From contig JAGVVD010000027.1 in assembly GCA_019135865.1 (NCBI GenBank), forward strand, positions 1 to 42,199: DNA of 42,199 nucleotides, written 5' to 3'. The stretch's first letter is position 1. Every line of letters begins with the position of its first letter. The position numbers and the translations under genes are program-made. Positions 1 to 42,199 of the stretch are shown in pieces. A model generated the notes under the pieces. It was not told the DNA's origin. It saw only the letters and a list, made by a program, of their open reading frames with translations, and searched no databases. The stretch is from Elusimicrobiota bacterium (GTDB lineage Bacteria > Elusimicrobiota > Elusimicrobia > Elusimicrobiales > UBA9959).

Positions 1-136
1 AAAGATGGTTCGCCGTGAGACAGCGCTACAGACTTGGTAACATCAAAACTGAATCAAAGGAGGCCTGGCCTGCGGGCTACCCCTTGGGTAACATTCTTAA
101 TTGATTTGACAGGTATCTCGCATTGCGGATGAGCTG

Positions 137-355
137 TTGGCTGATACGCGGGGGTACACGTCCAGCGAATGGAAGCATTTTATTTATGTGGTTTATGAGA
201 CCCACCGGTTTAAGTCTGAAAAAGAGTGGAGGCAGTTCTTTATAAAATCAGGTATTGCCGATAATAGTGAGGTTATTGTGATTAGCGGTGAGCCGCCCAG
301 GTCAAAACACAGGCGAAAAGCTCTAGTCCGCCGGAAAGCAAAGACTGCTAATTGA
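137..355 (+). CDS. Small hypothetical protein upstream of the TIR gene
   Basis: I do not recognise this 72-residue protein. It is basic, with an aromatic-rich middle (SSEWKHFIYVVYE) and a Lys/Arg-rich C-terminus. The frame is open from just after a TGA at 107-109. No ATG fits, so a TTG at 137 is assumed, with only a weak GGATGAG upstream. The real start may lie elsewhere, or the gene may be a 5'-truncated remnant. Its stop lies 29 bp before the TIR gene ATG on the same strand, and its base composition matches that low-GC cassette, so co-transcription is plausible. No function is proposed. Confidence 0.4.
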   Translation: MADTRGYTSSEWKHFIYVVYETHRFKSEKEWRQFFIKSGIADNSEVIVISGEPPRSKHRRKALVRRKAKTAN

Positions 356-384
356 GCTTTTGCCGTTTTCTCGAGGATTATCAA

Positions 385-1626
385 ATGAAAAAAGTATTCG
401 TTAGTCATGCGGTAAGTGATAAAGCCTTGGTTGATGGTTTTATTGATTTGCTGGATACCGGGACGGCTTTAAACCAAACAGACATGTTTTGTTCGTCGGT
501 AAGCGGGCTAGGTGTTCCAAATTATAGAGAGTTCGTCGGGGACATAAAGCACCGCCTAGAAGAGGCCCAACTCGTTGTAATGGTCCTGTCCCCGGCTTTC
601 CTTAAAAGCAGCTTTTGCAATTGCGAGTTGGGGGCCGCTTGGTTTGCAAATAAAGAGTGCTTCATCTTGCTTGTCCCGCCACTGAAATTGGAGGATGCTA
701 AAGGCGTTTTGACTGGCATGCATGTCGGAATGATTACGGACGCCGCCATACTGGATGAACTCAAAGATTATTTGTGCTCGGTCCTTTCCGTGGACGCGGC
801 AACAGCGCGCTGGAACGAAAAGAAATCGGAGTTTCTATCATCAATTCCCAGGCTTTATGCTGTCTGTCGGGAATCGATGGGGGTATCTCTGGTTGATTGT
901 GCCGAGGCAGACTCTGGTATGGCACATGCTCGCTCGAAGCTAGACCACACAGGTGGTGCGATCGATTTCATCGATCTGAATCACTCGTTTTTGCAGCTTT
1001 TTCCGATATTATATTGGCTCGATCGAATTGTCCCTGCGAAATATGCGGGAGTATATTTTGACAGGATGCAGCGCGCATTTAATCGGAGTAATAGTGTTTT
1101 TAATGGGACAAATGACAGCTTGGTGTTTGCTATAGACAATATCCTTCGCTGCTTGTCCCAAGTGCAGATTTCCGAAGGGTATTGCTACGGCAAAATGCGA
1201 GCGGCATATAACTATCTGGAAGGATACTTCGCTGCATCCGGCGAGTCGGCCTCCGCTTTTCATGATGGGGATATACGCGATATTGTGCTTGAAACGCGAA
1301 GTATGGTTTCGCTGTATTTAAATAAGAAAAAGCGATCGGGGGAAATGGATGTTCTGGCTATGCGACTTGTGGTAGCACTGCTGTCGTATTACGACAGTAT
1401 CGTTCGGGATGGTTTCTATAAAGACATCGGGCGCGATGTGCAGCATTCCCTCCGGCTATATTTAGAAAGGGGGCTTTTGACTAATCACACTCTTTCACTG
1501 CCTGAAATATCCCAGATAGATGATGTTGAGCGGCTTAAAGTGTTATGTGAGTTTAAGTGGGCGAATAGCGTGGAAAGTCGTAAGAAGGAGGGCTTCAAGG
1601 ACAAGTATGCAATAGCCCGTGCGTAG
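385..1626 (+). CDS. TIR-domain protein, probable NADase-type defence effector
   Basis: The protein has 413 residues. The N-terminal ~135 residues form a TIR domain: strand A is KKVFVSHAVSD (residues 2-12), LVVMVLSPAFLKSSF is residues 63-77, and Glu81 sits in the motif CNCELGAAW, where bacterial TIR NADases carry their catalytic glutamate. The C-terminal ~270 residues are predicted mainly helical and match no family I know; by analogy they would be a sensor or oligomerisation domain. The ATG at 385 follows GAGGATTATCAA and begins exactly at the first TIR strand, so it is preferred to the in-frame TTG at 352. Codon use is much more AT-rich than in the genes from 2163 onward, which suggests transfer. 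Two small genes follow closely. Anti-phage NAD depletion is an inference from the family. Confidence 0.85.
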   Translation: MKKVFVSHAVSDKALVDGFIDLLDTGTALNQTDMFCSSVSGLGVPNYREFVGDIKHRLEEAQLVVMVLSPAFLKSSFCNCELGAAWFANKECFILLVPPLKLEDAKGVLTGMHVGMITDAAILDELKDYLCSVLSVDAATARWNEKKSEFLSSIPRLYAVCRESMGVSLVDCAEADSGMAHARSKLDHTGGAIDFIDLNHSFLQLFPILYWLDRIVPAKYAGVYFDRMQRAFNRSNSVFNGTNDSLVFAIDNILRCLSQVQISEGYCYGKMRAAYNYLEGYFAASGESASAFHDGDIRDIVLETRSMVSLYLNKKKRSGEMDVLAMRLVVALLSYYDSIVRDGFYKDIGRDVQHSLRLYLERGLLTNHTLSLPEISQIDDVERLKVLCEFKWANSVESRKKEGFKDKYAIARA

Positions 1627-1663
1627 AGAGTTCTCACTGTAATCTACTCAAGGAGACAGTCTT

Positions 1664-1861
1664 ATGTCGAATAATAGGTTTAGTCCAGAGAAATTTCATC
1701 AGTTCCGCATTGTGAATGAAAGGGATCAGGTCGTTGGACATATTCGCGTGAAGCCAAGCGGCATTCACTGGGCTCCCAAAAACGCGAAGGTGTGGTATGG
1801 GGTTTCTCTTGATAAATTTGCGTCATTTATGGAAGAGCATGGGGGCAGAAAGACGAAATAG
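1664..1861 (+). CDS. Small hypothetical protein of the TIR cassette (65 aa)
   Basis: A 65-residue protein with a good ribosome binding site (AAGGAGACAG, about 7 nt before the ATG). It begins 37 bp after the TIR gene. The sequence suggests a compact beta-rich fold (FRIVNERDQVVGHIRVKPSG) followed by a short helix (LDKFASFMEEHG). There is no signal peptide or membrane segment. I recognise no family. Position, strand, spacing and low GC place it in one transcription unit with the TIR gene and the next small gene; an accessory or immunity role in a TIR system is only an inference. Confidence 0.65.
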   Translation: MSNNRFSPEKFHQFRIVNERDQVVGHIRVKPSGIHWAPKNAKVWYGVSLDKFASFMEEHGGRKTK

Positions 1862-1871
1862 GAGAAATGAT

Positions 1872-2048
1872 ATGGCAAAAGCAAAACAGACGGATAGAAT
1901 TACGGGGCCTAAAGGCGAGCGACTCGTTATAGCTTGGATGGATGATGGTCGCATTAGGATCAAGCTGCATGGGGAGATAGCTATTTCAGCGTTTTTTCCG
2001 GGAAAATCTACGCGCCCTGAGGCTAAGATAGTGATTCAACCTCTTTGA
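1872..2048 (+). CDS. Small hypothetical protein of the TIR cassette (58 aa)
   Basis: A 58-residue protein whose ATG follows AGGAGAAATGAT, 10 bp after the previous stop. An upstream in-frame TTG at 1797 would overlap the preceding gene and has no binding site, so the ATG is chosen. The sequence suggests a small all-beta domain (ERLVIAWMDDGRIRIKLHGE). It belongs to no family I recognise. It is the last gene of the AT-rich block; GC rises sharply about 30 bp after its stop. Confidence 0.6.
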   Translation: MAKAKQTDRITGPKGERLVIAWMDDGRIRIKLHGEIAISAFFPGKSTRPEAKIVIQPL

Positions 2049-2077
2049 ACTGTACTGTTTGCTGATTAACCTGAGGA

Positions 2078-2134
2078 TGGCCGGACCCCTTCCCCGCCGC
2101 GGAGAACCGGAAGCATGTGGTCGAGCAGCTATGA
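2078..2134 (+). pseudogene. 3' remnant of a SnoaL-like gene
   Basis: This stretch nearly repeats the last 60 bp of the SnoaL-like gene ending at 4445. In frame it encodes WPDPFPAAENRKHVVEQL then TGA, against WPDPYPAAENRKHLVERIK in the intact copy. Immediately upstream the frame is closed (TGA at 2072) and similarity ends at the edge of the low-GC cassette. It looks like the stub of a paralogue whose 5' part was lost when the cassette arrived or by a later deletion. An ATG inside this stub (2115) opens the helicase frame but is probably not its start. Confidence 0.75.
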
Positions 2135-2162
2135 ACAGAAGTCCCCGAGAGGTTTGATAGAT

Positions 2163-4031
2163 ATGGCCACAATAATCCCGGAATCCGCGCTCGGCGACCG
2201 CGCCTACGGCATCAACGCCGGTGAGAAATACCTCCTCAACAAGCTAAAGGAGGCGCTGCCGGACGATGCTTATGTCTGGCACAATCTCGACCTGCCCAAT
2301 CACTATCAGCCGGACGTGACGGCGTATATCCCGCGCCTCGGGATAGTCATCTTCGAGGTCAAGGATTGGAAGAAAGAGACGATAGTCGGCATAAGCCCGG
2401 ATTTCTGGACCATAGTCTGCGACGGGCAGCGGAAGCAGGTGCGCTCGCCGCTGGAGCAGGTGCGCAGTTATTATTTTGAGCTGGCCGGGCTGTTCCGGAG
2501 CAAGCGGGTACTCCTGCGGGAGGACGGCAACTATAAGGGGACCTTCAGGCTCCCCATCGCGCATGTGGTGGCTTTCACCAATATCCGCAGGAAGGACGTC
2601 CCCGCGGAGATGTCCGCCCACCTGGACGGGTCCAAGTTTTTGTTCCGGGACGAGCTGGAGCCGTTGGGCAATTCCGTCAAAGGCAAAGAGCTCGAAAGGG
2701 TCCTGCGGAATCTCTTTGCGCAGGCTTTCTGGCCCAACGAGCCCCTGACCGAGGACGAGCTGACGGTCATGCGCGGCGCGCTTTACCCGGAGATCACCCT
2801 CACCAAGCAGGACAAGGGCGGCCCCAAGCGCATCATTCTGGACATAACCCAGGAGCAGATGGCTAAAAAAGTGGACTCCGGGCATACCATCGTGCGCGGC
2901 ATCGCCGGCAGCGGTAAATCACTGGTCCTTTGCGCCAAAGCCAAAATAATCGCGGAAACCCATCCCGACTGGCGAACGCTGATCGTCTGCTTTAACAACA
3001 GCCTGCGGAGCCAGCTGGACCATTACCTGAAGAACCTCAACGATATCTTCATCACAAAGCCCGCCAAGCCCAACTGGGAGATCGCCTCGTTCCACAGTTT
3101 TGTCTATAAACTGGGCCGGCAACTCGGTTACAAGGACCTGCCTGCAAATCTCTTCGGTCATGACGGCGCGGCCTGTGATGAGGAAGAGAGCTGCACCGTT
3201 CTGGGGCGCCATCTTGAGAAGATAGCCGCCCTGCCGGGCGCGCCGCGCTACGACGCCATACTGATAGATGAAAGCCAGGACTTTCATCATGCCTGGCTCA
3301 AAGGGCTGCTTTGCCTGATGAATCCGGCCACGAATTTCCTCATCCTGGCGGAGGACCCCAATCAGAAGATCTATTCGCGCAATTTCACCTATAAGGAGGC
3401 CGGCATAAATATCGTCGGCAAAGTGCGCAAGCTGCCTGTTGCCTACCGCAGCACCAGGGAGATAATCTTCCCGGCGACCTTATTGGTTCAGAACAGTGAC
3501 CACGACGAATTCTTCAAGCAGTACGTCGGGGAGGATAATTTTAACACGCTGTTCAAAGAGGCCGGCGGTAATCCTCCGGAGGTCGTCATTGTGCCGCACG
3601 CGCTGGCGGGGCGGTTCATCGCCGAATCCATCACGGAGGATATCAAGAAGGGGCTGGCATATTCTGATATCGCGATAATCTGCCCGCAGAAACAGCATAC
3701 GCAGAAGTTCCACGAGATCCTGGAGCGTTATAAGATCCCGTCGTACTGGCTGGTCCGCGATAACGAGGCCAAGCGCAATTTCGACGCCTCCGCCGATACC
3801 GTGGTGGTGACCACCGTGCATTCCGCGAAGGGGCTGGAATTCGAGAAGGTCTACTTCATGGACGTGGATTCCCTGCCCATGAAGTATCTCAACGAGCGGG
3901 AGAACGCCTCCATAGTCTATGTGGCCATGACGCGGGCGAAGAGGGCGCTGACCATCGTAGGCGGCTCCAAGACGGAGACCGTTTCCCGCATCAGCGAGAC
4001 GATAAAGAAATACTGCGCGGAGTGCGATTAG
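2163..4031 (+). CDS. NERD nuclease-domain / UvrD-like superfamily 1 helicase
   Basis: The protein has 622 residues. An N-terminal NERD domain (about residues 15-130) shows the nuclease-like signature GEKYLLNKL, Asp51 in QPDVTAY and Glu65/Lys67 in FEVKDW. A superfamily 1 helicase core follows: Walker A GIAGSGKS near residue 247, Walker B ILIDESQDF near 368, motif V TVHSAKGLEFEKVYF and motif VI YVAMTRAKRAL. Such fusions are predicted to unwind and cut DNA and are often found in defence or plasmid contexts. The ATG at 2163 lies about 10 nt after GAGAGG; an earlier in-frame ATG at 2115 lies inside the SnoaL remnant. GC content is typical of the core genome. It follows the TIR cassette on the same strand, but nothing shows the two act together. 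Confidence 0.88.
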   Translation: MATIIPESALGDRAYGINAGEKYLLNKLKEALPDDAYVWHNLDLPNHYQPDVTAYIPRLGIVIFEVKDWKKETIVGISPDFWTIVCDGQRKQVRSPLEQVRSYYFELAGLFRSKRVLLREDGNYKGTFRLPIAHVVAFTNIRRKDVPAEMSAHLDGSKFLFRDELEPLGNSVKGKELERVLRNLFAQAFWPNEPLTEDELTVMRGALYPEITLTKQDKGGPKRIILDITQEQMAKKVDSGHTIVRGIAGSGKSLVLCAKAKIIAETHPDWRTLIVCFNNSLRSQLDHYLKNLNDIFITKPAKPNWEIASFHSFVYKLGRQLGYKDLPANLFGHDGAACDEEESCTVLGRHLEKIAALPGAPRYDAILIDESQDFHHAWLKGLLCLMNPATNFLILAEDPNQKIYSRNFTYKEAGINIVGKVRKLPVAYRSTREIIFPATLLVQNSDHDEFFKQYVGEDNFNTLFKEAGGNPPEVVIVPHALAGRFIAESITEDIKKGLAYSDIAIICPQKQHTQKFHEILERYKIPSYWLVRDNEAKRNFDASADTVVVTTVHSAKGLEFEKVYFMDVDSLPMKYLNERENASIVYVAMTRAKRALTIVGGSKTETVSRISETIKKYCAECD

Positions 4032-4064
4032 GATAATGGGCCGCGGGAGCTTTTGGAGGGACTT

Positions 4065-4445
4065 ATGACCGCAACCGAAAAGATCGTCAGGGAGTTCTGG
4101 CGGCTGATGGGGACGAACGATTTTTATTCGGCTTCGGCGGTGCTGGCTCCCGATTTTGTGCTGGACTGGCCGCAGTCGGGGGAGCGCATACGCGGCCCTG
4201 AGAATTTCGCCGCCGTCAACTCCGAGTATCCGGCGCACGGGCCGTGGAAGTTCAGGATAAACTCGCTGGTGGCCGGCCCGGACAGCGCGGTGACCGACGT
4301 AAACGTTACTGATGGCGCCATACGCGCGCGTGCCATCACGTTCTTTACGGTGGCGAACGGTAAAATCACCCGGATCACAGAGTTCTGGCCGGACCCTTAC
4401 CCCGCCGCGGAGAACCGGAAGCACCTGGTCGAGCGGATAAAGTAG
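4065..4445 (+). CDS. SnoaL/NTF2-like family protein
   Basis: A 126-residue single-domain protein of the NTF2/SnoaL-like fold. It starts with a helix (EKIVREFWRLMG), then the LAPDFVLDWPQSGERIRGPENF segment typical of these polyketide-cyclase or isomerase-like proteins, and ends with the strand pair ITFFTVANGKITRITEFWPDPY. The reaction cannot be deduced; many members bind small hydrophobic ligands. The ATG at 4065 follows TTGGAGGGACTT, a good binding site. It lies 33 bp after the helicase gene and may be co-transcribed. Its 3' end is duplicated at 2078-2134. Confidence 0.8.
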   Translation: MTATEKIVREFWRLMGTNDFYSASAVLAPDFVLDWPQSGERIRGPENFAAVNSEYPAHGPWKFRINSLVAGPDSAVTDVNVTDGAIRARAITFFTVANGKITRITEFWPDPYPAAENRKHLVERIK

Positions 4446-4549
4446 CGGTTTACTCGCGGATGAAGACGCTCTACGACATCGAGATGGCCGAGGCGGAAAG
4501 TTAAGTCCCTCATCGCGGGTTAATTCCTTAGATCCTTGCTCGCGGGGGT

Positions 4550-4582
4550 CGACACCACGTTGTCGCACCCCCTGTCTATCCT
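4550..4582 (+). promoter_or_regulatory. Leaderless promoter with conserved inverted repeat, copy 1
   Basis: The inverted repeat CGACA, CCACGT, TGTCG (4550-4565) is embedded in G-rich and C-rich flanks that extend the hairpin. Ten bases after its GTCGC end lies a -10-like TATCCT (4577-4582), and the next gene's ATG follows after 6 nt without a ribosome binding site. The same arrangement recurs at 7006, 22377 and 37057. Confidence 0.55.
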
Positions 4583-4588
4583 ATTGGC

Positions 4589-5161
4589 ATGGGCGCTTCC
4601 ATCGTCATCGGGGTTATCGTCGTGGTGTTCATCGGCCTTATCGTGGTGAACGTCCAGCTGTCGTTATGGCTGAGGGGATTCCGCCGCGGGGCGCCGGCCG
4701 AGGCGGTCGTCGTGCTGGGACGGGGGAAGCCCTGGTCGCGGCTTATCGCCGATTATGATAAGAGCGACCTTGAGGCGATAGTGCGGTTCCTGGAGCGGCG
4801 CGGGAAGGACTTTTCGTTCTATGTGCATCCGGACGGGGCCCAGGTCCGGCGTATCATGGCGGACAGGCGCGTCAGGGAGGTCTTTTTTGTGGGGCATGGC
4901 GGTCCGCATTTTTTCAGGCTGGGGCGCGGGGAGATATTGTATTACTGCGCTTTCGCCGACGCCGGCCTGTACGGGAAGGAGCTTGTCCACCAGGTGCATT
5001 GCGGCGGTCCGGGCGGAATAAGCCTGATAGAGCGGGTGGTGCCGGTGGAGAACCGGCATAGGTGTTTTTATTTAGGCAGGGAGATCAGGAGCCGGGATAT
5101 TGAGGCGGGTTTTGAGCGGCTTGCGGGGTTTTGGGGGGACTATGCCGGGGATGCCTGTTAA
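4589..5161 (+). CDS. Membrane-anchored protein with a caspase-like His/Cys pattern
   Basis: A 190-residue protein. Residues 4-28 are one strong membrane segment at the extreme N-terminus; the rest is soluble. The soluble part contains a hydrophobic strand ending in His (VREVFFVGHGG, His103) and a second strand ending in Cys (ELVHQVHCGG, Cys138). That order and spacing are those of the catalytic dyad in clan CD (caspase/gingipain-like) peptidases, but overall similarity is not obvious to me and the assignment is tentative. The start ATG lies 6 nt after a -10-like hexamer, so the mRNA is probably leaderless. Alternatively this is a family of unknown function in which the His and Cys are coincidental. 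Confidence 0.6.
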   Translation: MGASIVIGVIVVVFIGLIVVNVQLSLWLRGFRRGAPAEAVVVLGRGKPWSRLIADYDKSDLEAIVRFLERRGKDFSFYVHPDGAQVRRIMADRRVREVFFVGHGGPHFFRLGRGEILYYCAFADAGLYGKELVHQVHCGGPGGISLIERVVPVENRHRCFYLGREIRSRDIEAGFERLAGFWGDYAGDAC

Positions 5162-5254
5162 AAGCTATGGCGCGCTGCTGGCGGCGGATCTGCGGCAAGC
5201 CGCTGAGCGGCGAGGTGGTGGGGGATGCGGGATTCGGGTGGTGGACGGATTTTG

Positions 5255-5308
5255 TAAACTATCGAGGTGATGGAAGCGCGCCCGGGTGGATTCGGAGGCG
5301 GATTATGA
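5255..5308 (+). promoter_or_regulatory. Promoter and short leader ORF before rhuM
   Basis: A TTTTGTAAACT promoter motif (-10 TAAACT, 5255-5260) is followed 6 nt later by GTG at 5267. That opens a 13-codon frame ending in TGA at 5306-5308, and the TGA overlaps the rhuM start codon as ATGA. The rhuM ribosome binding site (GGAGGC) lies inside the leader. Translational coupling of rhuM to this leader is inferred; the leader peptide itself has no recognisable feature. Confidence 0.4.
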
Positions 5309-6369
5309 CTGAAAAAATGCCGGATAAAGCCGTTAAGGTTTCGGAAATAGTGTTCTATCGCACCGACGACGGCTGCACCAGGATAGAATGCCGGTTCGGC
5401 GATAAAACGTTCTGGCTGACGCAGGCTTTGATCGCCGAGCTTTTCCAGGTCACTCCCCAGAATGTCACGCTTCATCTGAAATCTATTTACGCCGAAGGCG
5501 AAGTGGATGAAAAAGCAACTTGTAAGGAATTCTTACAGGTTCGTACCGAAGGCGGGAGGCGGGTGGAGCGCCGGCTCCGCTATTACAGTCTCCCGGCCAT
5601 ACTTGCCGTGGGGTACAGGGTTAACTCGGACCGGGGCACGCAGTTCCGCCAGTGGGCCACCGAAAGGCTGCACGAGTACCTGGTGAAAGGCTTTGTAATG
5701 GACGACGAGCGGCTTAAGAATCCGCCCGGCCCCGGAGTCCCCGACTACTTCGATGAGCTGCTGGAGCGCATCCGCGACATCCGCGCCAGCGAACGGCGCA
5801 TGTACCTGCGCGTCCGGGAGATACTGGCCCTGGCGGCGGATTATAAGCCGTCCGACGCGGAGACGCAGGTCTTCTTCCAGACCGTGCAGAATAAATTGCA
5901 TTTCGCCGTTACAGGCAAGACCGCCCCTGAGCTCATAGCCGGGCGCGCCGACGCCGCCCGGCCGAACATGGGGCTGACCGCCTGGAAGGGCGGGGCCGTG
6001 CGCAAGACCGATGTGGGCATAGCCAAGAATTATCTGCGCGAGTCCGAAATTTCGGAACTCAACCGGATAGTTTCCATGTTCCTGGACTACGCCGACGACC
6101 AGGCCAGGCGGCGCAAGCAGGTCTTTATGGCGGACTGGAAGGCCAAACTGGACGATTTTCTGCGCTTTAACCAGCGCGAGGTCCTTCCGGATTCCGGCAA
6201 GGTTTCGCATAAAGCGGCCCAGGCCAGGGCGGAGCGCGAATACGAGGCTTTCAGCGCCAGGCGCCGCGCCGCGCTTGAAGCGCAGGCGGAGCAGGAAATA
6301 CTGCACAACCTCGAGCGGACCGCCAAAAACCTGCCGAAACGGTCAAAGAAACACGGAAAAAAGACATAG
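5305..6369 (+). CDS. rhuM: RhuM family protein
   Basis: A 354-residue protein matching the RhuM family, first described from a Salmonella pathogenicity island and common in genomic islands. The N-terminus has the typical EIVFYRTDDG and an antirepressor-like DNA-binding region (FWLTQALIAELFQVTPQNVTLHLKSIY). The family landmarks YSLPAILAVGYRVNSDRGTQFRQWAT and a C-terminal FLDYADDQARRRKQVFMADW are present, and the length is normal. The ATG at 5305 is preceded by GGAGGC; the frame is open further upstream but those codons are proline/tryptophan-rich and not family-like. Molecular function is unknown in the family; a DNA-binding accessory role is likely. Confidence 0.88.
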   Translation: MTEKMPDKAVKVSEIVFYRTDDGCTRIECRFGDKTFWLTQALIAELFQVTPQNVTLHLKSIYAEGEVDEKATCKEFLQVRTEGGRRVERRLRYYSLPAILAVGYRVNSDRGTQFRQWATERLHEYLVKGFVMDDERLKNPPGPGVPDYFDELLERIRDIRASERRMYLRVREILALAADYKPSDAETQVFFQTVQNKLHFAVTGKTAPELIAGRADAARPNMGLTAWKGGAVRKTDVGIAKNYLRESEISELNRIVSMFLDYADDQARRRKQVFMADWKAKLDDFLRFNQREVLPDSGKVSHKAAQARAEREYEAFSARRRAALEAQAEQEILHNLERTAKNLPKRSKKHGKKT

Positions 6370-6402
6370 AGGGGATCAGCCGCCTGGCGGCTGTACCGGT
6401 AT

Positions 6403-6412
6403 TTTGTAAACT
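6403..6412 (+). promoter_or_regulatory. Leaderless promoter of the Nudix gene
   Basis: The motif TTTTGTAAACT contains the -10-like TAAACT (6407-6412), ending 7 nt before the ATG at 6420. No ribosome binding site fits between them. The same TTTTGTA(A/G)ACT string stands before genes at 5255, 10085 and 21188. Confidence 0.5.
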
Positions 6413-6419
6413 TACCTAT

Positions 6420-6812
6420 ATGTCCGGCGGAATGAAACAGGTCACGGCGGCGGTCATAGAGCGGGACGGGAAGGTCCTGATAGCCCAGCGCAGGGCGGGC
6501 GACGCTTTGGCGGGGAAGTGGGAGTTCCCGGGCGGCAAGCTGGAGGCCGGGGAGACGCCCGAGGCCTGTCTGCGGCGGGAGCTGCGCGAGGAGTTCGGCG
6601 TCGATACCGAGATAGGCGCTTTCATCTGCTCCAGCCGCTTCGAGTACAAGCATTTCCACATAGAGCTGCTGGTCTATCGCGCCAGGCATATAGCGGGCGA
6701 GTTCCAACTGCACGACCACGCGGCCATCGCGTGGGTGGCGCCCGCCGACCTGCGCAAGTACGACCTCGCCAGCGCGGACCTGCCGGTCATAGAACACCTG
6801 TCAGCCGGATAA
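6420..6812 (+). CDS. mutT: MutT-like Nudix hydrolase
   Basis: A 130-residue Nudix enzyme. The full box GX5EX7REUXEEXGU is present in the segment starting GGKLEAGE and ending LREEFGV, preceded by the MutT-like KWEFPGGK. The family removes pyrophosphate from oxidised nucleotides such as 8-oxo-dGTP. It is very close in sequence to the N-terminal domain of the fusion protein encoded at 18666, so the two are recent paralogues. The ATG at 6420 is used because a -10 element lies just upstream; an internal ATG five codons later aligns with the paralogue's start. It stands alone between rhuM and a repeat-rich intergenic region. Confidence 0.88.
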   Translation: MSGGMKQVTAAVIERDGKVLIAQRRAGDALAGKWEFPGGKLEAGETPEACLRRELREEFGVDTEIGAFICSSRFEYKHFHIELLVYRARHIAGEFQLHDHAAIAWVAPADLRKYDLASADLPVIEHLSAG

Positions 6813-6855
6813 ACGATATTTCTTCCCGCATCCGGGGGGCGACGCTACGCTTCAG

Positions 6856-6992
6856 TTGTTGCAAAATCTGCAACAAGTGATAGCACGATGACGTCTTTGT
6901 TCCTATGGGCGGGGCGTAGCGGAATCAAAAACTGCAACCGATGGTTGCAGAAATGGCCTTGGTCCGCAATTCTCGCACCATCGGTGCGAGAA
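6856..6992. repeat. Palindromic unit array A (three hairpins)
   Basis: Three perfect palindromes lie in this gene-free stretch: TTGTTGCA/TGCAACAA (6856-6876), CTGCAACC-GAT-GGTTGCAG (6932-6950) and TTCTCGCACC/GGTGCGAGAA around ATC (6970-6992). The last two share a three-base loop and a downstream AGAAAT flank, and the last has an upstream CGCAAT. Stem sequences differ while pairing is kept. They match array B (9731-10060) and the in-frame palindromes of the YhcG-family gene (22721-22846). Confidence 0.75.
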
Positions 6993-7005
6993 ATCGCCGG
7001 GGGGC

Positions 7006-7038
7006 CGACACTACGTTGTCGCGCGGGTGTTTTACACT
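7006..7038 (+). promoter_or_regulatory. Conserved inverted repeat plus -10, copy 2
   Basis: CGACA, CTACGT, TGTCG (7006-7021) is followed after exactly 10 nt by TACACT (7033-7038). Transcription to the right would run antisense through the small RNA gene at 7047-7139 and on towards the XRE gene at 7244. The short frame opening at 7041 is not conserved in the second copy of the adjoining repeat, so it is not called as a gene. Confidence 0.45.
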
Positions 7039-7046
7039 AAATGAAG

Positions 7047-7139
7047 GAAGAGCGCGCCTTGCAGGTTAAACGTCCGGGTTATGGCCCACCATACGGAGGG
7101 GAACGCCTGGAACAGCCTGCATCGGACTTACCGCTCTTC
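7047..7139 (-). ncRNA. Putative hairpin small RNA, copy 1
   Basis: The minus strand carries a candidate 93-nt RNA. It would begin with GAAGAGCGGUAAGUCCG and end with the exact complement CGCUCUUC followed by CUUCAUUU. A terminal 8-bp stem encloses an internal loop and a conserved CAGG/CCUG helix, with a more variable apical part. The predicted first base lies 7 nt after a -10 box. A second copy at 9562-9651 keeps both ends, the internal pairing and the promoter, while the middle has diverged, which argues for an RNA rather than a protein product. It matches no RNA family I know (not SRP RNA, tmRNA or RNase P). Confidence 0.55.
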
Positions 7140-7145
7140 ACTGAT

Positions 7146-7174
7146 ATTTTACAGGCCGGGCGCGATTTCGTCAA
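7146..7174 (-). promoter_or_regulatory. Promoter of small RNA copy 1
   Basis: On the minus strand, TTGACG (7169-7174), a 17-bp spacer and TAAAAT (7146-7151) form a near-consensus housekeeping promoter. Copy 2 has the same -35 box, the same 17-bp spacing and TATAAT. Confidence 0.7.
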
Positions 7175-7191
7175 TGGGGGGTGCCTGGGTC

Positions 7192-7220
7192 TTGCGTATA
7201 CAGTATTTGTACTGTATACT
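7192..7220 (+). promoter_or_regulatory. Promoter and operator of the XRE gene
   Basis: The perfect inverted repeat GTATACAGTA, TTTG, TACTGTATAC (7196-7219) lies between a -35-like TTGCGT (7192-7197) and a -10-like TATACT (7215-7220) that are 17 bp apart. A repressor bound here would block the promoter. Autoregulation by the XRE protein encoded immediately downstream is the likely reading. Confidence 0.65.
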
Positions 7221-7243
7221 GCTTTTAAGGATCGGTGATATTT

Positions 7244-7531
7244 ATGAAGAGAAAAAAAGTGGTTTTCAACGACTGGCTCAAGCGCGAGATGAAGGACAAG
7301 GCCTTCAGGAAAGCTTTCGACGCCGAGGATATCCGTGTCAGGATGGCGCTGCTCATAGCCGAGCGGAGGCGCAAGGCGGGGGTAAGCCAGGCGGAGCTGG
7401 CGCGCAGGCTCCATACCAAGCAGCAGGTGGTCTCGGACATCGAGACGCTGCGGCACCCCAACATCACCATACTTAAGCTCGACAAGATCGCCAGGGCGCT
7501 CAATAGCCGGCTGAATATATCGTTCCGCTAG
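7244..7531 (+). CDS. XRE-family helix-turn-helix regulator, HigA-like antitoxin type
   Basis: A 95-residue protein. The N-terminus is basic (MKRKKVVFNDWLKREM), then comes an XRE helix-turn-helix: RMALLIAERRRKAGVSQAELARRL followed by the recognition helix TKQQVVSDIETLRHPNITILKLDKIARAL. This layout is typical of antitoxins such as HigA, but no RelE/HigB-like toxin gene is next to it. A GTG at 7235 is possible; the ATG at 7244 is preferred because the family begins there, although the AAGGA at 7227 is rather far away. A palindromic operator overlaps its promoter. The next gene (ORF6N) lies 52 bp downstream. Confidence 0.8.
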   Translation: MKRKKVVFNDWLKREMKDKAFRKAFDAEDIRVRMALLIAERRRKAGVSQAELARRLHTKQQVVSDIETLRHPNITILKLDKIARALNSRLNISFR

Positions 7532-7583
7532 GCGGACGCCGGGCGGCCGTTCCGCCGGGGGTATATGAAATACGGGAGGGGTT

Positions 7584-7925
7584 ATGGGAACCGATGGGCC
7601 TGTGATAAAGATGAAGAAAGGCGTGTTCATGGCGCGCGGGGAGCGGGTGGTGGCGGCCGCGGACGCGGCGGCTTTTTACGAGGTTACTCCCCGGGCGCTG
7701 CTTTGCGCCGTTGCCCGCAACCGGCGCAGGTTCACGGAACAGTTCATGTTCCGGCTCGCGCGCAATAAGAGGTCCCCGCTGGTTTTTACCGAGGCCGGAG
7801 TCGCCATGCTCTCGGCCGTACTGAATAGTCCCAAGGCCGCGCGCATCAACGTAGAGATAGTGCGCGAGGCGACGCGCAAAATGAAAGAGGCCGGCCTGAG
7901 CGTCTGGGATATGCTGAAAGCCTGA
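7584..7925 (+). CDS. ORF6N-domain protein
   Basis: A 113-residue protein with an ORF6N-type DNA-binding domain, also found in phage antirepressors (KilA-N/BRO relatives). Typical elements are AADAAAFYEVTPRALLCAVARNRRRFTEQFMFRLA followed by PLVFTEAGVAMLSAVLNSPKAARINVEIVREATRKM. The C-terminal effector region of longer relatives is missing, but the frame ends cleanly and the domain looks complete. The ATG at 7584 follows GGGAGGGGTT. It lies between the XRE gene and the AbiE pair and may share the XRE transcript. Phage or island origin is likely; the regulated target is unknown. Confidence 0.75.
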   Translation: MGTDGPVIKMKKGVFMARGERVVAAADAAAFYEVTPRALLCAVARNRRRFTEQFMFRLARNKRSPLVFTEAGVAMLSAVLNSPKAARINVEIVREATRKMKEAGLSVWDMLKA

Positions 7926-7981
7926 CAGCGGTATGTATCAATTTTTTGGAAATTGATACTTTTTGATATCTGGGGTAAGTC

Positions 7982-8039
7982 TTGACAGGGGTATAAGCGT
8001 GTGGTAGGCTATAGTATAATACCCTTAATAATTAAGGGT
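7982..8039 (+). promoter_or_regulatory. Promoter and palindromic operator of the AbiE pair
   Basis: A TTGACA at 7982-7987 pairs at 17 bp with TAGGCT, and a consensus TATAAT lies at 8015-8020. Directly after it is a perfect palindrome, ACCCTTAAT, A, ATTAAGGGT (8021-8039), which also supplies the ribosome binding site (AAGGG) of abiEi. AbiEi proteins repress their own promoters by binding inverted repeats, so this is the expected operator. Confidence 0.65.
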
Positions 8040-8046
8040 TTTGTAT

Positions 8047-8670
8047 ATGTCTAAGGACTACCGGAGTCATAAAGAAGCTTCAGCCCGCCTCTACGGTATC
8101 GCGGAGGGGCAGGGCGGTTATTTCACCACCCGGCAGGCCGAGGCGGCCGGCTTCAGCCAGAAGAACCACGCTTATCATCTCCGCGCCGGCAACTGGGTGC
8201 GCGAGCGCCGCGGGATATATCACCTGTCGCGGTTCCCGCTGCCCGAGCGGCCGGACCTGATGTTCTGGTGGCTCTGGTCGCGCAACCGCAAGGATGAGCC
8301 GCAGGGGGTTTTCTCGCATGAAACGGCGCTGAGTCTTTACGACCTTTCGGATATCAACCCGGCCAGGCTGCACATGACCGTGCCGCGCGCTTTCCAGAGG
8401 CGGGGCAAGGGCCCCCGCCCGGCGCTCCATCGCGCGGAGCTCCACGCCGACGATATCGGCTCCATGTCCGGCGTTAAAGTGACTAAGCCGCTGAAAACTA
8501 TCGCAGACCTGCTCGCGGCCGGCACCGTGCAGATGGATCATATGCGGCAGGCCGTGCGCCAGGCTTTTGCCCGGGGGCTTATAACCCAGTCCGAACTGGA
8601 AAGCGCGGAGCGCATCCCCAACGCCATAAAAAAGAAGATAGAGCGGCTCCGGGAGGGCGGCGATGAGTAA
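8047..8670 (+). CDS. abiEi: AbiEi-type antitoxin
   Basis: A 207-residue member of the AbiEi family. The N-terminal winged-helix region is recognisable (YGIAEGQGGYFTTRQAEAAGFS, HLRAGNWVRERRGIYHL), followed by the AbiEi antitoxin domain with SHETALSLYDLSD and the PLKTIADLLAAG segment. In characterised AbiE systems this protein is a transcriptional autorepressor and antidote of the AbiEii nucleotidyltransferase. The ATG at 8047 is 8 nt after AAGGG; a TTG two codons earlier is less likely. It overlaps the toxin gene by 8 bp, as usual for this pair. Confidence 0.88.
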   Translation: MSKDYRSHKEASARLYGIAEGQGGYFTTRQAEAAGFSQKNHAYHLRAGNWVRERRGIYHLSRFPLPERPDLMFWWLWSRNRKDEPQGVFSHETALSLYDLSDINPARLHMTVPRAFQRRGKGPRPALHRAELHADDIGSMSGVKVTKPLKTIADLLAAGTVQMDHMRQAVRQAFARGLITQSELESAERIPNAIKKKIERLREGGDE

Positions 8671-9526
8671 GCCGAAGCTCTACGCGACGCCCGCCGCCTT
8701 CAGGCGGGCCCTCGAGGACCGTCTCAAGCTAAGATCGAGGGCGGAGGGCACGGACTTTCAGCGCCTCATGCGGGAAGTCGCTTTCGACCGGCTGCTGTGC
8801 CGGCTCTTCGCCGCGCAGGACGCGCCCTGGGTCCTTAAAGGCGGCTACGCCCTGGAATTGCGCATGAAGGAAGCCCGCGCGACGAAAGACATAGACCTGA
8901 CACTAAGCCGCGCTATGGATCCGAAAGATACTCCGCTTAAAAGTGCCGTACATCAAAAGCTCGCCCGGGAGGCCGGCCGGGACCTGGGTGACTTTTTTTC
9001 TTTCACGGTGGGTGAGGCTATGGCGGACCTGGACGCCGCGCCCTACGGCGGCGCGCGTTACCCCGTGGAGGCGCGGCTCGACGGGCGCACTTTCGTGAAG
9101 TTTCACGTGGATGTGGGCGCCGGCGACGCGGTGCTGGCGCCGTTCGATACGGCCCGATCGCATGACTGGCTGGATTTCGCGGGAGTTCCCGCCGGCGAGT
9201 TTCCCGCGATCTCGCTGGCGCAGCACTTCGCGGAAAAAATTCACGCTTATACGCTCCAGCGGCGTAACCCCAATTCCCGCGTCAGGGACCTGGTCGATAT
9301 GCTGCTGCTTATCCGCTCCGGCGGGATGCGCCGCGCGGAGATCTTGCGCGCCCTCGACGCGACCTTTGAGCGGCGCAACACTCACCCCTTGCCGGCGGCC
9401 CTCTTGCCGCCTCCACCCGTGTGGACAAAAACTTTCGCCGCTTTGGCTGGCGCGAGCGGTCTGCCCGTCGACATGTCGGAAGCTTTCGAGGTTCTGGATT
9501 CGTTCTACGCCGGGCTGAGACAATAA
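8663..9526 (+). CDS. abiEii: AbiEii-type nucleotidyltransferase toxin
   Basis: A 287-residue nucleotidyltransferase of the AbiEii/AbiGii family. The signature is present: WVLKGGYALELR, then ATKDIDLTL with the metal-binding D-x-D, a later strand FVKFHVDVG, and the helix EKIHAYTLQRRNPNSRVRDLVDMLLL with the conserved Lys and Arg/Asp. Members transfer nucleotides, in mycobacterial homologues to tRNA, and arrest growth; AbiE causes phage abortive infection. Start overlaps the antitoxin stop (8 bp), so the two are translationally coupled. A small GC-rich hairpin follows the stop. Confidence 0.9.
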   Translation: MSKPKLYATPAAFRRALEDRLKLRSRAEGTDFQRLMREVAFDRLLCRLFAAQDAPWVLKGGYALELRMKEARATKDIDLTLSRAMDPKDTPLKSAVHQKLAREAGRDLGDFFSFTVGEAMADLDAAPYGGARYPVEARLDGRTFVKFHVDVGAGDAVLAPFDTARSHDWLDFAGVPAGEFPAISLAQHFAEKIHAYTLQRRNPNSRVRDLVDMLLLIRSGGMRRAEILRALDATFERRNTHPLPAALLPPPPVWTKTFAALAGASGLPVDMSEAFEVLDSFYAGLRQ

Positions 9527-9540
9527 CCCGCCAAAGCGGG
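9527..9540 (-). terminator. Short hairpin between abiEii and small RNA copy 2
   Basis: CCCGC, CAAA, GCGGG immediately after the abiEii stop. Read on the minus strand it is followed by TTATTG, so it could help end transcription of the small RNA at 9562-9651. The T-run is weak. Confidence 0.35.
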
Positions 9541-9561
9541 GGGGATGGACTGGAAATGAAG

Positions 9562-9651
9562 GAAGAGCGCGCCGGACAGGCTCACCGGCCGGGCTCTTAG
9601 CCCTTATGGGGGGAAACACCCGGCCAACCTGAAACGGACTTACCGCTCTTC
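9562..9651 (-). ncRNA. Putative hairpin small RNA, copy 2
   Basis: The second copy of the RNA at 7047-7139, 90 nt on the minus strand. It begins GAAGAGCGGUAAGUCCG and ends GGCGCGCUCUUC. Inside the 8-bp end stem are CAGG/CCUG and a strong 7-bp helix GGCCGGG/CCCGGCC, replaced by different pairs in copy 1. The first predicted base is 7 nt beyond TATAAT. On the plus strand the corresponding frame is broken by a TAG after 14 codons, which excludes a shared protein product. The two copies bracket the XRE-ORF6N-AbiE block. Confidence 0.55.
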
Positions 9652-9657
9652 ATGGAT

Positions 9658-9686
9658 ATTATATAGGCCGGATGCGATTTCGTCAA
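9658..9686 (-). promoter_or_regulatory. Promoter of small RNA copy 2
   Basis: On the minus strand, TTGACG (9681-9686), 17 bp, then a consensus TATAAT (9658-9663). Box identity and spacing equal those of copy 1. Confidence 0.72.
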
Positions 9687-9730
9687 TGGGCGATGGGTGC
9701 GGGAAATAGTCCGGTTTTGTGATGAATAAT

Positions 9731-10060
9731 ATGCCAAGTTACTTGGCATTTAATGTACGCCTAAAAACAAGGCGGCTGAGCCGCTACACGGCGGCTTTAG
9801 AATAGTTCCCAGGGCACCTTGGACCTTTAGACCGCGCGCATCAGGTAGCCAAATCTCTAACCATTGGTTGGAGAAACTGCCACCATTGGTGGCAGAAATA
9901 GGCTGCCGCAATTCTCTCACCAGCGGTGAGAGAAATAAGTCCGGCCCGCAATTATTGCACCAACGGTGCAAGAAATTGCCGGGGGCGGTGTAGGAGGTTT
10001 GAAATCACAATTTGTGACTTCAAGATCGGGCCGTCTAAGGTCACAGGCTGTGACCTTAGA
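9731..10060. repeat. Palindromic unit array B (about eight hairpins)
   Basis: This gene-free stretch is almost entirely palindromes: 9731-9749 (ATGCCAAGT/ACTTGGCAT), 9772-9784 (GCGGCT/AGCCGC), 9854-9874, 9877-9895 (CTGCCACC-ATT-GGTGGCAG), 9912-9934 (10-bp arms around AGC), 9955-9971 (TTGCACC-AAC-GGTGCAA), 10001-10021 and 10034-10060 (13-bp arms). Most have a three-base loop inside ACC...GGT or ACA...TGT and an AGAAAT flank, and two begin CCGCAATT. The stems are all different but self-complementary. The unit resembles array A and the palindromes inside the YhcG-family gene. Confidence 0.8.
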
Positions 10061-10079
10061 CTCTGCGGGCGCGGCGTGA

Positions 10080-10090
10080 TTTTGTAGACT
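10080..10090 (+). promoter_or_regulatory. Leaderless promoter of tag
   Basis: TTTTGTAGACT with -10-like TAGACT (10085-10090), ending 7 nt before the ATG at 10098. No ribosome binding site is visible in the gap. Confidence 0.5.
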
Positions 10091-10097
10091 ATCGCCT

Positions 10098-10712
10098 ATG
10101 AAGAAGATAGAACGTTGTTCTTGGGCTTATGGTTCGAGCCCGCACTATATCCCCTACCACGATAAGGAATGGGGCGTGCCGGTGCGTGACGACCGGGTGC
10201 AGTTCGAGTTCCTGGCGCTGGAGGGCGCGCAGGCGGGGCTTAGCTGGAGCACGATACTCAACAAGCGCGAGGGTTACCGCCGGGCTTTCGCGGGGTTCGA
10301 CCCGGTGAAGGTGGCGCGGTTCACGCCGCGCAGGATTGAGGCTATCCTCAAGGACCCGGGGATAGTGCGCAACCGGCTGAAGGTGCTGGCGACGGTGAAC
10401 AATGCCCGGCGTTTTCTGGAAGTCCAGAAAGAGTTCGGCAGCTTTTCGAAATATATCTGGGGTTTCGTGGGCGGGCGGCAGAAGGTGAACCGCTGGAAGT
10501 CGCTCAAGGATATTCCGGCCACCAGCCCGGAGTCCGACGCTCTTAGCGCGGACTTAAAGCGCCGGGGTTTTAAGTTCGTGGGCAGCACCATCGTCTACGC
10601 GCATATGCAGGCCACCGGCCTGGTGAACGACCATCTCGTGAGCTGTTTCCGCTATAAGGCCTGCCTGCGAGCCGGGCGGATGGCCCGGCCGGCCGCGCAT
10701 CCGTCCAAATAA
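10098..10712 (+). CDS. tag: DNA-3-methyladenine glycosylase I
   Basis: A 204-residue Tag protein. It removes 3-methyladenine from alkylated DNA in base-excision repair. The family signatures are all present: RCSWAYG at the N-terminus with the zinc-binding Cys7, YHDKEWGVPVRDD, LEGAQAGLSWSTILNKREGYR for the base pocket, and the C-terminal GSTIVYAHMQATGLVNDHLVSCFR carrying further His and Cys zinc ligands. Length is normal. It appears to be a single-gene unit with a leaderless promoter, separated from AbiE by the repeat-rich spacer. Confidence 0.93.
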   Translation: MKKIERCSWAYGSSPHYIPYHDKEWGVPVRDDRVQFEFLALEGAQAGLSWSTILNKREGYRRAFAGFDPVKVARFTPRRIEAILKDPGIVRNRLKVLATVNNARRFLEVQKEFGSFSKYIWGFVGGRQKVNRWKSLKDIPATSPESDALSADLKRRGFKFVGSTIVYAHMQATGLVNDHLVSCFRYKACLRAGRMARPAAHPSK

Positions 10713-10763
10713 AAATATATACTTGGTGTTCCGGCGGTGCGGAGCCTCCCGCCGGCCGGCTTA

Positions 10764-12098
10764 ATGTTCAAAAGACTTTTCTTCATTCCGGTTGTTCTTG
10801 TCTGCGCGCTGGCGTCGCCGCAGGCGGGTCTTTGCGCCTGGGAGAGCATACGCCATTCCGACGCGCCGCTGGCCGTGGTCCGCGTGACGACCGGCGCCTA
10901 CGAGCTGGCCTATACGGTGGGCGAGCCCTGCGCCAGCCAGGATGAGCTGTCCGACGGTTCCTTCGGCCTGTGGTCCGGCTATCTTTCGCTGGTACCGGCC
11001 GAGGTGGTGAGCCGGGGGCTGGCTTCGCTGACCTCCACCGCCGCCGTGCCCATGGACGGGGGCCTGTGGGGCATGACCCAGGGCGAGAACCTGGACCTCA
11101 ATTTTTACGACGAGCTGGACCCGGACCTGCCGGCCGCGGCCGTCAGCGTTACCCGGCTTTACGACAATACCGGCGCCCTTTCCAGCGTCAGCTGGCCGGT
11201 GGCCCTGAGCGTCTCCGGCCAGAAGCTGGTGATAGTCCCTTCGGCTTCCTGGCCCAAGGGCAGCGTCTTCGCCGTGTATTTTTCCACTTCCCTGGTCGAT
11301 ATAAACGGCTCGCCGCTGGCCGAGCCTACGACGGTCTATTTTTCGGTGATCATGGACCACCAGGCGGATAATACCGTGGCGGCTTTTTCCGACCGGCGCA
11401 TCCGGGTGGACATCCCGGCCAACGCCTATTCGCAGGATTTCTTCGTGGCGCTGTCCACGGACGCCTCCGCCGGGCCGGTGGCCGAGGCCAACCGCCGCCT
11501 GCCCTCGATGCCCGGCTCCCCGCAGTTGGTAAGCAAGGTCAGTATCAGTCCCTACGACGCGTCCGGCAATCCCGCGCAGCCCGCTTCCGCCTGCCTCGTC
11601 ACGCTGCCCTACCCGGACGCCGACGGCGACGGCGTCCTGGACGGGACGGCCAGGCTCAAGGCCTCTTCGCTCTCGGTCTGGCGGCTCGACGAGACGGCGG
11701 GGCTCTGGTCCAGGGAGACCGGGTCCTACATCGACACCGCCGCCCGTACCGTTTCCCATCCGGTCCCGCATTTCTCCAGTTACGCCCTCCTGGCCGCGGT
11801 CAATACCGACCTGAGCCCGGTCTATGTCTCGCCCGTGCCCTTCCGGCCCAACGCCGGCGATCCCGACAGGTACGGCAACTGGACCGACCTGATAAAGTTC
11901 CGCAACCTGCCCGCCAGCGGGAGGATACGGATCTACACCATTACCGGCGCGCTGGTGCGGGAGCTGCCGGTAAGCGGCGCCGTTACGCAGTGGGACGCGC
12001 GGAATTCGGCCGGCCAGGTGGTGGCCAGCGGGGTCTACCTCTGGGAGGTCGTCTCGGGACCCGACCGCAAGACCGGCAAGCTCATAGTGATAAAGTGA
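10764..12098 (+). CDS. Secreted protein with FlgD-like C-terminal domain
   Basis: A 444-residue exported protein. The ATG at 10764 gives a clear signal peptide (MFKRLFFIPVVLVCALA..., probable cleavage after GLCA); a GTG 27 bp earlier would bury it. The middle contains beta-rich, Ig-like stretches. The last ~85 residues are a FlgD-Ig-like or sorting-type domain: VYVSPVPFRPNAGD, RIRIYTITGALVRELP, WDARNSAGQVVASGVYLWEV and a final GKLIVIK. In related bacteria such proteins are secreted to the cell surface and are often encoded beside PorV/PorQ proteins, as here (4 bp to the next gene). A TATACT element stands at 10719. A second protein of this type is encoded at 31011. Confidence 0.75.
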   Translation: MFKRLFFIPVVLVCALASPQAGLCAWESIRHSDAPLAVVRVTTGAYELAYTVGEPCASQDELSDGSFGLWSGYLSLVPAEVVSRGLASLTSTAAVPMDGGLWGMTQGENLDLNFYDELDPDLPAAAVSVTRLYDNTGALSSVSWPVALSVSGQKLVIVPSASWPKGSVFAVYFSTSLVDINGSPLAEPTTVYFSVIMDHQADNTVAAFSDRRIRVDIPANAYSQDFFVALSTDASAGPVAEANRRLPSMPGSPQLVSKVSISPYDASGNPAQPASACLVTLPYPDADGDGVLDGTARLKASSLSVWRLDETAGLWSRETGSYIDTAARTVSHPVPHFSSYALLAAVNTDLSPVYVSPVPFRPNAGDPDRYGNWTDLIKFRNLPASGRIRIYTITGALVRELPVSGAVTQWDARNSAGQVVASGVYLWEVVSGPDRKTGKLIVIK

Positions 12099-12102
12099 AC
12101 GG

Positions 12103-13239
12103 ATGAAGAAACGCCTTATCTGCACGCTTTCCTTCTGCGCGCTCGCCGCGGCCGGCCGCGCGGCGTACGCCGCCCCCGGTGAAGCGGGGGGCGAGTTCCT
12201 GCGCATCCTGCAGAGCCCGCGGGCCGTGGCGATGGGCGAGTCCGGCGCGGGCGCCTACGGCGACCTGCTGGGAGCGCTGTCGCTGAACCCGGCGGCCCTC
12301 GGCCGCAACGCCTACAAGGAAGCGGCTTTCACCTATAATTCCTGGCTGGAGGGGATCACCTCGCAGCAGGCCGCTTATTCGCAGCCGCTGGGCAGGGGCG
12401 TCGCCGCGGTGTCGGTGCTGGCGCTCAGCGTGCCTTCCATCGACGGCTATAATAACGCCGGCCTTCCCGCCGGCTCGGTGGAGGCGGGGGACATGGCGGG
12501 GGGCGTAAGCTACGCCGCGAGGCTCGCCGGCCCCTACAAGGACAAACTTTCCGGCCTCTTTGGCGGCGGCACGCTCAAGTACGCCAGCCGGAAACTCGGG
12601 GACGCCTCGGCTTCGGCGCCTCTGCTCGACGCCGGGCTGCTCTGGATCTCCCGCTCTCCCGACGCCACCGTAGCCCTGGGGCTTTCGGCGCAGTCGCTGG
12701 GCGGCGGGTTCAAGTTCGATTCCGTAACGGACCCCGCGCCCTCGGTTTACAGGCTCGGCGCCTCCTACATAATACTGGCCGCCGGCGACCCGATAACCTT
12801 TTCCGCCGACCTGAAAAAGCCCTCCGATTCGGACCAGGTACTCTGCGTCGGGGCGGAGTACCAGGTCTGGCGCACCATATCGGTGCGCGGCGGCTACGCT
12901 TCCGGAGAGGACCTGGGCGACGGGCTGCGCATGGGGGGCGGCGTGACTTTCAAGCTGCTGCAGCTGGATTATTCGCTTTCGCCCTACGGCAAGTTCGGCC
13001 AGGTCCACAGGTTCGCGCTCTCCTACAAGTTCGACAGGCGGGTAAAGAACACCGAACACCTCACCTTCGAGCAGGAAGAGTCCCGGGTAAAGACCGGCCG
13101 CGCCAGGGCGCTTCTCAACGAGAGACGCTATTACGAGGCGGTCCTGGAGCTGAACTCCGCCCTCGCCCTGGACCCGGGCAACAGGGAAGCTATCGAACTC
13201 ATGAGGCGGGCCAAGGCCCTGCTGGAGGAGAGCCGTTGA
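12103..13239 (+). CDS. PorV/PorQ-type outer-membrane protein with TPR tail
   Basis: A 378-residue protein with a signal peptide (cleavage near AAYAAPGE). The region after it matches the PorV/PorQ beta-barrel family: FLRILQSPRAVAMGESGAGAYGDLLGALSLNPAALG, then alternating beta-strands with Gly/aromatic turns up to FALSYKFD. PorV-type proteins act at the outer membrane in surface-protein export in Bacteroidota. The last ~60 residues form a tetratricopeptide-like helix pair (LLNERRYYEAVLELNSALALDPGN), an uncommon addition to the barrel. It overlaps the next gene by 4 bp. Confidence 0.78.
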   Translation: MKKRLICTLSFCALAAAGRAAYAAPGEAGGEFLRILQSPRAVAMGESGAGAYGDLLGALSLNPAALGRNAYKEAAFTYNSWLEGITSQQAAYSQPLGRGVAAVSVLALSVPSIDGYNNAGLPAGSVEAGDMAGGVSYAARLAGPYKDKLSGLFGGGTLKYASRKLGDASASAPLLDAGLLWISRSPDATVALGLSAQSLGGGFKFDSVTDPAPSVYRLGASYIILAAGDPITFSADLKKPSDSDQVLCVGAEYQVWRTISVRGGYASGEDLGDGLRMGGGVTFKLLQLDYSLSPYGKFGQVHRFALSYKFDRRVKNTEHLTFEQEESRVKTGRARALLNERRYYEAVLELNSALALDPGNREAIELMRRAKALLEESR

Positions 13240-14063
13240 CCGCGGGCCGGCCCGCGATCGCCGCGCTGGCGGCGCTGTTCTCCGCGGCCCTGTCCGCGGC
13301 CGTCTTCGGCGCGCCGGGCGAGGGGGGGAAGGCCGAGATCCTGGAATTGATGGACAGGGTGCTGGAATCCCCCTCGGACGGAGCCGCCCGCGCCAGGCTG
13401 GACGCCGTCGCCGGCCGCGCGGTGGACGAGGAGAAAGCCGCGGCGGAAAAAGAGCGGCGCGTCCTCATGAAGGAGGCCGAAGCCGCGCACCGGCGCAAGC
13501 TCGAACTGGCCGCGGCCAAAAAAAAACGCATCTCCGCCTGGAAGAAAAGTTTTTCAAAGGCCTGTTCGCTCGCTTCGGACGCGGATACGGCGGCGGAGGC
13601 GGTGGCGCTTTACGAGGAGCTCCTGGGAAGTTTCCCCGTATATTCCGGCAACAGGGCCATGCTGCGTTCTTCGGACGAGAAAATAATGGGCGTATTTCTT
13701 AAGACCGTCAGGAAGTCCTACCCGTACCTGGCGGCGGGCCGTTCCCGCGCCGACGAGCTGATGCTGGCGGCGCTGAATTTTTCCCGGGGTTCCGAGCGGC
13801 AGTCCCTCTACGGCGAGAGGGCTTCGGACGGTATAGCCGAGGCCCAGCTGAAAAAGGCGGAAAGGCTGCGCGGGCTGAAGACCTACCTCGGCAAACTGCA
13901 TGGGGATATGGACGAGGGCGTGTCTTTTTTTACCAGGGGCCGCTGGGCCGACGCCGCGGACAATTTCGGGAAGGTGCTCGGTTTCGACCCGCGCAACGAG
14001 GAAGCGCTTTATTATCATTCGCTGGCCGAGGCCAAGATGGCGGCCTCTCCCGGTACGAGGTAA
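13236..14063 (+). CDS. Exported TPR-type protein
   Basis: A 275-residue protein. The start is a TTG whose last two bases form part of the upstream stop (TTGA), giving tight coupling; the next ATG (13350) would remove the hydrophobic N-terminal signal-like segment. A highly charged Lys/Glu/Ala helix, probably coiled coil, covers residues ~65-110. The C-terminus has a tetratricopeptide-like motif (GVSFFTRGRWADAADNFGKVLGFDPRNEEALYYHSLAEAKM). It probably sits in the periplasm with the PorV-like protein. The precise role is unknown. Confidence 0.68.
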   Translation: MTAGRPAIAALAALFSAALSAAVFGAPGEGGKAEILELMDRVLESPSDGAARARLDAVAGRAVDEEKAAAEKERRVLMKEAEAAHRRKLELAAAKKKRISAWKKSFSKACSLASDADTAAEAVALYEELLGSFPVYSGNRAMLRSSDEKIMGVFLKTVRKSYPYLAAGRSRADELMLAALNFSRGSERQSLYGERASDGIAEAQLKKAERLRGLKTYLGKLHGDMDEGVSFFTRGRWADAADNFGKVLGFDPRNEEALYYHSLAEAKMAASPGTR

Positions 14064-14067
14064 ATTC

Positions 14068-17000
14068 ATGAGGAAATCTATCGTAACGGCGGCCGCGCTG
14101 GCCGTGATCCTTACCGCGGCGGCGGCCGCTTTCGCGGCCGCCCCGGGACGGATAACCTACCAGGGCACGCTCAGGAAGGACGGCCGCCTTTTCAGCGGGA
14201 CCGCGGCCATGGTTTTCCGGATAACCGACGCTTCGCTTTCCGCCGAGTACTGGACTTCGGGCTCCACGGACGTTTTCGTGTCGACCGGCCTTTTCCGCTA
14301 TCCCCTCGGCACGCCCAACGAGGCCGCCTTCGACGCCATACCCTGGAAGGACATAACGCCCTACGTGCAGGTCTCGCTCGAGGGCGGCTGGCTGCCGGCC
14401 GAACCCCTCTATTCCTCCGTCTATTCTTTCCATTCGGTCACTTCCGAGTCCTCGACGGGGACTTTTACCGTCAACGGCGGCGACCTGGTCATAGACGGCG
14501 CCGGTACCCACGGGATAATTTTTAGCGACGGCACTTCGCAGTACGCGGCTCCCGGCTGGAAGGCCGCGGTGAGCGGAACCCAGACCTCCTTCGGCGGCAG
14601 CGCCGCCCTGGGCCGCTCCTCCGCGGGGACCCGGCTGGACGTGCAGGGCGCGGCGTCCGACGACTATGTCCAGATCTGGCGCGATTCCTCCGGCCTCATA
14701 ACCTCTTCCATGACGGCCTCCGGCGTGATTTACGCGGACGCTTCCCGGATGCGCAACATGCCCTCCGGCGCGGACGGCCTGGGCGGCCACACGGCCTCGC
14801 AGGCGCTGGACATGGCCGGGTTCCCGATAAACGCCGCCGGCGGCGTGACCTCTTCGGGCCAGATAACAACCGCCTCCAGCGTGACGGTGGTCTCCCCTCT
14901 CGGTCTTGTTTCGCACAGGGTGGGGCTGGCCCCGGGGGTGGAGGTCTCTTCCGAAACTTCTTCCGCGCTCGGCGGCGGGGTCAGGGTCTCCAGCAATGTT
15001 TACATCGTCGGTTTCAGCTCCGCGGCCAGGTATTACGGCGACGGTTCGCAGCTTACCGGCATCACGGCCGGGATGACGGGTATAGAGTCCGACCCCGGCC
15101 AGTTCTCCGGCGACGGCGCGGGCGTCGGCACCAGGCTCGCGCTCAGGTCCTCCAGCGTGACGCTGCGGGGGAACGCCTTCAACGCGGCCAACCAGCTGGT
15201 GCTGCTCGACGGGGCCGGCTCCCTGGCGGTCGGTTCGGGCGCGTCGGTGTCCACGCTGAGCGCCGCCGGGTTCCTGGGGCTGGCCACCCTGACCGGCCAG
15301 CCCAGCGGGGCCGGGGCGGGCGCGCTCTATTACAATTCCCAGGCCTTCGACGGGGAGGGCGCGCTGTACGTCAACCTGAACGGCGCTTTCGTCCCCCTGG
15401 CCACCGGGACGGTGGCGGGCGGCGGCGGTTTCAGCGGCGTCATATCCGATGGCGACCAGTTCGACGGCGACGGCGCGGGCGTCTTAAGTAAACTCGCGCT
15501 CAAGTCCTCCAGCGTGACGCTGCAGGGGAATACCTTCAACGCGGCCAACCGGCTGGTGCTGCTGGACGGGGACGGCAAACTGCCGGGGCTGGACGGCTCC
15601 GCGCTTGTAAATATGGCCGGGGACGACCTGGGCGACCATACGGCGACGCAGGACCTGGACCTGGCCTCGTACGGAATAACGGGAGTCTCTACGATAACCG
15701 CTAGCGGCATAACCATAAGCAGTTATGGCCTTATCCAGACCGCCGGGCCGGGTCTGGGCGGAGTCGTCGGCGACGCCCGCGGCCTGGGCGCTGTGGACCT
15801 GCAGGCTTACCGGGATGACGCCGCGCAGGTGGCCAGCGGCGAAGGCGCCGTCATATCCGGCGGCACCAGCAACACGGCCGCCGGACCTACCGCCACGGTC
15901 GGCGGCGGGCGCGAAAATGTTTCCAGTACCCTGGACGCCACGATTTCCGGCGGTTACGGGAACCTGGCCGCCGGCGCAACTTCGGTGGTGGGTGGAGGTT
16001 CCGTGAATACGGCCAGCGGAGCGGCGTCGGTAGTCGGGGGTGGGGTGCTTAATATCGCCGGCGGGCAGGCGGCGGTGGTCCCCGGCGGTTACGGGAATTC
16101 CGCGCTGGGGGAATACTCTTTCGCCGCCGGCTATGCCTCCTCGTCCACCGCGTCCGGCGCTTTCACCTGGTCCGACAGCGAGGGGGCGGAGGTCCGCAAT
16201 ACCATACTCGACCGCACGGTGTTCAAGAACCGCGGCGGGTTCATGGTTACGCCGCTGTCCGGTGTTCTGGACGCCAACCTCGCCATGCTCGATGTCGTCA
16301 GCACCGGTACGGCGGCCGATGTCTACGCGCAGGTCTGGCGCGATTCCGACGGCGTGGTCAAGGCCTCCATGACCGCGGACGGGAAATTCTACGCCGATAT
16401 AAGCGGCGCCACGGGCTTTCCTTCCGGCGACGACCTGGGCGACCACAACGCCACGCAGAGGCTGAACCTGGCCGGCAACGCCATAGTGGCCGTTTCCAGC
16501 ATTACGGTCAGCAGCATCACCGGCGAAGGCGGCCTGGTGTATATCGCCAAGCCCGTGTCGGTCAACGGCGGGGCGGTCTTGTCCGGGGATGTGGCCGTGG
16601 GCGCCGGCGCGTCGGTGTCCACGCTGAGCGCCGCCGGGTTCCTGGGGCTGGCCACCCTGACCGGCCAGCCCAGCGGGGCCGGGGCTGGCGCGCTCTATTA
16701 TAATTCCCAGGCCTTCGACGGGGAGGGCGCGCTGTACGTCAACCTGAACGGCGCTTTCGTCCCCCTGGCCACCGGTACGGTGGCGGGCGGCGGCAGTTTC
16801 AGCGGCGTCATATCCGATGGCGACCAGTTCAACGGCGACGGCGCCGGCGTCGGCACCAAGCTCGCGCTTAAGCCTTCCAGCGTGACGCTGCAGGGTAACG
16901 CCTTCAACGCGGCCAACCAGCTGGTGCTGCTCGACGGGGACGGCTCCCTGGCGGTCGGCTCGGGCGCGTCGGTGTCCACGCTGAGCGCCGCCGGATTCCT

Positions 17001-17964
17001 GGGGCTGGCCAGTCTTACCGGTCAGCCCGGCGGGGCCGGGGCGGGCGCGCTCTATTATAATTCCCAGGCTTTCGACGGGGCGGGCGCGCTGTACATCCGC
17101 CTGAACAGCGATTTCGTCCCCATAGCCACCGGTACGGTGGCGGGCGGGGGAGGCAGTTTCAGCGGCGTCATATCCGATGACGCCCAGTTCTCCGGCGACG
17201 GGGCCGGCACCAGCCTGACGCTGAGATCCTCCAGCGTGACGCTGCAGGGGAATACCTTCAACGTGGCGAACCGGCTGGTGCTGCTGGACGGGAACGGCAA
17301 ACTGCCGGCCATCGACGGGTCGCAGCTTACCGGTATCGAAGGCGGCGGTGGCGGGTCCGGTACCTGCGCCAACCCCGGCAACCCCGACGATATCATGGTC
17401 CAGGTGGGGGATTACTGCGTGGACAAGTACGAGGCCACCGTCTGGTCCTCCGTCCTGGCCGACGGTACGCAATACGGCGCCTCCGCGGACGACTATCCCT
17501 GCTCCGACGACGGGTCCAGTTGTCTGCCGGCGGGGACCCCCATTTACGCGCTAAGCCTCCCCGGTTTCGCCCCTTCGGCGTCGATAACCTGGTTCCAGGC
17601 CAGCGCAGCCTGCGCCAATTCCGGCAAGCACCTGATAAGCAACGCGGAATGGCAGGCGGCGGTGGCGGGCACCCCGACCGGCGGTTACGGTTCGCCTCCG
17701 AACTGCAATGTCGGTCTGGAAGCTCCCACCACTACGGGCGGCGGGACCAGTTGTCTCTCCGCCTGGGGGGTGGAGAACATGGTGGGCTCCCTCTGGGAAA
17801 TGGTGGCCGAATGGGAGGATGGGGATACGGAAACGGTGATGCGGGTGCGCGGAGGCTCTTTCAATAGCCCCGGCGAGGCCGGACCGACGGTAATGGCGGC
17901 CGATAACACCCCGACGGACTTCGACTCCGCGATCGGTTTCCGCTGCGCGATGAACCTGCGTTAG
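14068..17964 (+). CDS. Giant surface protein: internal repeats, YadA-like head, FGE-fold C-terminus
   Basis: A 1,298-residue exported protein with signal peptide (residues 1-24) starting at the ATG at 14068. After an N-terminal ITYQGTLRKDG region there are several repeats of a module with SSSVTLQGN(A/T)FNAANQLVLLDG and ASVSTLSAAGFLGLATLTGQPSG. Residues ~590-705 form YadA/Hia-type head repeats (AVISGGTSNTAAG, ATVGGGRENVSS, SVVGGGSVNTASG, SFAAGYASSSTASGAF). The last ~200 residues are a formylglycine-generating-enzyme/C-type-lectin-like fold: MVQVGDYCVDKYEAT, HLISNAEWQAAVAGT, GVENMVGSLWEMVAEW, VRGGSF, IGFRCAMN. This suggests a long fibre with a terminal ligand-binding or enzymatic head. No trimeric-autotransporter membrane anchor is present. 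It lies 4 bp after the TPR gene in the same operon. Confidence 0.8.
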   Translation: MRKSIVTAAALAVILTAAAAAFAAAPGRITYQGTLRKDGRLFSGTAAMVFRITDASLSAEYWTSGSTDVFVSTGLFRYPLGTPNEAAFDAIPWKDITPYVQVSLEGGWLPAEPLYSSVYSFHSVTSESSTGTFTVNGGDLVIDGAGTHGIIFSDGTSQYAAPGWKAAVSGTQTSFGGSAALGRSSAGTRLDVQGAASDDYVQIWRDSSGLITSSMTASGVIYADASRMRNMPSGADGLGGHTASQALDMAGFPINAAGGVTSSGQITTASSVTVVSPLGLVSHRVGLAPGVEVSSETSSALGGGVRVSSNVYIVGFSSAARYYGDGSQLTGITAGMTGIESDPGQFSGDGAGVGTRLALRSSSVTLRGNAFNAANQLVLLDGAGSLAVGSGASVSTLSAAGFLGLATLTGQPSGAGAGALYYNSQAFDGEGALYVNLNGAFVPLATGTVAGGGGFSGVISDGDQFDGDGAGVLSKLALKSSSVTLQGNTFNAANRLVLLDGDGKLPGLDGSALVNMAGDDLGDHTATQDLDLASYGITGVSTITASGITISSYGLIQTAGPGLGGVVGDARGLGAVDLQAYRDDAAQVASGEGAVISGGTSNTAAGPTATVGGGRENVSSTLDATISGGYGNLAAGATSVVGGGSVNTASGAASVVGGGVLNIAGGQAAVVPGGYGNSALGEYSFAAGYASSSTASGAFTWSDSEGAEVRNTILDRTVFKNRGGFMVTPLSGVLDANLAMLDVVSTGTAADVYAQVWRDSDGVVKASMTADGKFYADISGATGFPSGDDLGDHNATQRLNLAGNAIVAVSSITVSSITGEGGLVYIAKPVSVNGGAVLSGDVAVGAGASVSTLSAAGFLGLATLTGQPSGAGAGALYYNSQAFDGEGALYVNLNGAFVPLATGTVAGGGSFSGVISDGDQFNGDGAGVGTKLALKPSSVTLQGNAFNAANQLVLLDGDGSLAVGSGASVSTLSAAGFLGLASLTGQPGGAGAGALYYNSQAFDGAGALYIRLNSDFVPIATGTVAGGGGSFSGVISDDAQFSGDGAGTSLTLRSSSVTLQGNTFNVANRLVLLDGNGKLPAIDGSQLTGIEGGGGGSGTCANPGNPDDIMVQVGDYCVDKYEATVWSSVLADGTQYGASADDYPCSDDGSSCLPAGTPIYALSLPGFAPSASITWFQASAACANSGKHLISNAEWQAAVAGTPTGGYGSPPNCNVGLEAPTTTGGGTSCLSAWGVENMVGSLWEMVAEWEDGDTETVMRVRGGSFNSPGEAGPTVMAADNTPTDFDSAIGFRCAMNLR
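15241..15475 (+). repeat. Internal repeat of the surface protein, unit 1
   Basis: About 235 bp nearly identical to 16609-16843, with only a handful of substitutions, many of them silent. A shorter, more diverged third unit lies around 16969-17200. Near identity at DNA level points to recent duplication or gene conversion inside the gene. Confidence 0.85.
16609..16843 (+). repeat. Internal repeat of the surface protein, unit 2
   Basis: The partner of 15241-15475. Between the two lie the YadA-like head repeats, so recombination between the units would delete the head and leave the reading frame intact. Confidence 0.85.
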
Positions 17965-17985
17965 CGCGGAGAACGGGATCGCCGT

Positions 17986-18669
17986 ATGCCGGCATCGGGA
18001 TATTTCATAATAGCCGCGAACCTGCTGCCGCTGGGGCTTGTGCTGACGGGCGACTGGGGGCTGCGCGAGATACTGCCGCTCTACTGGGTGGAGTCGGCGA
18101 TAATCGGGTTCTTCACCATCCTCAAGATGCTGCTGGCGGGCGGCCCCATCGCCAAATTGCGCGGCGGCGGCGCGGCCCCCGCCGGGATCTACCCGGCGCT
18201 GGTGATCGGCGCCAAGCTCTTCATGTCCGCGTTCTTCACGATACATTTCGGGCTGTTCATGTTCGTGCACGGGGTGTTCCTGTTCGGCTTCGTGCTGCAG
18301 GGGGCGCAGCTCGGGCCGGCCAAGGTGAACCCGATGGACGGCGCCCTCTGGATCGAATACCTGGCGGCGGTGAAATGGGGGATAGCCGCGCTCTTCGGCG
18401 GCCACGCGGTCTCTTTCTTCCTTAATTATGTCGCGGGCGGGGAATACCGCCACACCGGCCCGGGCGAGTGCATGGCGAGCCCTTATCCCCGGATAGTCGT
18501 GATGCACCTGACGATACTGCTGGGCGCTTTCGCCTCCATCGCCCTGCCCGGCGCCGGGACCATAATGGTGATCTTCGTGGCCGCCAAGATAGCGGCCGAT
18601 GTGGCGGCGCATAAGAAAGAGCACGCGAAGGCGGCGGCGCGGGCGGCCGCGGCGGCGGGGCCGGCATGA
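17986..18669 (+). CDS. DUF6498-like integral membrane protein
   Basis: A 227-residue protein with about five or six membrane segments. The N-terminal pattern (ANLLPLGLVLTGDWGLREILPLYWVESAIIGFFTILKML) is that of DUF6498 proteins, whose function is unknown. An Ala/Lys-rich cytoplasmic tail ends the protein. It starts 21 bp after the surface-protein gene and overlaps the next gene by ATGA, so it is part of the same transcription unit and translationally coupled to the Nudix-DUF4105 fusion. Confidence 0.7.
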   Translation: MPASGYFIIAANLLPLGLVLTGDWGLREILPLYWVESAIIGFFTILKMLLAGGPIAKLRGGGAAPAGIYPALVIGAKLFMSAFFTIHFGLFMFVHGVFLFGFVLQGAQLGPAKVNPMDGALWIEYLAAVKWGIAALFGGHAVSFFLNYVAGGEYRHTGPGECMASPYPRIVVMHLTILLGAFASIALPGAGTIMVIFVAAKIAADVAAHKKEHAKAAARAAAAAGPA

Positions 18670-19901
18670 AGCGGGTGACGGCGGCGGTCATCGAGAAGGA
18701 CGGCAAGGTCCTTATCGCCCAGCGCAAGGCCGGCGACGCGCTGGCGGGCAAGTGGGAGTTTCCCGGCGGCAAGCTGGAGCCGGGCGAGACGCCCGAGGCC
18801 TGCCTGAAGCGGGAGCTCGAAGAGGAGTTCGGCGTCGGGACGGAGATAGGCGATTTCATCTGCTCGAGCGAATTCGAGTACAAGCATTTCCACATAGAGC
18901 TGCTGGTCTACCGCGCCAGGCATATTTCGGGCGAGTTCGAGCTGCGCGATCACGCGGCCATCGCCTGGGTGCGGCCGTCGGACCTCCACAAATACGACCT
19001 CGCCGGCGCGGACATCCCGGTGGTGGAAAAGCTGCTCCCGGCGCCGCAAAAAAGACCGTTGCGGCGGGCGGTCCGGGCCGCGCTCTTGCTCTTGCCGGCG
19101 GTTTTCGCCGCGGGGCTGGGCTGGTGGCTTAGTCTGAAGCCGTCCAGTGACCGCGACTGGCAGCCGGACGCGGCGCGCACGGCCTGGGCGGAGGTCGACG
19201 GGAACGCGGTGACGGTGCATAATGTGCGCAATTTCGATTACCGCACGGAAACGGACTATGTGCAGCGCTGGGAGACGCGCTCTTACGACCTCTCGAAGAT
19301 AAAGGGCGCGGACCTGATGCTGACCTACTGGGACTCGCCGAGGATAGCGCATGTGGTGGTCAGCTTCCCGTTCGGCGGGGGTGAGTACCTGGCTTTTTCG
19401 ATAGAGACGCGCCGCGAGCGGGGGGAGGAGTATTCCAATTTCCGCGGCTTCTTCAGGCAGTACGAGCTGATGTGCGTGGCCGCGGACGAGCGCGACGCGG
19501 TGCGGCTGCGCACCAATTACCGCAGGGGCGAGGAGACCTACCTCTACCGCACCGCGGCGACGCCGGACTACGCCCGCGCCCTCTTCCTGGGCTACATAGA
19601 GCGGCTCAACCGCTTGCACGAAAAGCCGCAGTGGTACGGCACGCTGACGAACAACTGCACCAACAATGTCGCCGCTATCGCGGGCGAGCCGCGCTGGGAC
19701 TGGCGGGTGGTGTTCAGCGGGCTGGCCGACCGGATGCTCTACGGCCAGGGCAAGCTGGAGACCGGCGGCCTCTCCTTCGAGGAGCTCAGGGCGCAGGCGC
19801 ATATAAACGCCGCCGCCCGTGCCGCCGACAAGGCGGCCGATTTCTCCGCCCGCATCCGGGCCGGCCGCGCCGGCTTCCGGCCCGCGGCGGCGGGCCTTTA
19901 G
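18666..19901 (+). CDS. Fusion: MutT-like Nudix domain, membrane segment, DUF4105 (Lnb N-terminal) domain
   Basis: A 411-residue protein in one uninterrupted frame. Residues 1-128 are a complete Nudix domain (box from Gly35 to Val57, including Glu41, Arg49 and Glu53/54) almost identical to the protein at 6420. Residues ~136-158 are a membrane segment (AALLLLPAVFAAGLGWWLSL). The remainder matches the DUF4105/Lnb N-terminal periplasmic family: VHNVRNFDYRTETDY, SYDLSKIKGADLMLTYW, AHVVVSFPFGG and the conserved NNCTNN with Cys331. The fusion puts a nucleotide hydrolase in the cytoplasm and a putative thiol-dependent domain in the periplasm. Start overlaps the previous stop. A terminator follows 40 bp downstream, closing the operon. 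Confidence 0.8.
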   Translation: MKRVTAAVIEKDGKVLIAQRKAGDALAGKWEFPGGKLEPGETPEACLKRELEEEFGVGTEIGDFICSSEFEYKHFHIELLVYRARHISGEFELRDHAAIAWVRPSDLHKYDLAGADIPVVEKLLPAPQKRPLRRAVRAALLLLPAVFAAGLGWWLSLKPSSDRDWQPDAARTAWAEVDGNAVTVHNVRNFDYRTETDYVQRWETRSYDLSKIKGADLMLTYWDSPRIAHVVVSFPFGGGEYLAFSIETRRERGEEYSNFRGFFRQYELMCVAADERDAVRLRTNYRRGEETYLYRTAATPDYARALFLGYIERLNRLHEKPQWYGTLTNNCTNNVAAIAGEPRWDWRVVFSGLADRMLYGQGKLETGGLSFEELRAQAHINAAARAADKAADFSARIRAGRAGFRPAAAGL

Positions 19902-19940
19902 TACCAGCCGGGCATAGGCATAAAAACGGGGAGGGGATAG

Positions 19941-19978
19941 GACCTGCGCCTCTATTTGGGGGCGCGGGTCATTTTATT
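19941..19978 (+). terminator. Intrinsic terminator of the envelope operon
   Basis: GACCTGCGCC (19941-19950) pairs with GGCGCGGGTC (19961-19970), with one G-T pair, followed by ATTTTATT. Confidence 0.75.
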
Positions 19979-20040
19979 CAATTTCCTTACATGGGGCCGA
20001 TGCCGCAATGTCGAGCAACGAGCGGCCCCGGAGGAATGAA

Positions 20041-21108
20041 ATGAACAAACCAGCAGCGATACTTTTCGCGGCGCTCCTTTCGATAGGCGCGTCCGCGCGG
20101 GCCGCGGAAGTGAGTTTCGACGGCCTGGATACGAACGGGTCCCTGGAGGAGATGCTCCTGGACCTGGAGGACAAAGGGCATAAGCCGCCTCCGCCGCAGC
20201 ATCACCCGGCCAATCCGCCCGGCCATAACAACTATACGCCCGGGCACAACAACCACAACCATCCCAAGCCGCCCTATAATCCGCCGCATCACCCGCCGGT
20301 GCCGCCGCCCCACCATCCGCCGGTGCCGCCGCCTTACCATCCGCCGTCCCCGCCCCCGCCCCAGTACCACTTCGGCGGCTACGAGCGCAGCTGCCAGACC
20401 CTGACCTTCACCTCGCAGAGCCCGCTGAGCGTGACCAGGGAAATGACGATGCGCGAGTACGGCGAGGAGTGCCAGTCCTTCTCCCACGGCGGGTACAGCT
20501 ACGGCGGGCACGGCTACTGCCGGCCCACGAGCAGGTATCATTCCCGCAAGGTTACCGTCAACATCGGCCCCCGCCAGCTGGAGTCCTGGGAGACCGAGCG
20601 CCTGGAGGTCTGCATGGTAGCGCCCAAGAGCGTGACCGTGGACACCGCGGGCATGCTCTACCACTACTCGGTGGACACGAAGAACGAAGAGGGCTTCCTG
20701 GGCTTCAACCGCAGGACCACCATCACGATGACGCCCCACGCCAAGAAGCCTTCGCAGCCCGATTCGAAGGAACTTTCCGTGGCCTGGGCCGGCGCGGCCG
20801 CCCACGGCGGCGCGCTGATCATGATCAACGACCGCCGCGCGGATTATTTCCGCGGCGAGAGGATCACGATAACCGCCGAGGGCATGCGCCTGCCCGGCAA
20901 CGTGGACAATATGCCGGTTCAGGACCTGCTGGACTCGTTCCAGAAGTTCACGGTCACCAATACCTTCGACGTGGGTAGCTCCTACGAGCTCAGGGTGCTG
21001 GAGCCGCTCAAGCCGGGCAGGTACATGCTGACGCTCAGGTTCTACCGCTCCGGGCCCCTGTCGTCCGGCGCCGCGGCCACCTCGACGGAGATGATCGAGA
21101 TCCGCTGA
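20041..21108 (+). CDS. Secreted His/Pro-rich protein of unknown function
   Basis: A 355-residue exported protein. The ATG at 20041 follows GGAGGAATGAA and gives a signal peptide (MNKPAAILFAALLSIGASARA). Residues ~50-115 are low complexity: repeated HHPP, VPPP and HNN units, potentially a metal-binding or wall-spanning linker. The C-terminal ~230 residues are beta-rich with several Cys and look like two or three Ig-like domains (ITITAEGMRLPGN, SYELRVLEPLKPGRYMLTLRF). I recognise no family. It is a single gene between two terminators. Confidence 0.65.
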   Translation: MNKPAAILFAALLSIGASARAAEVSFDGLDTNGSLEEMLLDLEDKGHKPPPPQHHPANPPGHNNYTPGHNNHNHPKPPYNPPHHPPVPPPHHPPVPPPYHPPSPPPPQYHFGGYERSCQTLTFTSQSPLSVTREMTMREYGEECQSFSHGGYSYGGHGYCRPTSRYHSRKVTVNIGPRQLESWETERLEVCMVAPKSVTVDTAGMLYHYSVDTKNEEGFLGFNRRTTITMTPHAKKPSQPDSKELSVAWAGAAAHGGALIMINDRRADYFRGERITITAEGMRLPGNVDNMPVQDLLDSFQKFTVTNTFDVGSSYELRVLEPLKPGRYMLTLRFYRSGPLSSGAAATSTEMIEIR

Positions 21109-21128
21109 GCCGCTCCGCGTAAGGAAGG

Positions 21129-21162
21129 CCCCGCGCCGCTGTCAGGCGCGGGGTTTTTCTTT
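21129..21162 (+). terminator. Intrinsic terminator after the His-rich gene
   Basis: CCCCGCGCC (21129-21137), loop GCTGTCA, GGCGCGGGG (21145-21153), then TTTTTCTTT. A textbook Rho-independent terminator. Confidence 0.9.
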
Positions 21163-21181
21163 GGCGGCCGCCGGCCCCCGG

Positions 21182-21193
21182 ATTTTGTAAACT
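21182..21193 (+). promoter_or_regulatory. Leaderless promoter of the exonuclease gene
   Basis: ATTTTGTAAACT with -10-like TAAACT (21188-21193), ending 6 nt before the GTG start at 21200. Confidence 0.5.
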
Positions 21194-21199
21194 GTACCC

Positions 21200-21826
21200 G
21201 TGACCGAACCCGTACAGCCCGATCTTTTCGCCGACGCGCCCGCGCCCCCGGCTTTCCTGTTCTTCGACACGGAGACGACGGGGCTGCCCCGGAGCTGGAA
21301 CGCGCCGGTCACCGACCTGGCCAACTGGCCGCGGCTGGTGCAGCTGGCGTACATGGCCTACGACGCGGACGGGAACCTGCTCGCGTCGGCGGACACGCTG
21401 ATAAAGCCTGCGGGTTTCGTCATCCCCGAGGAATCCTCCAGGATACACGGCATCACCACGGAGCGCGCGCTCAAAGAGGGGCGCGACCTCGGGGAGGTGC
21501 TGGCGGAGTTCCGCGCGCTGCTGGACAGGACCAGGTTCCTCGTCGCGCACAATATCTCTTTCGACGAGAAGATCATCGGCGCGGAATTCCTGCGCGCCGG
21601 CATGCCGGACATCCCGGCTTCCGTCATAAAGATCTGCACGATGCACAGCACCACGGAATACTGCGAGATCCCCGGCGCCCGCGGCTATAAATGGCCCAGG
21701 CTGGCGGAGCTGCACCGCAAGCTCTTCGAGGCCGACTTCGAGGGGGCGCATAACGCGGCTTCCGACGTGGCGGCGACGGTGAAATGCTTCTGGGAGCTGC
21801 GCCGCCGCGGCATAATCCGGGTCTGA
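21200..21826 (+). CDS. DEDDh 3'-5' exonuclease (DnaQ-like)
   Basis: A 208-residue exonuclease of the DnaQ superfamily. Exo I is FLFFDTETTGLP, Exo II is LVAHNISFDEKIIGAEF, and Exo III is HNAASDVAAT with the catalytic His of the DEDDh type. It starts with a Pro-rich tail (TEPVQPDLFADAPAPPA) containing a possible sliding-clamp-binding-like QPDLF motif (consensus Qx2(L/M)xF; suggestive only). It could be a proofreading subunit or a stand-alone repair exonuclease. The GTG start has a -10 element 6 nt upstream. The following membrane-protein gene starts 2 bp after its stop. Confidence 0.85.
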   Translation: MTEPVQPDLFADAPAPPAFLFFDTETTGLPRSWNAPVTDLANWPRLVQLAYMAYDADGNLLASADTLIKPAGFVIPEESSRIHGITTERALKEGRDLGEVLAEFRALLDRTRFLVAHNISFDEKIIGAEFLRAGMPDIPASVIKICTMHSTTEYCEIPGARGYKWPRLAELHRKLFEADFEGAHNAASDVAATVKCFWELRRRGIIRV

Positions 21827-21828
21827 CC

Positions 21829-22344
21829 ATGGCGCGGAGTTTCCTGATAAGTTTCCTGGCCTTCCCTTTCTCGGTCCTGGTCTTCCTCATCGGCTGGGCG
21901 GGCTGGGAATTCCGGACGGGCGCGCTGGCGGCGGCCGTGGCCTTTACGATGTTCTTCCTCGCGGCGGCGATAAATCTCTTCTTCGTGCGGCGGTTCACCT
22001 ATCTCGACGCGGCCCTGCCGGTGGTCTTCGCGCTACTGTGGTCGCTGGCGCTGGCGCCGTTCAGCCTGGGGGCCAGCCTGTTCTCGGCGCCGTTCTTCAT
22101 CGCCGCGTCCGTCCTGCTGGGCGTCTGCATCGCGGTGACGGCGCGCTGGGACGCGCCCAAGGGCTGGCTGGTCCTGCCGGCGCTGGTCTTCCTCTACGAG
22201 ATGCTGCCGCTGAACGTCCCCGGCCCGGTGGACGACACTTTCTCGCTGACGGCCTCGCTGGGCGCGGTGGCGGCTCTTTTCTTCAAGCGCGTCCTGCCTG
22301 CGGTGCTCGGCTCCAGGCCGGGAGTTCATCCCGGCCGGAAATAG
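21829..22344 (+). CDS. Integral membrane protein, unknown function
   Basis: A 171-residue hydrophobic protein with five or six membrane segments (FLISFLAFPFSVLVFLIGWAGW, LAAAVAFTMFFLAAAINLFF, ALPVVFALLWSLALAPFSL, APFFIAASVLLGVCIAV, GWLVLPALVFLYEMLPL). There is no recognisable catalytic motif. The ATG at 21829 lies 2 bp after the exonuclease stop, so the pair is probably co-transcribed. Confidence 0.65.
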   Translation: MARSFLISFLAFPFSVLVFLIGWAGWEFRTGALAAAVAFTMFFLAAAINLFFVRRFTYLDAALPVVFALLWSLALAPFSLGASLFSAPFFIAASVLLGVCIAVTARWDAPKGWLVLPALVFLYEMLPLNVPGPVDDTFSLTASLGAVAALFFKRVLPAVLGSRPGVHPGRK

Positions 22345-22376
22345 CCTTTTCGGACCATATCCTCGTTTTTTGCCCC

Positions 22377-22409
22377 CGACACTACCCTGTCGCGGGGGTG
22401 CTTTACACT
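22377..22409 (+). promoter_or_regulatory. Conserved inverted repeat plus -10, copy 3
   Basis: CGACA, CTACCC, TGTCG (22377-22392) with CCCCC/GGGGG flanks, then exactly 10 nt, then TACACT (22404-22409). It drives the YhcG-family gene, which here has a short leader and a ribosome binding site (GGGGGAG). Confidence 0.55.
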
Positions 22410-22424
22410 ATTTGCGGGGGAGAT

Positions 22425-23573
22425 ATGGAAAAATTATTCGCCCGTGATAAAAATTATAGCTCCTGGCTGGCCGGGCTGAAGGAGCGGATACGCGCCGCGC
22501 AATTGAAGGCCGCCCTGACGGTCAACAGGCAGCTGCTGGAGTTCTATTGGTCGCTCGGCTCCGATATCGTGGAAAAGCAATCCCGCGCGAATTGGGGGGA
22601 CAAACTGATAGAACGGCTGAGCCGGGATCTTTTGCGGGAATTCCCTGGAATCAAGGGATTCTCCCGCAGTAATTTGATGTACGTTAAGAAGTGGTACTTA
22701 TTTTATGCGGAGAGCGGGGCAATTGTCCAACAAGTTGTTGGACAATTTAAAGAAGGGGCCTCCAGGAGGAGGGCAATTGGTCGACAGCCTGTTGATCAAT
22801 TGGGATACTCCCGCGGTAATGACGAATTAGCGCAACGGCCTGTTGCACCAATATTCAATATCCCATGGGGACATAATATCGCCATAATTTCAAAGTGCGG
22901 GGACGTAGAAGAAGCGCTTTATTACGCGCGCTGCGCGGCCGGGAACAACTGGAGCCGCAGCGTCCTGGTCCATCGGATCGAAACCGGCGCTTACAGGCGC
23001 AGGAGAGCTCCGGCCAATAATTTTTCCTCGACGCTGCCGGCGCCGCAATCGGACCTGGCGCGCCAGGCGCTAAAAGACCCCTATGTCTTCGATTTTCTGG
23101 AGCTGGGCGAAGAGCACACCGAGCGCGAATTGGAGACCGGACTGGTATCGCATTTTGCCAGGCTTCTCCTTGAGCTGGGGGCGGGGTTTTCCTATCTCGG
23201 CAGGCAGGTCCCCGTCAGGGTGGGTTGCCGGGATTTTTTTATGGATCTCCTGTTTTATCACGTGAAACTGCATTGCTATGTGGTGGTCGAGCTTAAGGCC
23301 GTCGATTTCGAGCCGGAACATGCGGGGAAACTGAATTTTTACCTGAAGGCCGTGGATGAGAAATTCCGGACCGAAGGGGACAATCCCGCCATCGGGATAT
23401 TGATATGCAAGAACAAGGACAAAGTAGTGGTTGAGTACGCTCTGGCCGATATAAGAAAGCCTATCGGGGTGGCGGATTATCGGCTGGCGCATACTCTGCC
23501 GAAAAAGTTGCGGTCGGGGCTGCCAAGCGCGGCTGAGATGGAGAGACGGCTGCGGCGCGGAGAGAAGGGCTGA
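22425..23573 (+). CDS. YhcG-family (DUF1016) PD-(D/E)XK nuclease
   Basis: A 382-residue protein of the YhcG/DUF1016 family. The N-terminal domain shows LKERIRAAQLKAALTVNRQLLEFYWSLGSDI and GFSRSNLMYVKKWY; then comes the conserved PWGHN...WSRSVLVHRIE and TLPAPQSDLARQALKDPYVFDFL. The C-terminal nuclease core is CRDFFMDLLFYH followed by CYVVVELK. Family members occur in islands and are predicted to act with restriction or defence systems. The linker before PWGHN (residues ~98-142) is longer than in E. coli YhcG and is encoded by three DNA palindromes. The ATG at 22425 follows GGGGGAGAT. It is flanked by a repeat-containing promoter and the pxp genes. Confidence 0.88.
   Translation: MEKLFARDKNYSSWLAGLKERIRAAQLKAALTVNRQLLEFYWSLGSDIVEKQSRANWGDKLIERLSRDLLREFPGIKGFSRSNLMYVKKWYLFYAESGAIVQQVVGQFKEGASRRRAIGRQPVDQLGYSRGNDELAQRPVAPIFNIPWGHNIAIISKCGDVEEALYYARCAAGNNWSRSVLVHRIETGAYRRRRAPANNFSSTLPAPQSDLARQALKDPYVFDFLELGEEHTERELETGLVSHFARLLLELGAGFSYLGRQVPVRVGCRDFFMDLLFYHVKLHCYVVVELKAVDFEPEHAGKLNFYLKAVDEKFRTEGDNPAIGILICKNKDKVVVEYALADIRKPIGVADYRLAHTLPKKLRSGLPSAAEMERRLRRGEKG
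22721..22846 (+). repeat. In-frame palindromic units inside the YhcG-family gene (array C)
   Basis: Three palindromes lie in the coding sequence: AATTGTCCAACA/TGTTGGACAATT around AGT (22721-22747), AATTGGTCGACA/TGTTGATCAATT around GCC (22775-22801, two G-T pairs) and GCAACG/TGTTGC around GCC (22832-22846). The first two are preceded by GC, giving GCAATT as in the intergenic units. The encoded peptides share the pattern A-I-x-x-Q-x-V-x-Q-(F/L). Confidence 0.85.
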
Positions 23574-23593
23574 TAGATATGAGGAGGCTTAAG

Positions 23594-23668
23594 ATGGGCC
23601 CGTTGGCTGCGCCTGCCGCGGGTGTCCGCAGGGGGGCGTTCCTTAGTGATATAATAGTGCCGGTATGA
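23594..23668 (+). CDS. Possible 24-residue leader peptide of pxpB
   Basis: An ATG 5 nt after a very strong GAGGAGG opens 24 codons (MGPLAAPAAGVRRGAFLSDI...) whose TGA overlaps the pxpB start as ATGA. On transcripts reading through from the nuclease gene this would couple pxpB translation. The -10 element at 23650 lies inside it, so transcripts from that promoter would lack it. It is short and could be fortuitous. Confidence 0.3.
   Translation: MGPLAAPAAGVRRGAFLSDIIVPV
23650..23655 (+). promoter_or_regulatory. -10 element before pxpB
   Basis: A consensus TATAAT ending 9 nt before the pxpB ATG. No ribosome binding site lies between them, so the transcript is probably leaderless. Confidence 0.5.
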
Positions 23669-24315
23669 CGGAAGGGGCCGGGATAAACACTTATTTCATA
23701 GGCGACGCCTGCCTCTGCTGGCAGCTGGGCGACAGGATCGACCGGCTGACCTCGCTGCGGGTGCTCTGGGCCTACCGCAGGCTGCGCAGGGACCCGGAAC
23801 TGCGGCGGCTGGGCGTGCGCGACGTGGTGCCGTCCTACACGGCGCTGGCGGCGCACGCGCAGCCGCTCTGCGACTGGGAGGCGGTGCGCGCCGCGGTGGA
23901 CGCTTGCCTGGCGGGCGCGCCGTCCGACGAGGCGGCGCTGGCGGTGCAGGGCGCCCGGCGCTACGCGCTGCCGGTGGTCTATAACGGCGAGGACCTGGCC
24001 CGCGTGGCGGAACTGGCCGGGCTGTCCGCCGAAGAGGTCGTAAAGCGCCACACCGCGCCGGAATACCTGGTGGCGATGATCGGTTTCCGTCCCCATTTCC
24101 CCTACCTGCTGGGCCTGGATAAAGGCCTGGTCGCGCCGCGGCTGGATTCGCCGCGCCTGGCCGTGCCGGCCGGCGCCGTCGGCGTGGCCGGCGAGCAGAC
24201 CGGCATCTACCCGGAGACCTCGCCCGGAGGCTGGAACATCCTGGGCATGACGCGGCCGGAGCTGCTCTACGATATCGAGCCCGGCGACACGGTGGTCTTC
24301 GAGAGGGCCGGATGA
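23665..24315 (+). CDS. pxpB: 5-oxoprolinase subunit PxpB (KipI-like)
   Basis: A 216-residue PxpB/KipI protein. With PxpA and PxpC it forms the ATP-dependent prokaryotic 5-oxoprolinase that opens 5-oxo-L-proline to glutamate. The signatures are clear: RRYALPVVYNGEDLARVAE, MIGFRPHFPYLLGLD, PRLAVPAGAVGVAGEQTGIYPETSPGGWNILGMT. Its stop overlaps the start of the pxpA-pxpC fusion (ATGA), so the subunits are made in a coupled way. KipI was first known as an inhibitor of the KinA kinase of Bacillus; the gene context here favours the enzyme role. Confidence 0.9.
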   Translation: MTEGAGINTYFIGDACLCWQLGDRIDRLTSLRVLWAYRRLRRDPELRRLGVRDVVPSYTALAAHAQPLCDWEAVRAAVDACLAGAPSDEAALAVQGARRYALPVVYNGEDLARVAELAGLSAEEVVKRHTAPEYLVAMIGFRPHFPYLLGLDKGLVAPRLDSPRLAVPAGAVGVAGEQTGIYPETSPGGWNILGMTRPELLYDIEPGDTVVFERAG

Positions 24316-25886
24316 AGGTGCGGATTAACTGCGACATAGGCGAGCGCGGCCCGCTGCACGGCGACGACCGGCTGCTGATGGAGCTGGTGCAGATAGCCAA
24401 TATCGCCTGCGACGGCCACGCGGGCGACAGCGAGAGCGTGGAGGCCTTCCGCGCGCTGGCCGTGAAGCACGGCGTGGAGGTGTCGGCGCACCTCTCGTAT
24501 CCCGACAAACCCAATTTCGGCCGCGAGAGCATGCGGCTGCCGGGAGCGGAGCTGCTGGCCTCGCTGGACGCGCAGTTCTCGCTGCTGCCCGGCGCGAAGC
24601 TGGTGAAGTTCCACGGCGCGCTTTACAACGACGCCTGCCGCGACGCGGCGCTGGCGGGTACGCTGGCCGCCTGGCTGAAGGCCAAGGGTATAGCCGCGCT
24701 GCTGGCGCCCAACGATTCCGAGATAGCGTCCGCGGCGCGCCGGCAGGGCGTGGCCGTGCTGCGCGAGGCCTTCGTCGACCGGCGCTACGGCTGGGACGAC
24801 AAGGCCGGCAGCCTGTGCCTGCTGCCGCGCAAGGCCGGCGGCGTGATAAAGGACCCGGCCGAGGCGCTGGCGCAGGCGACGGAGATAGTCGCCCGCGGCC
24901 GCGTGAACGTCAGCGGCGACCCGGCCCGCCCGTCCTGGAAGGAGATCAAGGCCGACACGCTCTGCATCCATTCCGATTCGCCGATAGCGCTGGAACTGGC
25001 CGGCCGGCTGGGCGAGACCATCGACAAGGCGCTCAAGGCCGCGGCCGCCTCCGGCGTGCGCGGCAATATCCGGCTGGTGCGGCCCGGTTTCTGCGGCACG
25101 GCCGGCCTGCCGGTGTACGGCCGGCAGGACATAGGCATCTCGCCGGCCGGGGCGATGGACCGCTTCGCGCTGCGGCGCGGCAACCTGATGCTGGGCAACC
25201 CCGAGGGCGCGCCGGCGCTGGAGATAGTGGGCCCGCCGGAGATAGAGCTGCTCACGCCGGGGCGTTTCGCGCTGACCGGCGGCGCGGTGGACGCCGCGCT
25301 CAAGCGCCCCGACGGCACGGAGATGCCGGTGGACCACAGCCGCGTTTACGAGGCCGCGGCCGGCGACAGGCTCGTTTTCGGCAACCGCCGCTACGGCACC
25401 TACACCTATTTCTCGTTCAGGGGACGCGCCGGCGGCGGCCCTCCTCCCGGCGAGGCCGTGCCTTTCGTCGCGGTCGGCGGCTGGACGGACCCGCAGGGCC
25501 GCATCCGCGTGCTGCCGGGCCCCGAATACAAGTGCATGCGCCAGCCCGGCCAGTTCTTCATCACGCAGTGGCGCACCACGGTCAAGATGGACCGGATGGG
25601 CATGCGGCTTTCGGGCGATCCGGGCGTGGACTGCGATATGCGCAACATGATCTCCGGCGCGGTGGCCGACGGCACGGTGCAGCTGACGCCCGACGGCCCC
25701 ATCATCCTGCTGCGCCACCGCCAGACCACCGGCGGCTACCCGCGGATCTTCAACGTGATCTCCGCGGACATGGACCTGCTCTGCCAGTACGGGCCGGGCC
25801 AGTCCATACACTTCCTGCAGGTGACGCTGGACGAGGCGCGCGAGGCCGCGCGCCTGAAGGAAGAGGCGCTGGACAGGCTGCGCTGA
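24312..25886 (+). CDS. pxpA/pxpC: 5-oxoprolinase subunits PxpA and PxpC fused
   Basis: A 524-residue protein with two enzymes in one frame. Residues 1-~245 are PxpA (LamB/YcsF): VRINCDIGE, QIANIACDGHAGD, VSAHLSYPDKPNFGRESMRL, LVKFHGALYND, IHSDSPIALELA. Residues ~260-524 are PxpC (KipA, biotin-dependent carboxylase-like fold): GLPVYGRQDIGISPAGAMDRFALRRGNLMLGN, IRVLPGPEYKCM, GMRLSGDPG, PIILLRHRQTTGGYPRI. In most bacteria these are separate genes. The fusion fixes the stoichiometry of the complex with PxpB, encoded directly upstream with a 4-bp overlap. No frameshift is needed. Confidence 0.9.
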   Translation: MKVRINCDIGERGPLHGDDRLLMELVQIANIACDGHAGDSESVEAFRALAVKHGVEVSAHLSYPDKPNFGRESMRLPGAELLASLDAQFSLLPGAKLVKFHGALYNDACRDAALAGTLAAWLKAKGIAALLAPNDSEIASAARRQGVAVLREAFVDRRYGWDDKAGSLCLLPRKAGGVIKDPAEALAQATEIVARGRVNVSGDPARPSWKEIKADTLCIHSDSPIALELAGRLGETIDKALKAAAASGVRGNIRLVRPGFCGTAGLPVYGRQDIGISPAGAMDRFALRRGNLMLGNPEGAPALEIVGPPEIELLTPGRFALTGGAVDAALKRPDGTEMPVDHSRVYEAAAGDRLVFGNRRYGTYTYFSFRGRAGGGPPPGEAVPFVAVGGWTDPQGRIRVLPGPEYKCMRQPGQFFITQWRTTVKMDRMGMRLSGDPGVDCDMRNMISGAVADGTVQLTPDGPIILLRHRQTTGGYPRIFNVISADMDLLCQYGPGQSIHFLQVTLDEAREAARLKEEALDRLR

Positions 25887-25929
25887 GCCGCGCGCCCCGC
25901 CCGTTACCCGCCGACCCTCCGGTATTTAC

Positions 25930-25935
25930 TAGAAT
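25930..25935 (+). promoter_or_regulatory. -10 element before the MBL-fold gene
   Basis: TAGAAT ending 8 nt before the ATG at 25944; no ribosome binding site between. Confidence 0.45.
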
Positions 25936-25943
25936 AGAGCGCT

Positions 25944-26732
25944 ATGGCTTTGATGTTCAAGTCCTTCCTGTCGGGCAGCGGCGGCAACGCGGCCCTGCTC
26001 TGGAGCGAGAGCGGCGGGCTCCTGGTCGATTTCGGGCCGGGTTCGCAGCGCGATTCCCGCGCGGTCATAGCCGAGGCGAGGAAGCTCTGCGGCGAGCTGC
26101 TGGGCGCGGTCATAACGCACGCGCACGGCGATCATATCAACAGGAACTCCCTCAAGGCGCTGGCCGAAGCCGGCCTCAAAGCCTACTGCCACCCGTTAAC
26201 GGCGGAGCAGATCGAAGCGCGCTGCGGACGCGGGTGCGCCGGCGTCGTCACGCCCTTCGACGGCGCGCTGGCGCTGGGCGATTTCACCGTGACGCAGGCC
26301 GAGGTGCCGCACGCGCCCGGCTATCACACCTGCGCGCTGGACGTGACCTGGGGGCGCGGCCTGGCCCGCCGCCGCGCGGCCGTTTTCACCGATTTCCACG
26401 CTTTCAGCGAAATGCACGTGGCCTTCGCCGCGGGCGCCGACCTGCTGCTGCTGGAGGCCAACCACGACCCGGAACTGAGGCGGCTCAACCCGCACCCGGG
26501 CTCGGAGTACCATCTTTCCAATCCGCTGGCGGCCGATTTCCTCCGCCGGGTCTGCGAGGCCGACGGTCCGCCGCAGGCCGTGGTGCTGGCCCACCTGAGC
26601 GCGGACTGCAACCGCCCCGACCTGCCCGAGCGCGAGGTGCGCAGTTATTTCAGAAAGAAGAGGAAGCCGCTGAAGTTCCGGCTGCATACCGCCCCGCGCG
26701 ACGCCGCCGGCGAGGTCCTGGAGATAAACTGA
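25944..26732 (+). CDS. MBL-fold metallo-hydrolase (YycJ/WalJ-like)
   Basis: A 262-residue metallo-beta-lactamase-fold protein. The metal-binding motif THAHGDH is present after FLSGSGGNAALLWSESGGLLVDFG, with further ligands in VPHAPGYHTCA, VFTDFHAFSE, LLLEANHD and VVLAHLSADCN. The overall pattern (SGSxGN start, LLLEANHD) is that of YycJ/WalJ-type exonuclease-like or general MBL hydrolases; the substrate is unknown. Its stop overlaps the start of the metallopeptidase gene (TGATG), giving a coupled pair. Confidence 0.87.
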   Translation: MALMFKSFLSGSGGNAALLWSESGGLLVDFGPGSQRDSRAVIAEARKLCGELLGAVITHAHGDHINRNSLKALAEAGLKAYCHPLTAEQIEARCGRGCAGVVTPFDGALALGDFTVTQAEVPHAPGYHTCALDVTWGRGLARRRAAVFTDFHAFSEMHVAFAAGADLLLLEANHDPELRRLNPHPGSEYHLSNPLAADFLRRVCEADGPPQAVVLAHLSADCNRPDLPEREVRSYFRKKRKPLKFRLHTAPRDAAGEVLEIN

Positions 26733-27235
26733 TGACCGGGAAGGCCGGCGGGCTCTGCCGCGAGATCGACCGTTTTCTCAAGGGGCTTTCGAAGGACCTG
26801 CCGGGGCTTTTCACCGTACCGCGTCCTCCGCGTCCCGCCCGCCGCGCGTACCGGCGGCCGCGCCGCGCGCGCCGTCCCGCGCTCCCCCGCGCCGCCGCGC
26901 CCGATATCGCCCGCGCGCGCGTGCTGGTCACCGCCCGCGCCGACCGCTGGTCCGACGAGCTGGGCATCCCCTACAAGCGTATCTCCATCCGTTCGCAGCG
27001 CACGCGCTGGGGCAGCTGTTCGGCGAAAGGGAACCTCAATTTCAACTGGCGGCTGGCCGCCGCGCCCCCGGCCGTGCTGGACTACGTGATCATCCACGAG
27101 CTCTGCCACCTGCGCGAGCTCAATCACTCGCGCGATTTCTGGGCGCACGTGCGCGCCGCCTGCCCGGATTACAAGGCGCATCGCCGCTGGCTGCGCGACA
27201 ATACCGCCGCGCTGATGAGCGTCGTCTCGCTTTAG
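26732..27235 (+). CDS. YgjP/DUF45-type zinc metallopeptidase
   Basis: A 167-residue protein. The C-terminal half is a YgjP-like metallopeptidase domain with RSQRTRWGSCSAKGNLNFNWRL and the zinc site HELCHLRELNHSRDFW. The N-terminal half is unusual: a helix followed by an Arg/Pro-rich segment (residues ~27-55), probably disordered. It starts inside the stop of the previous gene. A strong bidirectional terminator follows. Confidence 0.85.
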   Translation: MTGKAGGLCREIDRFLKGLSKDLPGLFTVPRPPRPARRAYRRPRRARRPALPRAAAPDIARARVLVTARADRWSDELGIPYKRISIRSQRTRWGSCSAKGNLNFNWRLAAAPPAVLDYVIIHELCHLRELNHSRDFWAHVRAACPDYKAHRRWLRDNTAALMSVVSL

Positions 27236-27260
27236 CCCGCCGCCCGCCCCCGGAAATGAG

Positions 27261-27292
27261 AACCCCCGCCGCATGGCGGGGGTTCCGTTTTA
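27261..27292. terminator. Bidirectional terminator between convergent genes
   Basis: AACCCCCGCC, GCAT, GGCGGGGGTT (27261-27284) followed by CCGTTTTA. It separates the plus-strand metallopeptidase gene from the minus-strand gene ending at 27310. The A-rich left flank lets it work in both directions. Confidence 0.85.
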
Positions 27293-27309
27293 CGGCGGGG
27301 GCGGGGGGA

Positions 27310-28371
27310 TCAGAATTCGTTGAAGTAGGAGACCTTCTCGTTGCCGTCGCGGTTGACTATCCAGTGGTCGATGGTGGTGCCGCCGTTGACCGGGACCCTG
27401 TACTTGGCCGCGGCCTCTTCGAGCAGGCCGGGATCGGCGGGGCAGGCGAAGCCGCCGCGGGTCTTGCCGTGCTTGGCTTCCAGGCGGCCCAGCGATTCCT
27501 TGAACTTCTCCACGCCCTTCTGGGTGGCGAACTTGGAGCAGTTGTAGTTCTCCTGGTAGGTGCGGTCCACGTAGCGGGAGAAGTCGATGGTGTTGGCCTT
27601 CTTCCACTGGCCGGCGTCGCAGGTGACGTAGGGGCCGTAATTATGCTCCTTGCCCAGTACGTCGTCGTCCTTCTGCAGCATGTGGTTCCAGAAGCGCATG
27701 CCGTTGAAGTTGGCGGAGAGGTCGGCGTAGGTGAACACGCCGGTGGCCAGGAAGTTGCCGCCCAGGTAGGTCTTCTCGGCGATGACGCCCAGCTTGAGCA
27801 CGCGGCGCATCTTCATGCCCTTGATGTGGTGGCGCTTGAAGTAGGCGTAGCCCATGCCGAACATGTGCTCGAGCTTGTCCACGCCTATCACGTGGCCGTT
27901 GATCTTGATGAGGGGGGAGAGCGCCAGCGGGCTCTTGGCGGCGCCGCTGCGGCCCAGCAGGAAGCCGTTGCCGACGGACCATTCGCCGTAGACGGATTCC
28001 TTGAGCGGGATGACGGTGCGGGCCAGGCGGCCGTCGAGGATGTCGTTGATCATCCGGCTCTTGCCGTGGTTGGCGAAGACGGTGCGCAGTTCGGCGTAGA
28101 GCTTCTCCTCGGGGGTCTTGGCCGGCGGCTCATTGTCGAAGTCGTCGTTCATGAAGGGGTCGTGCGCGGGTTTCTGATCGGCGGGAGCGGAGCAGCCGCC
28201 GTCCTGGTTGAGGCGCTCGAGCACCTGGCCGAGGGCGTAGTTGGAGTAATCGTTGAGCTCCTGCGTGATGTCGGCGATCTCGTAGTCGCCGAGGGTGTAA
28301 TGGTCGGCTTCGGCCGCGAAGGCCGCTACCGGGGCCATGACGAGGGAGAAGATGAGCGCTTTCCTGATCAT
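27310..28371 (-). CDS. Exported protein of unknown function
   Basis: A 353-residue protein with a signal peptide (MIRKALIFSLVMAPVAAFAAEA). The ribosome binding site AAGGAGACAAA is excellent. A conserved-looking helix (IGVDKLEHMFGMGYAYF) resembles the DKxxH pattern of small YfiM/DUF2279-like envelope proteins, but the match is too short to assign. The C-terminus contains Cys residues that could form disulphides. It is a single gene converging on the metallopeptidase gene. No function is proposed. Confidence 0.65.
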   Translation of the reverse strand: MIRKALIFSLVMAPVAAFAAEADHYTLGDYEIADITQELNDYSNYALGQVLERLNQDGGCSAPADQKPAHDPFMNDDFDNEPPAKTPEEKLYAELRTVFANHGKSRMINDILDGRLARTVIPLKESVYGEWSVGNGFLLGRSGAAKSPLALSPLIKINGHVIGVDKLEHMFGMGYAYFKRHHIKGMKMRRVLKLGVIAEKTYLGGNFLATGVFTYADLSANFNGMRFWNHMLQKDDDVLGKEHNYGPYVTCDAGQWKKANTIDFSRYVDRTYQENYNCSKFATQKGVEKFKESLGRLEAKHGKTRGGFACPADPGLLEEAAAKYRVPVNGGTTIDHWIVNRDGNEKVSYFNEF

Positions 28372-28481
28372 TTTGTCTCCTTGTTCCGCGCCGGGCCGGG
28401 CCCGGCTTTACGGCTGCAAGGTAATTATGGAATTTTAAAGGGCTTCCGCTGATGAGGCTAAGGACCCGGTACGCGGCAGTT

Positions 28482-28508
28482 ATTGGGCCCCCCGGAATCG
28501 GGCCCAAT
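28482..28508 (-). terminator. Hairpin downstream of the DnaE-like gene
   Basis: ATTGGGCCC and GGGCCCAAT, 9 bp each around a 9-base loop. It lies about 50 bp after the minus-strand stop; a T-run is absent, so it may instead be an mRNA end-protecting structure. The bases beside it repeat GTTGTTGACT. Confidence 0.4.
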
Positions 28509-28557
28509 GACCTAGGGGACGTTGTTGACTTGTTGAGTTGTTGACTTATTCAGCCGG

Positions 28558-30930
28558 TCAGATCTTGACGCCTATACGCCTGGCTTCCGCCATGTAGAGC
28601 GCGTAATTGCCCTGGTCCTGCCGGCCACGCTCGTTCTCTACGAGGGCGGTCATGAACTCGCGCGGGTAATTGGCCTTGAGCCAGGCCTGGCGGTAGGCCA
28701 GCAGCGCCTGCGGGACCGCGTGCGCCTTGCAGACGGCGTGGCCGGCCGCGCGGGACAGGACGTCGAAGATGGCGCCGGCTTCCCTGGGGCCGAGCTTCTT
28801 CTTTTTAGCGCCGGCGATGAATTCCTTGCGCAGTTTTTCCGGGGCCTCCCCGGCGCCCCCGGCGAGCGCGCGGCGCAGTCCGGCGGCGCGCGCCGGTGCG
28901 AAGCCGCCGACGAGTTCCGCCGCAGCCATGAGCTGCTCCTGGTAGACGAGCGTCCCCCTGGTATCCTTAAGGACCGGCTCCAGCGCGGCATGCGGCGCGG
29001 GGGCGCCTTTCCCCGCTTTCGCGGCGATGAAGGCGTCCAGCAGGCCGGCCTGCATGGGGCCGGGGCGGTAGAGCGCGATGAGCGCGGCCAGGTCCTCGAG
29101 GCGCGACGGCTGCAGCTGCACCAGGTATTTCTTGATGCCCTCGGTCTCCAGGCCGTGGACGCCGGTGGTGACGCCGTTCGCGATCAGCGTCCAGGTCTTG
29201 AGGTCGTCCTCCGCTATGGCGTCCAGGCCGAAGCCGCGCGTCTTTATCCGCTCGAGCGCGGCCTGCTGCGCGTCCAGCGCGCGCTGGCCGGCCAGGTCGA
29301 ACTGCATGAAGCCCAGCCGCGCCAGATCGCGCTTGCCGTACTGCGCGGCCAGCCCGCCGCGGCGGCCGGCGTTGGAGAGCGGCATGAAGCCCGCGGCCGG
29401 TCCGGGCGCGATCACCACGCCGGCATTGTCGGCGCCCGAGCCGTTCTTTATCCCGCAGAGCCGGTCGGTGAAGTCGGCCAGCTTCTCCACGGCGGGGTCG
29501 GCCAGCAGGTGCTTCACCTCGACGAGGTCCGATACCTCGCCGCGGTGGTTGAACGGGATCGCGGAGACCAGCCGCTCGACGGCGGCGCGGTCGACGCCCA
29601 GGGCTATGCCCAGGTCGCGGGCCAGGTTGCGCGGCTGCTTGACGCTGAAATAGCCCGCGGCCGCGACGGCGTCGCCGCCGTGCTTTTTGGCCAGCAGCTC
29701 CAGGAACTTGCCGCGGCGGGTCTCCTGCACCTCGACGGTCAGCGGGGGGAAAGGCGAGCGCGGGGCGTCCAGGAAACGTTCGAAGCTGAGCCCGTACTTC
29801 AGCGGGTCGACGGCGGTCAGGCCCAGCGCGAAATTTATCAGCGAGCCGGCGGCCGCGCCGCGGCCGGGGCCGGTCAGCACGCCCTCGGACCGCGCGCGGC
29901 GCGCGGCGTCGGCCAGTATCAGGAAATACTCCTCCAGCCCCGCGGCCTTGACGGCCTTGAGTTCGCGGTCCAGCCGCTTCTTCTGTTCGGCGGTCGGCTT
30001 GCCCAGGCCCTTGAGGCAGAGTTCCTTCAATTTCGCCGGCGACTTGAAAGGCGGCGTCAGCGGTTCTCCCTCCGGCAGCTTCACGCCGCACTTGGCCGCT
30101 ATGGCCAGCGTGTTCTTGAGCGCCTCGGGCGTGTGCGAGAAGAGTTTGGCCATCTGCTCCGGCGACTTGAAATAATATTCGCGGCCGCTGAAGCGGAAGC
30201 GGTCCGTCGCGCCGACGAGCGAGCGGGTATTGAGGCAGAGCTTCACGTCGTGCGTCTCCCAGTCGGCGGCCTTCCAGTAATGGCAGTCGTTGGTCGCCAC
30301 GACGGGCAGCCCGGTCTTTTTGGCCGTCGCCAGCAGGCCCTTCATCGCCTCGGCCTGCTCCTTCATCCCGTTGTCCATCAGTTCGATATAGAAGTCGCCC
30401 TTGCCGAAGATGCCGGCCAGCCGCCGCGCCGCGCCGGCGGCCCCGACGAGGTCGCCGCCCTGGCAGGCGCGGGCGACGGGGCCCGCTATGCAGCCCGACA
30501 GGCAGATCAGCCCCCTGGCGTGCTTCTCCAGCATCTCCAGGTCCACCTTGGGCCCGTGATTGAACCCCTCCAGGTAGCTGCGGGAAACGATGCGGCAGAG
30601 ATTGGCGTACCCATCGGCGTTCTTCGCCAGCAGCACCAGGTGGTTGGCGCCCTTGTGCGAGCCCTCGCTCTTGTCGGTCACCGGCGTGCGCTGCACGTAG
30701 ACCTCGCAGCCGATGATGGGCTTGATGCCCAGCTCGCGCGCGGTGAAATAGAACTCGGCGGCGCCGTACATGTTGCCGTGGTCGGTGACGGCCATGGCGG
30801 GGTTCTTCTGCTCCGCCAGCCAGCGCATGAACTCCGACGGCCGGCCGTGGCAGTCGGTGAAGCGCAGCATGCCGTCGAAAAGCGAATACTCGGAGTGATT
30901 GTGCAGGTGTATGAAAGCGGCTTTAGCCAT
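28558..30930 (-). CDS. DnaE-like PHP protein with substituted polymerase active site
   Basis: A 790-residue paralogue of the replicative polymerase alpha subunit, against about 1,160 for full DnaE. The PHP domain looks active: HLHNHSEYSLFDG (His8, His10), AVTDHGNMYG, IIGCEVYV, CLSGCIAG and VATNDCHYW. The polymerase core is recognisable (GPGRGAAAGSLINFALGLTAVDPL, ALYRPGPMQ, TLVYQEQLM), but the two catalytic aspartates of the PDxDxDF motif are Thr398 and Glu400 (FPPLTVEVQETRR). The third, Asp545, remains. The beta-binding, OB and tau-binding regions are absent. The ATG at 30930 follows AAGGGGGC. A PHP nuclease or scaffold that no longer polymerises is inferred; it is neither the replicase nor typical DnaE2/ImuC. 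Confidence 0.83.
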   Translation of the reverse strand: MAKAAFIHLHNHSEYSLFDGMLRFTDCHGRPSEFMRWLAEQKNPAMAVTDHGNMYGAAEFYFTARELGIKPIIGCEVYVQRTPVTDKSEGSHKGANHLVLLAKNADGYANLCRIVSRSYLEGFNHGPKVDLEMLEKHARGLICLSGCIAGPVARACQGGDLVGAAGAARRLAGIFGKGDFYIELMDNGMKEQAEAMKGLLATAKKTGLPVVATNDCHYWKAADWETHDVKLCLNTRSLVGATDRFRFSGREYYFKSPEQMAKLFSHTPEALKNTLAIAAKCGVKLPEGEPLTPPFKSPAKLKELCLKGLGKPTAEQKKRLDRELKAVKAAGLEEYFLILADAARRARSEGVLTGPGRGAAAGSLINFALGLTAVDPLKYGLSFERFLDAPRSPFPPLTVEVQETRRGKFLELLAKKHGGDAVAAAGYFSVKQPRNLARDLGIALGVDRAAVERLVSAIPFNHRGEVSDLVEVKHLLADPAVEKLADFTDRLCGIKNGSGADNAGVVIAPGPAAGFMPLSNAGRRGGLAAQYGKRDLARLGFMQFDLAGQRALDAQQAALERIKTRGFGLDAIAEDDLKTWTLIANGVTTGVHGLETEGIKKYLVQLQPSRLEDLAALIALYRPGPMQAGLLDAFIAAKAGKGAPAPHAALEPVLKDTRGTLVYQEQLMAAAELVGGFAPARAAGLRRALAGGAGEAPEKLRKEFIAGAKKKKLGPREAGAIFDVLSRAAGHAVCKAHAVPQALLAYRQAWLKANYPREFMTALVENERGRQDQGNYALYMAEARRIGVKI

Positions 30931-30991
30931 ATAGCCCCCTTGGCGCACGGTTAATTTACCATTTTTACGGACCCGGCCGCCGCCCGGCCCG

Positions 30992-31002
30992 TTTTGTATA
31001 AT
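30992..31002 (+). promoter_or_regulatory. Leaderless promoter of the second envelope operon
   Basis: GTTTTGTATAAT with TATAAT at 30997-31002, ending 8 nt before the GTG start at 31011. Confidence 0.5.
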
Positions 31003-31010
31003 GGCTTACT

Positions 31011-32468
31011 GTGATAAGACGCTATCTCTGCGCGGCGCTGCTGGCGGCCGCCGCCCCCGCGGCCGCGGCGCCGTCCTTCACCCTCCAGGACGGGGTCAGG
31101 CTCTCTTCCGCCGTCGTGCACGCGGTGACGCCGATGAGCGGCGGCTTCCGCATGTATTTTTCCACCGCCGCGCATTACGGCGTCTTCAGCGCCAGTTCCA
31201 CCGACGGGCTCGCCTGGACGGTGGAGCCGGACCTGCGGCTTTCCACCGGCGCCGGGGCCTATAACTTCGACGCGGGCTCGATAACCGCGCTGGGCGTATA
31301 TACCGACGACTCGCTGGCCGGCGGCCCCTGGCGCGCCTACTACGTGGGCGTCAGCACCAACGGCCACGCGCTGCTGAGCGCGTTCTCGGCGGACGGCCTG
31401 ACCTGGGACCCCGATCCGGACTTCGCCGTGTCCTTCCCGGCCGCGGCGCGCCTCTACGACGTCAAACCCTATTTCGCCGGCGCGGACAAGGTCCAGCTCT
31501 ACTATGTGCGCGACGGCGGCCCGCCGCACGACGCCTCCGCGCGCCGGGTCTACCTGGCGCGGAGTTCCGACGGCGGCGACACTTTCGCCGGCGAGACGCT
31601 GGCCCTGGAGACCACCGGCGCCTGGCGCGTGGCCGTCTCCACGCTGACCAGCGGGACCGTGCGGCTCTACGCCGCCGCCCCGGCCGTCGACGGTTCGACG
31701 GTCGCGCGCGTGCTGGCCGCCGACAGCCCGACGGGGCTGTCCTTCCCGTCGGCCCCGGTCCTGGTCTTCTCGACGGCCGCCGCGCGCAACGAGATCGAGG
31801 CCTTCGACGTGGCCAGGTCCACCGACGGCTTCCGCTGGCGCCTCTATTTCACCTCCCGGCTGGACCAGGCGGCGACCTCCTACGCTTACAGCGCGCTGAC
31901 CGCCTCGCCGGAGGTCCGTTCCGTGTCGCCGGCCGCGGTCTTCGACAACGACGCCGCGGTCCCGTTCACGGTGACGGGCGAGATCTTCGACCCGGCCCTC
32001 GCGGTCTTCACCTTCACCGGCCCCGCCGCGCTGACGATAAATTCCGTCGTCCGGGTCTCGGACATGGAACTGACGGTCAACGCCACGCCCACCGGCGCGC
32101 CGCTGGGCAAGTACACGGCCACGGCGGTCAATCCCGACGGCCGCCAGGGCGCGCTGGCCGACGCGCTGACCGTGGACTACCGTCCCGGCTATGTCGGCCT
32201 GACCGACAATCTCTTCCGCCCGCTTTCCGGCGGCCGCGCGCGTGTGGACGTCACCATCTTCACCCCCGGCGTGGTCAGGGCCGACGTCTACACGATAAAC
32301 GGCGGGCTGGTCAAAAAACTTTACGACGCGCCCGCCGGCGCCGGCACCACCACCTTCTTCTGGAACGGCTCCACCGACGGCGGCAATACCGCCGCCAGCG
32401 GGCTGTACCTGCTCCACGTAACGGGCCCCAAGCTCAAGGAGACCACCAAGGTGGTGCTGCTCAAATGA
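31011..32468 (+). CDS. Secreted beta-propeller-like protein with FlgD-like C-terminus
   Basis: A 485-residue exported protein with a GTG start and signal peptide (MIRRYLCAALLAAAAPAAAA). Residues ~25-290 hold sialidase/glycosidase-type propeller motifs (FSASSTDGLAWTVEPD, LLSAFSADGLTWDPDPD, YLARSSDGGDTFAGE, DVARSTDGFRWRLYF), the Asp-box-like SxDGxxW. An IPT/TIG-like domain follows (VRSVSPAAVFDNDAAVPFTVTGEIF). The end is a FlgD-like domain (VRADVYTINGGLVKKLY, WNGSTDGGNTAASGLYLLHV, TKVVLLK). Enzyme activity is not shown; it may bind surface polysaccharide. It overlaps the PorV-like gene by ATGA, mirroring the pair at 10764/12103. Confidence 0.75.
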   Translation: MIRRYLCAALLAAAAPAAAAPSFTLQDGVRLSSAVVHAVTPMSGGFRMYFSTAAHYGVFSASSTDGLAWTVEPDLRLSTGAGAYNFDAGSITALGVYTDDSLAGGPWRAYYVGVSTNGHALLSAFSADGLTWDPDPDFAVSFPAAARLYDVKPYFAGADKVQLYYVRDGGPPHDASARRVYLARSSDGGDTFAGETLALETTGAWRVAVSTLTSGTVRLYAAAPAVDGSTVARVLAADSPTGLSFPSAPVLVFSTAAARNEIEAFDVARSTDGFRWRLYFTSRLDQAATSYAYSALTASPEVRSVSPAAVFDNDAAVPFTVTGEIFDPALAVFTFTGPAALTINSVVRVSDMELTVNATPTGAPLGKYTATAVNPDGRQGALADALTVDYRPGYVGLTDNLFRPLSGGRARVDVTIFTPGVVRADVYTINGGLVKKLYDAPAGAGTTTFFWNGSTDGGNTAASGLYLLHVTGPKLKETTKVVLLK

Positions 32469-33406
32469 GGAGAACCGCCGCCCCGCTGCTCCTGGCGCTC
32501 GCCTGCGCCGCCGGTCCCGCGGCCGCGGAGCCCGGCCGCACGGCCGCGCCTTTCCTCAACGCGGCCCTCGGCGCGCGCTCGGCGGCCATGGGCCAGGCCT
32601 TCACGGCCGTCGCCGGCGGCGGGGAGAGCCTCAACTATAATCCCGGCGCGCTGGCCTTCGAGGAGCGGGTCTCCGTCTCGGCCAGCTACCTGCGCGGTTT
32701 CGGCGAGGTCTCGCACGGCTTCGCAGCCGTCCCGCTGCCGCTGGGCGCCTTCGTCCTCACGCCCGGCCTCATGTATTTCGACGCGGGCAATATGTACCTC
32801 AATCTCTCCAGCGGCTTCAAGGGCGACGTGGACGCGGAGAAGGACCGCGCCCTCTACGCTTCGGCCGCCTGGCGGCCCAGCGGCCGGCTGGGCCTGGGCG
32901 CGACGCTCAAGCACGTGCGCGTGGAGCTGGCCGAGACCGCCTCGGCCTCGGAACTGCTCTACGACGCGGGCCTCCTGTTCAGGGCCGGCCGGGGCCTCAG
33001 TTTCGGCGCGGCCGTGCTGAACTCCGGCGGCGAGTTCACCTTCGAGAACGACGGCGACCCGGCCCCCAGGGTCGGCCGCCTGGGCGCCGCCTGGCGCGTG
33101 GAGTTCACCCCGCCCAACCTGCTGGACAAGGACGCCGACCTGGTCTATTTCGCCACGCTGCTCACGGCCGACTTGGTCAAGCCGCGCGAGGAGGACTCCT
33201 ATTACCAGGCCGGCCTGGAACTGGACATGGACATGGCCGTCGGGCTGATGATGAGGGTGCGCTTCGGCTATCTTTTCGACAGGCCCGCCGAGGGCCTGGT
33301 CTTCGGTCTCGGCTTCGGCGACGGCGGCTGGTCGCTGGACCTCTCCTTCGACACCGGCAAGGAGATGAACGCCCGCCAGCAGGCCACGCTGGGCTACCGT
33401 TTCTAA
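32465..33406 (+). CDS. PorV/PorQ-type outer-membrane protein
   Basis: A 313-residue protein. After a signal peptide (LALACAAGPAAAEP) it has the family's hallmark FLNAALGARSAAMGQAFTAVAGGGESLNYNPGALAF and then barrel strands ending GYRF with the C-terminal Phe typical of outer-membrane proteins. Unlike the paralogue at 12103 it has no TPR tail. It is coupled to the upstream secreted-protein gene by a 4-bp overlap. The cyclase frame opens directly after its stop. Confidence 0.8.
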   Translation: MRRTAAPLLLALACAAGPAAAEPGRTAAPFLNAALGARSAAMGQAFTAVAGGGESLNYNPGALAFEERVSVSASYLRGFGEVSHGFAAVPLPLGAFVLTPGLMYFDAGNMYLNLSSGFKGDVDAEKDRALYASAAWRPSGRLGLGATLKHVRVELAETASASELLYDAGLLFRAGRGLSFGAAVLNSGGEFTFENDGDPAPRVGRLGAAWRVEFTPPNLLDKDADLVYFATLLTADLVKPREEDSYYQAGLELDMDMAVGLMMRVRFGYLFDRPAEGLVFGLGFGDGGWSLDLSFDTGKEMNARQQATLGYRF

Positions 33407-33418
33407 GGAGTCTTTACG

Positions 33419-35176
33419 ATCATATTCCTGAAGAAAATCATCTCCCTTGTCCTGAGCCCCGTCGGGTGGATCTTCCGCAAGATAGCGCCGCTGCACCTGG
33501 GGCTTTACTTCCTCTTCGGCCTGATGGTCTTTTTCGGCGGCACCACCGCGTCCTTCTTCGAGAAATATTCCCTGATCGACGTCGACCTGCTCAAGACCGA
33601 ATGGGCGCGCGTCGCGGGCGCGCGGGAGCGCGGGGAGAAGTTCGAACTCTCGCAGAAAGAGCTGATGCGCATCTTCCGCCCCATCAAGGTGGAGAAGAAG
33701 AAGCAGCTGCGCTACGAGAAGGGCGAATGGAAGGAGCGGGAGGTTTACGAGAACAGAGGCACCGGCGCCGGGTTCTACTTCCTGTTCATCCTCGCCTGGC
33801 TCTGGCCGCTCTACCGCCGCCATTTCGGCAAGCTGCGGCCGCTCCAGTCCGCGGTGGAGAAGCGGATAGTGAACCTGCCTATCGTCCTTTTCGGCCTGAG
33901 CTGGGCCGTCTCCCTCCAGCGCTACTTCATGAGCGTCGCGTCGTACACGGAGAGCTACGGCCCGGTGCCCGACAAGATGAAACTGGTCTTCGCCGTCTCG
34001 TCGCTGCTGATGGGCGCCTTCGTCAGCTATCTCAACCTGGAAGTGACCGGCGCCTATATCCGGCGCTATATAGCGCGGCCTTTTTTCCTCGAGACCGACC
34101 CGCACGGCCTCAAGCACGGCTTCGCCGTCGGCCTGTCTCTGCGCTACGCGCTCATGCTGTTCTCGCTGGCCGCGGTGCCGCTGGCCCTCTGCGTCTATAT
34201 CCCCGCCTACGCCAATGTCGACATCTTCATGGACCTGCTCAGGACCGCCCGCGCGTCCGGCAAGGCCCCCGTATTCGGTTACGACACCATACGCGCCCTG
34301 GCCCCGCTGTTCGTCATGGGCGTCCTGGTCGCACTGATGCTGCTGTTCCAGGCCGTCTCGCTGCTGTTCTACCGCTGGAACGTGCAGGTCCCGCTCAGCG
34401 CGCTGGTGCGGCGCATGAAGGCCGTCGCCGCCGGCGACTTCGACTGCAAGACCTCGGTCTTCTACGCCGACGAGCTGGGCCAGCTCAAGGGTCATTTCAA
34501 CCTGATGCTCGACGGGCTGGTGGAACGCGACCACATCAAGGACACCTTCGGCCGCTACGTCTCCATCGAGATAGCCGAGAAGATCATGAAGAGCGGCAAG
34601 GTCAACCTGGCCGGCGAGGAGATCCAGGCCACGGTGCTGTTCTCCGACATACGCGACTTCACGCCGCTGAGCGAGAAGCTGCCGCCGGCCGAGCTCATCA
34701 GGTTCCTCAACGAGTATTTCTCGCACATCACCGCGCCCATCATGGCCAACCGCGGCGTCATTAATAAGTTCATCGGCGACGCCGTCATGGCCGTGTTCTC
34801 GCCCGTCTTCGGCGTGGAGGACCACCGCGCGGCCGCGGTCCGGGCGGCGCTGGGCATGCGGGAGGCGCTGGAGCGCTTCAACGCGGGGGGGAAATACCCG
34901 CGGGTGGAGTTCGGCGTCGGCCTGCACAGCGGGGGACTGGTGGCCGGCAATGTCGGCACCGAGGCGCGCCTGGAGTACACCGTACTCGGCGACACGGTCA
35001 ACGTCGCCTCGCGCATCGAGAGCCAGACCCGCCGCTCCGGCGCGCAGATCCTGCTCAGCGAGGCCGTCCTGGCCGGCGTCCGGCCGGAGGACTTCCCCGG
35101 CGCGACCTTCATCAAAGGGCAGCCCGTCCTGATGAAGGGCAAATCCGAGCCGATGACCCTCTACAGTATCGGATAG
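33419..35176 (+). CDS. Membrane adenylate/guanylate cyclase (class III) with non-standard start
   Basis: A ~585-residue class III nucleotide cyclase. About six membrane segments come first, then a HAMP-like linker (VPLSALVRRMKAVAAGDFD...ELGQLKGHFNLML), then the catalytic domain: ATVLFSDIRDFTPLSEKL (metal Asp), NKFIGDAVMAVFSP, and EYTVLGDTVNVASRIES with the Asp and Asn/Arg of the active site. The Lys and Asp at the base-recognition positions favour ATP. The first ATG (33524) would cut through the first membrane helix. The frame is open back to the preceding stop and encodes IIFLKKIISLVLSPVGWIF, with AAGGAG 8 nt before an ATC codon at 33419. An unusual start (ATC, ATA or CTG at 33428) is therefore likely. 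It is the last gene of the unit with the PorV-like gene. Confidence 0.8.
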   Translation: MIFLKKIISLVLSPVGWIFRKIAPLHLGLYFLFGLMVFFGGTTASFFEKYSLIDVDLLKTEWARVAGARERGEKFELSQKELMRIFRPIKVEKKKQLRYEKGEWKEREVYENRGTGAGFYFLFILAWLWPLYRRHFGKLRPLQSAVEKRIVNLPIVLFGLSWAVSLQRYFMSVASYTESYGPVPDKMKLVFAVSSLLMGAFVSYLNLEVTGAYIRRYIARPFFLETDPHGLKHGFAVGLSLRYALMLFSLAAVPLALCVYIPAYANVDIFMDLLRTARASGKAPVFGYDTIRALAPLFVMGVLVALMLLFQAVSLLFYRWNVQVPLSALVRRMKAVAAGDFDCKTSVFYADELGQLKGHFNLMLDGLVERDHIKDTFGRYVSIEIAEKIMKSGKVNLAGEEIQATVLFSDIRDFTPLSEKLPPAELIRFLNEYFSHITAPIMANRGVINKFIGDAVMAVFSPVFGVEDHRAAAVRAALGMREALERFNAGGKYPRVEFGVGLHSGGLVAGNVGTEARLEYTVLGDTVNVASRIESQTRRSGAQILLSEAVLAGVRPEDFPGATFIKGQPVLMKGKSEPMTLYSIG

Positions 35177-35281
35177 TTCCCTCTCGTCCCGCCGCTGTTG
35201 CCCCTATGGCCCGGTCCTCCCAGGGCCGATTTACCGCGCCGCCGGGCCCTTCCGGCCCATGGCCGGCCGCGCGCGCGGTGC

Positions 35282-35287
35282 TAAACT
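35282..35287 (+). promoter_or_regulatory. -10 element before the phospholipase-like gene
   Basis: TAAACT ending 6 nt before the ATG at 35294; no ribosome binding site in between. Confidence 0.45.
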
Positions 35288-35293
35288 ATCCAT

Positions 35294-36403
35294 ATGAAAA
35301 ACCATAAAGCCCTTTCGGTCGCCGCCATCCTGCTCTGCTCCGCGCCGGCCTTCGCTTATAATACCCCCGAGCATTCCGATTTCATGACCGGCGCCATAGG
35401 CGGCATCTGCGCTTCCGGGACCGATACGGCGCTCTGCGCCGAGCTGAGCGCCTACGGCGATTTCCTGCGCTTCGGCTCCGTGATGGAGGACAAGGCCGCC
35501 AAGGGCTTTAAGACCGTCTTCAACGGCGTGGAGTTCAGGGACGAGGAGCCGGAGCGTTACGGGCCCTGCAAGTCGAAGCTGCTCTATGGCTCACGGCACA
35601 TGTACTGCAACCACTATTTTTTCATCGAGAACTTCCTGGCGGGGCGTCCTTCGGCCGCCTGCGGTTCCAACCTGCTGGAGGCCACCACCCCGGAATGCGG
35701 CGGCAAGGGCGCGTTCCAGTGGGAGAGCGCCCGCGAGCGCGGCATGCGGCTCTGGGAGGAGAAGGTCGTCCCCAACTACCTTTCCGGTTCCGCCGACGGC
35801 AAGGCCCGCGCCTATTACTGGCTGGGCCGCGTCGCCCACCTGCTGGCCGACATGTCCGTGCCCGCGCACGTGACGCCGCATAAGATAAATTTCATGGAGT
35901 TCGAGCACCGCGCCTTCGAGTACGAGGCCGGCCGCGGCAAGGTCCCCGGCATAGCGGAAGAGGCGACGCCCGGCGACCTGGGCGGGCTTTTCGTGGAACT
36001 GGCCCGCCGCTCGCTGGAGATAGAGGCCTCCGTCCGGCTGGACGCCTGCCGCCGCGAGCCCGGCCTGGACGTCTGCGCCAGTGGCCGCGCCACGCCCACC
36101 AAGCCGCTCGAATCGCGCCTGCAGGTGATCAACGCCGTTTTCGTGGACGCCATCATGGCCGCCAAGCCCGACGCCCTCTCCAAGCCGGAGATGGTCGCCG
36201 AGCGCGATCTGGCGCGCGCCATGCTGACGGAGATAAAGCCGCTGACCGTCCTCTACACCGTCCGCCTGCTGGAACTCTTCGGCGTGCAGTCCGGCCTCAA
36301 GCCCGCCGCCATGGAGATGCCCGATTTCCTGCCCGGCGCCGCGGACCCGGCGGATCAGCCGCTCCTGCGGCTTATGCCCGACTTCGACGGCGCCGCCCGC
36401 TGA
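35294..36403 (+). CDS. Secreted zinc-dependent phospholipase C / S1-P1 nuclease-like protein
   Basis: A 369-residue exported protein (signal peptide MKNHKALSVAAILLCSAPAFA). Mature sequence begins YNTPEHSDFM. The zinc-binding layout of the phospholipase C/S1-P1 fold is visible: an N-terminal His, GSVMEDKA, HYFFIENF, YYWLGRVAHLLADMSVPAHVTPH, and FEHRAFE. The central HxxxDxxxPxH motif is diagnostic of the fold. Six or more Cys suggest disulphides. A lipase or nuclease acting outside the cytoplasm is inferred, substrate unknown. It is a monocistronic gene with a probable leaderless start. Confidence 0.75.
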   Translation: MKNHKALSVAAILLCSAPAFAYNTPEHSDFMTGAIGGICASGTDTALCAELSAYGDFLRFGSVMEDKAAKGFKTVFNGVEFRDEEPERYGPCKSKLLYGSRHMYCNHYFFIENFLAGRPSAACGSNLLEATTPECGGKGAFQWESARERGMRLWEEKVVPNYLSGSADGKARAYYWLGRVAHLLADMSVPAHVTPHKINFMEFEHRAFEYEAGRGKVPGIAEEATPGDLGGLFVELARRSLEIEASVRLDACRREPGLDVCASGRATPTKPLESRLQVINAVFVDAIMAAKPDALSKPEMVAERDLARAMLTEIKPLTVLYTVRLLELFGVQSGLKPAAMEMPDFLPGAADPADQPLLRLMPDFDGAAR

Positions 36404-36435
36404 ATGGGGCTCCTACGACGCCTTACGGAGGCCGC

Positions 36436-37029
36436 GTGCTGCAGTTCTTAGGTGCGCTGGCGGCCGCCGTGCCCGCCCTCCTGATGGCGCATAAGCTCTG
36501 GCGCGTCTGGGGCGATCCCCAGGCCGGCGATCACCCGGACTGGGTGCGCTCCGGCATCGCCATCTTCATAATGGAATTCATCGTCATCCATTCCGGCGTC
36601 TTTTTCGCGACGACCTTCGGGCCGCGCGCGGAGACGCCGGTGACGGTCATGCTGGGCCTCTGCGCTTTCTACCTGCTCTTCGCCGCCGTCATCGGCTTCG
36701 CTTTCAAGGTCCCGGGCCTGACCTCTTCTTTCATAATGCTCATGATAGGCCGCGCCGTTTTCGCCTCGCTGTTCATGACCGCCCACGACTTCAAACTACT
36801 GAAGGCGCATAGCGTCACGGGCTTCATACTTTATATGTTCTGCATCTTCCTGGGCCTGATGGTATTGCCCAAGCGCGGCATGAAGACGGAGATAGTCAGG
36901 CCGATGGTCGTCGGTTGCGGCACCGGCGCCTGGATAGAGCAGCCGCATACGGCCATAGGCGCCGCGGCCGTCTATTTCGCGCTGCTCGGCCTGGCCGAGC
37001 TCGCCGTCTTCACCTGGATAAAGATCTAG
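36436..37029 (+). CDS. Integral membrane protein, unknown function
   Basis: A 197-residue protein with five or six membrane segments (FLGALAAAVPALLMAHKLW, GIAIFIMEFIVIHSGVFFATTF, VMLGLCAFYLLFAAVIGFAF, FIMLMIGRAVFASLFM, VTGFILYMFCIFLGLMVL, AVYFALLGLAELAVFTW). The FIMEFIVIHSGVFF segment recalls DUF6498-type proteins such as that at 17986, but I cannot assign it. The GTG start follows CGGAGG. Confidence 0.6.
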   Translation: MLQFLGALAAAVPALLMAHKLWRVWGDPQAGDHPDWVRSGIAIFIMEFIVIHSGVFFATTFGPRAETPVTVMLGLCAFYLLFAAVIGFAFKVPGLTSSFIMLMIGRAVFASLFMTAHDFKLLKAHSVTGFILYMFCIFLGLMVLPKRGMKTEIVRPMVVGCGTGAWIEQPHTAIGAAAVYFALLGLAELAVFTWIKI

Positions 37030-37056
37030 CTCCCCGCTCAACCGCCTTCGGGGGCC

Positions 37057-37089
37057 CGACACCACGCTGTCGCCCCGATTATTTATAAT
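37057..37089 (+). promoter_or_regulatory. Leaderless promoter with conserved inverted repeat, copy 4
   Basis: CGACA, CCACGC, TGTCG (37057-37072), then exactly 10 nt, then TATAAT (37084-37089), then 6 nt and the ATG of the helicase-nuclease gene at 37096. Confidence 0.6.
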
Positions 37090-37095
37090 ACCTTT

Positions 37096-40000
37096 ATGGC
37101 CAAGAATCCCGCCAAAGCCGCCGCCCCGGTCCTGGAGAGCGACAAGAAGCTCGCCTTCCCGCACGCGCTGCTGATCAGCGCCAGCGCCGGCTCGGGCAAG
37201 ACCTACACCCTCACCCAGCGCTACGTGCAGCTTCTCCTCTCGGAAAAAGTCCCCGACAACGACCTCTCCAGTATCCTGGCCGTCACGTTCACCAACAACG
37301 CCGCCAAGGAGATGAAGTCGCGCATCCTGGGCTGGCTCAAGGACCTGGCCCTGGAGCGGGACGAGGAGAAGCTCAAGGAGACCATGGCGCTGGTCTCGCT
37401 CTCCCGCGCGGAGATAGTGAAACGCGCCGGCGCGCTGGTGGACCGCGTCATAGACAATTACTCCGATTTCCACATCCAGACCATCGACAGCTTCCTCGCC
37501 CGCGTCATGTCGGCCAGCGTGGACGAGCTCAAGCTGCCGCTCAAGGCCGAGATCACCATGGCCTACGACGTCCTCATCGACCTGGCGCTCTACAGCATGT
37601 TCTCGCGCATCGGCAAGGACCTGCCCGAGGCCGAGATCGACAGGTTCCTCGCCGTCCTGCCCAAGAGCACGGCCTATCCCTGGAACCCGGTCATGCGCGT
37701 CAGGGAGAACTTCGACAGCTTCCTCAGGCAGGAGGGCAAGACGGCCGGCGTCATAGCCCGCGGCGAGGGCGACTACGAGGCCGCCGTCCTCAACAAGTTC
37801 AAGACGGTCCTCAAGGAGACCCGCGCGCTGGTCGGCCGCTTCGGTCCCGCGCTGGTCAAGGAGAGCGCCCGCGACGCCATGCACGCCGAAAGCGTCACCG
37901 ATTTCCTGGCCGCCTGGAGCTTTAAGTTCGGCGTCTTCAACGGCCAGAAGAAGTCCAAGTTCCCCGAGGACTGGGATAAGGACATAGCCCGCCTTAGCGA
38001 CCTGGTCATAGAGCTCACCGAGCTCAACGCCGCCGCCTATTACCATCCCTATGTCGGCATCTACGACCGGTTCAAGGAGGAGCTGGAGCGGGTCAAGCGC
38101 GGCAAGACCGACGTCATCCACATAAACGACATCGCCAAGCGGCTGGCCTCCTACATAAACGCCGACAATGTGCCCGAGGTCTACTTAAAGCTCGGCGAGC
38201 GCATCAGCCATTTCCTCATCGACGAGTTCCAGGACACCAACCGCCTGCAGTGGGACGTCATCCGCCCGCTGGTGGAGGAGGGGCTGTCCAAGACCGGCTC
38301 GTTGTTCGTCGTGGGCGACATCAAGCAGGCCATCTACATGTTCCGCAACGCCGACTACCGCATCATGCGCGATTTCCTCGATAAAGCCGAGGGCAAGAAG
38401 CCGGAGCCCGAGCATATCTCGCTGGCCTCGCTGGGCGGCGAGCTGAAATACTCCGACCTTCCCGTCAATTACCGCTCCGACGGCAATGTGCTGGGCTATG
38501 TGGACACGCTTTTCAAGGAGAAGCTCAAGAACTCGCCCGACCTGCTGGGCGAGGATATCACCGAGCTGACCACCTACGACCAGAGCGTCCGGCCCGACCG
38601 GGTCAAGGACGGCTATGTCCGCACCGACGTTCTGGAGCTCGACGACCCCGACGACGCCGCGGAGCAGAAGCGTTGGCTGCTGGCTGCGGTCGAGGGCGCG
38701 CGCCGGCGATATCCTCTCGGCGAGATCGCCATCCTCGTCGCCAAGAACAAGCGCATAGAGCCGGTAGTCGAATGGCTGACCGAGGCCGGCGTGCCCGTGG
38801 CCTCGCTTAGCTCGCTCGATATACGCAAGCGCAAAGTAGTGGCGGAGCTCCTGTCCTGGCTGCGCTTCCTTGAGACCCCGTCGGACGACCTGGCCTTCGC
38901 CGATTTCATCACCGGCGATATATTCACCAAGCTCACCGGCCTCTCCGCCGACGATATGCGCGGCTTCATCTTCGAGGCCCGCCAGCAGGACCGCAACGCC
39001 CTTTTATACGCCGCCTTCCGCAACCATCCCAGGTACGGCAAATACTGGGAGCGGCACCTGGACGAGTCCTTCCGCAAGGTGGGCTACCTGCCGCTCTATG
39101 AGCTGGCCTCGCTGGTATACGCCGCTTTCAAAGTCTTCGACAATTTCCCGTCCGAGCAGGCCTTCCTGGCCCGGCTGCTCGACGCCGTCACCGCCCTGGA
39201 GGCCGAGGGCGTCACCAGCCCGCGCGCCTTCATCGAATACGCCTCCGGCGAGGACGAGGATAAGTCCAAGGTCTTCGCCATAGCCCTGCCCGAGTACATA
39301 GACGCCGTGCGCGTCATGACCTTCCACAAGTCCAAGGGCCTGGGCTTCTCCGTGGTCATCAACCTGATGTACGAGGAGAAGAGCCAGTCCGACCCGATGT
39401 ATTTCGAGGAGAAGGACGGCGCCATCCACGTCTATCACATAACCAAGTCCGCGGCCGAGCAGTCCGTAAAACTCCGCCCGGTATACGAGGGCCGCAGGAC
39501 CGACTCCGCCGTGCAGGACCTCAATGTCCTCTATGTTATTTCCACCCGCGCCCGCCACGAGCTCTACAATTTAGTGGTAAAAAAGAAGCGCAAGACCGAA
39601 GCCGGCGAACCCAAGCTGAGCGACCTCTTCACCACCTGCGAGCTGGGCAAGCCCGCTAGTCGCACTCCCGCTGCCCGCAAGCCCAGCGCCCCGGTAGAGA
39701 TAGCCGCCCCGGTCGCGCGCCCCGAACGCGGCTTTGAGGCAGCCAAGCCCACCTATACCAGCTATTTCGAGACCGCCGAGGGCGACCTGGTCCACGCCAT
39801 ACTGGCCCGGTTCATAGAGCTGCCGGGGGACCTGGAGGGGGAGATCTCCGCCGCCTTCGATGAGCTGTCCCCCAAGTATCCCTTCAAGTTCGACAAGTCC
39901 AAGGTGGTCAAAAGCCTGGTCTCTTTCCTCAAGAGCCCTGAGGCCGCGCCCCTGTTCGCCGCCGCCCCCGGCCGCCAGGTCCTTGTAGAGGCCGAGTTCA

Positions 40001-40209
40001 TAGACAAGTCCGGCTCCCTCTTCCGCATGGACCGCGTCCTCATAGACGCCGACTCCGTCACCGTCATCGACTTCAAAACCGGCCAGGAAAACACCGCCAA
40101 ATACACCCCCCAGATGAAGAACTACCTTGCTATCCTCACCGAGGCCTACTCCAAACCCGCCAATGGCCTCCTCGCCTATGTGGATTTGGGGAAATCACTC
40201 TTGATATAG
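37096..40209 (+). CDS. AddA/RecB-like helicase-nuclease
   Basis: A 1,037-residue ATP-dependent exonuclease. UvrD-type helicase motifs: Walker A ISASAGSGKT (residues ~27-36), TFTNNAAKEM, Walker B FLIDEFQDT near 376, DIKQAIYMFR, and VMTFHKSKGLGFSVVI. A C-terminal PD-(D/E)XK nuclease follows: VEAEFIDKSGSLFRMDRVLID, VIDFKTG, YTPQMKNYLAIL. This is the AddA/RecB arrangement, which processes double-strand breaks for recombination and degrades foreign linear DNA. The usual partner, AddB, is not in the window. It is single-gene with a leaderless promoter and borders the low-GC cassette directly downstream. Confidence 0.87.
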   Translation: MAKNPAKAAAPVLESDKKLAFPHALLISASAGSGKTYTLTQRYVQLLLSEKVPDNDLSSILAVTFTNNAAKEMKSRILGWLKDLALERDEEKLKETMALVSLSRAEIVKRAGALVDRVIDNYSDFHIQTIDSFLARVMSASVDELKLPLKAEITMAYDVLIDLALYSMFSRIGKDLPEAEIDRFLAVLPKSTAYPWNPVMRVRENFDSFLRQEGKTAGVIARGEGDYEAAVLNKFKTVLKETRALVGRFGPALVKESARDAMHAESVTDFLAAWSFKFGVFNGQKKSKFPEDWDKDIARLSDLVIELTELNAAAYYHPYVGIYDRFKEELERVKRGKTDVIHINDIAKRLASYINADNVPEVYLKLGERISHFLIDEFQDTNRLQWDVIRPLVEEGLSKTGSLFVVGDIKQAIYMFRNADYRIMRDFLDKAEGKKPEPEHISLASLGGELKYSDLPVNYRSDGNVLGYVDTLFKEKLKNSPDLLGEDITELTTYDQSVRPDRVKDGYVRTDVLELDDPDDAAEQKRWLLAAVEGARRRYPLGEIAILVAKNKRIEPVVEWLTEAGVPVASLSSLDIRKRKVVAELLSWLRFLETPSDDLAFADFITGDIFTKLTGLSADDMRGFIFEARQQDRNALLYAAFRNHPRYGKYWERHLDESFRKVGYLPLYELASLVYAAFKVFDNFPSEQAFLARLLDAVTALEAEGVTSPRAFIEYASGEDEDKSKVFAIALPEYIDAVRVMTFHKSKGLGFSVVINLMYEEKSQSDPMYFEEKDGAIHVYHITKSAAEQSVKLRPVYEGRRTDSAVQDLNVLYVISTRARHELYNLVVKKKRKTEAGEPKLSDLFTTCELGKPASRTPAARKPSAPVEIAAPVARPERGFEAAKPTYTSYFETAEGDLVHAILARFIELPGDLEGEISAAFDELSPKYPFKFDKSKVVKSLVSFLKSPEAAPLFAAAPGRQVLVEAEFIDKSGSLFRMDRVLIDADSVTVIDFKTGQENTAKYTPQMKNYLAILTEAYSKPANGLLAYVDLGKSLLI

Positions 40210-40287
40210 ATGTTAAATCGCGGGCATAATATAAGTTCCTGAGAGTACTAGCACTTTCATTAAAAAGCGGTTAGAAAGGAAAACAAG

Positions 40288-41556
40288 ATGATAAGCCGAT
40301 TTAGTGTCAAAAACTATAAGTCACTAATGGATGTAAATGTTAATTTATTCCCATTGACGGTTGTTTTAGGGCCAAATTCAGCAGGTAAGAGCAACCTTTT
40401 TGATGCGTTAAATTTAGTGGCGCGATTGGTTACGAAAAAAAATATCAAAGAGGCTTTCGAGTCACATCGGGGGTTGCCAATCGAATCAATTTCATATTCT
40501 GAGGGGGATATCACTGACTTGAAAAACAAAGAAAATCACATTATTTCCTTTGAGATTGATGTGGTGCTAACTGAGCAAGTTGTTTTAGATGTTGAGCAAC
40601 GTATTCGGGATTTGCGAAAACGCATCGATACTCCGCATTTACCGAATGAGGAGAAGCCGCGTGTTACTGAAAAGTATTTGAGATATCGTATTGAGCTTGA
40701 TATACAGCCCGAGACGGGCATCGTTCGTGTGATAGACGAAGCGTTGGTCGCCTTAAGGAAAAATGGCGAAGTGAGGTCTAGAAATCCATTTATCTCAAAG
40801 AGTGGTGGGAAAATCCGCTTGAGGATGGAGGGGCAGTCTCATCCAACTTTTCATGATGTGGGATTGGACTATACTATCGTTTCCACCCCGCTATATGCAC
40901 CACATTATCCGCATATTACGGCTTTTCGTGAGGAACTTTCGCGATGCCTGTTTTACTACTTTGAGCCGCGCAAATTGATGCGAGAGAGTAATGCAATTGC
41001 AGATGTAACAACCCCCACACCTGAAGGTGGGGAACTTGCTGCTTTCTATCATACCGTCAAGGTTAAAAAACCTAAGCATTTTGAATCTTTAAAGCTTGCA
41101 GCCAGGCAAATATTGCCTAGGTTAACAGATCTCGACATTCAGCGGACAGAAAAGGCCGAGTTGTTTCTAAAGATTACAGAGGATTCTGCTTCTTACTCGA
41201 ATCAGTTGATTTCAGAGGGCACTTTGAGGGTGTTAGGGCTGTTGGCAATTCTGTCGCCTATTACTGGCGCATCTACAGTCGGGTATGAGGAGCCAGAAAA
41301 TGGGGTTCACCCAAGGAGATTGCAGAATATTGCCGAGTTGTTGAGGAATGCCGCAGATGGTAATAGGCAGATTTTAGTGAACACTCATTCGCCGATACTT
41401 CCTACATACTTTAGTGACACGGAGTTGCTTGTCTGCCAAAGACGAGGAAATGGTACGGAGTTCGTTCCATTTAAGTCCTTTGGTGTCTTATATAAAGAAG
41501 GGGAAATATCGAAATACCTGGAGGAAAGGATTATTCGGGGTGATTACGGTGGCTAA
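40288..41556 (+). CDS. AAA ATPase of the OLD/PARIS (AAA15/AAA21) type
   Basis: A 422-residue ABC-like ATPase. It begins RFSVKNYKSLMDVNVNL, with Walker A VLGPNSAGKSNLFDALNLV (residues ~26-44), a signature-like LISEGTLRVLGLLAIL, Walker B VGYEEPENGVHPRRLQNIAELL near 331, and the switch His in NTHSPILPTYF. No C-terminal TOPRIM is fused; instead a separate overlapping gene supplies a TOPRIM-like protein. This is the organisation of two-gene defence modules such as PARIS (AriA AAA15 plus AriB). The binding site AAAGGA precedes the ATG. Codon use is distinctly AT-rich next to the neighbouring gene, so acquisition is likely. Confidence 0.85.
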   Translation: MISRFSVKNYKSLMDVNVNLFPLTVVLGPNSAGKSNLFDALNLVARLVTKKNIKEAFESHRGLPIESISYSEGDITDLKNKENHIISFEIDVVLTEQVVLDVEQRIRDLRKRIDTPHLPNEEKPRVTEKYLRYRIELDIQPETGIVRVIDEALVALRKNGEVRSRNPFISKSGGKIRLRMEGQSHPTFHDVGLDYTIVSTPLYAPHYPHITAFREELSRCLFYYFEPRKLMRESNAIADVTTPTPEGGELAAFYHTVKVKKPKHFESLKLAARQILPRLTDLDIQRTEKAELFLKITEDSASYSNQLISEGTLRVLGLLAILSPITGASTVGYEEPENGVHPRRLQNIAELLRNAADGNRQILVNTHSPILPTYFSDTELLVCQRRGNGTEFVPFKSFGVLYKEGEISKYLEERIIRGDYGG

Positions 41557-42127
41557 ATATCACGTTAAACTTTTTTTGGAGGATGCAGGCCATCAGGCAA
41601 TTATTCCCCCGTTGTTTAGGCGGTTGGTGCGCGATAATAATTTAGATGAAAGGGACTTTGATTTGTTGGTCTTGCATAGTCGAGGTGGCAAATCTTTAGA
41701 AGCTTTTAAAAATTTTATTGCCGAGGCTCGTAGTTTCCCGAGTTTGACTGCGGATTTGTTGTTGGTGGCTTCTGACGCAAATTCTGCTGGATTTCTAGCT
41801 CGGAGAAAATTAATATCAACTATAGCGGAGAAATCTTCCTTCTCATGTGTTATACCGATAATTCCTGCTCCATATATTGAGCGATGGTATCTGCTTGATA
41901 TTTCGGCTTTGGCCGCGGTTACGGGTTGCAGTATCCCGCAAGTGAGTGTTTTGGCCTCTGGTTCGAAAAACCATTACAAAACAGTGTTGAGACAGGTGCT
42001 GGCTGATGTGAGTCCGCCACTCGGGGGCATTGAGTATGGCGAAAAAATTGCAGATGTGATGGATCTGTATTCTGTAGGAAAACAAGTGTTACGTCCCAGC
42101 TACCCGAGACCGCAAAACAGGCAGTAA
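41540..42127 (+). CDS. TOPRIM/DUF4276-like protein, partner of the AAA ATPase
   Basis: A 195-residue protein whose GTG start overlaps the ATPase gene by 17 bp; AGGAAAGGA lies 9 nt upstream, and a second GTG three codons later is possible. TOPRIM-like features: YHVKLFLEDAGHQ (Glu14), LLLVASDANSAGF (Asp72, Asp79) and PAPYIERWYLLD, the P-x-I-E-x-W-x-L pattern typical of DUF4276. It is expected to be the nuclease or effector of the pair. The last residues (VLRPSYPRPQNRQ) are encoded by a 35-bp repeat unit, so the original C-terminus may have been replaced by an inserted element. Confidence 0.65.
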   Translation: MITVAKYHVKLFLEDAGHQAIIPPLFRRLVRDNNLDERDFDLLVLHSRGGKSLEAFKNFIAEARSFPSLTADLLLVASDANSAGFLARRKLISTIAEKSSFSCVIPIIPAPYIERWYLLDISALAAVTGCSIPQVSVLASGSKNHYKTVLRQVLADVSPPLGGIEYGEKIADVMDLYSVGKQVLRPSYPRPQNRQ

Positions 42128-42199
42128 TTCCCACCTAACCGAGACCACATTGACTGGTTCCATTCCCAGTTAGCCGAGACCACTTTTGCCGGGGCCATT
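42095..42199 (+). repeat. Three 35-bp tandem repeats at the window edge
   Basis: Units start at 42095, 42130 and 42165. Each begins CCCA, continues TA(C/A/G)CCGAGACC and ends ATT; the remaining positions vary. Unit 1 contains the end and stop codon of the TOPRIM-like gene. Regular direct repeats of this kind occur at the ends of IS21-type elements as transposase-binding sites. No transposase is visible, but the third unit ends exactly at the last base of the window, so the array may continue. Confidence 0.7.

Follow-up and report, generated by a model that had tools for sequence, protein, structure and literature searches.

Why should the coding sequence of a predicted nuclease contain palindromes, and how do these relate to the palindromes that lie between genes elsewhere on the same stretch of DNA? 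The question arises from 42,199 nt of an Elusimicrobiota genome (contig JAGVVD010000027.1; hereafter the window). The product of the gene concerned matches PF17761 at 3.7e-38 and PF06250 at 1.5e-61 in Pfam (DUF1016_N and YhcG_C, 131 and 207 bits against a cut-off of 33) and the PADLOC defence candidate PDC-S02 at 3.5e-141. It is the sole YhcG copy of the genome.

22378..22410, forward strand: promoter-like leader with a GACA-N6-TGTC dyad, upstream of YhcG; a second copy lies at 7007-7039, after array 1
22425..23573, forward strand: YhcG-family gene, 382 aa, with DUF1016_N and YhcG_C PD-(D/E)XK nuclease domains (Pfam, PADLOC)
22721..22747, forward strand: in-gene unit 1, AATTGTCCAACAA-g-TTGTTGGACAATT, perfect
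22774..22802, forward strand: in-gene unit 2, CAATTGGTCGACA-gcc-TGTTGATCAATTG, 13 pairs including 2 G.T
22826..22852, forward strand: in-gene unit 3, decayed, 10 of 13 pairs Watson-Crick by inspection

Together the three hairpin units encode the linker of the protein (22721-22852), ahead of the PWGHN motif. Unit 1 is a 27-nt perfect palindrome with 13-bp arms and a 1-nt centre (DNA fold z -4.9), unit 2 has a 3-nt loop (z -3.6), and unit 3 is by itself not significant (z -0.9). All synonymous-codon shuffles of this gene gave arms of 8 bp or less, as compared to the observed 13 bp. The linker palindromes described in the first-pass annotation are thus real by fold, by codon shuffles and by the family survey below, which extends them well beyond this gene; the proposed expansion of units within the gene is also supported. 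The exact full-length leader pattern occurs in the genome only at the two listed positions, and a shorter, looser core pattern adds a third match on another contig. The leader dyad, CGACACTACnnTGTCG...TTTTACACTA, is genus-specific, also precedes an ssb-like gene and sits between divergent genes (L349, L353, L354); it could be an SOS-type operator.

The survey covered 117 distinct YhcG reading frames from many phyla, drawn both from named genomes and from those near that of the window. Palindromes whose centre is 1 or 3 nt long are concentrated at a single location, immediately ahead of the PWGHN/SWSH motif, and 107 of the 117 genes carry a unit there. The consensus is AATT-N4-(A/C/G)ACA-N1-3-TGT-N4'-AATT, with an N3 centre in the common form and an N4 that is free in sequence yet complementary. 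The best arms measure 9-18 bp in 75 of the genes, whereas synonymous shuffles average 5.5 bp and reach 9 in any of 20 trials for only 14 of the 117. Relaxed units number 150 in 10.7 kb of linker versus 137 in the remaining 119 kb of YhcG gene sequence. Of 827 kb around YhcG genes, the 93 kb that fall in YhcG frames contain arms of at least 12 bp 39 times, and the remaining 733 kb nine times. Between genes, the density of palindromes drops about fivefold beyond 600 nt from a YhcG gene, on small numbers (7 and 9). Units are also present in distant plasmid and phage members with very different peptides (Klebsiella, Proteus, Rhodococcus, a planctomycete and Wolbachia phage WO). By the criteria used, 10 of the 117 genes and 3 of 11 distant ones are without a unit, and several genes that lack long perfect arms are near-palindromes. 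The number of linker units, which the first-pass annotation had proposed to compare, differs among homologues.

So that no palindrome was chosen by eye, 74 genes were anchored on a protein motif alone. The arms defined in this way pair at 0.88, as compared to 0.459 +/- 0.012 when each gene is recoded from its own codon set, and to 0.18-0.35 with slid partners. This result bears out the earlier proposal that structure is kept while the stem sequence is free. Pairs 7-9 each use three Watson-Crick types and therefore co-vary, and units of a single gene have different N4 stems. The residues encoded by the two arms are coupled as well (mutual information 0.99, whereas shuffles reach at most 0.67; control residue pairs also lie slightly above their own shuffles, as expected among related sequences). 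The family shows a protein sequence that evolves under DNA self-complementarity. The AATT ends encode the I and L of a family-wide motif, and part of their conservation may be protein-driven. Because its position is constant from phylum to phylum and nearly all members have kept it, the unit is, as judged from sequence comparison, an ancient part of the gene rather than the tolerated coding insertion of the initial view.

The yhcG gene of E. coli K-12 contains three units, of which one has arms of 15 bp, and is followed, 15 nt past its stop codon, by a fourth; beyond these four, the surrounding 20-kb K-12 stretch has no arms of at least 9 bp. Alleles carry three, two or one unit depending on the strain. 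Between alleles, CGCC/GGCG has changed to CTCC/GGAG in both arms of one unit, which is a compensatory change. In several strains yhcG stops inside the main palindrome (match 1-406) and unrelated sequence follows (e.g. L168 2878-2906). These truncations were not counted as evidence for site-specific recombination: the two examined end at an IS1 element or beside replaced sequence.

Between genes, the window contains two arrays, at 6932-6992 and 9855-10061.

6932..6950, forward strand: YhcG-type unit CTGCAACC-gat-GGTTGCAG; similar block in sister species G001
6970..6992, forward strand: YhcG-type unit TTCTCGCACC-atc-GGTGCGAGAA, intergenic (genome pattern scan, fold)
9855..9873, forward strand: YhcG-type unit CTCTAACC-att-GGTTGGAG, intergenic; 9850-9876 matches the in-gene palindrome of YhcG in G001 at 96% identity
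9877..9895, forward strand: YhcG-type unit CTGCCACC-att-GGTGGCAG, intergenic
9912..9934, forward strand: YhcG-type unit TTCTCTCACC-agc-GGTGAGAGAA, intergenic (genome pattern scan, fold)
9952..9974, forward strand: YhcG-type unit TTATTGCACC-aac-GGTGCAAGAA, intergenic (genome pattern scan, fold)
9999..10023, forward strand: ORF6N-type unit TTGAAATCACAA-t-TTGTGACTTCAA, intergenic; this type is also found within ORF6N genes
10033..10061, forward strand: ORF6N-type unit GTCTAAGGTCACAG-g-CTGTGACCTTAGAC, intergenic; conserved in G001

The arrays had been thought to share the in-gene design. This holds for six units, in which GCAATT/AAAT, a variable stem, a 3-nt loop and AGAAAT follow each other; it does not hold for the two ORF6N-type units, nor for the palindromes at 6856-6876 and 9731-9749, which are of another design. 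Hairpins whose arms reach 8 bp or more number 32 in the window, versus 7-14 in Markov shuffles. The 27 nt of array sequence that are nearly identical to the YhcG palindrome of the sister species support the view that in-gene and intergenic units form one family. The suggested peptide likeness is real too: KLPPLVAEIG, read from the intergenic sequence, is similar to KLQPLVAEIGW, a linker that a different YhcG subfamily has in related genomes. Two-unit blocks of the arrays are found again in G000 and G001 at 77-84% identity, and in G001 both array types lie near YhcG, ORF6N and AbiE genes. Array 2 is near-identical between the sister species over its whole length, so that units and spacers offer no readable contrast in conservation. 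Two DUF3800-V RNAs (Rfam RF02964; 7045-7142 and 9560-9653, both reverse strand) lie in direct repeats that flank an XRE / ORF6N-like / AbiE cassette; the second is absent from G001, which gives the appearance of an empty site.

The second palindrome type sits at one fixed position of ORF6N genes (e.g. AACTTGAGGTTTCAA-a-TTGAAACCTCAAGTT); in 33 of 60 genes the arms there reach 9 bp or more. On viral contigs it also occurs outside ORF6N genes, including upstream of phage genes. In two cases it lies in frame in a phage-nuclease-like gene (KLEVSICDLKT; L191 9018 and L202 9568). From these sequences the ORF6N type looks more mobile than the YhcG type.

How may such a site work? We favor the explanation, at somewhat less than even confidence, that the palindrome acts in cis as a DNA hairpin (cruciform) site within the YhcG coding sequence, probably read by YhcG itself. 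The site lies in the loop immediately ahead of PWGHN/SWSH and combines constant AATT ends and an (A/C/G)ACA...TGT centre with a self-complementary N4. A reader of this site would ignore N4, since N4 stems differ among units of one gene. The strand would then have to fold, because a duplex-binding protein that does not read N4 gains nothing from a complementary N4. The folded form would be DNA and not mRNA, given that sense-strand G-U tolerance is absent. With less certainty, the putative reader would be the YhcG protein: it is the sure companion of the site in E. coli, Rhodococcus, Chlamydiae and the Wolbachia phage, and its nuclease domain resembles NucS/EndoMS in our fold search and, in PMC1189080, Holliday-junction resolvases. 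That paper describes the YhcG/DUF1016 family as predicted PD-(D/E)XK nucleases that are also related to DUF91. The fold matches are weak (NucS/EndoMS among the top matches, best E 5.7e-4, TMq 0.20; model pTM 0.43), and a sequence search for a solved structure of a YhcG protein returned none. Residues 99-138 of the linker have pLDDT below 50 and are predicted to form a disordered loop; the protein therefore seems, in this model, to tolerate the linker rather than to need its fold. YhcG would act on the folded site by binding or nicking, both in its own gene and in the neighboring arrays; the likely result would be autoregulation, or else these defence loci would undergo recombination and turnover. 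An argument against YhcG as the reader is that ORF6N genes, with their different palindrome, would need a separate one. In its fullest form, this explanation describes a nuclease gene with an in-frame, barcode-like hairpin that is recognized as folded DNA by the gene's own product, with array copies that have accumulated and a parallel ORF6N system; this combination we regard as doubtful.

Alternatively, the palindrome could be a mobile element akin to RPE or REP sequences that enters YhcG and ORF6N loops in frame, as well as nearby intergenic DNA, and is moved by another enzyme such as a Y1 transposase. The occurrence of units inside and between genes, the ORF6N-type units ahead of phage genes and within an unrelated gene for a phage nuclease, the variable unit number in E. 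coli and the two-unit blocks shared with G000 and G001 agree with this idea, and Y1 transposases are common in relatives. However, the palindromes that flank those transposases, AAAAGGTNNC/GNNACCTTTT, are a separate family (L241, L242, L245, L238). These palindromes and the ORF6N-type unit have GGTNNC in common. The pattern AATTN5ACCN3GGTN5AANT, which imposes no self-complementarity, matches three times in the 2.95-Mb genome, always within the arrays and always with a self-complementary inner stem; neither a 294-kb sample of the genome nor pattern scans for this ACC/GGT form revealed dispersed copies. Across 199 genomes, the window stem was seen again in just 1 of the 198 others of the phylum. 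The commonest YhcG stem had no match in viral contigs, and its coding matches are confined to YhcG genes. Since the ACC/GGT form is restricted to the arrays and stems hardly recur, recent genome-wide spread of the YhcG-type unit is not supported by these sequences, and the dispersed, Rickettsia-like element of the first-pass annotation finds no backing. With a position that is fixed across phyla, we consider mobility an unlikely explanation.

A duplex operator for a homodimeric protein, whose arms co-vary as both half-sites must match, is quite unlikely. Perfect dyads, the sequence-specific persistence of AATT and ACA/TGT where the host is GC-rich and the location of units near gene ends would fit, but one protein facing differing N4 stems in one gene would leave N4 unread and duplex symmetry unneeded; the 1- or 3-nt centre also spaces the arms as in a hairpin.

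An RNA hairpin for autoregulation, in the mRNA or in an antisense transcript, is improbable, although single strands of the units can fold (DNA parameters). Mismatches at stem pairs 6-9 comprise 11 G.U and 32 A.C, which is the reverse of what a sense RNA hairpin should give and unlike conserved RNA stems. This absence of a sense-strand G-U preference favors, at the level of sequence, DNA over the mRNA of the gene; the earlier suggestion of DNA or RNA hairpins can be narrowed towards DNA. The A.C excess would equally suit an antisense RNA hairpin, in which these mismatches become G-U pairs. An Rfam search left the units unmatched and returned only the DUF3800-V RNAs that adjoin the arrays.

It is very improbable that the palindrome is ancient, has no function and owes its perfection to template switching (quasi-palindrome correction). 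Perfect arms of free sequence, coupled changes within E. coli and intermediates with a single mismatch, for example the GCGC/GCGA hybrids (L068, L070, L084), are what this process would leave behind. Yet the arms should then drift with genome composition, whereas in 20 GC-rich (high-GC3) YhcG genes the units have a GC3 of 0.35 versus 0.75 expected, with 20 of 20 below expectation; the intergenic copies and the constant ends and centre are left unexplained. Finally, pure protein constraint with palindromic codons by coincidence has next to no chance: one subfamily does conserve an IxQQxVxQL motif, but synonymous recoding, which pairs 46% as compared to 88% observed, refutes this idea, and unrelated subfamily peptides (RILVSLIREL, PKSQKPSGFL, PIRDAVRHEL) are palindromic too.

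The palindromes reveal a signal at the DNA level that had been overlooked in a very common, uncharacterised candidate defence nuclease, E. coli K-12 yhcG included. With a defined substrate to hand, the function of YhcG, and perhaps that of ORF6N proteins, becomes directly testable.

Literature searches for palindromes with DUF1016, YhcG or ORF6N found no description, and the passages of the YhcG/DUF1016 family literature covered nowhere mention a coding palindrome. Among known systems, the integron attC core (RYYYAAC/GTTRRRY) fits some unit stems by inspection and does not fit many others. PARCEL elements are tandem coding repeats with dyad symmetry and variable sequence (PMC2996958). These are amphipathic 25-residue repeats (DUF285), partly in surface proteins, whereas YhcG units encode about 10 residues in the disordered loop of one nuclease family, and the YhcG protein of the window shows YhcG domains only. 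REP elements are short palindromes of 20-40 bp, at times clustered and some intragenic (PMC3733652). In contrast to REP/RAYT systems, which combine a foot tag with a linked Y1 transposase, YhcG-type units, those of the arrays included, lack the GTAG/CGTC tag and are not present in high copy. RPEs are palindromes found in frame in protein genes and between genes (PMC4316617, PMC3733652), and YhcG-type units likewise occur in both settings. RPEs are selfish elements of about 100-150 nt with many similar copies at many unrelated sites, as opposed to three exact matches in 2.95 Mb, in the two arrays only; YhcG units measure 27-33 nt, occupy the same place in a single gene family from phylum to phylum, and have non-recurring stems.
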